In this document: piece after piece, positions 1 through 40,684 of the stretch | Numbering within the stretch: the stretch's first letter is position 1 | Layout of the letters: each line of letters starts with the position of its first letter | DNA from: Nitrospinota bacterium | GTDB taxonomy: Bacteria > Nitrospinota_A > UBA7883 > JACRLM01 | Assembly: GCA_016235255.1 (NCBI GenBank) | Contig: JACRLM010000041.1 | Span: 1-40,684 of the forward strand | Direction of reading: 5' to 3' | Length of the DNA stretch: 40,684 bases | Notes under the pieces: model-generated | What the model was told of the DNA's origin: nothing | Seen by the model: only the letters and a program-made list of their open reading frames with translations | The model's database searches: none | Program-made: the position numbers and the translations under genes

Positions 1-2
1 AA

Positions 3-122
3 ATTCTACAGATTCTGAGCCTCACAATGTTCGAGAAAACCCCGTTGGATCAACTGCTTGCGGAAACTGTCATAAACGGATTTCAGCCGGTTTCAGACAA
101 TCAGCTGTTTTTGTTCGACTAA
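3..122 (+). CDS. 3' end of a probable IS4-type transposase (partial)
   Basis: An open frame enters from the left edge and ends at the TAA at 120-122. The visible 40 residues include LSLTMFEKTP and end in NQLFLFD. I recognise this pattern (LQILSLTLFEKTP followed by NQLxLFD) as the C-terminus of IS4-family DDE transposases; that is recall, not a search. Support comes from the DNA: 13 bases downstream the sequence GGGACACTA ends at 135, which resembles the end GAGACACTA of the small inverted-repeat elements at 1.3 and 21 kb. The rest of the element lies outside the window. A MutS-like C-terminus was the other idea considered, and fits less well. Confidence 0.5.
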   Translation: MLQILSLTMFEKTPLDQLLAETVINGFQPVSDNQLFLFD

Positions 123-135
123 CGTTGGGACACTA
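123..135. repeat. Probable terminal end of the IS element
   Basis: Between the transposase stop (122) and the dusB start (136 or 139) lie 13 bases ending in GGGACACTA. If this is the element's terminal inverted repeat, the element inserted directly in front of the dusB start codon and replaced its native leader. The other end is outside the window, so the pair of repeats and any target duplication cannot be checked. Confidence 0.35.
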
Positions 136-138
136 GTG

Positions 139-1110
139 ATGCACATTGGAAACGTAATTCTCAAGTCCCCGGCCGTCATGGCGCCAATGGCGGGGCTTTC
201 GGACCTGCCGTTCCGCCGGATCGTTATGGAATACGGCGCCGGGATGGTGACCACGGAGCTTATCAGCGCCAATGCCCTGGTCCGCGAATCGGCGAAAACT
301 TTCGGCATGTTGCCTGTGGAGGACGAGCCACACCCCAACGCCGCCCAGATTTTCGGCGGCGACGTTGATGTCACCAGGGACGCCTGCGTGATCGCGTCGG
401 AAAAGACCGCCTGCGACATCATAGACGTGAATTTCGGCTGCCCTGTGAAGAAGGTGACAAAGTGCGGGGCGGGCGCGGCGATGCTAAAGGACGTTGAAAA
501 GGCCGGGCGCATGGTGGAGGCGGTGGTCATGGCCGTCCGCAAGCCGGTGACTGTGAAAATACGCGCCGGATGGGACATGAACTCCGTGAACGCCGTGGAC
601 ATGGCGCTCGCGCTCGAACAGGCTGGGGCCGCCGCCATCACCGTCCACGCCAGGACCGCGTCGCAGGGGTATTCCGGAACGGCTGACTGGAATGTTATCT
701 CAAAGGTTGCCGGCATTGTAAAAATCCCGGTGATAGGCAACGGCGATATCGTCACACCGGAAATCGCCCTCTGGCGTCTTTCCGGTTTCGGGTGCGCGGC
801 GGTGATGATCGGCAGAGGGGCCTTGGGGGCGCCATGGATTTTCCGCCAGATCAACGAACTGCTTGCCTCCGGCTCATATTCAAGGCCGGGCGCGGCGGAG
901 GTGATGGAGGTTATGTTGCGGCATCTGGACATGATGATCGGGGCTTCCGGGGAAATACCGGGGGTGCGCAGGATGCGCGCCCACCTTGGCCATTACACGC
1001 GCGGACTGCCGTCCGCCTCCCGTCTGCGGGACGCTTTCATGCGCGCGGCCAGCCGGGAGGACGTTGCCCGCATCGCGTCGGAATACCTTCTTGCGGCGGT
1101 GAATCACTGA
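139..1110 (+). CDS. dusB: tRNA-dihydrouridine synthase B
   Basis: FMN-dependent reductase that converts specific uridines in the tRNA D-loop to dihydrouridine in the cytoplasm. The 323-residue TIM-barrel protein has the family signature APMAGLSDLPFRR near the N-terminus, the catalytic-cysteine segment NFGCPVKKV (about residues 97-105), VHARTASQGYSG, and the FMN phosphate-binding GNGDI and GRGALGAPWIF motifs. The N-terminus MHIGNVILKSP aligns with the usual DusB start, so ATG 139 is preferred; an in-frame GTG at 136 is directly adjacent. No Shine-Dalgarno sequence is visible because the upstream DNA appears to be the end of an insertion element; expression may depend on read-through from that element. 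In many bacteria dusB sits beside fis or nifR3/ntrB; here it stands alone. Confidence 0.93.
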   Translation: MHIGNVILKSPAVMAPMAGLSDLPFRRIVMEYGAGMVTTELISANALVRESAKTFGMLPVEDEPHPNAAQIFGGDVDVTRDACVIASEKTACDIIDVNFGCPVKKVTKCGAGAAMLKDVEKAGRMVEAVVMAVRKPVTVKIRAGWDMNSVNAVDMALALEQAGAAAITVHARTASQGYSGTADWNVISKVAGIVKIPVIGNGDIVTPEIALWRLSGFGCAAVMIGRGALGAPWIFRQINELLASGSYSRPGAAEVMEVMLRHLDMMIGASGEIPGVRRMRAHLGHYTRGLPSASRLRDAFMRAASREDVARIASEYLLAAVNH

Positions 1111-1129
1111 TGAGTTTTTAACGACAGAG

Positions 1130-1268
1130 ACACAGAGAAGAAAATTATTTCACTGTGCCGTCTGGGATGCTCTGCGCTTCGCCGGCAATAAACCAAGGCG
1201 CTATTGTTGAAAGATTAAGTATTCCCCCTCATCTCTGTGCCTCTGTGCCTCCGTGCCTCTGTGGTTTA
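1130..1268. repeat. CCACAGAG-family imperfect inverted repeat, copy 1
   Basis: A degenerate left arm (ACGACAGAGACACAGAG, from 1131) and a right arm of alternating CTCTGTGCCT units ending CTCTGTGGTTT (1232-1267) face each other across about 90 bases. The same arms recur at 23.06, 31.55 and 37.68 kb. It lies downstream of dusB in a 406-base gap without genes. Confidence 0.6.
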
Positions 1269-1310
1269 AATTTCCGCATTCTTCGCTTCCATTATGAGAT
1301 ACCGATTTTT

Positions 1311-1443
1311 CGGTAGTGTCTCAGTTTGCTCTTTGATGTCATGCTGAGCAACGCGAAGCATCTCCATATTTTTGTTATTTCAAAGGGTACTAAAAGGAGA
1401 TTCTTCGGCTTCGCCTCCAGAATGACAAACTGAGACACTACTG
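1311..1443. mobile_element. MITE-like element, copy 1
   Basis: A 127-bp core (1314-1440) begins TAGTGTCTCAGTTTG and ends with its exact reverse complement CAAACTGAGACACTA. Including flanking CGG/CTG the terminal repeats extend to 18 bases with one mismatch, and ATTTTT then occurs immediately outside both ends (1305-1310 and 1444-1449), a possible target duplication, though it is low-complexity. The interior carries no gene. A second copy in inverted orientation lies at 20964-21089 with only about three differences, so the two moved or were exchanged recently. The ends resemble the IS end at 135, so a related IS4-type transposase could mobilise it. Confidence 0.8.
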
Positions 1444-1516
1444 ATTTTTCGCCTCCATTACGGCCAATCTTTGCTATCCTATCTAATCGAAAGATCAACG
1501 CTCCGGCGAAAGGTGA

Positions 1517-2887
1517 ATGATGAACAGGCATATTTTCAGGGAATACGACATCCGGGGGATCATAGACCGCGATTTGACCCCGGAAGCGGTCACCGGCATC
1601 GGCAAGGCCTTCGGGACCACTGTGAAAAGGAACGGCGGCAAGACCGTTTCTGTCGGATACGACGCGCGCCATTCGTCGCCGGGGCTCCATAAACACCTGA
1701 CGGACGGGATACTTTCCACCGGGGTGGACGTGGTGAGCATCGGACTTGTGCCCACTCCCCTGCTCTACTACTCGTTGTACCATCTGCATACGGACGGCGG
1801 GGTGATGATCACAGGATCCCACAATCCGCCGGAGTTCAACGGATTCAAGCTCAACCTTGGCAAGGGCTCCATATACGGCGCCGGGATCCAGGCGTTGGCG
1901 GACCTGATCGAAAAGAGCGATTTTGAGACCGGCTCAGGCTCCATCAAGACGGTGGACGTGATCGCCGAATATATGATGATGGTGAAGGACAAAATCAAGC
2001 TGGACCGCAAGGTCCGGATCGTTGTGGACGCAGGCAACGGGTGCGGCGGCATTTTCGCGCCCAAACTGATGCGCGACCTGGGCTGCGAGGTGACCGAGCT
2101 TTTCTGCGACGTGGACGGCACATTCCCCAACCACCATCCGGACCCGACGGTGCCGAAAAACCTGAAGCATCTAATTGACAAGGTGCGCGAAACGGGGGCG
2201 GAGGCGGGCATCGCCTATGACGGCGACGCGGACAGGATCGGCGTGGTGGACGAAAACGGCGGCATACTTTTCGGCGACCAGCTTATGATGATTTTCGCGC
2301 GCGACATCCTCAAGCGCAAGCCGGGCGCGGCGGTGGTGTATGACGTGAAATGCTCGCAGAACCTCACCGACGACATCGCAAAGCACGGCGGCAGGCCGGT
2401 GATTAACGCCACGGGGCACTCGCTTATCAAGGCGCGGCTGGCGGCGGAGAAAGCGGAGCTTGCCGGCGAGATGAGCGCCCACATATTCTTCAAGGAGGAT
2501 TATTACGGGTTTGACGACGCCATATTCGCCACGGCGCGGTTCGCCCGGATCATGTCGCAGACGCCGATGAAGGTGTCGGAATTCCTGGCGGACACGCCGA
2601 AGGTGCACAACACCCCGGAAATCAGGGTGGACTGCCCGGACGACGTGAAATTCGGCCTGATAAAGGAGATCACCGCCCATTTCAAGAAGACCCGCGAGGT
2701 GGTGGACATAGACGGGGCCAGGGTCAATTTCGGCGACGGGTGGGGGCTTGTCCGCGCGTCGAACACCCAGCCTGTGCTGGTGCTCAGGTTCGAGGCGCAC
2801 AGCGTTGCGCGGCTTGAAGAGATAAAGAAGGTGTTCCATGAAAAACTTGTGACGTACCCGGCGATGCGAGGGACGCCGATGTTTTAG
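1517..2887 (+). CDS. Phosphomannomutase/phosphoglucomutase
   Basis: Interconverts hexose 1- and 6-phosphates, feeding nucleotide sugars for cell-envelope polysaccharides. The 456-residue protein has the alpha-D-phosphohexomutase layout: FREYDIRG at the N-terminus, the phosphoserine loop TGSHNPPEFNG (Ser101), the metal-binding loop DGDADR (235-240), the sugar-specificity loop GEMSAH (317-322) and the C-terminal phosphate-binding RASNTQP. This matches the AlgC/ManB/CpsG bifunctional group. The start is ATG 1517 (followed by a second ATG at 1520) with AAAGGTGA just upstream. It is the first gene of a run with PBP2, RodA and a radical SAM protein; 11 bases separate it from the PBP2 gene. Whether it prefers mannose or glucose phosphates cannot be read from sequence. 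Confidence 0.9.
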   Translation: MMNRHIFREYDIRGIIDRDLTPEAVTGIGKAFGTTVKRNGGKTVSVGYDARHSSPGLHKHLTDGILSTGVDVVSIGLVPTPLLYYSLYHLHTDGGVMITGSHNPPEFNGFKLNLGKGSIYGAGIQALADLIEKSDFETGSGSIKTVDVIAEYMMMVKDKIKLDRKVRIVVDAGNGCGGIFAPKLMRDLGCEVTELFCDVDGTFPNHHPDPTVPKNLKHLIDKVRETGAEAGIAYDGDADRIGVVDENGGILFGDQLMMIFARDILKRKPGAAVVYDVKCSQNLTDDIAKHGGRPVINATGHSLIKARLAAEKAELAGEMSAHIFFKEDYYGFDDAIFATARFARIMSQTPMKVSEFLADTPKVHNTPEIRVDCPDDVKFGLIKEITAHFKKTREVVDIDGARVNFGDGWGLVRASNTQPVLVLRFEAHSVARLEEIKKVFHEKLVTYPAMRGTPMF

Positions 2888-2898
2888 GGGCCTGACGG

Positions 2899-4737
2899 AT
2901 GTTAAAGCCCCGTCCCGAATCGGAGATATTCTTCAAGCGCGTCAGGAGCAAGTCGCTTGTGTTCACGATCGTCATGGCGCTCGGATGCGCCGTGATAACG
3001 ATGCGGTTGTGGCATTTGCAGGTGATCCAGTACGCCACACTGGCAAGCAAGGCGGAGAACAACCGGATCAGGGAGCTTTCCATAGACGGCCTGCGCGGCA
3101 AGATACTCGACCGCAACGGCGTGACCCTGGTGGACAACCGCCCATCGTTCCAGCTTTCCCTTATTCCGGAGGACATAGACGATCCCAGGCAGGCGCTTGA
3201 CTACTTGAGCTCGAAAATAGAAATTGACCAGCAGGCGGCGATCAAGGAGATAGAGTCAGTCAAGCCTTTCCAGCCAGTGGCCCTCAAAAGGGACTTAAGC
3301 CGCGAAGATGTGGCCTTCGTGGAGGAGCGCCGGATAAACCTTCCCGGTGTGTTCCTTGAAATCAAGCCGATACGCAACTATCTTTTCGGAGAACTTGGAG
3401 CGCACGCCCTCGGCTACCTTGGCGCAATCTCCGAAAGCCAGCTTTTAAGCCGTGAATTCGCCAAATTCTCCCGCAACGATTTCATAGGCCAGGCGGGAGT
3501 GGAAAAGCTTTATGAGAACGGGCTTCGCGGCTCCAAGGGGATGAAAAGGCTGGAGGTGGACGCGGCGGGGCGCGAGATGAACCATCTGGAGGACATAAGC
3601 CCGAAAAGCGGCTCTAACCTTTACCTGACCCTGGACTACGACGCGCAACTGGCCGCGGAGAAATCTTTCGAGGGGCATATGGGGGCCGCGGTGGCCCTGG
3701 ATCCGTCCACCGGGGAAATCCTGGCCTATATTTCCAAACCGGCGTACGACCCGAACAAGTTCGCCTATGGAGTAAACCCGGCGGACTGGAAAGCGCTCAC
3801 CGATGACGAATGGCATCCCCTGCAGAACAGGGTGATCCAGGGGCAGTATCCGCCGGGATCCACTTTCAAGATCATCATGGCCCTGGGGGCGCTGGAAGAG
3901 GGAGTGATAAACACCTCCACCACCGTTTTCTGCCCCGGGTACTTCAACTTCGGCAACCGCGCGTACAGGTGCTGGAAAAAGGAGGGGCACGGCCATATGA
4001 ACGTGCACACGGCGCTGGTGCAGTCGTGCGACGTGTTCTTCTATACGATGGGCATGAAGCTTGGGATAAACAGGATCGCAAGCTACGCCAACATGTTCGG
4101 ACTTGGCGCGAAGACCAACCTCGGGTTCACCGGGGAAAAAGCCGGCCTGATCCCGACGACACAGTGGAAAGAGAGGGCGCGCAAGGAAAAGTGGATGCTC
4201 GGCGAAACGGTCTCCTGCGCCATTGGCCAGGGATATGTGCTCACGACACCGTTACAGCTGGCCAGGATGATCGCCGCTGTGGCCAACGGCGGCTCGCTTG
4301 TCCGGCCGACGATAGTGAAGACCGGCGACGCCGGCCCAAAGGAGGCGGAACGCGCTCCAATATCCCCCCAGAACATGGACACGGTCCGCCAGGCGTTGCG
4401 TGGAGTGGTTGCCGAGCCGCACGGGACGGCGTGGGCGCTCAAGGACGGGCCGTTTGAATACGCCGGCAAAACGGGGACAGCCCAGGTGATAAGGATGAAG
4501 CAGGGAGAGGTGGTGAAAACGCGCGACCAGGAATTGCGCTACAAGGATCACGCGTGGTTCGTGGCCTTCGCCCCTTTTGACGATCCGAAAATAGCCGTGG
4601 CCGTGATATCCGAACATGGCGGGCACGGCGGCGAGGCCGCGGCGCCCATAGCAAAGGCAATAATGGACGCATATCTGGGAAAGCTCATCGAGGCAAAAAA
4701 ACCGGCGGCGGAGCCGGAAAGCAAGGAGGAATCCTAG
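2899..4737 (+). CDS. mrdA: Penicillin-binding protein 2 (elongasome transpeptidase)
   Basis: Class B PBP that crosslinks peptidoglycan during lateral wall growth together with RodA. The 612-residue protein has one N-terminal membrane segment (about 20-42), the dimerisation domain (DRNGVTLVDN, 71-80, through about 230) and the transpeptidase domain with SxxK at STFK (catalytic Ser321), SxN in the variant SCD (376-378), and KTG at 524-526 (KTGTAQ). These identify the MrdA/PbpA family and the length is normal. The stop at 4735-4737 is followed one base later by the rodA ATG, and AAGGAGG for rodA lies inside the 3' end of this gene, so the two are translationally linked. Confidence 0.95.
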   Translation: MLKPRPESEIFFKRVRSKSLVFTIVMALGCAVITMRLWHLQVIQYATLASKAENNRIRELSIDGLRGKILDRNGVTLVDNRPSFQLSLIPEDIDDPRQALDYLSSKIEIDQQAAIKEIESVKPFQPVALKRDLSREDVAFVEERRINLPGVFLEIKPIRNYLFGELGAHALGYLGAISESQLLSREFAKFSRNDFIGQAGVEKLYENGLRGSKGMKRLEVDAAGREMNHLEDISPKSGSNLYLTLDYDAQLAAEKSFEGHMGAAVALDPSTGEILAYISKPAYDPNKFAYGVNPADWKALTDDEWHPLQNRVIQGQYPPGSTFKIIMALGALEEGVINTSTTVFCPGYFNFGNRAYRCWKKEGHGHMNVHTALVQSCDVFFYTMGMKLGINRIASYANMFGLGAKTNLGFTGEKAGLIPTTQWKERARKEKWMLGETVSCAIGQGYVLTTPLQLARMIAAVANGGSLVRPTIVKTGDAGPKEAERAPISPQNMDTVRQALRGVVAEPHGTAWALKDGPFEYAGKTGTAQVIRMKQGEVVKTRDQELRYKDHAWFVAFAPFDDPKIAVAVISEHGGHGGEAAAPIAKAIMDAYLGKLIEAKKPAAEPESKEES

Positions 4738-4738
4738 G

Positions 4739-5854
4739 ATGGACGGGCGTTACCTCGAAAGAAGCGCGACCCGCAACTTCGATTTCACCACCCTTGCGCT
4801 GACCATGACCCTTTGCGCCATCGGCTTCATGGCGATATACAGCGCAAATATGCAAAGCGATTCGGCCAACCTGCAGGGGATGTATATCCGCCAGGCCGCC
4901 TGGACCTTGTCGGCGATGGTGATAATAGGCGCAATGATGTTCGTGGACTACAGGACGATGGAAAGGCTTGCCTATCCTCTGTACTGGATAGGGGTGCTGT
5001 CACTTCTGGCGGTCACATTTTTCGGCAAGACTGTCAGCGGAGCCCAACGCTGGCTTTCCCTTGGCGGACTGAACGTCCAGCCGTCGGAATTCATGAAGAT
5101 CGCGGTGATTCTGCTGGTGGTGCGGATCATAGACGATATGGAGAGGGAGACAGACCTGACGCTTTGGGACCTTCTCAGACCTGCGGCGTACGTTGTGGTC
5201 CCTTTCCTTCTGGTGGCCAAACAGCCGGACCTTGGAACGGCCATGATCTATTTCATCATACTCGCGGGGATAGCCTTTTTTGCCGGGATAAACAAGGGGA
5301 CATTGCTGCGCATGGGCGTTGCCATCGCGCTTTTCCTCCCCACGTCATGGATGTTCCTCAAGCCATACCAGAAAAACAGGCTTTTGACTCTCCTTAATCC
5401 CGAGGAGGATCCGATGGGCAAGGGGTATCACACCATCCAGTCGAAAATAGCGATAGGCTCCGGCGGCCTTTGGGGCAAGGGGCTTTTCCAGGGGACGCAA
5501 AGCAAGCTTAACTTCCTGCCGGAAAAGCACACCGACTTCATATTCTCCGTCATATCCGAGGAGGTCGGCTTCATCGGCTCGCTTGTCATACTTTTCATAT
5601 TTTTCCTGCTTATCATGAGGATCGTGGACGTGGCCATGACCTCGCGGGACAAGGGGGGAGCGCTGCTCGCCGCCGGGGTGGGCACAATGATCTCGTTCAA
5701 TTTTTTGTACAACATAGGAATGACCCTCGGCATCGTCCCCATCGTGGGGGTGCCGCTGCCTTTCATATCGTACGGGGGCTCCGCGCTTCTCACAAACGCA
5801 ATCGGGGTGGGGATCGCGCTGAACGTATCGTTCAGAAGGTTTTCCGTTGATTAG
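4739..5854 (+). CDS. rodA: RodA, SEDS peptidoglycan glycosyltransferase
   Basis: Multi-pass inner-membrane polymerase that extends glycan strands from lipid II in the elongasome and works with PBP2. The 371-residue protein has about ten hydrophobic segments and SEDS signatures: GAQRWLSLG, QPSEFMKIA, AKQPDLGTA, the catalytic-loop region LPEKHTDFIFSVISEE, and the C-terminal PFISYGGSALLTN. The start ATG is preceded by AAGGAGG with a short spacer. The 3' end overlaps the TTG start of the next gene by eight bases. mreB, mreC and mreD, which often precede mrdA-rodA, are not in the window; a phosphohexomutase gene occupies that place. Confidence 0.96.
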   Translation: MDGRYLERSATRNFDFTTLALTMTLCAIGFMAIYSANMQSDSANLQGMYIRQAAWTLSAMVIIGAMMFVDYRTMERLAYPLYWIGVLSLLAVTFFGKTVSGAQRWLSLGGLNVQPSEFMKIAVILLVVRIIDDMERETDLTLWDLLRPAAYVVVPFLLVAKQPDLGTAMIYFIILAGIAFFAGINKGTLLRMGVAIALFLPTSWMFLKPYQKNRLLTLLNPEEDPMGKGYHTIQSKIAIGSGGLWGKGLFQGTQSKLNFLPEKHTDFIFSVISEEVGFIGSLVILFIFFLLIMRIVDVAMTSRDKGGALLAAGVGTMISFNFLYNIGMTLGIVPIVGVPLPFISYGGSALLTNAIGVGIALNVSFRRFSVD

Positions 5855-8363
5855 CGGGAAAACCGCGTTCGAACGCGTCCTTTCCAGAACGCGCAAGCCG
5901 TCGTCTTACCTGGGGACGGAGAAAAATTCCGTCCGCAAAGACCACGCCGCCGTCCGCGCATCCATCGCATTTGCGTTCCCGGACCTTTACGACATTGGCA
6001 TGTCCCACCTGGGGCTGAAAATACTGTACGACATCGTAAACAAGCGGCCCGATTTCGCCGCCGAGCGCGTTTTCGCCCCGGACACGGACTTCGCCGAGGC
6101 GATAAAGGCCGAAGGCCTGCCGCTCATGTCGCTGGAGACGAAGACTCCGCTGCCGCAGTTCGACATGATAGGTTTCACGATACCGTATGAACTTTCATAC
6201 ACCACCATCCTGTGGACTCTCGACCTTGCCGGGATACCGCTTCACGCGGCGGACCGTGGCGAAGGACATCCGCTGGTGATCGGAGGGGGGGCGGGCGTTT
6301 ACAATCCGGAGCCGATAGCGGAGTTTTTCGACCTGTTCTACCTTGGCGACGGCGAGGATGGGATAATTCAGCTCATGGAGGCTGCTGCGGACACGAAAGG
6401 GGCGCCGCGCCATGAACGTTTGAAAAGAATGGCCGATATCCGGGGCGTCTATGTCCCGTCGCTGTTCGACGTCTCCTATGAGCCGGAAGGCGGTGTGAAT
6501 AATATAACCCCGCTTCTGGCCGGCCACGCAATGGCGGAACGGGTGTTCCTCCCTTCTCTGTCGCAGTCCCCCTACCCTTTCGACCTTGTGGTGCCGTTCG
6601 GCCAGCCGGCGCACGACAGGCTCAACGTGGAGATAGACAGGGGATGCGTCCAGGGTTGCCGCTTCTGCCAGGCGGGGACCACATACCGCCCGGCGCGGGA
6701 GCGGACCCCCGCCGAAGTGGAACGGATAGTTGACGAGGCGATCCGCCGAACGGGCTACGGCGAGGTGTCGCTCACGTCACTTAGCGCCGGGGACCATTCG
6801 CGCATCGGGGAACTGCTCACCGCGCTCATGGACAAATACGAGGGGGAGCGGGTTTCCGTCTCTCTGCCGTCGCTGCGCCCCGCCACGTTGACGGACGAAG
6901 TGATCCACCAGGCCGGAAGGGTGCGCCGGGGCGGCTTCACCATCACGGCGGAGGCCGGCAGCCAGCGGCTGCGCAACGTGCTGAACAAAAAGGTGACCGA
7001 CGACGACGTTATCCGGGTCGCCTCAAGGCTTCTGGCCGAAGGCTGGAGGTCGCTGAAACTTTATTTCATGATCGGGCTTCCCACGGAGACGGACGAGGAC
7101 GTGGAGGCGATTTACACCCTCGCCTCGCGGCTGGCAGTTTTGAACGTTGAAGGCGCCCGATTCATGAACATAAACGTGAGCGTGTCCAACTTCGTGCCAA
7201 AGGCGCACACCGCTTTCCAATGGCACGGGCAGGACGATATCGAGATGCTACAGGAGAAAAAGAAGCGGCTTTTCGAGATGATCCGGCGCAACCGCCGCAT
7301 CACCCTCAAATGGCATGACGCGCGGATGAGCCAGATTGAGGCGGCGTTCGCCAAGGGGGACAGGCGCCTTTCAAAAGTGGTGGAGACCGCGTATGCCGAG
7401 GGCGCCAGGCTGGACGCATGGACGGAACATTTCAATCACGGCAGGTGGCTGGAAGCTTTCCGTAAATGCGGGCTGGACGTGAAGTTTTACGCCAACCGGC
7501 AAATCGGCCTGGACGAAACACTGCCATGGGACCACATCGCAACAGGGCTTTCCAAAAAGTATTTCCAGCGGGAATGGAAACTGGCCCGGCAAGGGGTGAT
7601 GACGGAGGATTGCAAGACAGGCAAGTGCATCGGTTGCGGGCTGGACCCCGATGTATGCTTCAAGGCGTATGAGACCGCGCCGTTGCCTGCGGCCAGGCCC
7701 AAGGCGGCGGCAGAAGTATCCGGGCTTCGCTTCAAGTACAGACTTAAATTCAAAAAGGTTGGGCTTGCCCGCCATTTCTCCCAGCTTGAGTTCCAGAACA
7801 TAATCCAGCGCGCCGCGCGTATGGCCGGATTGCCCATGGCGTATTCGCAGGGGCACAATCCGCATCCGAAGATATCTTTCGGCGCGGCGCTGCCGGTGGG
7901 GCTGGAGAGCGAGGCGGAGGAGATGGGAATCGAGCTTGCGGAGAACATGGCGCCGGACGCCGTGGCCCGTCGGCTTAACGGGTGCATGCCGGACGGGATA
8001 GAATTCACCGCCGCAAGGTTCGCCATGCCAGGGGAAAAGTCCATCAGCGAATCGGCAAAGGGATACGTTTACCTGCTGCGGTTTGGCGAGGGAGTGACCG
8101 CCGAAGCGTTGCGCCAGCGGACGGAGTGGTTCAACGCCTCCCCTTCCATCGAGGTGGAGAAAGCGCGGGAAAAAGGAGTGAAGCGGTTTGACATAAAACG
8201 GCTGGTCGAAAAACTCGAACCGGGCGATGACACACTTTCGGTAACGTTCACGGTGAACCTCGCCGCAGGGGGCTCCGCCCAGCCCAGGGACGTGGTCCAC
8301 GCGCTGTTCGGCGAAAGCGCCGTCGAATGGAGCGGTGTGAAGACAGGGAAACTGGAAGGATAA
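5847..8363 (+). CDS. Radical SAM protein fused to DUF2344
   Basis: An 838-residue protein of the fused family TIGR03960 (radical SAM) plus TIGR03936/DUF2344. The N-terminal part resembles a B12-binding-like domain (FAFPDLYDIGMSHLG); the radical SAM core has the cluster motif CVQGCRFC (Cys267, 271, 274) with GTTYRPARERTP after it. A short cysteine cluster, CKTGKCIGCG, lies near residues 588-600, and the DUF2344 domain (about 625-838) has the SQGHNPHPKISFGAALPVG signature. The family is often found near ribosomal protein L21/L27 or RNase G genes and its substrate is not established; a role in RNA or translation-factor modification is an inference. The start is TTG, overlapping the rodA stop, and the family's usual N-terminus agrees with it. 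Confidence 0.88.
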   Translation: MISGKTAFERVLSRTRKPSSYLGTEKNSVRKDHAAVRASIAFAFPDLYDIGMSHLGLKILYDIVNKRPDFAAERVFAPDTDFAEAIKAEGLPLMSLETKTPLPQFDMIGFTIPYELSYTTILWTLDLAGIPLHAADRGEGHPLVIGGGAGVYNPEPIAEFFDLFYLGDGEDGIIQLMEAAADTKGAPRHERLKRMADIRGVYVPSLFDVSYEPEGGVNNITPLLAGHAMAERVFLPSLSQSPYPFDLVVPFGQPAHDRLNVEIDRGCVQGCRFCQAGTTYRPARERTPAEVERIVDEAIRRTGYGEVSLTSLSAGDHSRIGELLTALMDKYEGERVSVSLPSLRPATLTDEVIHQAGRVRRGGFTITAEAGSQRLRNVLNKKVTDDDVIRVASRLLAEGWRSLKLYFMIGLPTETDEDVEAIYTLASRLAVLNVEGARFMNINVSVSNFVPKAHTAFQWHGQDDIEMLQEKKKRLFEMIRRNRRITLKWHDARMSQIEAAFAKGDRRLSKVVETAYAEGARLDAWTEHFNHGRWLEAFRKCGLDVKFYANRQIGLDETLPWDHIATGLSKKYFQREWKLARQGVMTEDCKTGKCIGCGLDPDVCFKAYETAPLPAARPKAAAEVSGLRFKYRLKFKKVGLARHFSQLEFQNIIQRAARMAGLPMAYSQGHNPHPKISFGAALPVGLESEAEEMGIELAENMAPDAVARRLNGCMPDGIEFTAARFAMPGEKSISESAKGYVYLLRFGEGVTAEALRQRTEWFNASPSIEVEKAREKGVKRFDIKRLVEKLEPGDDTLSVTFTVNLAAGGSAQPRDVVHALFGESAVEWSGVKTGKLEG

Positions 8364-8386
8364 GGCGCTGCTGGAAACCTATGCGC

Positions 8387-8728
8387 TCACCGTCCAATAT
8401 AGGATGGCGTCAACTTCAAACCCAGTCCATGCATGATGGACATTATCGTCGACCAGCGGGGATTTCCCTCCGGAGTCAGCGCTTTATATAAAGTGTCGCG
8501 GGAGATATTTGCATTCTTGGCCAAAGAAACGATTTTGACGTTCCGCGCGGCGATATAATTCCTCAACGCGGCCAGAAAAACCTTCTCACTTTCCTCCATG
8601 GCCAGCTCAAGGTATTTTTGAGCGAACTTTTCGTCCATCAACCGCTCGCGCAACCCCTCGTCATAACTTGCCGATGGGGGATGATTTTTATTTCGCTTCA
8701 ACGGCGCGGGCTTATTATAAACTCTCAT
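8387..8728 (-). CDS. HigA-like addiction module antitoxin
   Basis: A 113-residue helix-turn-helix protein of the TIGR02684 antidote family. The C-terminal half reads VSLAKNANISRDTLYKALTPEGNPRWSTI, where the HTH and the SRDxLYKAL-P-GNP signature are clear. It should neutralise the toxin encoded just upstream and repress the operon. The start ATG (8728) lies two bases beyond the toxin stop, with ACAAGG upstream as a weak ribosome site. The N-terminal ~25 residues are Pro/Lys/Asn rich and probably disordered. Gene order (toxin first) is typical of HigBA-type loci. Confidence 0.82.
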   Translation of the reverse strand: MRVYNKPAPLKRNKNHPPSASYDEGLRERLMDEKFAQKYLELAMEESEKVFLAALRNYIAARNVKIVSLAKNANISRDTLYKALTPEGNPRWSTIMSIMHGLGLKLTPSYIGR

Positions 8729-8730
8729 TT

Positions 8731-9063
8731 CTATTGCCTTGTCCTGCGTTTGTAATCATCAAATGCTTTGATTGCGTCTTCAATATCGCGTTGCTGGCGG
8801 CGCTTCGTTCCACCGCCCAATAAAAGAATGATTTTGCCGCTTATATTCCCAAAATAAATCCGGTATCCAGGACCTTTATTCAAAGCTACTTCGTGAACAC
8901 CATCTCGTACCGGCCGGACTTTCCCGGGGTTTCCTTGCCGGATCCGCTCGATTTGAATATCAATCAGCGCCGCGGCCGCGCCGAGTGTCTTTAACCATTT
9001 TTCAAAAGGTTTATTTCCATGAATATCCTGATATACAAGAATATCGTAAACAGTCTCCTGCAT
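8731..9063 (-). CDS. HigB/RelE-like addiction module toxin
   Basis: A 110-residue protein of the TIGR02683 killer family, a RelE-fold predicted mRNA interferase acting on ribosomes. Signatures visible are KPFEKWLKTL near the N-terminus, GVHEVALNKGPGYRIYFG and the C-terminal LLLGGGTKRRQQRDIEDA. Three in-frame ATGs exist (9093, 9075, 9063); the third is chosen because GGAGG lies eight bases before it and the resulting length fits the family. The pair sits between the elongasome operon and rlmN, in the opposite direction to the former. Confidence 0.82.
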   Translation of the reverse strand: MQETVYDILVYQDIHGNKPFEKWLKTLGAAAALIDIQIERIRQGNPGKVRPVRDGVHEVALNKGPGYRIYFGNISGKIILLLGGGTKRRQQRDIEDAIKAFDDYKRRTRQ

Positions 9064-9147
9064 AATATCCTCCATGATTTTTTGTTGTTTCATCCATATT
9101 CTTTTCCCTTTCTCTGTTTTTCTCGTTAATAATTGGTTCTCTCAAAC

Positions 9148-9193
9148 GAGACGTCTCTTTTATTGTTATGCAGATTATATTCTACATTGTCAA
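9148..9193 (-). promoter_or_regulatory. Promoter and likely operator of the HigBA-like operon
   Basis: On the minus strand TTGACA (9193-9188) and CATAAC (9170-9165) are spaced by 17 bases. A perfect 10-base palindrome GAGACGTCTC follows at 9148-9157, where an autorepressing antitoxin could bind. The -35 box overlaps the 3' end of rlmN. Confidence 0.55.
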
Positions 9194-10233
9194 CGCCCAC
9201 CCTTCAATTCTTTTTCTTCCCTCAACTGCCCGCAGGCCGCCAGTATGTCCCTCCCGCGGCTTTCGCGCACGATGGCGGTGCGGTTGTTCTTCATGAGTAT
9301 CTCGCGGAACTTTTCCACCCTCCCCTCATCCGGCCGCTTATAGGGGAGCCCAGGGCATTCGTTGAACGGGATCAGGTTTATTTTCGAAGGGATGTCCCGC
9401 GTAAGCTGGCAAAGCGCCTCCGCGTCCCTGTCCGAATCGTTCACACCGGAGAGCATCACGTACTCAAAGGTGATCCGCCTGCCGCGCGGCAGGGGCCATT
9501 TTGCAAGCGCCGCGAAAAGTTCCTTTAACGGATATTTTTTGTTGATGGGCATTATCTGGCCGCGCACATCGTCCGTCACGGCGTTGAGCGACACCGCCAG
9601 CTTCACTTTGGGAAAGTCCCCCGCCAGGTCCACTATGCGCGGCGCCAGCCCCGCCGTGGACAAAGTGATTTTCCTGGCTCCGATGATCCCCTCGTCCCCT
9701 TCCGTCCACACGTTAAGGGCGCGCAGGACGTTTTCATAATTGTCCAGCGGCTCGCCCATCCCCATGAGCACCACGTTTGTCACCCTCCCCCCCGGCACGG
9801 CCAGGCGGGCGGCGATAAGCTGGTCTATTATCTCCGCCGCCGAAAGATCGCGGATAAATCCCCATTTGCCCGTGAGGCAAAAGCGGCAGCCAAGCTTGCA
9901 CCCCACCTGGGTGGAGACGCAAAGCGTGGCCCGGTCATCGGCCGGGATCCAGACGCTTTCCACGGTGTGGCCGTCTTCGAGCCTGTGGAGGAACTTGATC
10001 GTGCCGTCCTCCGACACGGACCGGGCGGCCTCCTCAAGCTTTGTGACACGCGCGATTTGCGGAAGGGTCTCGCGGAACTTTTTGGATATGTCTGTCATTT
10101 GCGAGAAGTCCGCCACGCCCCGCATGAATATCCACGCCCTCATCTGCTTGGCGCGATATGGCTTCTCGCCGAGGGATTCCAGCCACTGCTGGGTCTCCAG
10201 CGCAGTCAACTGCTTCAAATCAATCCGTTGCAT
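9190..10233 (-). CDS. rlmN: 23S rRNA (adenine2503-C2)/tRNA methyltransferase RlmN
   Basis: Radical SAM enzyme that methylates C2 of A2503 in 23S rRNA, and A37 in some tRNAs. The 347-residue protein has the cluster motif CKLGCRFC (Cys112, 116, 119), VLMGMGEPLDN, LSTAGLAPRI, SLNAVTDDVR, EYVMLSGVNDS and LIPFNECPG. The second catalytic cysteine (about Cys334) sits in the conserved C-terminal context SRGRDILAACGQL, so the enzyme looks complete. The ATG at 10233 is preceded by AAGG. No Cfr-specific features are seen. It is transcribed alone, followed by the HigBA-like operon on the same strand. Confidence 0.96.
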   Translation of the reverse strand: MQRIDLKQLTALETQQWLESLGEKPYRAKQMRAWIFMRGVADFSQMTDISKKFRETLPQIARVTKLEEAARSVSEDGTIKFLHRLEDGHTVESVWIPADDRATLCVSTQVGCKLGCRFCLTGKWGFIRDLSAAEIIDQLIAARLAVPGGRVTNVVLMGMGEPLDNYENVLRALNVWTEGDEGIIGARKITLSTAGLAPRIVDLAGDFPKVKLAVSLNAVTDDVRGQIMPINKKYPLKELFAALAKWPLPRGRRITFEYVMLSGVNDSDRDAEALCQLTRDIPSKINLIPFNECPGLPYKRPDEGRVEKFREILMKNNRTAIVRESRGRDILAACGQLREEKELKGGR

Positions 10234-10381
10234 ATGGCCTTAAATGCATGTAAATTACCTTTAATGTGAATTTTCGTCATATTTTAATAATCATTCTGAC
10301 CAATTCCGTTATAAAATGAAACCCGATTCTTTGCCTGGGGACATAAAATAACACGAACAGAGGGGTAAGACGCCATAAAGC

Positions 10382-10705
10382 ATGGCCATTCGATTTTTTC
10401 ATGCAGCGGTCCTGTTGATGGCCTGTGGGACATTTTCTTGCGCCACATCGCAGGTGGACAAGGCCTTTGGCGGCTCGCTTCCGGCGGATGAAGAGACGAA
10501 AACGATCGCGGAATATTGCCAAAGCTGCCATGTCCACAGGGATTTCGCCGCGGACAGGCATATGGAGGAAATCACGGGCAAATATGGCGAGGAGCCATAC
10601 AAGTCCGCGAAAAGCTGCAGGACATGCCATACTGTGAGCCGCAGCCTGATGGGGGCGGAGACGCGGCAGACACGTTTTCCCGAGGGACGAATGATAAATG
10701 AGTGA
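10382..10705 (+). CDS. Small CxxCH (c-type haem) lipoprotein
   Basis: A 107-residue exported protein. The N-terminus is hydrophobic and ends in a lipobox-like LMAC (Cys at about 15), so the mature protein is probably lipid-anchored. Two haem-binding motifs, CQSCH and CRTCH, lie about 33 residues apart, and several further His residues (HVHRDF, DRHMEE) could be distal ligands. It matches no family I can name; small diheme cytochromes with this spacing occur in many anaerobes. The gene overlaps the start of the next gene by eight bases (10698-10705), which argues for co-expression with a c-di-GMP cyclase and hence a redox-signalling link. A poor ribosome site precedes the ATG. Confidence 0.75.
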   Translation: MAIRFFHAAVLLMACGTFSCATSQVDKAFGGSLPADEETKTIAEYCQSCHVHRDFAADRHMEEITGKYGEEPYKSAKSCRTCHTVSRSLMGAETRQTRFPEGRMINE

Positions 10706-12119
10706 CATCCAGTCGACGATAAGAGTGGGGATCATCGGCGCCGGTGACGGGGCCAACTCCCTGCTGGACGTCCTCGCCGACTACACTGAGGTGAAGATCG
10801 TGGGGATTGCCTGCCGCACCGCGGACAGGCCGGCGGTGGCCAAGGCCAAACGCATGGGCGTTGTGGTGTTTGACGATTACCGGGAACTGGCCGAATCAAA
10901 GGATATTGACCTTATCATAGACGCCTCCGGCAATCCGGACGTGGAGATGTTCCTGGCCAACCGCAAAAACTCCGCCTCGGACGTTCTTTCCGGCTACAGC
11001 ACCCTGTTCCTGTGGCGGATGGTGGAGGAGCACAAGAAACGCCAGGAGGACATGTCCCGTTCCATGGCCGAGCAGGAGGCGCTGTACAGCACGGGGGTGA
11101 TGCTGGCATCCGCCGCCAACACTGAACAGACGCTGACGCTTATCATGGAATCGGCCCTGATGCTCACGAACATGGCGGCCGGGACGCTGGCGCTGTACGA
11201 GGAAGAGCGCGGCACGATGCAGATAAAAGTTTCCATGGGCTTTGAGGGGCGCGCGTCCAACGTCAACCTGCAATGGAAAGTGCGCGCAGGCGGACTGACC
11301 GGGCGGATACTCTCCAACGAAAAACCGACGGTGATAGAAGACCTCCAGGCGGACAATACGTTCGACACCGACCCGCTGCAGAAGCTGGGCGTGCGGGCGC
11401 TCATCGCCACTCCGCTGAAGGTGGAGGGGAAGATCGTCGGCATACTTTACGTGGACGACTTCAAGCCCCGCAAGTTCTCCGAACGTGAAATAAACACGCT
11501 AAACCTGCTGGCCACCCAGGCCGCCGCCGCGATAGACAAGGCGCTGCTGCTGGAAAAGGCGGAGATAATGGCGGTCACCGACGAGCTTACCAAGCTATAC
11601 AACCACCGTTATTTCATGCGGGCGCTGGAGCGGGAGACAAAGAGGGCGGTGCGCTACGGATTCTGCCTGAGCCTTTGCATGATAGACGTGGACCATTTCA
11701 AGAATTTCAACGACACCCACGGCCACCTGCAGGGGAACGTGGTGCTAAAGACCGTGGCGGAGATACTCGCCGGCACTGCGCGCGAGACGGACGTTGTGTC
11801 CCGCTACGGCGGCGAGGAATTCGCCATCATCCTGTCCCAGGCCAACGAGGACCAGGCTTTCTACGTTGCCGAAAGGATACGCCAGGAGGTGCAGAACCAC
11901 CCGATAGTTGGAGGCGAAAAGCAGCCCGGCGGCAGGCTCACCGTAAGCGTGGGGGTGGCCACCTTCCCCACGGACTCGCATGACGCCATGGGGATAGTGG
12001 AATGCGCGGACAAGGCGCTGTACCGTTCCAAGGCCGTGGGGCGCAACGCGGTCACCGCGTTCCGCACAGTCAAGAACAACCCTTCCGTGCTCGACAGCAA
12101 GTACAAGGCCAAGCACTGA
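10698..12119 (+). CDS. Rossmann-GAF-GGDEF diguanylate cyclase
   Basis: A 473-residue cytoplasmic protein with three parts. Residues 1-110 resemble the NAD(P)-binding half of an oxidoreductase: beta strand then GIIGAGDGA (12-20), followed by VKIVGIACRT and DLIIDASGNP, as in homoserine or dihydrodipicolinate-reductase-like folds. About 125-283 form a GAF domain (IATPLKVEGKIVGILYVDD). About 288-460 form a GGDEF domain with the active-site GGEEF (371-375) and an RxxD inhibitory site RETD (362-365), so it should make c-di-GMP and be feedback-inhibited. The N-terminal domain lacks any catalytic half and is probably a sensor, perhaps of NAD(H) or redox state (inference). GAGGGA lies 11 bases before the ATG. 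Confidence 0.85.
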   Translation: MSDIQSTIRVGIIGAGDGANSLLDVLADYTEVKIVGIACRTADRPAVAKAKRMGVVVFDDYRELAESKDIDLIIDASGNPDVEMFLANRKNSASDVLSGYSTLFLWRMVEEHKKRQEDMSRSMAEQEALYSTGVMLASAANTEQTLTLIMESALMLTNMAAGTLALYEEERGTMQIKVSMGFEGRASNVNLQWKVRAGGLTGRILSNEKPTVIEDLQADNTFDTDPLQKLGVRALIATPLKVEGKIVGILYVDDFKPRKFSEREINTLNLLATQAAAAIDKALLLEKAEIMAVTDELTKLYNHRYFMRALERETKRAVRYGFCLSLCMIDVDHFKNFNDTHGHLQGNVVLKTVAEILAGTARETDVVSRYGGEEFAIILSQANEDQAFYVAERIRQEVQNHPIVGGEKQPGGRLTVSVGVATFPTDSHDAMGIVECADKALYRSKAVGRNAVTAFRTVKNNPSVLDSKYKAKH

Positions 12120-12156
12120 CACGCCGTCCTGCTCCCTATATTTCACCGCCATCCCG

Positions 12157-12172
12157 CCGCAAACGCTTGCGG
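12157..12172. terminator. Small hairpin between convergent genes
   Basis: CCGCAA-ACGC-TTGCGG forms a six-base stem between the ends of the GGDEF gene (12119) and the kinase gene (12183). There is no T-run, so it is at best a weak bidirectional terminator. Confidence 0.25.
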
Positions 12173-12182
12173 GAATCCGGCG

Positions 12183-13256
12183 CTACGGCATGATATACGG
12201 CAGATAGACCGACGCGGCGGCGCCCTTCCCTTCCTGCCTGTTCTGGATATCCAGCGATCCGCCGTGGGCGCGCACCAGGTGGAGCGTCATGGAAAGGCCC
12301 AATCCGGAACCTCCGTGCTTTTTCGAGAAAAACGGCGTGAACAGCATCGATATGGCCTCTTCGTCGAGCCCGGCCCCGTCATCGGCCACCTCCACCCTGA
12401 TGAACCTTCTCCCGGCCCCCTGAGGGGCAAGCCGGGGAACGCTCCATGCCAGCGACGTGGTGATCGTCACCGTCCCCCCCGCCTCGCACGCCTCCACGGC
12501 GTTCTTGGCCACGTTCAGGAATATCTGGCGGAGCCTGTCCTCGTCCCCGGCCACCAACGGAAGGCTGGGGTCGTACACCCGCAGCACCTTTATCCCCTTG
12601 GCGGAGATGGCGGGCCCCAATATTTTCAGCGCGTCGTCGAGCGCGGGATAGATATTGACCGGATTTTTCGGAAAATCCTCCGGCTGGTTAAGGTTTATCA
12701 AACTTAATACAAGCCGGTTGATCCTGTCCGCCTCACGGATGATAAGGTCGGCGCATTCCTTCATTTCCGAAGCCGCCTCCGAACCGATAAGCTGGGCCGC
12801 GCCACGGATTCCGCCGAGCGGATTCTTTATCTCATGGGCGATTCCGGCGGCCAGCGTGGAAAGCTCCACAACCTTGTCCTGCGCGGCGACGAGCCGTTCG
12901 AGCGCCCGCAGGCCCGTCAGGTCGCGCACTATGACGGCGGTGAACCTGTTTGACTCGTCGCCGAAAGGAAAGGCCGACACGTCCACTGGGAACAAACTCC
13001 CTTTCCTGTTTTTGAGCATGGCCCCGTGGTCTGTACGTGAAACTCCGTCCCGCATCACCCCTGCGGCCGCATCATGGGCCGCGTCCCCCTCCGCCAGCAC
13101 GGCGTTGAACGCCATTCCCTTGGCCTGGCTTATCGGCAGGCCTGTCAGTTGCTCCGCCGCCGCGTTTAGCCATTCCACCGCGCCTCCGGGGCCGATGATG
13201 ATCACCGCGTCGGAGAAGGAGGAGAGGACGCTTTCGAAGAAATTAGGCTTTTCCAA
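12183..13256 (-). CDS. NtrB-like PAS histidine kinase
   Basis: A 357-residue soluble sensor kinase. An N-terminal PAS domain (about 5-115: FSDAVIIIGPGGAVEWLNAAAE) precedes a HisKA domain with the H-box AHEIKNPLGGIRGAAQLI (His141), exactly the NtrB/GlnL pattern, and an ATPase domain with NAVEA (N-box), DDGAGLDEE and GGSGLGLSM. No NtrC partner is adjacent, so it is an orphan in this window. The only upstream in-frame start is TTG (13256), directly after an in-frame stop, with no clear ribosome site. A terminator separates it from the oxidoreductase operon. GlnL orthology is uncertain; phosphate flow could go to an unlinked sigma-54 regulator. Confidence 0.85.
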   Translation of the reverse strand: MEKPNFFESVLSSFSDAVIIIGPGGAVEWLNAAAEQLTGLPISQAKGMAFNAVLAEGDAAHDAAAGVMRDGVSRTDHGAMLKNRKGSLFPVDVSAFPFGDESNRFTAVIVRDLTGLRALERLVAAQDKVVELSTLAAGIAHEIKNPLGGIRGAAQLIGSEAASEMKECADLIIREADRINRLVLSLINLNQPEDFPKNPVNIYPALDDALKILGPAISAKGIKVLRVYDPSLPLVAGDEDRLRQIFLNVAKNAVEACEAGGTVTITTSLAWSVPRLAPQGAGRRFIRVEVADDGAGLDEEAISMLFTPFFSKKHGGSGLGLSMTLHLVRAHGGSLDIQNRQEGKGAAASVYLPYIMP

Positions 13257-13272
13257 TGTTCAAATCCGCAAT

Positions 13273-13310
13273 AAAAAAACGGCGGACACCTTTATGAAGC
13301 GTCCGCCGTT
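13273..13310 (-). terminator. Rho-independent terminator of the ferredoxin oxidoreductase operon
   Basis: On the minus strand a ten-base stem (AACGGCGGAC with GTCCGCCGTT, plus-strand arms 13278-13287 and 13301-13310) is followed by a run of T (plus-strand A-run 13273-13279). It lies 26 bases after the stop of the alpha-beta gene. Confidence 0.85.
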
Positions 13311-13335
13311 ATAATGACACGAATGCGCCGCCAGG

Positions 13336-15630
13336 TCACAGCGCCGGATGTTCGCTCATCGCCTTGATGCGGGCGAAGCGGCGGTCCACCTCTTTCTGGA
13401 AGCCGTCGAGGATGTCCTTGTACGTCGGGGTGAGCATGTGCTTGGTCTTGCCCATGAGCTTGAGCCACTCGGTGACCGGGACCTTCTTCCCCTTGCTTTC
13501 CGGATCGTAGTTGAGCGTGGTGATCCCATGCTCCACTTCGTACAGCGGGAAGAAGTTGCAGTCCACCGCGGCCTGGCTCACCTCCTGGCCGATGTTGTCC
13601 GCGTGGCGCCAGTTGAGCGGGCATACGGAGAATATCTTCCCGAACACCATCCCCTCGTTCTTCGCGAAATACTGCGCCTTGGCAGCCTTGCGGATCAGGT
13701 CCTTGTACATAGACTCGGTGGCCGTGAACACATACGGCACATGGCACGCGGCGAACAATTGCGCCGAGTCCTTGTGCCCGAATTTCTTGCCCCGTCCCAC
13801 CGTCCCTATGTTGGAGGTGGAGGTGGCGTGGCCTATGGGGGTGGTGAACGAAAGCTGGTGCCCCGTGTTCATATACCCCTGGTTATCGTACTCCAGGATT
13901 ATCAGGTTATGGTTGCGGAACGCCGTGCCCAAGGCGGGCCCAAGGCCGATGTCCAGCCCGCCGTCGCCGGTGACCATTATGAAGGTGATGTCCTGGTCCT
14001 TGGCGATCTCCCCTCTGCGCTGCCGTTCCTTGTACATCTCCACAACGCCGGAAAGGGTCGCCGCGCCGTTCTGGAAAAGGTTGTGTATGTACGTCACGGC
14101 GAAGGAGCTGTTCGGATACCCGGTGGTCACCACCATGCCGCATCCGGTGTGCCACAGCATCACCACGAACCCTTCGATCCCCTTGAGGAAAGTCCCTATG
14201 TTCGGGAAAATGCCGCATCCCGGACATGCGCCGTGCCCCGGCACGATCCGCTGGGGCATGGCGGTAAGGTCCCGCTGCTTGACCCCTTTGACTTCCATCA
14301 TCCCGGTCTTCTCGTCCCTGTAAACGGAGACGATGCCGGGGGACTGCTGTTCCTTGGTCAACGTGGCCACGCCGGGTACAGGCTTCCAGTTCGGGTCGCC
14401 CGGCTCCGCGCCGATATAATCGTAAGGTATGGCCACCCTCCCCTTGGACACAGCCTCGGAGGCCAGCCGGAACATCTCCACCGCGTCCTCGGCGAAAAAG
14501 TCTTTTCCGCCAAGCCCGTATATGCGGGAAATGACCATGGTTTTGTTGTCCTGGTCGTCCTTGAGCGCGGACTTCACCTCGTGGGCCAGCCTGCCGCCGT
14601 GGGCTCCATAAGAATCCGCCCTGTCGCCGACAACTATCGCCTTCACGTTCTTGAAGGTCTTGCGTATCTCCTCGGCCGGGAACGGGCGGATCACCGTCAG
14701 ATACACCGCGCCGGCCTTCTTGCCTTCCTTGCGAAGCCTGTCCACCACTTCCATGGCGGTGTCCGCCGCGGAGTTTAGCACCATCACCGCAACTTCCGCG
14801 TCCTCCATCCGGTAGGTCTCCACTTGGCGGTATTTGCGGCCGCTGATCTTCTCGTACTCCTCGAAGACTTTCGGGATAACCTTCTCGGCGGCGGCCATGG
14901 CCAGCGAGAGCTGCTTTTTGTTGTTTATCTGGTCCGGATCGTTCATGTACGGCCCGATGGTGACCGGATTGGCCGGGTCCACCGAAACGTTCTGGGGCTT
15001 GAACGGCCCTATGAAATCCTGGACAGGCTTCCTGTCCTCAAAGTAATAGACGCGCCGCTTCTGGTGGGAGGTGAAGAATCCGTCGTCCGCCACGATCACC
15101 GGCAAACGCACGTCCTGGTCCTCCCCCACTTTCACCGCCGCGATCACCATGTCATAAACAGCCTGCGGATCCTTGGCCAACAGGACGATCCACCCCATGT
15201 CCATCACCGCGATAAGATCCGAATGATCCCCCCGGATGTCCAGAGGGCCGGACACCGACCGGCAGACCAGGTTTAGCACCATCGGATAGCGCGTGCCGGA
15301 CTGCACCGGAAGCTGTTCAAGAGAATAAAGCAGGCCGTTTGCGGACGTGGCGTTGAACACCCTGCCGCCGGCCGTGGTGGCGCCGTAGCAGATGCCCGCC
15401 GCGCCGTGCTCCCCGTCCCCCGGAACAAGATGCACGTTGTGCTTGCCGTTGGCGCCCATCTCGTCCAGATACTCCGCCACCTCGGTGGAAGGGGTGATCG
15501 GATAGTAGCCCATCACGTGGAAATTCACGTGGGAAGCGGCCAGCGAGCTCATCTCGTTGCCCGAAAGGAAATCCACCACCTGCGCAGGCTTCCCGGCCTT
15601 CACGTCTTTCGCCTCGGTAGTCGAACTCAT
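13336..15630 (-). CDS. Pyruvate/2-oxoacid:ferredoxin oxidoreductase, fused alpha-beta subunits
   Basis: Thiamine-diphosphate enzyme that oxidises (or, in reverse, carboxylates) a 2-oxoacid with ferredoxin. The 764-residue protein joins the alpha subunit (about 20-400: GYYPITPSTEVAEYL, GDGEHGAAGI, TSANGL, RGDHSDL) to the beta subunit (about 455-764). The beta part has the cluster ligands CPGCG (469-473) and HTGCG (494-498), the ThDP motif GDGGLDIGLG (555-564) and YDNQGYMNTGHQ. The presence of only a beta-type ThDP domain and a separate gamma-delta protein distinguishes it from the single-chain PFOR. The substrate is most likely pyruvate, but 2-oxoisovalerate or 2-oxoglutarate cannot be excluded. 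GGAGG lies 15 bases before the ATG, unusually far. The gamma-delta gene is 85 bases upstream. Confidence 0.92.
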   Translation of the reverse strand: MSSTTEAKDVKAGKPAQVVDFLSGNEMSSLAASHVNFHVMGYYPITPSTEVAEYLDEMGANGKHNVHLVPGDGEHGAAGICYGATTAGGRVFNATSANGLLYSLEQLPVQSGTRYPMVLNLVCRSVSGPLDIRGDHSDLIAVMDMGWIVLLAKDPQAVYDMVIAAVKVGEDQDVRLPVIVADDGFFTSHQKRRVYYFEDRKPVQDFIGPFKPQNVSVDPANPVTIGPYMNDPDQINNKKQLSLAMAAAEKVIPKVFEEYEKISGRKYRQVETYRMEDAEVAVMVLNSAADTAMEVVDRLRKEGKKAGAVYLTVIRPFPAEEIRKTFKNVKAIVVGDRADSYGAHGGRLAHEVKSALKDDQDNKTMVISRIYGLGGKDFFAEDAVEMFRLASEAVSKGRVAIPYDYIGAEPGDPNWKPVPGVATLTKEQQSPGIVSVYRDEKTGMMEVKGVKQRDLTAMPQRIVPGHGACPGCGIFPNIGTFLKGIEGFVVMLWHTGCGMVVTTGYPNSSFAVTYIHNLFQNGAATLSGVVEMYKERQRRGEIAKDQDITFIMVTGDGGLDIGLGPALGTAFRNHNLIILEYDNQGYMNTGHQLSFTTPIGHATSTSNIGTVGRGKKFGHKDSAQLFAACHVPYVFTATESMYKDLIRKAAKAQYFAKNEGMVFGKIFSVCPLNWRHADNIGQEVSQAAVDCNFFPLYEVEHGITTLNYDPESKGKKVPVTEWLKLMGKTKHMLTPTYKDILDGFQKEVDRRFARIKAMSEHPAL

Positions 15631-15715
15631 GCTTTAAAATCTAACCTCCAGTTTGTCCGGTCAGGCTCCCGCCGCGGGACGCATCGCGCCTCCCGGCCCG
15701 GAACCTGTCGCATTG

Positions 15716-16708
15716 TTAATCCGTGAAACCAGCCTCGATCACCTTGTGATCCACCTCATACTCCACCTTGGAGGAGAGCGCGTCGAACTTGCATATGTCC
15801 ACGCAGCGCAGGCACCCCTTGCAATGCTTGTAATCTATCTTCAGCAGGGTCTGCGCCTCTTTGCCCTTCTTGTCCTTGGCCACGCCCCAAACAAAGCAGT
15901 AGTCCGGACATGTGATGTCACACTCGCCGCAGGATGTGCATTTGCCGTGCGACAGCACCGGGATCCACCCCGCGCGCGACACGGTCAGGTCCTTGTGGAC
16001 CGAATTTCCGGCGGTGTGGATGACGCCTCCCATCGGCTGGTTCATATATCCGATCTTAGCTCCGTCCCGCCTGAAAGGCTGCAGGGGATATTTCCCGTCG
16101 TCCTTGAAGGTCTTTTTCTGGAACTCGGCGGCCCCCCTGTCGAACGTCTTGATGTTCGGCGGGATGAGGTTCGCGTATTTTTTGCCCAGATTCTTCTTTA
16201 TGTAATCTTTCACCGCCTCCGGATCAATAAAGCCGGAAACGGCCGTTATCGCCCCCAGTATGGCGGTGTTCACCCGGGTCTTCTCCTCCACGGCGATACG
16301 CATGGCGTCTATCGTCACCACCGTGCCGCACGCAAGGCGCATCTTGTCCCGCGCCTCGTCCGGGCTCATGGAAGTGTTCACTATCACCGTGGTGTTCTCC
16401 CCCGCGCCGGATATGATTCCCGGGGTGTCCAGCATGGTCTCCAGGAATATGGCGAGGATGTGCGGCTCGGTCACCGGGCTGTTTATCCTCACATCCACAG
16501 ACGGATCGCAAAAGCGGACGAACGCCTTGACCGGGCTCCCCTTCTTCTCCGAACCGTAGCTGGAGAAATTCGATCCGTTAAAGCCCATCCCCAAAACACC
16601 GGCCTCGCCGAGGATCTTGCCGGCCAGGTTGGCGCCGAATCCGCCCACCGACTCCATCCTCACCTCGAAAAAGCCGAGATCGTTCACAACTGGCAGCTTG
16701 GACGACAT
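15716..16708 (-). CDS. 2-oxoacid:ferredoxin oxidoreductase, fused gamma-delta subunits
   Basis: A 330-residue partner of the alpha-beta protein. Residues 8-190 are the gamma domain (FFEVRMESVGGFGANLAGKIL, then YGSEKKGSPVKAFVR), which contacts coenzyme A in this family. Residues 245-312 are the delta ferredoxin domain with two [4Fe-4S] motifs: CTSCGECDITCP (Cys257, 260, 263, 267) and CKGCLRCVDICK (Cys296, 299, 302, 306). The start ATG 16708 is preceded by AAAGGAGA at the right distance; a further 13 upstream codons are open but lack that support. With the next gene it forms a two-gene enzyme with four canonical subunits as two fusions. Reduced ferredoxin from it could serve biosynthesis or HgcB (inference). 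Confidence 0.92.
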   Translation of the reverse strand: MSSKLPVVNDLGFFEVRMESVGGFGANLAGKILGEAGVLGMGFNGSNFSSYGSEKKGSPVKAFVRFCDPSVDVRINSPVTEPHILAIFLETMLDTPGIISGAGENTTVIVNTSMSPDEARDKMRLACGTVVTIDAMRIAVEEKTRVNTAILGAITAVSGFIDPEAVKDYIKKNLGKKYANLIPPNIKTFDRGAAEFQKKTFKDDGKYPLQPFRRDGAKIGYMNQPMGGVIHTAGNSVHKDLTVSRAGWIPVLSHGKCTSCGECDITCPDYCFVWGVAKDKKGKEAQTLLKIDYKHCKGCLRCVDICKFDALSSKVEYEVDHKVIEAGFTD

Positions 16709-17189
16709 AAGAATCTCCTTTGAAACAGCAATGAGCGTCCGCCGCATAAAGCGGGCGCCTTTCCTCCCAAAAATGAGCGGTCATGATACCAGATTTTCCC
16801 GCGTCCACCACATAAAAACAAAGGACAACAGGTATCATCGGCCAAGGACTATCAAGCTCACATAAGGCCATATGACAATGGATCCTGACCCCATCGTTAA
16901 ATGTTATCAAATAAGGTCTGCTGTGTCCCCATGAAAAAGATTCCCGCCATGTGTCAGTTTGTTCCTGGATGTCATGCCAAGCGTCAGCAAAGCGTCTCGA
17001 ATTTCTTTAATTTCAGTTTGAATGAGATTCTTCTGCCTCACCCGGATTGATAAACATGGGATACCCCATTTTCAGCATTTTTTTCGTAACATTTCAAGCC
17101 ATTAAATAGTATGATTTCCTTTGAACGGAATTTTGTTTTATAATTGAAACATTAGTTGTTGACCGACACAACTGCTTGCGGGGGAGCTT
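16709..17189. other. Divergent intergenic region
   Basis: These 481 bases separate the oxidoreductase operon (minus) from the PAS kinase gene (plus). They hold a degraded relative of the MITE-like element (about 16949-17045: GTGTCAGTTTG, GATGTCATGC, GAGATTCTTC), a 19-base motif shared with the metK leader (17079-17097), a likely -10 TATAAT at 17139-17144, and a short inverted repeat AGTTGT/ACAACT (17154-17173) just before the kinase ribosome site. No gene is seen. Confidence 0.5.
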
Positions 17190-18803
17190 TTGAAAAGGAG
17201 CGTGGGAGAATTGGCTGCCAGTAACGCCGTGTCCACCGGCCGGATGAAAAGAGAGCTTGAAGAGCTCAGGTGGCGCGTCACCGAGATGGTAAGAATCGCC
17301 GAAGAGCGCACCAACGCGGAATCGGCCCTTTCCGACAGCGAGGCGAAATATCGCGACCTGGTCCATTCCATATCCGAATACCTGTACAGCGTACAGTTCA
17401 CCAACGGCAAGCAGACCGCCGTTTACCACAGCCCCCAGTGCGAGATAATCACCGGCTATAGGCCGGAGGACTATTACCGCGACCTGGACCTCTGGATAAA
17501 GATGGTGCATCCGGACGACCGGGAGAAAGTCACCGCCTTCCTCCGGGACGCCATGGCCGAAAAGACCGCAAAAAGCATCGAGCACAGGATCATCCACAAG
17601 GACGGCTCCGTGCGATGGGTCTCCAACCATTGCACCGTGACGACAGATCAGTCGGGCGCATCCGTAAGGCAGAACGGATTTCTGCTGGACATAACCGGGC
17701 TGAAGGAAACACAGAGGGAACGGGACCGGCTGTTCGCGGCGATAGAACAGGCCGCCGACGTGGTGATCATCACCAACACCGACGGAGTGATCCAGTACGC
17801 CAATCCGGCATTCGAAAGGGTGAGCGGTTTTACGCGGGAAGAAGCCGTGGGAAAGAATCCCCGCCTTCTGAAAAGCGGCGCCCACGACGACGCCTTTTAC
17901 AAGGAACTTTGGGACACCATCGCAAGCGGCAAGACTTGGGATGGAACGTTTGTTAACAGAAGAAAAGACGGCTCCGTTTACTCCGAGTCGGCCACCATAT
18001 CCCCGATAAAGGACGAGACGGGCAAGGTGACAAACTTCGTGGCGGTCAAAAGGGACGTCACCCGCGAATCGGCCTTCGTGAAGGCGAGGGACTATTTCAC
18101 CGCCGTCACCTCCCACGAGCTTCGCAGTCCGCTGATAAAGATCGACCTTCTGAGAATGCTCGTTTCCAGGATAGAGAGCCAGGTGACAGACAAGGAGACA
18201 CTCTCCCGGATCAACGAAGTGATAAACAACATCTACCAGTGCGTGGACGGCGTGGTTTCGGCGACGACCCTTATATCCGAGCTTAACGTGCCCCGGGGGG
18301 GCGATTCATTCAGCAAGGTGCTTGTGTATTTTATGGTCCAGTCCAGCGTTGAATCGTTGAAATCCTCCGTGGAAAAGGAAAAACGCAAGCTGGACATCAA
18401 GATGGACTTAAGCCGGCTGCCCAAGGACTGCTCCGCCCTTGGCGACCTTCGGCTGCTCACCCGCGCTGTGAACGAGGCGCTTTCCAACGCGGCCAAGTAC
18501 ACGCCGGACGGCAAGAGCGTGAACGTGACGGCCTGGGTGGACGACGCCAAGGCTGTGGTGGAGGTGAAGGACGAAGGCATCGGCATCGCCGCCGAGATGC
18601 AGGAGAAGATATTCGAGCCGTATTTCTCGCTGGAGAATCCCGCCTATTACACATCCAGCAAGCACAAGTTCATGGGAGGCGGCATGGGGCTGGGGCTCAC
18701 CGTGGCGCGGATGATCATGGAGATACACGGCGGCAGGCTTGCCATTGAAAGCATGGGAGAAGGCAAAGGGACGTCTGTGACGCTCTGCATGAACCTGGCG
18801 TGA
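17190..18803 (+). CDS. PAS-PAS sensor histidine kinase
   Basis: A 537-residue soluble kinase. After a coiled N-terminus (20-50) come two PAS domains, about 55-172 (SPQCEIITGYRPEDYYRDLDLWIKMVHPDD, PAS_3-like) and 180-292 (AADVVIITNTDGVIQYANPAFERVSGF, with PAC ending VAVKRDVT). A HisKA domain has the H-box SHELRSPLIK (His309), and the ATPase domain has NEALSNAAKY, DEGIGIAAE and GGGMGLGLTVA. No transmembrane segment or receiver is present and no response regulator is adjacent. The start is TTG, with GGGGGAG four bases before it. The last bases of the gene overlap the GTG start of a toxin-antitoxin cassette and are duplicated 588 bases downstream. Confidence 0.9.
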   Translation: MKRSVGELAASNAVSTGRMKRELEELRWRVTEMVRIAEERTNAESALSDSEAKYRDLVHSISEYLYSVQFTNGKQTAVYHSPQCEIITGYRPEDYYRDLDLWIKMVHPDDREKVTAFLRDAMAEKTAKSIEHRIIHKDGSVRWVSNHCTVTTDQSGASVRQNGFLLDITGLKETQRERDRLFAAIEQAADVVIITNTDGVIQYANPAFERVSGFTREEAVGKNPRLLKSGAHDDAFYKELWDTIASGKTWDGTFVNRRKDGSVYSESATISPIKDETGKVTNFVAVKRDVTRESAFVKARDYFTAVTSHELRSPLIKIDLLRMLVSRIESQVTDKETLSRINEVINNIYQCVDGVVSATTLISELNVPRGGDSFSKVLVYFMVQSSVESLKSSVEKEKRKLDIKMDLSRLPKDCSALGDLRLLTRAVNEALSNAAKYTPDGKSVNVTAWVDDAKAVVEVKDEGIGIAAEMQEKIFEPYFSLENPAYYTSSKHKFMGGGMGLGLTVARMIMEIHGGRLAIESMGEGKGTSVTLCMNLA

Positions 18804-18809
18804 CGGGTC
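18781..18809 (+). repeat. 29-base direct repeat, left copy (kinase 3' end)
   Basis: It comprises the final codons and stop of the kinase gene plus six bases. It matches 19369-19397 at 27 of 29 positions, with ACCTGGCGTGACGGGTC identical in both. The two copies bound the DUF4258/YgiT cassette exactly. Confidence 0.9.
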
Positions 18810-19132
18810 TTCAGCCCGGCAACCTCAAGGACATCCTGCAAATCCGCGCGCAAATACAAGCCGGACAGTTCGAGTTCAGCCGGCACGCGTTCCACCGTGT
18901 GGTCGAACGCAATATAAGCGAAACTGAAATCAGAAGCCTAGGCGCAAATGCCCAAGTGATAGAAGAATATCCGGAGGACAAATACTCCCCCAGCGCTTTA
19001 TTGCTTGGATTCACACCGAATGGACGGCCTTTGCATTTTCAGGTATCATTGACAGATATGGAGTTGGTGAAAATCATAACGATCTACGAGCCGGACTTGG
19101 GCAAGTGGGCTGACTATAAAAAACGGATATAA
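18800..19132 (+). CDS. DUF4258 protein, probable toxin
   Basis: A 110-residue protein with the DUF4258 pattern: FEFSRHAFHRVVERNISETEI, then ALLLGFTPNGRPLHFQVSL and VKIITIYEPD near the C-terminus. Members are commonly paired with a YgiT-type zinc-finger protein, as here, and are predicted to be RelE-fold-like toxins; activity is not shown by sequence. The GTG start overlaps the kinase TGA stop, which is unusual for an autonomous toxin gene and follows from the cassette lying inside the duplicated kinase end. There is no ATG alternative near the N-terminus. The partner starts two bases after the stop. Confidence 0.75.
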   Translation: MTGLQPGNLKDILQIRAQIQAGQFEFSRHAFHRVVERNISETEIRSLGANAQVIEEYPEDKYSPSALLLGFTPNGRPLHFQVSLTDMELVKIITIYEPDLGKWADYKKRI

Positions 19133-19134
19133 GA

Positions 19135-19380
19135 ATGTTCAAATGCCATGTTTGCGGAGGGGAATCGGCCGGACGGGAGTTCGTGAGCGAAGTTTTTAAT
19201 ATCGGTGAACGCCGCGCCCTTGTTGAGCATATCCCTGCGATTGTCTGCGCACGTTGTGGCGAGGCCACTTTTTCACGGGAGACCACAGAGCGCATCCGCA
19301 AGCTTGTCCATGGACGCAAGCGTCCCTCAAAGACAGTCCCTTTGGATGTTTTTGATTTGCCCGCTCGCCGCTCCGCATAA
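19135..19380 (+). CDS. YgiT-type zinc-finger protein, probable antitoxin
   Basis: An 81-residue protein resembling the N-terminal zinc-binding half of MqsA. Two CxxC knuckles are visible, CHVC (Cys4, Cys7) and CARC (Cys38, Cys41), followed by a short C-terminal tail without the HTH domain of full MqsA. It should bind and neutralise the DUF4258 product; DNA binding is less sure without the HTH. The stop codon lies inside the right-hand 29-base direct repeat, so the cassette boundary is immediately at the gene end. Confidence 0.8.
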   Translation: MFKCHVCGGESAGREFVSEVFNIGERRALVEHIPAIVCARCGEATFSRETTERIRKLVHGRKRPSKTVPLDVFDLPARRSA

Positions 19381-19397
19381 ACCTGGCGTGACGGGTC
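19369..19397 (+). repeat. 29-base direct repeat, right copy
   Basis: It repeats the kinase 3' end (18781-18809) with two mismatches, at the fifth and tenth positions from the left of the shared block. It restores the sequence that would have followed the kinase before cassette entry. Confidence 0.9.
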
Positions 19398-19423
19398 AAT
19401 AAGCGTGTCCATCTTGCCGCTGT

Positions 19424-19443
19424 CCGGGGTGTTGCAACCCCGG
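19424..19443. terminator. GC-rich hairpin between convergent genes
   Basis: CCGGGGT and ACCCCGG pair across a six-base loop between the cassette end and the glycosylphosphotransferase stop (19465). No T-run follows in either direction. It resembles the outer arms of the larger repeats at 29.0-29.3 kb. Confidence 0.35.
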
Positions 19444-19464
19444 CTTGAGCCTGGCGAAAACCCG

Positions 19465-20868
19465 TCAGTATGCGTGGCGGTTCACAAATCCCTTCCAGAG
19501 AGTGAGCAATATGATCTTGATGTCGAACATCAACGACCAGTTCTCGATGTAATAAAGGTCATACTCGATCCTCTTCTCCAGCGACGTGTTCCCCCGCAGC
19601 CCGTTCACCTGGGCCCAGCCGGTTATTCCGGCCTTCATCTTGTGCCGCAGCATGTACATCGGCACGCTCTTGCGGAAATCCTCCACGAACACCGGCCGCT
19701 CCGGCCTGGGGCCGACAAGGCTCATGTCGCCTTTGACCACATTGAACAGTTGAGGCAGCTCGTCCAGGCTCGTCCTCCTGATAAACTCGCCCACCCTGGT
19801 GCGCCGGCCGTCGTCCTTGGCTGCCCACACGGCGCCTGTGCCGCTCTCCGCGTCCTGCTTCATCGAGCGGAACTTGTATATCACGAACTTCCCGCCGCCA
19901 AGGCTCATCCGCTCCTGCCGGTACAGCACGGGGCCGCGCGACTCCAGCTTGATCATCACCGCTATCGCCGCCATCACCGGCGACCACAATATGATGGACA
20001 TAGTGGCGACCACTATGTCGAACACCCGCTTTAGCACCACGTTCCAGCCGTACATGGGGCTTTCGGAAAGGGAGACTATCGGGATGCCGTCAAAATCCTC
20101 CACCCCGGCGTTAAGGCGCATGAACTGGAGGATGTCCGGCGCAAGCTTCACGTCCACCATCTCGTCCCCCAGAAGGTTGAGAGTTTTTTCCAGCCGTTCA
20201 TCGGCGTGGCGGGGGAGCGCCACGAAAATCTGGTCTATGGTGCGCTGCTGGATGATTTCCTTTACGTCGTCTATGGCGCCGATGACCTCGAATCCGGCTA
20301 TCCGTTTTCCGATGTCCGCCGGGTCGTCCGAAAGCATTCCGACAAGGCACAGGCCAGACTCCGGATGCCGCGCAAACGTATCGGCAAGCGCCCTGCCCAG
20401 GTCCCCCGCCCCCACTATCAACACATAGCGCAGGTTGTATCCTTTGGCCCTCATGCGCCGCAGGAACTCCCGCACGGCGGAATGGGCCACTACAAGGCCC
20501 ACAAGGCTCAATCCCCAGAACAGGGCCATCACCGCCCGCGAATAGGAATATTCCCGGTAAAAGAATGTGGCCGCCATCATTATCACGGTGGACCCAGTGG
20601 CGGTGCGGAACACGCGGAAATACTCGTTGAACCGCGAGTCCGACCTCATGGGGGTGTACAGCCCGCCGATCTGGAGCGAAAAAAGCCAGACCAGCCCGAT
20701 TATCGGGGTGAATTGAAGGTATTGCCAAAGGGGCGGAATCCCCAACGGGACGGGGAGCAGGCTTGTGTAAAACCGGATGTAATACGCGGCGATCCACGCG
20801 GCGAGCACCACCAGAAGGTCCAGCCCCACCATGAGGCTTAAAAACAGTTGGTTGTGCTTCCTTAACAT
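19465..20868 (-). CDS. Undecaprenyl-phosphate sugar phosphotransferase (WcaJ/WbaP-like)
   Basis: Initiates exopolysaccharide or O-unit synthesis by moving a hexose-1-phosphate to undecaprenyl phosphate at the inner membrane. The 467-residue protein has four to five N-terminal membrane segments (about 10-120), a central Rossmann-like domain (YVLIVGAGDLGRALADTF, 148-165) and the C-terminal transferase domain beginning KRVFDIVVATMSIILWSPVMA, with YKFRSM, DELPQLFNVVKGDMSLVGPRPE and RHKMKAGITGWAQVNGLRG. These motifs are diagnostic for the polyisoprenyl-phosphate hexose-1-phosphate transferase family. It is not followed by glycosyltransferases, so it is an isolated member of a pathway lying elsewhere. 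Donor sugar (glucose or galactose) is unknown. Confidence 0.92.
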   Translation of the reverse strand: MLRKHNQLFLSLMVGLDLLVVLAAWIAAYYIRFYTSLLPVPLGIPPLWQYLQFTPIIGLVWLFSLQIGGLYTPMRSDSRFNEYFRVFRTATGSTVIMMAATFFYREYSYSRAVMALFWGLSLVGLVVAHSAVREFLRRMRAKGYNLRYVLIVGAGDLGRALADTFARHPESGLCLVGMLSDDPADIGKRIAGFEVIGAIDDVKEIIQQRTIDQIFVALPRHADERLEKTLNLLGDEMVDVKLAPDILQFMRLNAGVEDFDGIPIVSLSESPMYGWNVVLKRVFDIVVATMSIILWSPVMAAIAVMIKLESRGPVLYRQERMSLGGGKFVIYKFRSMKQDAESGTGAVWAAKDDGRRTRVGEFIRRTSLDELPQLFNVVKGDMSLVGPRPERPVFVEDFRKSVPMYMLRHKMKAGITGWAQVNGLRGNTSLEKRIEYDLYYIENWSLMFDIKIILLTLWKGFVNRHAY

Positions 20869-20963
20869 GCCGTAATATCTTTCAATTCAGCCATTTGCCA
20901 TACCATGTTGACCTTGCATTATAATCGAAATCCATTTATTTTTCATCTGTTTCGTTTAATAAG

Positions 20964-21089
20964 TAGTGTCTCGTTTGTCATTCTGGAGGCGAAGCCGAAG
21001 AATCTCCTTTTAGTACCCTTTGAAATAACAAGAATATGGAGATGCTTCGCGTTGCTCAGCATGACATCAAAGAGCAAACTGAGACACTG
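20964..21089. mobile_element. MITE-like element, copy 2
   Basis: A 126-bp element, about 98% identical to the reverse complement of 1314-1440. Differences are one missing base in the left terminal repeat, one substitution in the middle and one at the last base. Its right end lies 44 bases before the mtgA start, so it may supply or alter that gene's promoter. No convincing target duplication is visible. Confidence 0.85.
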
Positions 21090-21133
21090 CCTTCATTCAA
21101 TTGGGTTTGTAAAAAAAGCTCAGGTGATATAAC

Positions 21134-21868
21134 TTGGACAATTTAACGCTTATGATTTCACGGATATTCACTCTGGTCCAGGCGGTTGTGTTTATCGCCG
21201 TGATGGCCATCGCCGGGTCGGTGGCGTGGTTTTTCGCCTGGCCGGACATCGCCGCGCTCAAAAAGGAGAATCCGGCGAAAACTTCGTTCATGAAGTATCG
21301 CGAGGAGGAATGGCAGAGCGCCGGACGCAAGGTCAAGATTGACTGGCGGTGGGTCCCCGCCTCCCGGATATCCCCCTACCTGCGCACCGCGGTGATTATC
21401 GCCGAGGACGACAAGTTCTGGAACCACGCCGGATTCGATTTCGAGGCGATGAAGAAAGCGGCGGAGAAGGACATCAAGGCGAAAAAGTTCAAGGCCGGCG
21501 GAAGCACCATCAGCCAGCAGCTCGTCAAGAACCTGTATCTTTCACCGTCGAAAAATCCGACGAGGAAACTCAAGGAGGCGATCCTCACATACCGGATGGA
21601 GAACACCCTTTCCAAGAAAAGGATACTGGAGATTTACCTTAACGTGATCGAATGGGGGGACGGGGTGTTCGGCGCCGAGGCGGCGGCAAGGCGCTATTTC
21701 GGCAAGTCCGCCGCGGACCTGGACGCCGGGGAGGCGGCGCGGTTGGCGGTGGTGCTTCCCAATCCACGCAAGTTGAATCCGTTGCGGCAGGACGGTTATG
21801 TTAAAAAAAGGGCGGACACCATCTACGAGATCATGGTCAAACGCGGCTATGTGGCCGAAGAGGAATAA
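21134..21868 (+). CDS. mtgA: Monofunctional peptidoglycan glycosyltransferase
   Basis: GT51 enzyme that polymerises lipid II without transpeptidase activity. The 244-residue protein has one N-terminal membrane segment (about 10-35) and the family motifs in order: EDDKFWNHAGFD (catalytic Glu), GGSTISQQLVKNLYLSP, RKLKEAILTYRME, KKRILEIYLNVIEWGDGVFGAEAAARRYFGK and ARLAVVLPNPRKLNP. Length and motif spacing fit MtgA. TTG 21134 is preferred because AGGTGA lies six bases before it; ATG 21152 is the alternative and would shorten the protein by six residues. A MITE-like element ends 44 bases upstream. Confidence 0.93.
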   Translation: MDNLTLMISRIFTLVQAVVFIAVMAIAGSVAWFFAWPDIAALKKENPAKTSFMKYREEEWQSAGRKVKIDWRWVPASRISPYLRTAVIIAEDDKFWNHAGFDFEAMKKAAEKDIKAKKFKAGGSTISQQLVKNLYLSPSKNPTRKLKEAILTYRMENTLSKKRILEIYLNVIEWGDGVFGAEAAARRYFGKSAADLDAGEAARLAVVLPNPRKLNPLRQDGYVKKRADTIYEIMVKRGYVAEEE

Positions 21869-21879
21869 CACGATACTGC

Positions 21880-22263
21880 TTATCGCAATCCCCCCGCAGC
21901 GCTGTCGTATGTGAATGGCGACGTGGTGCATACCGGATGTCTTGCAGTGGCGGTCCAGCCGGAGTTTGTTCCGGTGGAAGAGACAAGGATCACCCCCTGG
22001 CTCCAGGTGAATCCGGGGATGTTGCTGCTTCTGTCAGCGTTTTGGCTAATCGCCACATACACCCGTTCATCAACGAAATAGGCCTCCTGGTGGCGAGCCA
22101 GGTTGGCCAGGTCGGACTTGACGGCGGCGCAGTTCGCCTTGTCCTTGTTGCCGCCGAGCATGGTGACGGCGATGGCCGCCAGGATACCCAATATGGCCAC
22201 CACGACAAGCAGTTCCACCAGGGTGAAGCCCTCTTTCCTTGAATTTACCCGTGTGGATGTCAT
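21880..22263 (-). CDS. Type IV prepilin-like protein
   Basis: A 127-residue protein with a classical class III signal: a short basic leader ending KEG, then FTLVELLVVVAILGILAAIAV, where cleavage before Phe and the Glu5 of the mature protein are visible. The mature part, about 115 residues, has a Cys pair near the C-terminus (CAAVK early and PVCTTSPF late), as in pilin D-loops. It could be a major pilin, a minor pilin or a type II secretion pseudopilin; no pilus assembly genes are nearby to decide. ATG 22263 is chosen because GGAGA lies directly upstream; an in-frame TTG four codons earlier is less likely. It converges with mtgA, 11 bases apart. Confidence 0.85.
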   Translation of the reverse strand: MTSTRVNSRKEGFTLVELLVVVAILGILAAIAVTMLGGNKDKANCAAVKSDLANLARHQEAYFVDERVYVAISQNADRSSNIPGFTWSQGVILVSSTGTNSGWTATARHPVCTTSPFTYDSAAGGLR

Positions 22264-22296
22264 CGTTTTCTCCAATTCTCCATCAAACGTTCCGCC

Positions 22297-22878
22297 TCAC
22301 TTTTTTTCCATCTGCTTTTCCAGGTCGAAAATGTACCTGGCGCCGCCTGTCTTGTACGTGGCCTTGAACGATATGTCCGTGGCCTCCAGCGGCCAGGCAA
22401 AGGCATACCGCTTGTTCTTCACGGTTATCACCCCTCCTTCGCTCAACGTGGCCCTCAGCACGGCGCCGTTCATGGGGATGATGTATATCTTGTTGGAGAT
22501 TTCCAGCTTGTAATTGGTGAACACCTTGAAAAGGTCGGCGTATTGCCTGGCGCTGGCCTCTGCGTATCCGTGGATGGCGCTTTCAACAAAGTCCAGCCTG
22601 CGCGAGGTGATGGTCACCCCGTCGCCGGCGGCCTTTTTCACATGCTCAGGGTTTTGGGCGAGGTCCCTCAATGCGTCCAGGTCTTTGCGGCGAAGGTGGG
22701 ACATGGTCTCCTGCGAGCCGAAATTCAAGTAAGTCACGGCAAGCTCACCCGATCCGTCCGGTTTTATTTTCAGGGAGAACTCCTCGCCGTCGTACTCGAG
22801 CTTGCACCCGGCCAGCGCAATGGTTGCAAACGCGAGAAACACCAAGGTGGGGCACATCCGCCGGGCTCGTGAACTCAT
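22297..22878 (-). CDS. Hypothetical lipoprotein
   Basis: A 193-residue exported protein of no family I can name firmly. The N-terminus has basic residues, a hydrophobic stretch and the lipobox LAGC (Cys at about 25), so it is probably membrane-anchored by lipid. After it come FSLKIKPDGSGELAVTYLNF, a pattern seen in LppM/DUF3153-like beta-rich lipoproteins, and a mixed alpha/beta remainder. There is no retention-avoidance Asp at +2 (Lys follows the Cys), so outer-membrane sorting is possible. The prepilin gene follows 33 bases downstream on the same strand, so the two may be co-transcribed. ATG 22878 is preferred over a TTG two codons upstream. Confidence 0.65.
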   Translation of the reverse strand: MSSRARRMCPTLVFLAFATIALAGCKLEYDGEEFSLKIKPDGSGELAVTYLNFGSQETMSHLRRKDLDALRDLAQNPEHVKKAAGDGVTITSRRLDFVESAIHGYAEASARQYADLFKVFTNYKLEISNKIYIIPMNGAVLRATLSEGGVITVKNKRYAFAWPLEATDISFKATYKTGGARYIFDLEKQMEKK

Positions 22879-23058
22879 ATTCAATCAGCGTCCGCCTTTG
22901 GTTTATACGCTTTCACGGCATCGGTTTTTATGCCGTGGCGATACAATAAATAATATCGCATCGAATGGATGATACATTGAAATATCGGCGGTTCGCCACA
23001 TAAATCGAGTATTCCGCTCTGTGAAAATGAAGGGTGGCACGGAAGGAAAACTTAACAA

Positions 23059-23126
23059 AACCACAGAGGCGCAGAGGCACACAGAGAAGATGACTCTTTA
23101 TCTGTGTGTCTCCGCGCCTCAGTGGT
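23059..23126. repeat. CCACAGAG-family inverted repeat, copy 2
   Basis: Left arm AACCACAGAGGCGCAGAG... (23059-23087) and right arm TCTGTGTGTCTCCGCGCC...AGTGGT (23101-23126) pair over about 26 bases with a 13-base loop. It lies downstream of trx and upstream of the lipoprotein gene, where it could act as a transcript end. Confidence 0.7.
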
Positions 23127-23160
23127 CAAATGCCATTTATCGCCGGAGGCGATAAAGAAA

Positions 23161-23487
23161 TCACATGTTCGACTTTATGAGCTCCGAAAGTTCGCCCTTG
23201 GACTTCACCCCGACGACCTGCTTTACGATCTGTCCCCCCTTGAAAAACAGAAGCGTGGGGATGGAGCGTATGCCGTAGCGCGTGGCGGTCTGCCCGTTTT
23301 CGTCCACGTTGAGCTTGCCGACGTTCACCTTGCCGGAATATTCCTTCGCCAGGTCCTCGATGGCGGGGGCTATCATGCGGCACGGGGCGCACCATTCCGC
23401 CCAGAAGTCCACCACCGTCAGCTTGTCGGATTTAACAACCTTCTCGTCAAAATCGCCGTCCGTGAAATGCGCGACGTTCTCAGACAT
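23161..23487 (-). CDS. trxA: Thioredoxin
   Basis: A 108-residue cytoplasmic thiol-disulfide reductase. The active site WCAPCRM (Cys about 32 and 35) and the cis-Pro loop SIPTLLFFKGG are intact, and the length is that of classical thioredoxin. ATG 23487 is chosen because AGGAG lies ten bases before it; upstream codons that remain open lack support. It follows hgcB on the same strand with a 107-base gap, so it may be read from the arsR-hgcAB promoter or from its own. A functional link to HgcAB, for example keeping thiols reduced, is only an inference. Confidence 0.93.
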   Translation of the reverse strand: MSENVAHFTDGDFDEKVVKSDKLTVVDFWAEWCAPCRMIAPAIEDLAKEYSGKVNVGKLNVDENGQTATRYGIRSIPTLLFFKGGQIVKQVVGVKSKGELSELIKSNM

Positions 23488-23541
23488 TATCAACAATCTC
23501 CTAATTCGCGTTTACGTAAATCAAGTTTAGCTATTAGATGC

Positions 23542-23565
23542 GGCGGAATCAACATGGATTTCGCC
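23542..23565 (-). terminator. Hairpin between hgcB and trxA
   Basis: GGCGGAATC (23542-23550) and GATTTCGCC (23557-23565) can form a nine-base stem with one G-U pair and a six-base loop. No T-run follows, so it may attenuate rather than end hgcB transcription. Confidence 0.3.
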
Positions 23566-23594
23566 GGAATGGGCCAAATGTCCGGAAAATCAAG

Positions 23595-23894
23595 TCAACA
23601 GCAGGACGACGATGAAGAGTCCTCTCCACAGCCGCATGCCGGTTCCCCGCCTTTCACCGCCGCGCCGATGAGGGCCGCGGCGCACCCGACGCCGCTGTCC
23701 ACGGCTATAGCCTCCACGGGGCAGTTTTTCTGGCACGCGCCGCACTCCATGCAATCCTCCGGACGGGCAAGCGACACAACATCCTCCCCTTCCGCGAACA
23801 CATCGTGCGGGCAAACAATTATGCACACGCCGCAGTTCACGCAAAGCTCTGCGTCGTAGCGCAGGGTGTTCACCGAATACATGCTCTTTATCAT
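23595..23894 (-). CDS. hgcB: HgcB, 2x[4Fe-4S] ferredoxin for mercury methylation
   Basis: Ferredoxin partner of HgcA, thought to reduce its corrinoid cobalt and perhaps to hand over Hg(II). The 99-residue protein has two cluster motifs, CVNCGVCIIVCP and CMECGACQKNCP (the second is the HgcB-typical CMECGAC form), then VDSGVGCAAALI, which is also typical of HgcB, and a Cys-rich C-terminus (CGCG, a Ser run, and a terminal CC pair). The terminal cysteine pair is the feature proposed to bind mercury. ATG 23894 overlaps the hgcA stop as ATGA; ATG 23903 and 23882 are also in frame. Its place directly behind hgcA completes the diagnostic pair. Confidence 0.93.
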   Translation of the reverse strand: MIKSMYSVNTLRYDAELCVNCGVCIIVCPHDVFAEGEDVVSLARPEDCMECGACQKNCPVEAIAVDSGVGCAAALIGAAVKGGEPACGCGEDSSSSSCC

Positions 23895-24982
23895 GATATC
23901 CATTTTACCAAAAACATACCCGCGACAGCCAGCAATCCAAGTCCGGCCATGGCCGCCATCACCGGGGTGTACGCCGCGATCTCCTTTTTCACCCCGCTAA
24001 GGGAGGTGAACGGCGTGGAGCCTGTGAAATTAAGCGCAAGATACGCTGTCACCGGCGGCATGGCAAGCGCGTAAAAACCAGCCCATCCATGTCTGTCCAC
24101 AGTTTCCCCCTGCCCCGCCAGCGACTGATAAATGAAAGGGGCCGCCGTCACCGCGCCCAGCGCAAAACCTTTCAGGCTGAAATTGGCGGACGGCAGCCAC
24201 GGCAGAAGGAGCGGAAACAGGAAAAGGCCGGAGAAAAAGGCCGAAAACACCGCCATCCCCGGCATCCAGCCGCCAATCAACAGAAGGGCCAGTGTAGATA
24301 AAGCCATCGGCATGAAATAATTCGTAAGCTCCACCGGTATGAGCACAGCCCTGTCCCAAAGGCCGAAGCGGACTTTCCTCATTTCCGGGGCGGCCTTGCG
24401 TGTTTTCATGTATTCAGGCAGGTCCTCCGCGCGCACAGGGCCGTATTCCACCTTGAATCCGGAGCGTTTCTTGGCCAGGTGCGCCGCCACCCCCACCGCC
24501 CCAAGCTGCGGCAGGATCACATGGCGATGCTCCACAATCCCCTTCAGGTCCACGCTGGCGATCCTGTTCACAAGCTCATCCGTGCCCAACGTCCCTTTCC
24601 CCGCCGCGCACCACACGTTCACTCCCTTCGTGTCCAGAACCAGGATATATCCGTCCATCCCCGCCAGGGCTTTGCGAAGCGCATCGAAACTTAACGTGTA
24701 GTTGGCGGTGACAAACACCGGCGACGCTGGAACCGGATTTCCGATGGAGTACAATCCCGGCGCCACCCTGTGCCCGCTCCTGTTCCATCCCAGCCGCGCC
24801 TTGATGTGGTCAACGGTGTCGCTCCATGTGATCCGGGTGGAGGCGGGCCTTATTGCCGCAGGCTTTTGCGTTTCAATAGTGGTAAAAACCTCCATCTCCG
24901 GCCTGTCACCGCCCTTCGGTCCGCAACAGGTTGTTTGAGCGTCTCTGGCGTCCATATCCGGCGTATTGTCCGAAGCGCTCAT
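23891..24982 (-). CDS. hgcA: HgcA, corrinoid methyltransferase of mercury methylation
   Basis: Membrane corrinoid protein that transfers a methyl group to Hg(II), giving methylmercury. The 363-residue protein has an N-terminal cytoplasmic corrinoid-binding domain with the diagnostic cap-helix motif NVWCAAGK (122-129; Cys125 is the predicted cobalt ligand) followed by GTLGTDELVNRI, and five C-terminal membrane segments (about 212-238, 242-262, 271-290, 300-320, 338-358) with GSTPFTSLSG. The membrane segments separate it from the related CFeSP/AcsD. An N-terminal extension carries an extra CCGP (Cys19-20). ATG 24982 overlaps the arsR stop as ATGA, with GGAAAG before it; 47 upstream codons of open frame are inside arsR and are not used. 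Confidence 0.95.
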   Translation of the reverse strand: MSASDNTPDMDARDAQTTCCGPKGGDRPEMEVFTTIETQKPAAIRPASTRITWSDTVDHIKARLGWNRSGHRVAPGLYSIGNPVPASPVFVTANYTLSFDALRKALAGMDGYILVLDTKGVNVWCAAGKGTLGTDELVNRIASVDLKGIVEHRHVILPQLGAVGVAAHLAKKRSGFKVEYGPVRAEDLPEYMKTRKAAPEMRKVRFGLWDRAVLIPVELTNYFMPMALSTLALLLIGGWMPGMAVFSAFFSGLFLFPLLLPWLPSANFSLKGFALGAVTAAPFIYQSLAGQGETVDRHGWAGFYALAMPPVTAYLALNFTGSTPFTSLSGVKKEIAAYTPVMAAMAGLGLLAVAGMFLVKWIS

Positions 24983-25350
24983 TTTGCTTTCTTTCCCATG
25001 GATGAAGCCGGTTTTTTCCGTTCGGGGCAACACGCCTCCAGCGCGCCTGCCAACGCGCGAAGCTTGCCCGCCACCGCCGCCGTGTCCAGCCGGCAATAGA
25101 CCTCCCTCCCTTTTTTCTCGCATATCAAAATTCCCGAATCACGCAGCGCCCCCATGTGGCGGGAGACGACGGAAATGTCCAGATTCATTCCGTCCGCCGT
25201 TTCCGAAACGGTCAAGGGGCGCCCCGCCGAAGCGACCTTGGCCAGTATGGCGGCCCGGGAAGGGTCGCAAAGCGCCTTTAGCATCCGGAACGGCATGCCG
25301 CCGGCGTCAAACCCGCAACAGGCGTTCCCGGTCTTGTTTGTTTGCGTCAT
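24979..25350 (-). CDS. ArsR/SmtB-family metal-responsive regulator
   Basis: A 123-residue winged-helix repressor (MPFRMLKALCDPSRAAILAKV, TVSETADGMNLDISVVSRHMGALRDSGIL, KGREVYCRL). Candidate metal-thiol ligands are CC near residue 9-10, Cys in ALCDPSR and CC near the C-terminus. ALCDPSR is in the position of the ELCVCDL-type site but is not the classic motif, so the inducing metal (As(III), Hg(II) or other) is unknown. It overlaps hgcA by four bases, so it is co-transcribed and likely autoregulates arsR-hgcA-hgcB; arsR-like genes next to hgcAB are known from published genomes. ATG 25350 is placed by the promoter: it lies within a few bases of the predicted transcription start, and no Shine-Dalgarno sequence is seen. 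Confidence 0.88.
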   Translation of the reverse strand: MTQTNKTGNACCGFDAGGMPFRMLKALCDPSRAAILAKVASAGRPLTVSETADGMNLDISVVSRHMGALRDSGILICEKKGREVYCRLDTAAVAGKLRALAGALEACCPERKKPASSMGKKAK

Positions 25351-25385
25351 TGTGCAAATGTACAACTGTCCATGGCGGCTGTCAA
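25350..25385 (-). promoter_or_regulatory. arsR-hgcAB promoter with overlapping dyad operator
   Basis: On the minus strand TTGACA (25385-25380) and TACATT (25362-25357) are spaced by 17 bases. The dyad TTGTACATTTGCACAA (25365-25350), matching its reverse complement at 12 of 16 positions, covers the -10 and reaches the ATG, a natural ArsR operator position. The predicted start of transcription is at or next to the ATG, implying a leaderless mRNA. Confidence 0.7.
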
Positions 25386-25420
25386 GCATTTCTGAAAATG
25401 ATTTATATGCGCCACAGGCT

Positions 25421-25434
25421 GTCATCCGGATGAC
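25421..25434. promoter_or_regulatory. 14-base perfect palindrome between divergent promoters
   Basis: GTCATCCGGATGAC is its own reverse complement. It sits between the arsR promoter and the DUF599 promoter and could be a binding site for a dimeric regulator acting on either side. Chance occurrence cannot be excluded. Confidence 0.4.
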
Positions 25435-25444
25435 CGCTTCTTGG

Positions 25445-25473
25445 TTGAACATCTCCGGCACGTCTGATATAAG
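25445..25473 (+). promoter_or_regulatory. Promoter of the DUF599 gene
   Basis: TTGAAC (25445-25450) and TATAAG (25468-25473) are spaced by 17 bases, 26 bases before the TTG start. Confidence 0.55.
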
Positions 25474-25498
25474 AATCACAGGACATCAATAACGGCGG

Positions 25499-26188
25499 TT
25501 GATTTTGAGACATCTCCCCGGTTATTTCGCCATATTAGGCGGGCAGGACGGCGCATATTTCGTCATGTCCTCCGTTCTGCTTGCGGCATACCATGTATAT
25601 CTGCGCATCCGGATCGCAAAAGATCCCGGCTACACCATACAGTCGGTCAACTTCAAGGCACGGGCCTTGTGGGTGGAACGGATCATGAAAAGCGGCGAGG
25701 ACGGGGTGCTGGCGGTGCAGACCCTGCGAAACTCCACCATGGCCGCCACGCTCATGGCGTCAACCTCCGTGATACTGGTGATAGGCGTGCTCACGCTCAG
25801 CGGCCAGGGGGACAAGCTTGGCGCCACATGGCATGTATTGAACCCGGGGGACATAAGCGCGGAAATATGGCTGCTAAAGCTGATTATGGTGCTTCTTTGC
25901 TTCTTCACGGCCTTTTTCAGCTTTTCGCTTTCGGTCCGCATGTTCAACCATGTGGGATACCTCATCAACGTCCCCCTTTCCATGGGCCAAAGTCTGATTT
26001 CGGCGGAATACGTGGCCGTTTACTTAAACCAGGCGGGGAAGTATTACAGCGTGGGGATGCGGGCTTTCTACTTTTCCGTCCCGCTCATTTTCTGGCTGTT
26101 CGGGCCGCAGTTCATGCTCTCGGCCACCATCGCCCTGATCGTGGCGCTTTACAGAATTGACAGGGCGCCAACAAGCACGGCGGATTAA
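25499..26188 (+). CDS. DUF599 family membrane protein
   Basis: A 229-residue inner-membrane protein of the DUF599 (PF04654) family, of unknown function. Hydrophobic segments lie at about 15-33, 80-102, 124-145 and 188-215; family hallmarks are AAYHVYLRI, the RALWVERIM...VQTLRNSTMAATLMASTS stretch and FFSFSLSVRMFNHVGYLINVP. The TTG start has no strong ribosome site (AGGAC 14 bases away), and an ATG at 25565 is possible but would cut into the first membrane segment. It is transcribed divergently from arsR-hgcAB and may share a control region, but there is no evidence that it works with them. Confidence 0.8.
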   Translation: MILRHLPGYFAILGGQDGAYFVMSSVLLAAYHVYLRIRIAKDPGYTIQSVNFKARALWVERIMKSGEDGVLAVQTLRNSTMAATLMASTSVILVIGVLTLSGQGDKLGATWHVLNPGDISAEIWLLKLIMVLLCFFTAFFSFSLSVRMFNHVGYLINVPLSMGQSLISAEYVAVYLNQAGKYYSVGMRAFYFSVPLIFWLFGPQFMLSATIALIVALYRIDRAPTSTAD

Positions 26189-26223
26189 GGCCGGTTAAAA
26201 TGGAAAAAGACGGGACTTGTCTC

Positions 26224-27330
26224 TTAACTCCGCGTCTCCGTGTCTTTCTGGTCCATCGGCGCCCTCTCCCCGCTGTTTTTTTCAATACGGGCCATCTTCT
26301 CCTCGTATTCCTTCTGGTTCATCACGTCCAGGTCCCACCGGGTGACCTTCACCGCAAGCTTCACGTTCACCCCTCTTTTGCCTATGGCCAGGGAAAGCTC
26401 CCCGTCCGGCACGATCACGTCGGCGAACTTTATCTTGTCCGACGGAAGCACCTTCATGCTCTTGGCCGGGGCGAGCGCGGCGGTGATCAGCTTTTTCGGG
26501 TCTTCGCTCCAGCCGATGATGTCTATTTTCTCGCCGGAAAGCTCCTTCATCACAGGCTTTATCCGCGCCCCGTGTGGCCCGATGCACGCCCCCACCGGGT
26601 CTATATCATGCTTCCTGCTTTTCACCACCACTTTGGACCTGCCAGAACCGTCCCGGGCCACATTGACTACTTCCACAGTGCCGTCGGCCAGTTCCGGAGA
26701 TTCATTTTCCATCAATTTTGTCAACAGGTTAGGATGTATACGTGAAAGTGTTATCATAGGTTCACGCCGACCTTCCGCCACCTCCGCTATGGCAAGTTTC
26801 ACGTGCCTTCCGCGCTCAAACCTGTCGTTTGCAAGCTGTTCGGAATGGGGGACCACCCCTTCAAGCTCGCCAAGCTCGAACACAAGCCCCGCGTCGGTCT
26901 TGCGTATGAACCTGGCGGTGACCACCTGCCCCTTACGGGCGCTGTATGAAAGGAAAAGGTGGTGCAGTTCCGCCTCCCTCCCCTTTTTGTGAATCATCTG
27001 GCGCACCGATTGCGCCGCTATCCGCCCCAGGTCCTCCATCTCCACCCGGTTTTTCACGGTAGAACCGACGGACGCCTCCGGGGCTATCATCACAGCCCTG
27101 TCCAGCGATATCTGCAACGACGGATCGGACGGCTCCTCGGCCACTTCCAGTATCTCGTAAAGCTCGAACTCCCCCCTGGCCCGGTCGAACCGGACTTCGA
27201 GGTTCTCCCTGTTCAGCCGTTTGACGGCGACGATTTTCACCGCCTCCTCGATGACCGCCACAAGATCGTCCACCTTCATGGACCGCTCGTCGGCCACCCC
27301 CTTCAACGCGTTCAACAATTCGGATGTCAT
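26224..27330 (-). CDS. nusA: Transcription termination/antitermination factor NusA
   Basis: RNA polymerase-associated factor governing pausing, termination and antitermination. The 368-residue protein has the N-terminal RNAP-binding domain (1-125), S1 domain (about 130-200: GQVVTARFIRKTDAGLVFELGELEGVVPHSEQ), KH1 (DPVGACIGPHGARIKPVMKELSGEKIDIIGWSED) and KH2 (LSLAIGKRGVNVKLAVKVT). It ends soon after KH2, without the acidic repeats seen in proteobacteria. rimP is upstream, three bases from the start, as usual; but infB, which normally follows, is absent and the neighbour is a convergent membrane-protein gene. The final codons resemble the CCACAGAG-type repeat sequence. Confidence 0.97.
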   Translation of the reverse strand: MTSELLNALKGVADERSMKVDDLVAVIEEAVKIVAVKRLNRENLEVRFDRARGEFELYEILEVAEEPSDPSLQISLDRAVMIAPEASVGSTVKNRVEMEDLGRIAAQSVRQMIHKKGREAELHHLFLSYSARKGQVVTARFIRKTDAGLVFELGELEGVVPHSEQLANDRFERGRHVKLAIAEVAEGRREPMITLSRIHPNLLTKLMENESPELADGTVEVVNVARDGSGRSKVVVKSRKHDIDPVGACIGPHGARIKPVMKELSGEKIDIIGWSEDPKKLITAALAPAKSMKVLPSDKIKFADVIVPDGELSLAIGKRGVNVKLAVKVTRWDLDVMNQKEYEEKMARIEKNSGERAPMDQKDTETRS

Positions 27331-27333
27331 ATT

Positions 27334-27801
27334 TTAAAACTCTATTTCCAGGTGCGCTTTTGCGACGTCCTGGTATGGGATGGTGAATATTTGCCCGTCT
27401 TTTTTCAGGGAAACGGTCACCCCTTTCTCGTCGGCGCTTGTGATGGTGGCCAGTATCTTGTTGGAACCGGCCAACTGTACGCGAAGCTTGAACGCCGCCA
27501 GCTTGCCTATGGCCCGGATGAAGTCCATCGGTTTTTTAAGGGGCCGTGTAAGCCCCGGGGAAGAGACTTCCAGCATGTAAGCTTCCGGGATCACGTCCTC
27601 CGAGTCCAGGGCCAGGCTTATCTGGCGCGACGCGCTGGCGCAATCCTCCACGTCCACCCCGCCCTCCTTGTCCACATACACCGCCAGCGTGCGCCTTCCG
27701 CCGCCGCCGCCGGCGAACTCCACGTCCCATAGTTCCAGCCCTTCGGCCTTCACGACGGGCTCGATAATGCCCCTGATTTTGTCCAGTATGTCCATTGTCA
27801 T
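27334..27801 (-). CDS. rimP: Ribosome maturation factor RimP
   Basis: Assists 30S subunit maturation. The 155-residue protein shows the family pattern: GLELWDVEFAGGGGGRTL-like strand, VYVDKEGGVDVEDCASASRQIS, and EVSSPGLTRPLKKPMDFIRAIG, with the C-terminal Sm-like domain. ATG 27801 or 27795 may start translation. It is the first gene of the rimP-nusA unit; the upstream gene is divergent and 204 bases away. Confidence 0.95.
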   Translation of the reverse strand: MTMDILDKIRGIIEPVVKAEGLELWDVEFAGGGGGRRTLAVYVDKEGGVDVEDCASASRQISLALDSEDVIPEAYMLEVSSPGLTRPLKKPMDFIRAIGKLAAFKLRVQLAGSNKILATITSADEKGVTVSLKKDGQIFTIPYQDVAKAHLEIEF

Positions 27802-28005
27802 AATCTGCGATCCAAAAAATAAAAAAAGTGGGCGAGAAACCTCGGTCCACTTGAAAATGCAAAACGCCTCAATTTCTTTTGATTATCCCACACGGGGCCG
27901 GGCGCGGCAAGGGGGGGTGGGGATTTTTCCGGCGGGCAACGTGGATTCTTCCGGTTTTGCGGCGGTGATGTTAGTATTGCTGGAAATTTAACTGGCGGTA
28001 AAACC

Positions 28006-28935
28006 ATGGCGACAAGTTCCATCGGGCACGTGCGGCAGGTGATGTACCACGTCATCGTAAACGGCCCCAAAAGCGTGCTGGACGTGGGGATCGGTTTCGG
28101 CCGGTGGGGATTTTTGTGCCGGGAGATGCTCGACGTATTCCCCGGCCGGGTGAAAAAGCAGGAATGGAAGACGCGGATCGAGGGGATCGAGGTGTATGAG
28201 CCATATCTGCAGGATCATCAGCGGTTCATATACGACAAGATCCATATCGGCAACGCCCGTGACGTGATAGCCACCCTCGGCCATTACGACATCGTGATAA
28301 TCGGCGACATGCTTGAACACCTTTCAAAGGACGACGCATGGGCCCTTTTCCACGGCGCCATGGAACGGGCGGACATGGGACTTGTATTAAACCTCCCAAT
28401 CGGCAAGGAATGGCTCCGCGCGACCGGGGGGGAGAACAAGTGGGAAGACCACCTTTCATGGTGGACACTGGACGAGTTCGCCGACTACCTTCCCCAGACC
28501 TATCTCACCAGGCTTGAAAACGGCATGGAACACGCGGCCATGTTCATTAGCTCCGCCGACTACAGGTATGTCCAGATGCTCACCCAGGCAGGGCAGGCCG
28601 AGCAGGCCGGAGATAGCGAAGAGGCGGTTTCGTTGTGCAAGTCGGCGGTGTCCATTTCGCCCAAACGGCCCGAAGCTTATATGACCGCCGCTGACATACT
28701 GCTCAACTCGGGGCTTGTGGGCGAGGCGGAGAAGATAATGATGGCCATGACGGTCAACGCTCCTGATTATCCACATGGCAGGATACTGCTGGCAAACCTT
28801 TACAACCTGAGCGGCAAAAAGGACAAGGCGACAGAACAGCTTCAGATTGTGGTCTCCATGCCCGGAGTGGACGAAGGGATCAAGACACAGGCGGCGGACC
28901 TGATCGCGGCGATACGGAAGGTGTCCAGCGCTTGA
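28006..28935 (+). CDS. Class I SAM-dependent methyltransferase with C-terminal TPR
   Basis: A 309-residue protein. Residues 1-185 are a Rossmann methyltransferase with SAM motif I VLDVGIGFGRWG (about 25-36), GIEVYEP (motif II acidic residue) and VIIGDMLEHLSKDDA (motif IV/post). Residues 190-305 are helical repeats (QAGDSEEAVSLCKSAVSISPKRPEAYMTAADI and LYNLSGKKDKATEQLQIVV), consistent with TPRs. Such fusions occur in polysaccharide and glycan-modification loci, but no substrate is indicated. The start ATG has GGCGGT upstream. It is followed by a 648-base structured region, so it is probably monocistronic. Confidence 0.75.
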   Translation: MATSSIGHVRQVMYHVIVNGPKSVLDVGIGFGRWGFLCREMLDVFPGRVKKQEWKTRIEGIEVYEPYLQDHQRFIYDKIHIGNARDVIATLGHYDIVIIGDMLEHLSKDDAWALFHGAMERADMGLVLNLPIGKEWLRATGGENKWEDHLSWWTLDEFADYLPQTYLTRLENGMEHAAMFISSADYRYVQMLTQAGQAEQAGDSEEAVSLCKSAVSISPKRPEAYMTAADILLNSGLVGEAEKIMMAMTVNAPDYPHGRILLANLYNLSGKKDKATEQLQIVVSMPGVDEGIKTQAADLIAAIRKVSSA

Positions 28936-29011
28936 TGCCGCACAAGCCGGGGCGGTTACCGCAAGCTTCCATACGCCTTCAAAAATATAAACCGTCCGTT
29001 TTGATGAGTCC

Positions 29012-29316
29012 GGGGTGACCGCCCTTGCGGGCTACAACACCCCGGACAGCGTTAAGATGCCCGCGCTCCCACAAAGTCCCCGGTTCCACGCTTTAAGAAT
29101 CCGTGGTCAGCGACCACGGGGAAGCGTACTTGAGACGACCACGGGGAAGCGTGCTTGAGACGACCACAGGAAGCGCACTTGAGACGACCACTGTGGGAAG
29201 CGCTAATAGAGGCGGCCACTGTGGGAAGCGCTGATAGAGACAACCAGCGTGTTTGCGGACAGCTAGCCCGGTTGAACGCTCACCGGGGTGTTGTAGCCCG
29301 CAAGGACGGTCACCCC
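29012..29316. repeat. Structured repeat locus with 32-base inverted arms
   Basis: Left arm 29012-29043 begins GGGGTGACCGCCCTTGCGGG, and right arm 29285-29316 is its reverse complement with one mismatch. Each arm is itself bounded by GGGGTG/CACCCC. Inside are a perfect hairpin CCGTGGTC-AGC-GACCACGG (29101-29119) and a tandem array (29111-29240). A third GGGGTG...CACCCC hairpin with core GCGCGAAGCGC follows at about 29335-29368. No reading frame is conserved through the units. No gene is seen between 28936 and the polyprenyl synthase start apart from this structure and its promoter. Confidence 0.8.
29111..29240. repeat. Degenerate tandem repeat, five units of 24-28 bases
   Basis: Units start CGACCAC (or CGGCCAC) at 29111, 29136, 29161, 29185 and 29213. 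Each contains GGAAGCG and ends in a form of CTTGAGA or ATAGAGA. Unit length drifts from 25 to 28 bases, which rules out a coding repeat. A remnant CAACCAG follows at 29241. Confidence 0.85.
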
Positions 29317-29470
29317 GGTGTCTTACCGCTCGGCGGGGTGTTTGAGCGCGAAGCGCGTCACCCCGCCGTCGTATACGGCGGCAATTGCCGGCGGGACGCC
29401 GGCGCTGCAAAAGTCCAGACCACGTGGAAGCTTTGAACAAGGGCCGAGTGGACTTCATTCTTACGTTTCC

Positions 29471-29499
29471 TTGACACTTCCATACCCCTAACGCATACT
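29471..29499 (+). promoter_or_regulatory. Promoter of the polyprenyl synthase operon
   Basis: TTGACA (29471-29476) and CATACT (29494-29499) are spaced by 17 bases. Transcription would start near 29506, about 78 bases before the chosen ATG. Confidence 0.55.
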
Positions 29500-29583
29500 T
29501 GATTGACCGGGTCTTACGGCAATAAACAACATTACGGTTCTTTTGTGAGCGAAACCACTCAGGCGGAAGGAAAGCGGGCCGCC

Positions 29584-30564
29584 ATGGACTTTAAAGAGGT
29601 CACCGTCCGTTACGCGGAAGACATGGCCCGGGTGGAAAAGGACATCCAGCGCCATTTTTCCTCCGACGTGGCGCTCATCCCGGCCGTTTCCGGCTATCTG
29701 ATCGGCGGCGGTGGCAAGCGTATCCGCCCGCTTCTGTTGATAGTCTCGTCCCGGCTTTGCGGATACACAGGCTCCACGCGCCAGATAACAAACTCCGTGG
29801 TGGCCGAATACATCCACGCCGCCACCCTGCTCCATGACGACGTGGTGGACGAGGCGGACACGCGCCGTGGCTCGGCCTCCGCCAACGCAAAATTCGGCAA
29901 CGAGGCCTCTGTGCTCGTCGGGGATTTCCTTTTCGCCAAATCGTTCGACCTGATGAGCGCCGACGGGGACATCCGGGTGATCCGCGCCATGTCCACCGCC
30001 ACAAAATGCCTGGCGGAAGGCGAAGTGCTCCAGCTTGTGAACACGTGCAACCTGGAGGTCTCCAACGAGGCGTACATGGACACCATATACAGAAAGACCG
30101 GCGCGCTGATAGAGGCGTGCTGCCGGGTTGGCGCCATGCTCGGCGGGGCGCAGGAGGAAAGGGAGAACGCCTTGGCCAGGTATGGAAAGAACATCGGCGT
30201 GGCCTTCCAGCTTGTGGACGACGCGCTAGACTACGTGGGCGAGGCAAAATCGTGGGGCAAACCGCTGGGGGCGGACCTTGTGGACGGCAAAGTCACCATG
30301 CCGCTGATCCACGCGCTTGCCGCGGCGAACGAAAGGGAGAACACGATCATCGCCGAGGCGATAGAGCAGGAAGGCTCCGCTTCGGACAAGCTTGGCGCAG
30401 TCATGCCAATCCTGGAAAAGCGCGGCTCCATTATCCACACGATGGACATGGCGAGGGACTATGCCGAGGAGGCCAAATCGGCAATCGCTTCCCTGTTCCC
30501 GCCGTCGGACCATCTGGAGGCTCTCCATTACATAGCCGAATATATCGTCAGCCGCAACGTATGA
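29584..30564 (+). CDS. Trans-polyprenyl diphosphate synthase
   Basis: Builds long-chain isoprenoid diphosphates for quinone side chains. The 326-residue protein has the family motifs GGKRIRPLL, the first Asp-rich motif LLHDDVVDEADTRRG, GDFLFAKSFDL, and the second Asp-rich motif FQLVDDALDY, followed by GKPLGADLVDGKVTMPLIHAL. It most resembles octaprenyl/solanesyl synthases (IspB type); product length is not predictable by eye. ATG 29584 with GGAAGGAAAG nine bases upstream is chosen over an open TTG at 29503 because it gives the usual N-terminus (DFKEVTVRYAEDMARVE). The NeuB-like gene begins 18 bases downstream. Confidence 0.9.
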   Translation: MDFKEVTVRYAEDMARVEKDIQRHFSSDVALIPAVSGYLIGGGGKRIRPLLLIVSSRLCGYTGSTRQITNSVVAEYIHAATLLHDDVVDEADTRRGSASANAKFGNEASVLVGDFLFAKSFDLMSADGDIRVIRAMSTATKCLAEGEVLQLVNTCNLEVSNEAYMDTIYRKTGALIEACCRVGAMLGGAQEERENALARYGKNIGVAFQLVDDALDYVGEAKSWGKPLGADLVDGKVTMPLIHALAAANERENTIIAEAIEQEGSASDKLGAVMPILEKRGSIIHTMDMARDYAEEAKSAIASLFPPSDHLEALHYIAEYIVSRNV

Positions 30565-30582
30565 TATGACACGGTCCGCAAA

Positions 30583-31530
30583 ATGGCCCTGGTAATAGCC
30601 GAAATCGGCTTTTCCCACGGAGGGGACATAGACCTTGCCATCCGCATGATCGAGGCGGCGTCGGGAGCCGGGGCGGACGCCGTCAAATTCCAGTCATTTT
30701 TCGCGGACGACCTTTATTTCCCGGATCACGAGCTATATCCGATTTTCAAGGCGGGGGAAATATCCGTGGCGGCGCATGCGGCCTTAAAGAACGCGGCGGA
30801 CGCCAATGGGATCGGTTTCCTGTCCACCCCCTTCAGCCCGTACTGGGTGGACGTGCTGGACAAACTGTCGCCCATGGGCTTTAAGATCGCCTCCATGGAC
30901 ATCAATAATCCGGTGTTGCTCAAGGCCGTGGCGGCCAAGGGGCGCGAGGTGTTCATTTCCACCGGCGCTTCGGACATAGAGGAAGCGGCCCGGGCCGTGC
31001 GGATATTGCGCGACGGAGGGGCAAGCGAGGTGTGCGTGATGCACTGCGTGTCCAACTATCCCACAGACCCGCAGGACGTGGCGCTGTATATGATCCCGAA
31101 ACTCCGGGCCGAGCTTGGAACGCCGGTGGGATTTTCCGACCACACGCTGGGGGTGAACGCGGCGGTGGCGGCGGCGGCGCTGGGGGCGGAGGCCATCGAG
31201 AAACATTTCACCTTAGACAAAAACCTCCCCGGGCCGGACCACAAGATATCCGCCGATCCGGAAGAAATGGCCCGGTTGGTGAAGGCCGTGAAGGACCTGG
31301 AACTGGAGATGGACGCATTTTCCGCGGATCATCACGCGGCCCGGGCCGACGCCGGAAAGAAAAAGGGGATGCGGCGCGGAATCTACGCCGGGCGTAACAT
31401 AGCCGCCGGGGAAACCGTGACCCTTGATTGTTTGAAACTAGTACGGCCGCAGATCACCCCGCTTGAAAGGCTGGACGAGTTTCTCGGCAAGCCCGCCCCC
31501 CGTGCATACAAGGCCGGGGAAAGCCTGTAG
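30583..31530 (+). CDS. NeuB-family sialic/nonulosonic acid synthase
   Basis: Condenses phosphoenolpyruvate with an N-acyl hexosamine to form a nine-carbon sugar acid. The 315-residue protein has the NeuB barrel motifs AEIGFSHGGD, DAVKFQSF, FLSTPFS, KIASMDINNP, ISTGAS, HCVSNYPT, GFSDHT and GAEAIEKHFTLDKNLPGPDHKIS, followed by a C-terminal SAF (antifreeze-like) domain (RRGIYAGRNIAAGETVTLDCLKLVRP). It may act on ManNAc, legionaminic or pseudaminic precursors; no CMP-sugar synthetase or epimerase is nearby. The gene is slightly shorter than the usual 340-350 residues. It is the last gene before a palindromic repeat. Confidence 0.85.
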   Translation: MALVIAEIGFSHGGDIDLAIRMIEAASGAGADAVKFQSFFADDLYFPDHELYPIFKAGEISVAAHAALKNAADANGIGFLSTPFSPYWVDVLDKLSPMGFKIASMDINNPVLLKAVAAKGREVFISTGASDIEEAARAVRILRDGGASEVCVMHCVSNYPTDPQDVALYMIPKLRAELGTPVGFSDHTLGVNAAVAAAALGAEAIEKHFTLDKNLPGPDHKISADPEEMARLVKAVKDLELEMDAFSADHHAARADAGKKKGMRRGIYAGRNIAAGETVTLDCLKLVRPQITPLERLDEFLGKPAPRAYKAGESL

Positions 31531-31547
31531 CGGGGAAAAGAATTTTA

Positions 31548-31629
31548 ACCACAGAGTCACAGAGACACAGAGATAAGAATTAATTCTTATCTTCATTTCT
31601 TTACCTGTGTGTCTCTGTGACTCTGCGGT
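31548..31629. repeat. CCACAGAG-family inverted repeat, copy 3
   Basis: ACCACAGAGTCACAGAGACA (from 31548) faces CTGTGTGTCTCTGTGACTCT...GGT (31605-31629). Inside is a 22-base perfect palindrome at 31571-31592 with core GAATTAATTC. The hairpin lies between the NeuB-like gene and the protease gene and may end transcription of the former. Confidence 0.75.
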
Positions 31630-31713
31630 AAATCAGTCCTTTCCCTTTGCCTGTTGAATCGGGCGCCTTGCATGGCTTACCATAGGCCAGCCGGTAATTT
31701 TCTGGAGAAGCCG

Positions 31714-33162
31714 ATGCCAAGCCGCCGCCCTGGATGCCCCTACTGCGGGGCGCAAGTCACCCTCGCGGGAGATCCCGGCGGCGATGGGCTTTACACCGTT
31801 AAATGCGCCAAATGCGGCAATCTGTTGAAAATTCCCGCACAGGACAACACCACTGAAAAACTTCCGCCGCCGACTGAAAAAGTTCCGCCCCCTTCAAGCC
31901 CGGAGGCGCGGGCAAGGCACGCCGCGGAACTTCATGAAGACGGGACGCGGCTTTTAGAATCGCAAAAATTCCCGGCTGCGGTGACGAAGTTCCGGGCCGC
32001 GTCCGACAAGGCCCCGGACAACGTGGAAATCCTTTCCGCCCTCGCCCACGCATGTTCCAGGGCGAACATGGCCTATGACGCGCTGGCCGCGTATAAACGC
32101 ATTCTCGACATTGATCCGGACAACAGGGAAGCTCTGCTCAAGACAGGCATGCTTTACATCCAGTTAAAGCGCCCGGCGCTGGGGGCGGCGGCCTTGCACA
32201 GGCTGCTTGAATTTGATCCCGGCCATGAGCAGGCCCGCCTGATGCTGGAGATCGCCACAGCGCAGAAAAAGGACGAGGAAAAGTCCACCGGAGCCCCATC
32301 CGCCACGCCTCGGCGCGATGTTCTGGCGGAACTGGCCGGCCTTGTCTTAAGCGCCGGGTGGGGAAAGACCGGGCTTGTGGCGGCGGAATGGATATTGCCG
32401 CTGGCGGCCTTTGTGGCGATCTACCAGACGATCGGCTCCGAATCGGTTTATATGGACGGACTTCTGGCGGCGATGTTCCTTTATTGCGTCTTCTTAGGCG
32501 TGGTGGCGCACGAACTTGGGCATGGCGCCGCGGCGCTCATGTGCGGGGACAGGACCGCGCTCAACGCCGGAAGGCTTTCGCTTGATCCTCTTCGCCACCT
32601 GTCGTTTCTGGGAACCATCGCCGTCCCGGCGCTTGTGTACATCGCCGCGGGGGTGATGTTCGGATGGGCAAAACCTGTCCCTTTCGATCCGATGAAGATG
32701 GACCGGCATCCAAGGGACCTGGCGTTTGTTGCCGGCATGGGGCCGTTCGCCAGCTTCGCATCGGCCTGCGTTTCCTTCACGCTGTTCCTGGCGGTGGCCG
32801 CCGCCCACAACATTGACCATCCCGAGGCTTATCTCAGGTTCACATCCGAGCTTGGCTCGCCGTTGGATGCAGGGTCCGGGCGATGGGAGGCTTTCTGGTT
32901 CGTGGCGCTTGAGATAACGGCGCTGTCGGCGGTGGCAAACCTTATCATCGGCGCGTTCAACCTTATCCCCCTCCCCCCGCTGGACGGTGGCTGGCTGTTA
33001 AAATGCGCCGCGCCGCGTTCCGGCGAGTGGCTCAACAGGCTCATGTGGCCCGGCGCCATAGCGGTGATCGGGCTGATATATTCCGGGTTCGCCCCGCTCG
33101 TCTTTTATCCGGTGTATGTGGCGCTGGCCGGGTTTTACTTCGTCTCGGGGTTGGTGCTTTGA
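31714..33162 (+). CDS. Zinc-ribbon/TPR/site-2 protease (M50) membrane protein
   Basis: A 482-residue predicted intramembrane metalloprotease. Residues 1-40 form a zinc ribbon (CPYC 8-11, CAKC 31-34) like the MJ0042 motif. After a Pro-rich linker come TPR-like helices (about 70-185). The rest is membrane-embedded: HELGH (266-270, zinc site) and the second motif NLIPLPPLDGG (416-426, Asp424 as third ligand) as in compact Rip/SpoIVFB-like proteases; the catalytic residues are intact. ATG 31714 is chosen because GGAG lies six bases upstream and the zinc ribbon starts right after it. The gene overlaps the next by four bases (TTGA), so the two proteins probably work together. No PDZ domain is seen; the TPRs may recruit the substrate. 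Confidence 0.85.
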   Translation: MPSRRPGCPYCGAQVTLAGDPGGDGLYTVKCAKCGNLLKIPAQDNTTEKLPPPTEKVPPPSSPEARARHAAELHEDGTRLLESQKFPAAVTKFRAASDKAPDNVEILSALAHACSRANMAYDALAAYKRILDIDPDNREALLKTGMLYIQLKRPALGAAALHRLLEFDPGHEQARLMLEIATAQKKDEEKSTGAPSATPRRDVLAELAGLVLSAGWGKTGLVAAEWILPLAAFVAIYQTIGSESVYMDGLLAAMFLYCVFLGVVAHELGHGAAALMCGDRTALNAGRLSLDPLRHLSFLGTIAVPALVYIAAGVMFGWAKPVPFDPMKMDRHPRDLAFVAGMGPFASFASACVSFTLFLAVAAAHNIDHPEAYLRFTSELGSPLDAGSGRWEAFWFVALEITALSAVANLIIGAFNLIPLPPLDGGWLLKCAAPRSGEWLNRLMWPGAIAVIGLIYSGFAPLVFYPVYVALAGFYFVSGLVL

Positions 33163-35738
33163 AAGGCGCCGCGTGCGTCCGCTGCGGCATGGTCAATATG
33201 CCGCCGTCCGGGGGGGACAAGTGCGCCGTGTGCCAGACTCCTCTCAAGGAAAGGCCGGAAGACCCGTTCGCCGGGAAAATGTTCGGCCTTGAGCTGAACC
33301 GGACTCCGCTGAAAAAGCTTGCCGGGCGCAAGCTCGCGCAACTGGGCAAATTCAAGGGGACGGCTGAATTTGTTTCCGTGGCGGCCAACATCATCACGGC
33401 AAAACTTTTGCGGAGGATCGCGCTGGAGCCTTTGTTTTGCGGCAGGCTGATCCGTTTCCGGAAGACCGACCTTACGGAGGAGACCGCCATTGACCAGGCG
33501 GCCTTAAAATCGGTCACGTCGAAACTTAAAGAGAGAGGTTTTGCGGCGGCGTGGGACAGGATCGTGGAATCGCGCGTGCCCCCGGTGTATGAGCGGATAT
33601 ACATAAATCCCGAAAAAAAGCTGTACGCATCCGCCGGTTTGGTGGAGAACACGTTGGGCGCCGGGGCGCGGATAATTTCGCCGAAAAAGGAGGCGGGGCT
33701 TGTGATCGTCTCCAACGAACCGGCGCAGATAGCGGCCGACCCGGAATCGGAGTTTCATTGCGTCCCTGGCGGCTCCATCCCGGAACTGCTCAACAAAATG
33801 GAACGCCTTATCGAGGGGAAAGACAGGACGAACGTCCGGTTCTCCGCGCGGGACATACTTATAGACCTCGCCGACAGCCATGAACGCGCCTTTGACGACG
33901 CCGTATCAAAAAAACTGTTGATAAAATTCCGCGTGGAGGGGGAAGAAAACCCGGGAGCCTCCGCGTTCACCCCACCGGCCGCGTGCCATTTCCATCACAA
34001 CGAAACGGCGGTGAAACATTGCTCGCTTTGCGATAAGCCTGTGTGCGTGGCCTGCCTGTTCCGGTTTGAGGAAAAGGATTATTGCAAACTCTGCCTGCCG
34101 GGGGAGGCGGAAAAAGGGATCGGGACGCATCTGGACCTGACCGGAGAGCTGAACCCCGCCGGAATGGCGCTTCGCGGCGCCGTGAAGGTCTTAGAAATAG
34201 CCGGATTGTTATGGCTTTTGGCGGCGATGTTCCCGGAAGGGGCGGCGGGATCGAAAATCGCCTTTTTTATCCTTGCCTCCGCCATGTTCACCGCGTACTT
34301 CTTCGCGACGGTTGCCGTTTGGGGCGCCACCCCTTTGCAACTGGCCGCCGGGGTGGCCGTGATAGACGCGGAAACCGGGGCTCCGCCGGGATTCAAGGGG
34401 GCGTTCATCAGGACCTGCTATCTTTTCGTCACGATGATCACATTCATTCCGGCGATAGGGTATATCGCGGCAATCCGCGATCCGCTCCGGCGCGGCTGGC
34501 ACGACAGGATGGCGGGGACGCTGGCCGTCACATCGAACGCCCCCATGAAGGAAAAGGCGGGGCTGGCGGCGATTGTCCTGATGGCGGCCATAGCCGGATT
34601 GAACTGGACACACCTGAAAGGGGGAGCGGCGGATATTTTCACCGTGGCGTTCGGTGGATCGGCGCCTTTGGACATGGCCGTGTCGGCAACGCCATATTGG
34701 AGCGGCAAGACCGCCACGCCACCGGCAATGCCCCCCGGACGGGCCGCCGTCGTGGCCGAAGATGGCATCGCAACAGCGTATATGCCCGACAACGGCAGGC
34801 AAATATGGGCCTCCCCTGCCCGGAATGTTGAGAGGGTCTTCGCGGATACTTTCTCCAGCAATTACATATTCACCGCGGGGAAAAATATCGGCGCCATCGC
34901 GGGGCAGAACGGCGCCGTGGCGTGGTCAACGGCTCTGCCCGCCAAGCCTGAAACACCACCGGCGTTCAACTCCACCGGCATCACCATCGCCGCCGGAGGG
35001 AACGTGATATCGCTGGACCGGGCAGGCAAGTTTATGTGGAGCAAAAAAGCGGACGGGCCTGTGGAGCGTCTATCGGCCACAGCGGAAACTGTCACGGCGG
35101 TGATAAAGGGACAAGGCTCCACAGTTTACCGGCAGAATGACGGGCAGGTTCTCGTAAAAATGCCGGGGATGCGCCCGGTGGCCTCGACATCGGCCGTGGA
35201 AACGGTGTTTGGCGGCGCGGCCGGGACGGCGCTTGTGAACATGAAAGACGGCAGCGTCAAATGGGCTATCAGCAGGCGCTTGATATTCCCCGTGGAGGAC
35301 ATGTCCGGCCAGCCTTATCTATACTCCGCCACGGCCGCCCTTCGCCCGGAAAGCGGAATCTCCGCGTTCGGCTATCCCAAAGGATGCGCTTTCACCGGGA
35401 CGCTAAAGAACCTTTTGATTTTGAACTGCCCGTCAAGCAAGAAGATGATAATAGCCGACGGCAAGACCGGCGCCTCCATTTTCAATATGGGCGCCCCTCC
35501 TTTCGGCAAATCATGGCTGCTGGCGGAAACCGGGCGCTATGCAATGCTGGCTGAGGACTCGTCCGCCGGAGGATTCGTCAAAATGTACCTGTTGATGGTG
35601 GATCCCGGCCTGGTGGGGGCCCAGACCATCCCGCTTGGCGATTTTAGCGGCGAACCTTCCATCCATTACGACCGCCGCGCCAACGCCCTTTTCATCGCCG
35701 GGAAGAATTTCATGGGAGCCTGGCGGCCGCCATTTTAG
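33159..35738 (+). CDS. Zinc-finger/RDD/PQQ-like beta-propeller membrane protein
   Basis: An 859-residue protein of unfamiliar architecture. Residues 1-30 hold a zinc ribbon (CVRC 6-9, CAVC 22-25); 45-270 is an unknown domain; 276-312 is a Cys-rich B-box-like finger (Cys288, 291, 296, 299, 309, 312); 336-458 is an RDD domain with membrane segments (FIRTCYLFVTMITFIPAIGYIAAIRDPLRRGWHDRMAGT, the C-terminal RDD signature). A further membrane helix lies at 466-482, and a PQQ-like beta-propeller (about 525-855) has repeats such as AYMPDNGRQIWASP and AIAGQNGAVAWS. The topology puts zinc fingers in the cytoplasm and the propeller outside. The start is TTG, overlapping the protease stop, because the first CxxC pair needs it. 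Function unknown. Confidence 0.75.
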   Translation: MKGAACVRCGMVNMPPSGGDKCAVCQTPLKERPEDPFAGKMFGLELNRTPLKKLAGRKLAQLGKFKGTAEFVSVAANIITAKLLRRIALEPLFCGRLIRFRKTDLTEETAIDQAALKSVTSKLKERGFAAAWDRIVESRVPPVYERIYINPEKKLYASAGLVENTLGAGARIISPKKEAGLVIVSNEPAQIAADPESEFHCVPGGSIPELLNKMERLIEGKDRTNVRFSARDILIDLADSHERAFDDAVSKKLLIKFRVEGEENPGASAFTPPAACHFHHNETAVKHCSLCDKPVCVACLFRFEEKDYCKLCLPGEAEKGIGTHLDLTGELNPAGMALRGAVKVLEIAGLLWLLAAMFPEGAAGSKIAFFILASAMFTAYFFATVAVWGATPLQLAAGVAVIDAETGAPPGFKGAFIRTCYLFVTMITFIPAIGYIAAIRDPLRRGWHDRMAGTLAVTSNAPMKEKAGLAAIVLMAAIAGLNWTHLKGGAADIFTVAFGGSAPLDMAVSATPYWSGKTATPPAMPPGRAAVVAEDGIATAYMPDNGRQIWASPARNVERVFADTFSSNYIFTAGKNIGAIAGQNGAVAWSTALPAKPETPPAFNSTGITIAAGGNVISLDRAGKFMWSKKADGPVERLSATAETVTAVIKGQGSTVYRQNDGQVLVKMPGMRPVASTSAVETVFGGAAGTALVNMKDGSVKWAISRRLIFPVEDMSGQPYLYSATAALRPESGISAFGYPKGCAFTGTLKNLLILNCPSSKKMIIADGKTGASIFNMGAPPFGKSWLLAETGRYAMLAEDSSAGGFVKMYLLMVDPGLVGAQTIPLGDFSGEPSIHYDRRANALFIAGKNFMGAWRPPF

Positions 35739-35762
35739 ATGGGGGCGCGAGCAAAGGACGCT

Positions 35763-36020
35763 TCACACCGCCTTTCGTAAAAGCTTCAGTTCCGCGCGTA
35801 TGGTGTCGCGCACAATGTCCTGAATGGCGCGCTGGTCTTTCCTGGTATATTCCCGCAAAGCCTCGTTTATATATGGCTGGTAAGCGCGTCCCTCACGTTC
35901 GGATTTAGCGCGGAACCAATTCAATACGTCCGTGTCTATGCAAATGGTTATTCTGGTCTTGCCTTTGGTGGACGCAATGGGGCCGCGCTTTCCTTTGCCA
36001 AAATCAACTTCCTTTTTCAT
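35763..36020 (-). CDS. brnA: BrnA antitoxin
   Basis: An 85-residue ribbon-helix-helix antitoxin. The C-terminal half reads KTRITICIDTDVLNWFRAKSEREGRAYQPYINEALREY, the BrnA/CopG-like DNA-binding signature. It should bind BrnT and repress the operon. ATG 36020 has GGAAAGG upstream and overlaps the brnT 3' end by 17 bases. It converges with the RDD-protein gene, 24 bases apart. Confidence 0.9.
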   Translation of the reverse strand: MKKEVDFGKGKRGPIASTKGKTRITICIDTDVLNWFRAKSEREGRAYQPYINEALREYTRKDQRAIQDIVRDTIRAELKLLRKAV

Positions 36021-36285
36021 AGTATTGCCTTTCCCGTCTTGTGGCTTTCCTTGCCGATATAAGACGTGTTTTGCCGTCATCCATAAATGCGAATACGATC
36101 ACGATCACTTCACCGGTGATATTTTGTCCTATGGCCAAAAACCTTTGTTCGGAATGTCTCTCGTCTTCAACGGTGATGGTTGATGGATCCTCAAATACAG
36201 ACACCGCGTCGTGGAAATCCACTCCATGTTTTTTCTTGTTTGCGGCGGCCTTGCTTATGTCCCAAACAACATCACCAGGTTTCAT
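36004..36285 (-). CDS. brnT: BrnT toxin
   Basis: A 93-residue RelE-fold ribonuclease toxin. The family signature is complete: WDISKAAANKKKHGVDFHDAVSVFEDP, then ERHSEQRFLAIGQ and VIVIVFAFMDDGKTRLISARKATRRERQYYE. Known BrnT toxins cleave RNA and are held by BrnA. ATG 36285 follows a -10 TATAAT by only six bases and lacks a ribosome site, so the message is probably leaderless. Confidence 0.92.
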   Translation of the reverse strand: MKPGDVVWDISKAAANKKKHGVDFHDAVSVFEDPSTITVEDERHSEQRFLAIGQNITGEVIVIVFAFMDDGKTRLISARKATRRERQYYEKGS

Positions 36286-36291
36286 GGGCTT

Positions 36292-36320
36292 ATTATATGC
36301 ATATGATATGTATTTGTCCA
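36292..36320 (-). promoter_or_regulatory. brnTA promoter
   Basis: On the minus strand TGGACA (36320-36315) and TATAAT (36297-36292) are spaced by 17 bases. A palindrome ATATGCATAT (36295-36304) overlaps the -10 and could be the BrnA operator. Confidence 0.65.
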
Positions 36321-36352
36321 GAAACCAAGGCCGCCGTTATAAATTCCGCCGC

Positions 36353-36766
36353 CTATCCCCCCACTATCCCGGCGGCGAACGCCACCGCCATCCCCTTCTC
36401 GTGCGACAGCGACACGTCCAGCGAAGCGATTCCAAGCTCCAGCGCGATTTTCTCCGCTTTGCCCGATAGCGTCACCACCGGACGCCCTTCTTCGTCCGCC
36501 GAAATGTCTATTTCAGTGAACGACACTTTGCCGATCCCCTTGCCCAGAACTTTCATCACCGCTTCCTTGGCGGCGAAACGGGCGGCGTAAGATGGATTGG
36601 GATCGGCCATGCGCGAGCAGCGGTCCATCTCCCCCTGGGTGAATATGTGGCGCAAAAACCTTTCGCCGTGGCGGGCCACCGCCTTTTTGATCCGGGCGGG
36701 GTCGCAGATGTCCACTCCTGTCCTTATGGAGACGCGGGGCTGTGGTCTTGATGGATCGGGGCTCAT
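36353..36766 (-). CDS. acpS: Holo-[acyl-carrier-protein] synthase
   Basis: Transfers 4'-phosphopantetheine from CoA to acyl carrier protein. The 137-residue protein has the AcpS signatures GVDICDPARIKKAVARHGERFLRHIFTQGE, then YAARFAAKEAVMKVLGKG (the catalytic E-A-x-x-K) and DVSLSHEKGMAVAFA. The N-terminus MSPDPSRPQPRVSIRTGVD is about 12 residues longer than usual and lacks a ribosome site, so a later GTG within VDIC is a weaker possibility. It is 25 bases downstream of a coiled-coil protein gene on the same strand. Confidence 0.92.
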   Translation of the reverse strand: MSPDPSRPQPRVSIRTGVDICDPARIKKAVARHGERFLRHIFTQGEMDRCSRMADPNPSYAARFAAKEAVMKVLGKGIGKVSFTEIDISADEEGRPVVTLSGKAEKIALELGIASLDVSLSHEKGMAVAFAAGIVGG

Positions 36767-36791
36767 GGGGGATATGATAACAGAAGAAGCG

Positions 36792-37571
36792 TTATTCGCC
36801 AGCGTGCCCGGCGGCCTCTTTCTCCATTTCATCGAAGGCGCGCTGAACGATCTTCTCCACGGCTGGGGGAACGCTCAACGACGCCTTGAACCGCCGGACG
36901 AAATCCTCGTATTCCTTGAGCAGCGTCTCCTCCTCATCGGCGGCGATCTTAAGCTCACGTTCGATGCGGGAAGACTCCCCCTTATATATCTCCAGCTTCT
37001 GGAAAAGGACCTGCCGCTTGCGGTCGAAAGCTTTTATCTTCTGGCCCCCCTGTTCCATTTTTTCCTGCGATTCGCCTCGTTTGCGGGCGGTTTCGGAGAG
37101 TTTTGCGTCCAGTCCGGCGAAGGAGGACTTGAGCCTGCCCAGGAATTTCTCCCGCCGGTCCGCCAGGTCCACGTCCTGCGGGGCGAAAAGCGAATCAAAG
37201 GATCCCGCAATTCCCCCCTCTTCGGCGGGCATGCGGCCGGAAAGCAATTCCATGTACTTTCCCTTAAGGGAGGTCTCTTCCCGGGAAAGCCTGGCCGCGT
37301 CGTCCTTCGCGCGTGAGATTTCTTTTTTCAGCCGGTCGGTGTTTGTGACGATGTTTTTAAGGGAGGCGACCGTTTCTTTGCGCAAGGCGGTAAGTTTTTC
37401 CAGGGTCTCCACCTGGCGGGCGCGCCGCTCCCGCCGGTATTTAAGGCTTCCCCGGAACCGGACGAGAATCTTCTCGAGCGTCTCCACCGCTCCAGCCACC
37501 TCTTTTTCAGTGGCTACCCGCCGTCCGTCCGCCCTGTTGTGGTCCTGATCCAAAACGTAGCTCTCCGTCAT
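36792..37571 (-). CDS. Coiled-coil protein of unknown function
   Basis: A 259-residue, highly charged protein that is almost entirely coiled coil (about 20-120 and 155-250), with a short break around 115-150 (MPAEEGGIAGSFDSLFAPQDVD). There is no signal peptide or membrane segment from the chosen start; a 56-codon extension would translate the flanking inverted repeat and is rejected. It resembles no named family strongly; such proteins often act as scaffolds in envelope or cell-division machinery. It is followed by acpS 25 bases on, so co-transcription is likely but functional linkage unclear. Confidence 0.6.
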   Translation of the reverse strand: MTESYVLDQDHNRADGRRVATEKEVAGAVETLEKILVRFRGSLKYRRERRARQVETLEKLTALRKETVASLKNIVTNTDRLKKEISRAKDDAARLSREETSLKGKYMELLSGRMPAEEGGIAGSFDSLFAPQDVDLADRREKFLGRLKSSFAGLDAKLSETARKRGESQEKMEQGGQKIKAFDRKRQVLFQKLEIYKGESSRIERELKIAADEEETLLKEYEDFVRRFKASLSVPPAVEKIVQRAFDEMEKEAAGHAGE

Positions 37572-37680
37572 TAAGTTGACGCCATAACCGCTACCATAAA
37601 TGAAAACCACATTCCGTGCCAAACCACGCCAACGGCGGAATAATGACACGCGGACCAAACGGACGTAAACAGGAATTATC

Positions 37681-37845
37681 AACCACAGAGGCACGGAGGC
37701 ACAGAGGGAAGAAAAGAAAAAAGATAATATTTCCCCCATATCTCAAAGGCTTCGTGGTTTCTCGCATCTATAATGAATGTGGAATTGAAATAATTTGCAT
37801 CAGTTCCTCACCTCCTCCCCTCTGTGCCTCCGTGCCTCTGTGGTT
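37681..37845. repeat. CCACAGAG-family inverted repeat, copy 4
   Basis: Left arm AACCACAGAGGCACGGAGGC...AGAGG (37681-37707) and right arm TCTGTGCCTCCGTGCCTCTG...TGGTT (37821-37845) are near-perfect reverse complements across about 113 bases. A short extra copy, CTCTGTGGTC, lies at 37864-37873. The gap from 37572 to 37976 contains no gene, only this repeat and the metK promoter. Confidence 0.8.
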
Positions 37846-37898
37846 ATTTCATCCTGTATCCGCCTCTGTGGTCAATCCACCCTTCTTCTAAATTTTCC

Positions 37899-37926
37899 TT
37901 GCGAAAACGAAAATTTACGGTAAGAT
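37899..37926 (+). promoter_or_regulatory. Possible metK-ahcY promoter
   Basis: TTGCGA (37899-37904) and TAAGAT (37921-37926) are spaced by 16 bases. The leader then contains the motif TTTTTTCGTAACAATTCAA (37936-37954), which recurs with one change at 17079-17097. No riboswitch fold (SAM or SAH) is apparent. Confidence 0.4.
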
Positions 37927-37976
37927 TAGGTTTTCTTTTTTCGTAACAATTCAATCGGATTATTTAAGGGAGCGTT

Positions 37977-39155
37977 ATGGGACGCATTAACTATCTTTTT
38001 ACTTCTGAATCGGTGTCCGAAGGACATCCGGACAAGATATGCGATCAGATTTCCGACGCGGTGCTAGACGCCGTCATCGGGCAGGACCCCTATGCCCGCG
38101 TCGCATGCGAAACATTCTGCACCACCGGGCTTGTGCTTATCGGCGGTGAGTACACTTGCGACCCGAAGGTGAAGCTGGACGTGGCCCAGATCGCCAGGGA
38201 CGTGGTGCAGGAGATCGGCTACAACGAGTCGGCCATGGGATTTGACTATAAGTCCTGCGGGGTGCTCAACGTGATGCACGGCCAGTCGGCGGACATCGCC
38301 ATGGGCGTTGTGCGCGAGACCCCGGAAAACCAGGGGGCGGGCGACCAGGGGATCATGTTCGGCTACGCCACCAACGAGACCCCGGAGCTTATGCCCATGC
38401 CCATCCTGCTGGCGCACAAGCTTATGCTCAAGGCCGCCGAGATGCGCAAGAACGGCAAGATGCCGTTCTTGAGGCCGGACGCCAAGTCGCAGGTGACGGT
38501 GGAATATGTGAACAGGACACCCCACAAGATAGACACGGTGGTGCTTTCCACCCAGCATAGCGACGACATCTCGCAGGAAGACCTTAAAAAGGAAGTGATC
38601 GAGAAGATAATAAAGCCGGTCATGCCAGAGCATCTTTTCGACGAGAAAAAGGTGAAATTCCACATCAACCCCACCGGGCGGTTCGTCATCGGCGGCCCCC
38701 ACGGGGACACGGGATTGACCGGCCGGAAGATAATCGTGGACACATACGGCGGCGTGGGATCCCACGGCGGCGGCGCTTTCTCCGGCAAGGACCCGAGCAA
38801 GGTGGACCGCTCCGCCTCGTACATGGCCCGTTATGTGGCCAAGAACCTTGTGGCCGCGGGGATCATGGACAAGTGCGAAGTGCAGCTTGCCTACGCCATC
38901 GGCGTGGCGGAGCCCGTGTCGGTGCTGATAGATTCTTTCGGCACGCGCCACCACAAGATTGACCAGGAGAAAATCCAGAAGATCGTGCGTGAGCATTTCG
39001 ACCTGCGCCCGTACGGCATCATCAAGACGCTGGAGCTGCGCCGGCCCATATTCCGCAAGACCGCGGCCTACGGCCATTTCGGCAGGCAGCTGCCGGAGTT
39101 CACCTGGGAAAAAACGGACAAGGCCGACGCGCTTCGCAAGGCGGCGGGGCTGTAA
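37977..39155 (+). CDS. metK: S-adenosylmethionine synthetase
   Basis: Makes S-adenosylmethionine from methionine and ATP. The 392-residue protein has the family hallmarks [24 protein letters not shown] (ATP/methionine site), [10 protein letters not shown] (loop) and [16 protein letters not shown] (P-loop-like signature), all intact and of normal length. AAGGGAG precedes the ATG. ahcY follows 17 bases downstream, so the two form a methyl-cycle operon. Confidence 0.98.
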
Positions 39156-39160
39156 TCTAA

Positions 39161-40453
<1,293 letters not shown>

Positions 40454-40480
40454 GAATACTTTCGCCGTCAATCGCTTTTA

Positions 40481-40512
40481 AGAGCGGGGTGATATTCACC
40501 CCGCTCTTTTTT
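40481..40512 (+). terminator. Rho-independent terminator of metK-ahcY
   Basis: A perfect 12-base stem AGAGCGGGGTGA / TCACCCCGCTCT with a three-base loop is followed by six T. It lies 27 bases after the ahcY stop. Confidence 0.93.
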
Positions 40513-40600
40513 ATGCGCGGCGCCACGGGAGCGTGGGATCATTTTTCTCCCCCTTTACAAGGAGACCTTTGCATAATTCCAGCATCGTGGTTTTGATCCA

Positions 40601-40684
40601 TCATTTACCCCGTAATTGCGGATTGACGGCCTCTTTGCGCTCAGACAACGACTGTTTTGTGCCCCCCATGGAGCCCGCTTTAGC
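40601..40684 (-). CDS. Possible C-terminal end of a gene entering from the right
   Basis: On the minus strand an open frame from the right edge reads KAGSMGGTKQSLSERK and ends in a TGA at 40603-40601, 28 codons in all. It is short and I do not recognise it; base composition does not distinguish it from non-coding DNA. The region 40513-40600 holds nothing else I can support. Confidence 0.25.
   Translation of the reverse strand, partial: AKAGSMGGTKQSLSERKEAVNPQLRGK

What the first reader, a model, noticed from the sequence alone, without database searches (positions are those of the whole stretch)
23595..25350. arsR-hgcA-hgcB: mercury methylation genes
HgcA shows NVWCAAGK with Cys125 plus five C-terminal membrane segments, and HgcB shows CMECGAC, VDSGVGCA and a C-terminal CC pair. 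Together these are the diagnostic pair for methylmercury formation, a trait scattered across few lineages. The upstream ArsR overlaps hgcA by four bases, so the cluster is probably metal- or thiol-responsive. The rest of the window is ordinary housekeeping DNA, so the lineage is worth establishing.
Basis: partly seen in the sequence, partly recalled or inferred. Interest (0 to 1): 0.93.

Follow-up and report, generated by a model that had tools for sequence, protein, structure and literature searches.

The report
Mercury-methylation operon in a Nitrospinota-like bacterium
This stretch encodes both halves of the HgcAB mercury-methylating enzyme, next to a gene for an ArsR-type DNA-binding protein that likely switches them on, in a little-known bacterium whose closest named relatives are Nitrospinota; it is predicted to make methylmercury, and no acetyl-CoA synthase was found in its genome, so the methyl group would probably come from S-adenosylmethionine.

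Summary
Confirmed. HgcA (24982-23891, -) scores 409.6 bits on NCBIfam HgcA (cut-off 275; CFeSP gamma 69.9 of 306). HgcB (23903-23595, -) scores 108.9 (cut-off 99). An ArsR-family gene (25350-24979, -) overlaps hgcA by 4 bases. Cap Cys125, five predicted membrane helices, both 4Fe-4S motifs, GVGC and the C-terminal CC are present. The kind is known: arsR-hgcAB clusters and hgcA-bearing Nitrospinota are in print.

Added here:
1. The lineage is Nitrospinota-like. HgcA pairs with that of a same-family genome; other HgcAs of the phylum lie elsewhere in the tree.
2. Acetyl-CoA synthase was found in 0 of 25 held genomes of the phylum. The own genome has DsrA and heme-copper oxidases, no DsrD. This fits SAM as methyl donor in a predicted oxygen-respiring sulfur oxidiser.
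3. HgcA has a disordered N-terminal tail with a vicinal Cys pair. Such pairs occur in 32 of 84 HgcA loci, and in 21 of 116 database HgcAs but never in the rest of those 116 proteins.
4. The ArsR belongs to a set with conserved Cys pairs; its -10 box lies in a probable operator.

Methylation and regulation are inferred.

The parts
24979..25350 (-). ArsR/SmtB-family regulator, 123 aa; Cys 11, 12, 28, 77, 86, 107, 108
   Evidence: Pfam HTH_5 29.9 (cut-off 22) and HTH_20 36.8 (27); NCBIfam HTH_metalloreg 54.3 (cut-off 55, not reached); Cys positions; Cys107 and Cys108 conserved in 118 and 116 of 120 listed proteins, own included
23891..24982 (-). hgcA, corrinoid methyltransferase with five predicted membrane helices, 363 aa, cap-helix Cys125
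   Evidence: NF040863 409.6 bits (cut-off 275); AF2 model; Foldseek best hit 9a0b_A (HgcAB model) E 2.7e-18, 40% identity
24896..24982 (-). N-terminal tail of HgcA with vicinal pair Cys19-Cys20 (part of hgcA only if the 24982 start is used)
   Evidence: pLDDT under 50 for residues 1-38; similar to the tail of P0047
23595..23903 (-). hgcB, dicluster ferredoxin with GVGC and C-terminal CC, 102 aa
   Evidence: NF040864 108.9 bits (cut-off 99)
25357..25385 (-). promoter-like site TTGACA-17-TACATT in front of arsR
   Evidence: 10 of 12 consensus matches, the best of 3 sites found in 22850-25600 against a mean of 1.6 in shuffles
25350..25365 (.). imperfect palindrome TTGTGCAAATGTACAA (6 of 7 pairs) that covers the -10 box and ends on the first base of the arsR start codon: probable ArsR operator
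   Evidence: residues read through the upstream DNA agree in 10 of 11 ArsR relatives with an earlier start, (their DNA was not seen)
23161..23487 (-). thioredoxin TrxA, same strand, 107 bases after hgcB; membership in the operon uncertain
   Evidence: TIGR01068 131.9 bits (cut-off 96.8); no terminator-like site between hgcB and trxA

Best explanation
This is an arsR-hgcA-hgcB gene cluster in the genome of a Nitrospinota-like bacterium; its HgcAB proteins are predicted to methylate Hg(II), and its ArsR protein likely represses the cluster until a thiol-binding metal or metalloid is bound. Steps. (1) Inferred: ArsR sits on the palindrome that covers the -10 box; binding of As(III), methylarsenite or Hg(II) at its C-terminal Cys107-Cys108 pair, perhaps with Cys11-Cys12, releases it, and the three overlapping genes are read together. 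(2) Shown by sequence and model: HgcA has the corrinoid domain, the cap-helix Cys and five predicted membrane helices; HgcB has both 4Fe-4S motifs. (3) Inferred from the ND132 enzyme (PMC11588087): HgcB reduces the cobalt to Co(I), SAM methylates it, and Cys125 becomes the lower ligand. (5) Acetyl-CoA synthase was not found, so methyl supply through the Wood-Ljungdahl corrinoid route is unlikely in this cell.
For: HgcA 409.6 bits (cut-off 275), HgcB 108.9 (99). Closest solved or modelled structure is the HgcAB model 9a0b, 40% identity. Overlapping genes. Promoter and palindrome, with x-C-[T/I/M]-M read before the start in 10 of 11 ArsR relatives that have an earlier start. ArsR Cys107 and Cys108 kept in 118 and 116 of 120 listed proteins. 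CdhC/acetyl-CoA synthase in 0 of 25 genomes, with 2 of 14 control genomes (both methanogens) ringing; HgcA is the only CdhD-family match over cut-off in its genome. SAM, not methyl-THF, supports methylation by the ND132 enzyme (PMC11588087, passages).
Against: No activity, expression or binding data for this organism. HgcB is only about 10 bits over its cut-off and the ArsR is 0.7 bits under NCBIfam's. The palindrome type is common (7-2-7 with at least 6 pairs: 73 in this window, 1.8 per kb), and with up to 2 mismatches the genome holds 19 hits against 8 for the reversed pattern, with no clear second site, so the operator rests on its position and on the relatives, some of which are near copies of one another. 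By my reading the ArsR has no Cys where the R773-type site lies. A competing published reading of Dsr in hgcA-bearing Nitrospinota is sulfate reduction (PMC10349881). The genome is 96.5% complete, so a single gene could be missed, though acetyl-CoA synthase is also absent from the same-family genome G013, listed as 100% complete.
Confidence: 0.87

Rival explanations
1. The HgcA-like gene is a CFeSP/acetyl-CoA-synthase corrinoid subunit or an HgcAB-like fusion relative, not a mercury methylator.
For: It shares the CdhD Pfam domain (42.9 bits) and matches CFeSP chains over about 125-145 residues.
Against: HgcA model 409.6 bits against 69.9 for the CFeSP gamma subunit (cut-off 306) and 197.3 for the fusion (cut-off 285); cap Cys, membrane helices and a separate HgcB; no acetyl-CoA synthase found for it to serve.
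Confidence: 0.02
2. The genes are HgcAB by descent, but their native job is not mercury: for example methylation of another soft metal or metalloid under an arsenic-type switch, with methylmercury as a side product.
For: ArsR-family neighbour; methyltransferases that read like ArsM, with Cys pairs, lie just upstream of hgcA in L014 and L016 (my reading), and methyltransferase domains occur in 4 of 79 upstream frames (Methyltransf_25); [quoted passage not shown]
Against: In ND132, HgcAB methylates Hg(II) (PMC11588087, passages); no other substrate was tested here.
Confidence: 0.2
3. The cluster was binned into this genome by mistake or was acquired very recently from another phylum.
For: Of 14 window genes used as queries, relatives' hgcA stretches (at most 18 kb each) showed only hgcA and hgcB; other HgcAs of the phylum lie elsewhere in the tree; identity to one database relative (62%, P0022) exceeds that to the same-family genome (56-59%).
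Against: The same 40.7-kb contig carries nusA, whose named relatives are Nitrospinae/Nitrospinota and whose best genome match is the same family; HgcA joins that family's HgcA and 12 database proteins, one named Nitrospinae, in a 14-row clade at 99% SH-aLRT.
Confidence: 0.04

Closest known systems
ArsR-regulated hgcAB of Pseudodesulfovibrio mercurii ND132 and Desulfovibrio strains (Goni-Urriza 2020; Gionfriddo 2023; known here only through passages of PMC7438021 and PMC10349881)
   Same: ArsR-like gene directly upstream of hgcA, reported there as co-transcribed and arsenic-responsive
   Different: Different phylum; this ArsR belongs to a set with N- and C-terminal Cys pairs; the ND132 regulator's sequence was not at hand for comparison
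hgcA-bearing Nitrospinota UBA7883 MAGs of rice paddies (PMC10349881, passages)
   Same: Nitrospinota with hgcA; Dsr genes and terminal oxidases
   Different: That study found no arsR on any of the 35 hgcAB contigs it selected; here arsR overlaps hgcA; that this species is UBA7883 was not shown; that study reads Dsr as sulfate reduction
HgcAB of ND132 as modelled and assayed (PDB 9a0b; PMC7305189, PMC11588087, passages)
   Same: Corrinoid domain with cap Cys, five membrane helices, dicluster ferredoxin with GVGC and CC tail
   Different: 40% identity; extra N-terminal tail with a Cys pair in this HgcA if the 24982 start holds
ArsR types AfArsR (Cys95-96-102), CgArsR (Cys15-16 plus Cys55) and SpArsR (two Cys, methylarsenite), as described in PMC11868830 (passages)
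   Same: C-terminal vicinal pair as in AfArsR/SpArsR; N-terminal vicinal pair as in CgArsR
   Different: No third Cys after the C-terminal pair; in the alignment with 6j0e (CgArsR by my recall) its Cys55 falls opposite a gap

Membership tests
HgcA (NF040863) | Score over the curated cut-off of the HgcA model | tested here: met
   409.6 bits, cut-off 275
HgcA (NF040863) | Cap-helix N(V/I)WCA(A/G) with Cys | tested here: met
   NVWCAAGK, Cys125
HgcA (NF040863) | Five-helix C-terminal membrane domain | tested here: met
   five long helices in the AF2 model, residues 208-362; a prediction
HgcB (NF040864) | Score over cut-off; two CxxCxxCxxxCP motifs; C(M/I)ECGA; conserved GVGC; C-terminal Cys | tested here: met
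   108.9 bits, cut-off 99; motifs in the translation
HgcAB mercury methylation system | hgcA and hgcB adjacent | tested here: met
   13-base overlap
HgcAB mercury methylation system | Forms methylmercury from Hg(II) | not testable with these tools
   needs an assay
CFeSP gamma subunit (PRK04165) | Score over the curated cut-off; partner acetyl-CoA synthase | tested here: not met
   69.9 of 306 bits; CdhC in 0 of 25 genomes
HgcAB-like fusion protein (NF043039) | Corrinoid and ferredoxin parts in one chain, score over cut-off | tested here: not met
   197.3 of 285 bits; separate HgcB
ArsR/SmtB family | HTH_5 / HTH_20 domain over the Pfam cut-off | tested here: met
   29.9 of 22 and 36.8 of 27; against it: NCBIfam HTH_metalloreg 54.3, just under 55
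Regulator of hgcAB | Binds the operon promoter and answers a metal or metalloid | not testable with these tools
   only position, palindrome and conserved Cys
Nitrospinota | Placement by marker genes | tested here: inconclusive

The most novel reading that the evidence does not exclude
HgcA itself carries a second mercury-docking arm: a disordered N-terminal tail with a vicinal cysteine pair that binds Hg(II) and passes it to the cobalt site, a counterpart to the known C-terminal CC of HgcB, gained and lost many times across bacteria and archaea and overlooked because the model enzyme of ND132, as I recall, lacks it.
Probability: 0.35. Interest if true: 0.62.

Novelty: new member of a known kind. 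Interest (0 to 1): 0.45.

Why it matters
Methylmercury is a food-web neurotoxin, and its makers are mostly inferred from genes. A complete arsR-hgcAB cluster in a Nitrospinota-like genome in which acetyl-CoA synthase was not found, with oxidases and with DsrA but no DsrD, points to sulfide/oxygen interfaces as a place to look and bears on SAM as the methyl source. The recurrent Cys pair in the HgcA tail gives a simple hypothesis, untested as far as my searches show, for how Hg(II) reaches the active site. The palindrome inside the promoter makes the link between arsenic-type sensing and methylation open to a DNA-binding assay.

Tried and rejected
CFeSP identity and HgcAB fusion: rejected on scores. 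Operator by genome-wide recurrence: no clear second site (19 hits against 8 for the reversed control with up to 2 mismatches). Trade-off between a CC in the HgcA tail and a CC in the HgcB tail: no sign, and the test had no power. Shared gene order round hgcAB in relatives: none seen in the stretches taken. My first count of CC tails used a pattern that failed on many rows; it was redone with the cap Cys as anchor. The DsrD search rang in no control genome, so I ran it on four genomes of hgcA-bearing Desulfobacterales loci, where it rang in 4 of 4. The MerB search had no ringing control.

Rows dropped: 4 of 120 proteins without the PGLY anchor. Of 91 loci, L010 gave no HgcA frame; L009, L011, L021 and L033 were left out (fragment, fusion, two duplicates) and L047 and L056 are cut at the contig end, which leaves 84. 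The HgcB tail bears CC in 62 of the 80 loci where it could be read; at least two more (L080, L084) have it behind an in-frame TGA.

Papers: three sought by id were not held (four look-ups: searches are one paper, 61 and 62 two more); what I say of them comes through citing papers. For the N-terminal Cys of HgcA: of the 4 papers that hold all terms I saw passages and none describes it for HgcA, except that PMC13188914 lists an HgcA selenoprotein with motif CU (table passage), which may be such a pair; (10 papers, 8 listed) I saw as a listing only. The search for hgca, arsr and operator found 0 papers. The main mutagenesis and selenoprotein papers could not be read. PMC10839748 searched Nitrospinota for HgcA and HgcB (methods passage); its result was not in the passages I saw.

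Full report
Observation. arsR and hgcA share ATGA; hgcA and hgcB share 13 bases. A thioredoxin gene follows 107 bases later (23487-23161; TIGR01068 131.9 bits, cut-off 96.8). Upstream, a DUF599 gene (25499-26188, +) is read the other way.

Identity. HgcA scores 409.6 bits on NF040863 (cut-off 275), 197.3 on the HgcAB-like fusion (285) and 69.9 on the CFeSP gamma subunit (306); HgcB scores 108.9 on NF040864 (99). The AlphaFold2 model (mean pLDDT 76.5, pTM 0.66, 20-row alignment) shows a disordered start (1-38), a Rossmann-like domain and five long helices. Foldseek's best PDB match is the HgcAB model 9a0b (E 2.7e-18, 40% identity; TM-score only 0.40, rmsd 9.0), then CFeSP structures over about 130 columns. 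A sequence search of solved structures gave 3 sequences, all CFeSP.

Lineage. The genome (2,915,548 bases, 112 contigs, 96.47% complete, 0 contamination) is one of 25 held genomes of its phylum. The same-family genome G013 has a contig of 2,207,735 bases, the length of the contig of P0037, named from a 'Nitrospinae bacterium'. For NusA from this window, 6 of the 45 best hits bear an organism name, and all 6 are Nitrospinae or Nitrospinota. I call it Nitrospinota-like; the class is not settled.

HgcA in the phylum. HgcA is over cut-off in 8 of 25 genomes, own included (10 of 25 have any match). In a 116-row quick tree the window's HgcA pairs with that of G013 (84% SH-aLRT) and joins 12 database proteins, one of them (P0011) named Nitrospinae, in a clade at 99%. 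The HgcAs of G020, G017 and G019 lie elsewhere, and the three of family f6 form another group with one other row. The gene thus looks native to this family, with separate arrivals in the phylum (inference). Of 14 window genes used as queries, only hgcA and hgcB were found on the relatives' hgcA stretches, up to 18 kb each.

Regulator. The ArsR passes Pfam HTH_5 and HTH_20 and falls 0.7 bits short of the NCBIfam metalloregulator cut-off. Of 130 proteins found the best 120, own included, were aligned: Cys107 is Cys in 118 of 120, Cys108 in 116 of 120, Cys28 in 93 of 120, Cys11 and Cys12 in 80 and 75 of 118, Cys77 and Cys86 in 10 and 9 of 120. Of the known As(III)-site types described in PMC11868830 (passages), the C-terminal pair recalls AfArsR/SpArsR and the N-terminal pair CgArsR; third ligands are not matched. 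Within the phylum the next best match is weak (35.2 bits, G021; 11 of 25 genomes, own included, match at all). A different ArsR-like frame lies upstream of hgcA in G005 (L006; HTH_metalloreg 50.6 bits, under the cut-off of 55). Of 79 upstream frames, chosen by a simple rule so that some may not be genes, 11 match HTH_5, 12 MarR_2 and 9 MazE_antitoxin, in line with reports of arsR in bacteria and a toxin-antitoxin gene in archaea (PMC10349881, passages).

Promoter. TTGACA-17-TACATT ends 6 bases before the arsR ATG, so a transcript would start at or near the start codon (inference). TTGTGCAAATGTACAA covers the -10 box and ends on the first base of the start codon. Of 119 ArsR relatives, 11 have residues before a recognisable internal start M. 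In 10 of these 11 a Cys stands two residues before that M, and 9 of the 10 also have Tyr four or five residues before it, most as Y-x-C-T-M. TAC-ATT-TGC-ACA-ATG spells Y-I-C-T-M here. I read this as a conserved cis element; the relatives' DNA was not seen and some of the rows are near copies. The palindrome class alone is not rare (1.8 per kb), and a genome-wide search gave no clear second site.

Methyl source and lifestyle. Acetyl-CoA synthase (PF03598) is found in 0 of 25 genomes; it rings in 2 of 14 control genomes, both methanogens. Over the CdhD cut-off the own genome has only HgcA (one further match at 18.2 bits). DsrA is over cut-off in 19 of 25, own 498.9 bits. DsrD is found in 0 of 25 (no control rang), while it rings in 4 of 4 genomes of hgcA-bearing Desulfobacterales loci. 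The heme-copper oxidase family, which by recall also holds nitric-oxide reductases, is over cut-off in 24 of 25; own best 410.8 bits. MerB is in 1 of 25, not in the own genome (no control rang). PMC10839748 (passages) argues for sulfide oxidation in UBA7883 and UBA9942; PMC10349881 (passages) reads the Dsr genes of UBA7883 MAGs as sulfate reduction. The lack of DsrD favours the first. With PMC11588087 (passages) naming SAM as donor for ND132 HgcAB, SAM is the likeliest source here. The reductant could come from a ferredoxin-reducing enzyme; genes resembling a 2-oxoacid:ferredoxin oxidoreductase lie at 13336-16747.

The N-terminal tail. Among 116 HgcA proteins (120 listed, 4 without anchor; own included with its longer start) 21 have CC in the tail: 36 pairs where Cys frequency predicts 1.78, and 0 pairs in the other 35,745 residues. 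Among 84 loci, own included, 32 have it (starts taken as the most upstream ATG within 150 residues of the cap Cys, so single rows may be wrong). On the quick tree the fewest changes of this state are 22 over 114 rows, 43 of them with CC. G013, the nearest genome, has none. In the window the pair is Cys19-Cys20, 106 residues before the cap Cys, as in P0047. In the passages I saw, PMC7305189 speaks of tail Cys in HgcB only. A role in handing over Hg(II) is my inference.

Verdict. A real and complete arsR-hgcAB cluster: a new member of a known kind, in a lineage already suspected, with two testable additions (the HgcA tail and the promoter element).

Noticed in passing
L045:2972, L080:5416, L084:5211 (ends of the hgcB frames): The conserved GVGC Cys of HgcB is an in-frame TGA and the frame goes on behind it (to a CC tail in L080 and L084): probably the HgcB selenoprotein form GVGU listed in PMC13188914 (table passage).
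   Followed up: partly
L011:1351-2562: G020 carries, besides hgcAB, an HgcAB-like fusion protein (NF043039 374.7 bits, cut-off 285).
   Followed up: partly
L125:4052-4357 (same place as L009): The hgcA of G018 is cut off at the cap helix (157-aa frame); G018 is also the only one of 25 genomes with a MerB match.
   Followed up: no
L014:2992-3921 and L016:3041-3853: Methyltransferase genes that read like ArsM, with Cys pairs near the start, lie directly upstream of hgcA in an Anaerolineales and a Methanoperedens genome (the name is my reading).
   Followed up: no
37977-40453: metK (607.6 bits) and ahcY (640.5 bits) lie side by side 13 kb from hgcA: SAM making and SAH removal, probably chance neighbours.
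   Followed up: partly
8731-9093: RelE/ParE-type toxin-like gene (TIGR02683 92.4 bits, cut-off 62.85); no antitoxin was looked for.
   Followed up: no
5847-8363: Fused B12-binding radical SAM protein (TIGR03960 707 bits plus TIGR03936 174.5 bits).
   Followed up: no
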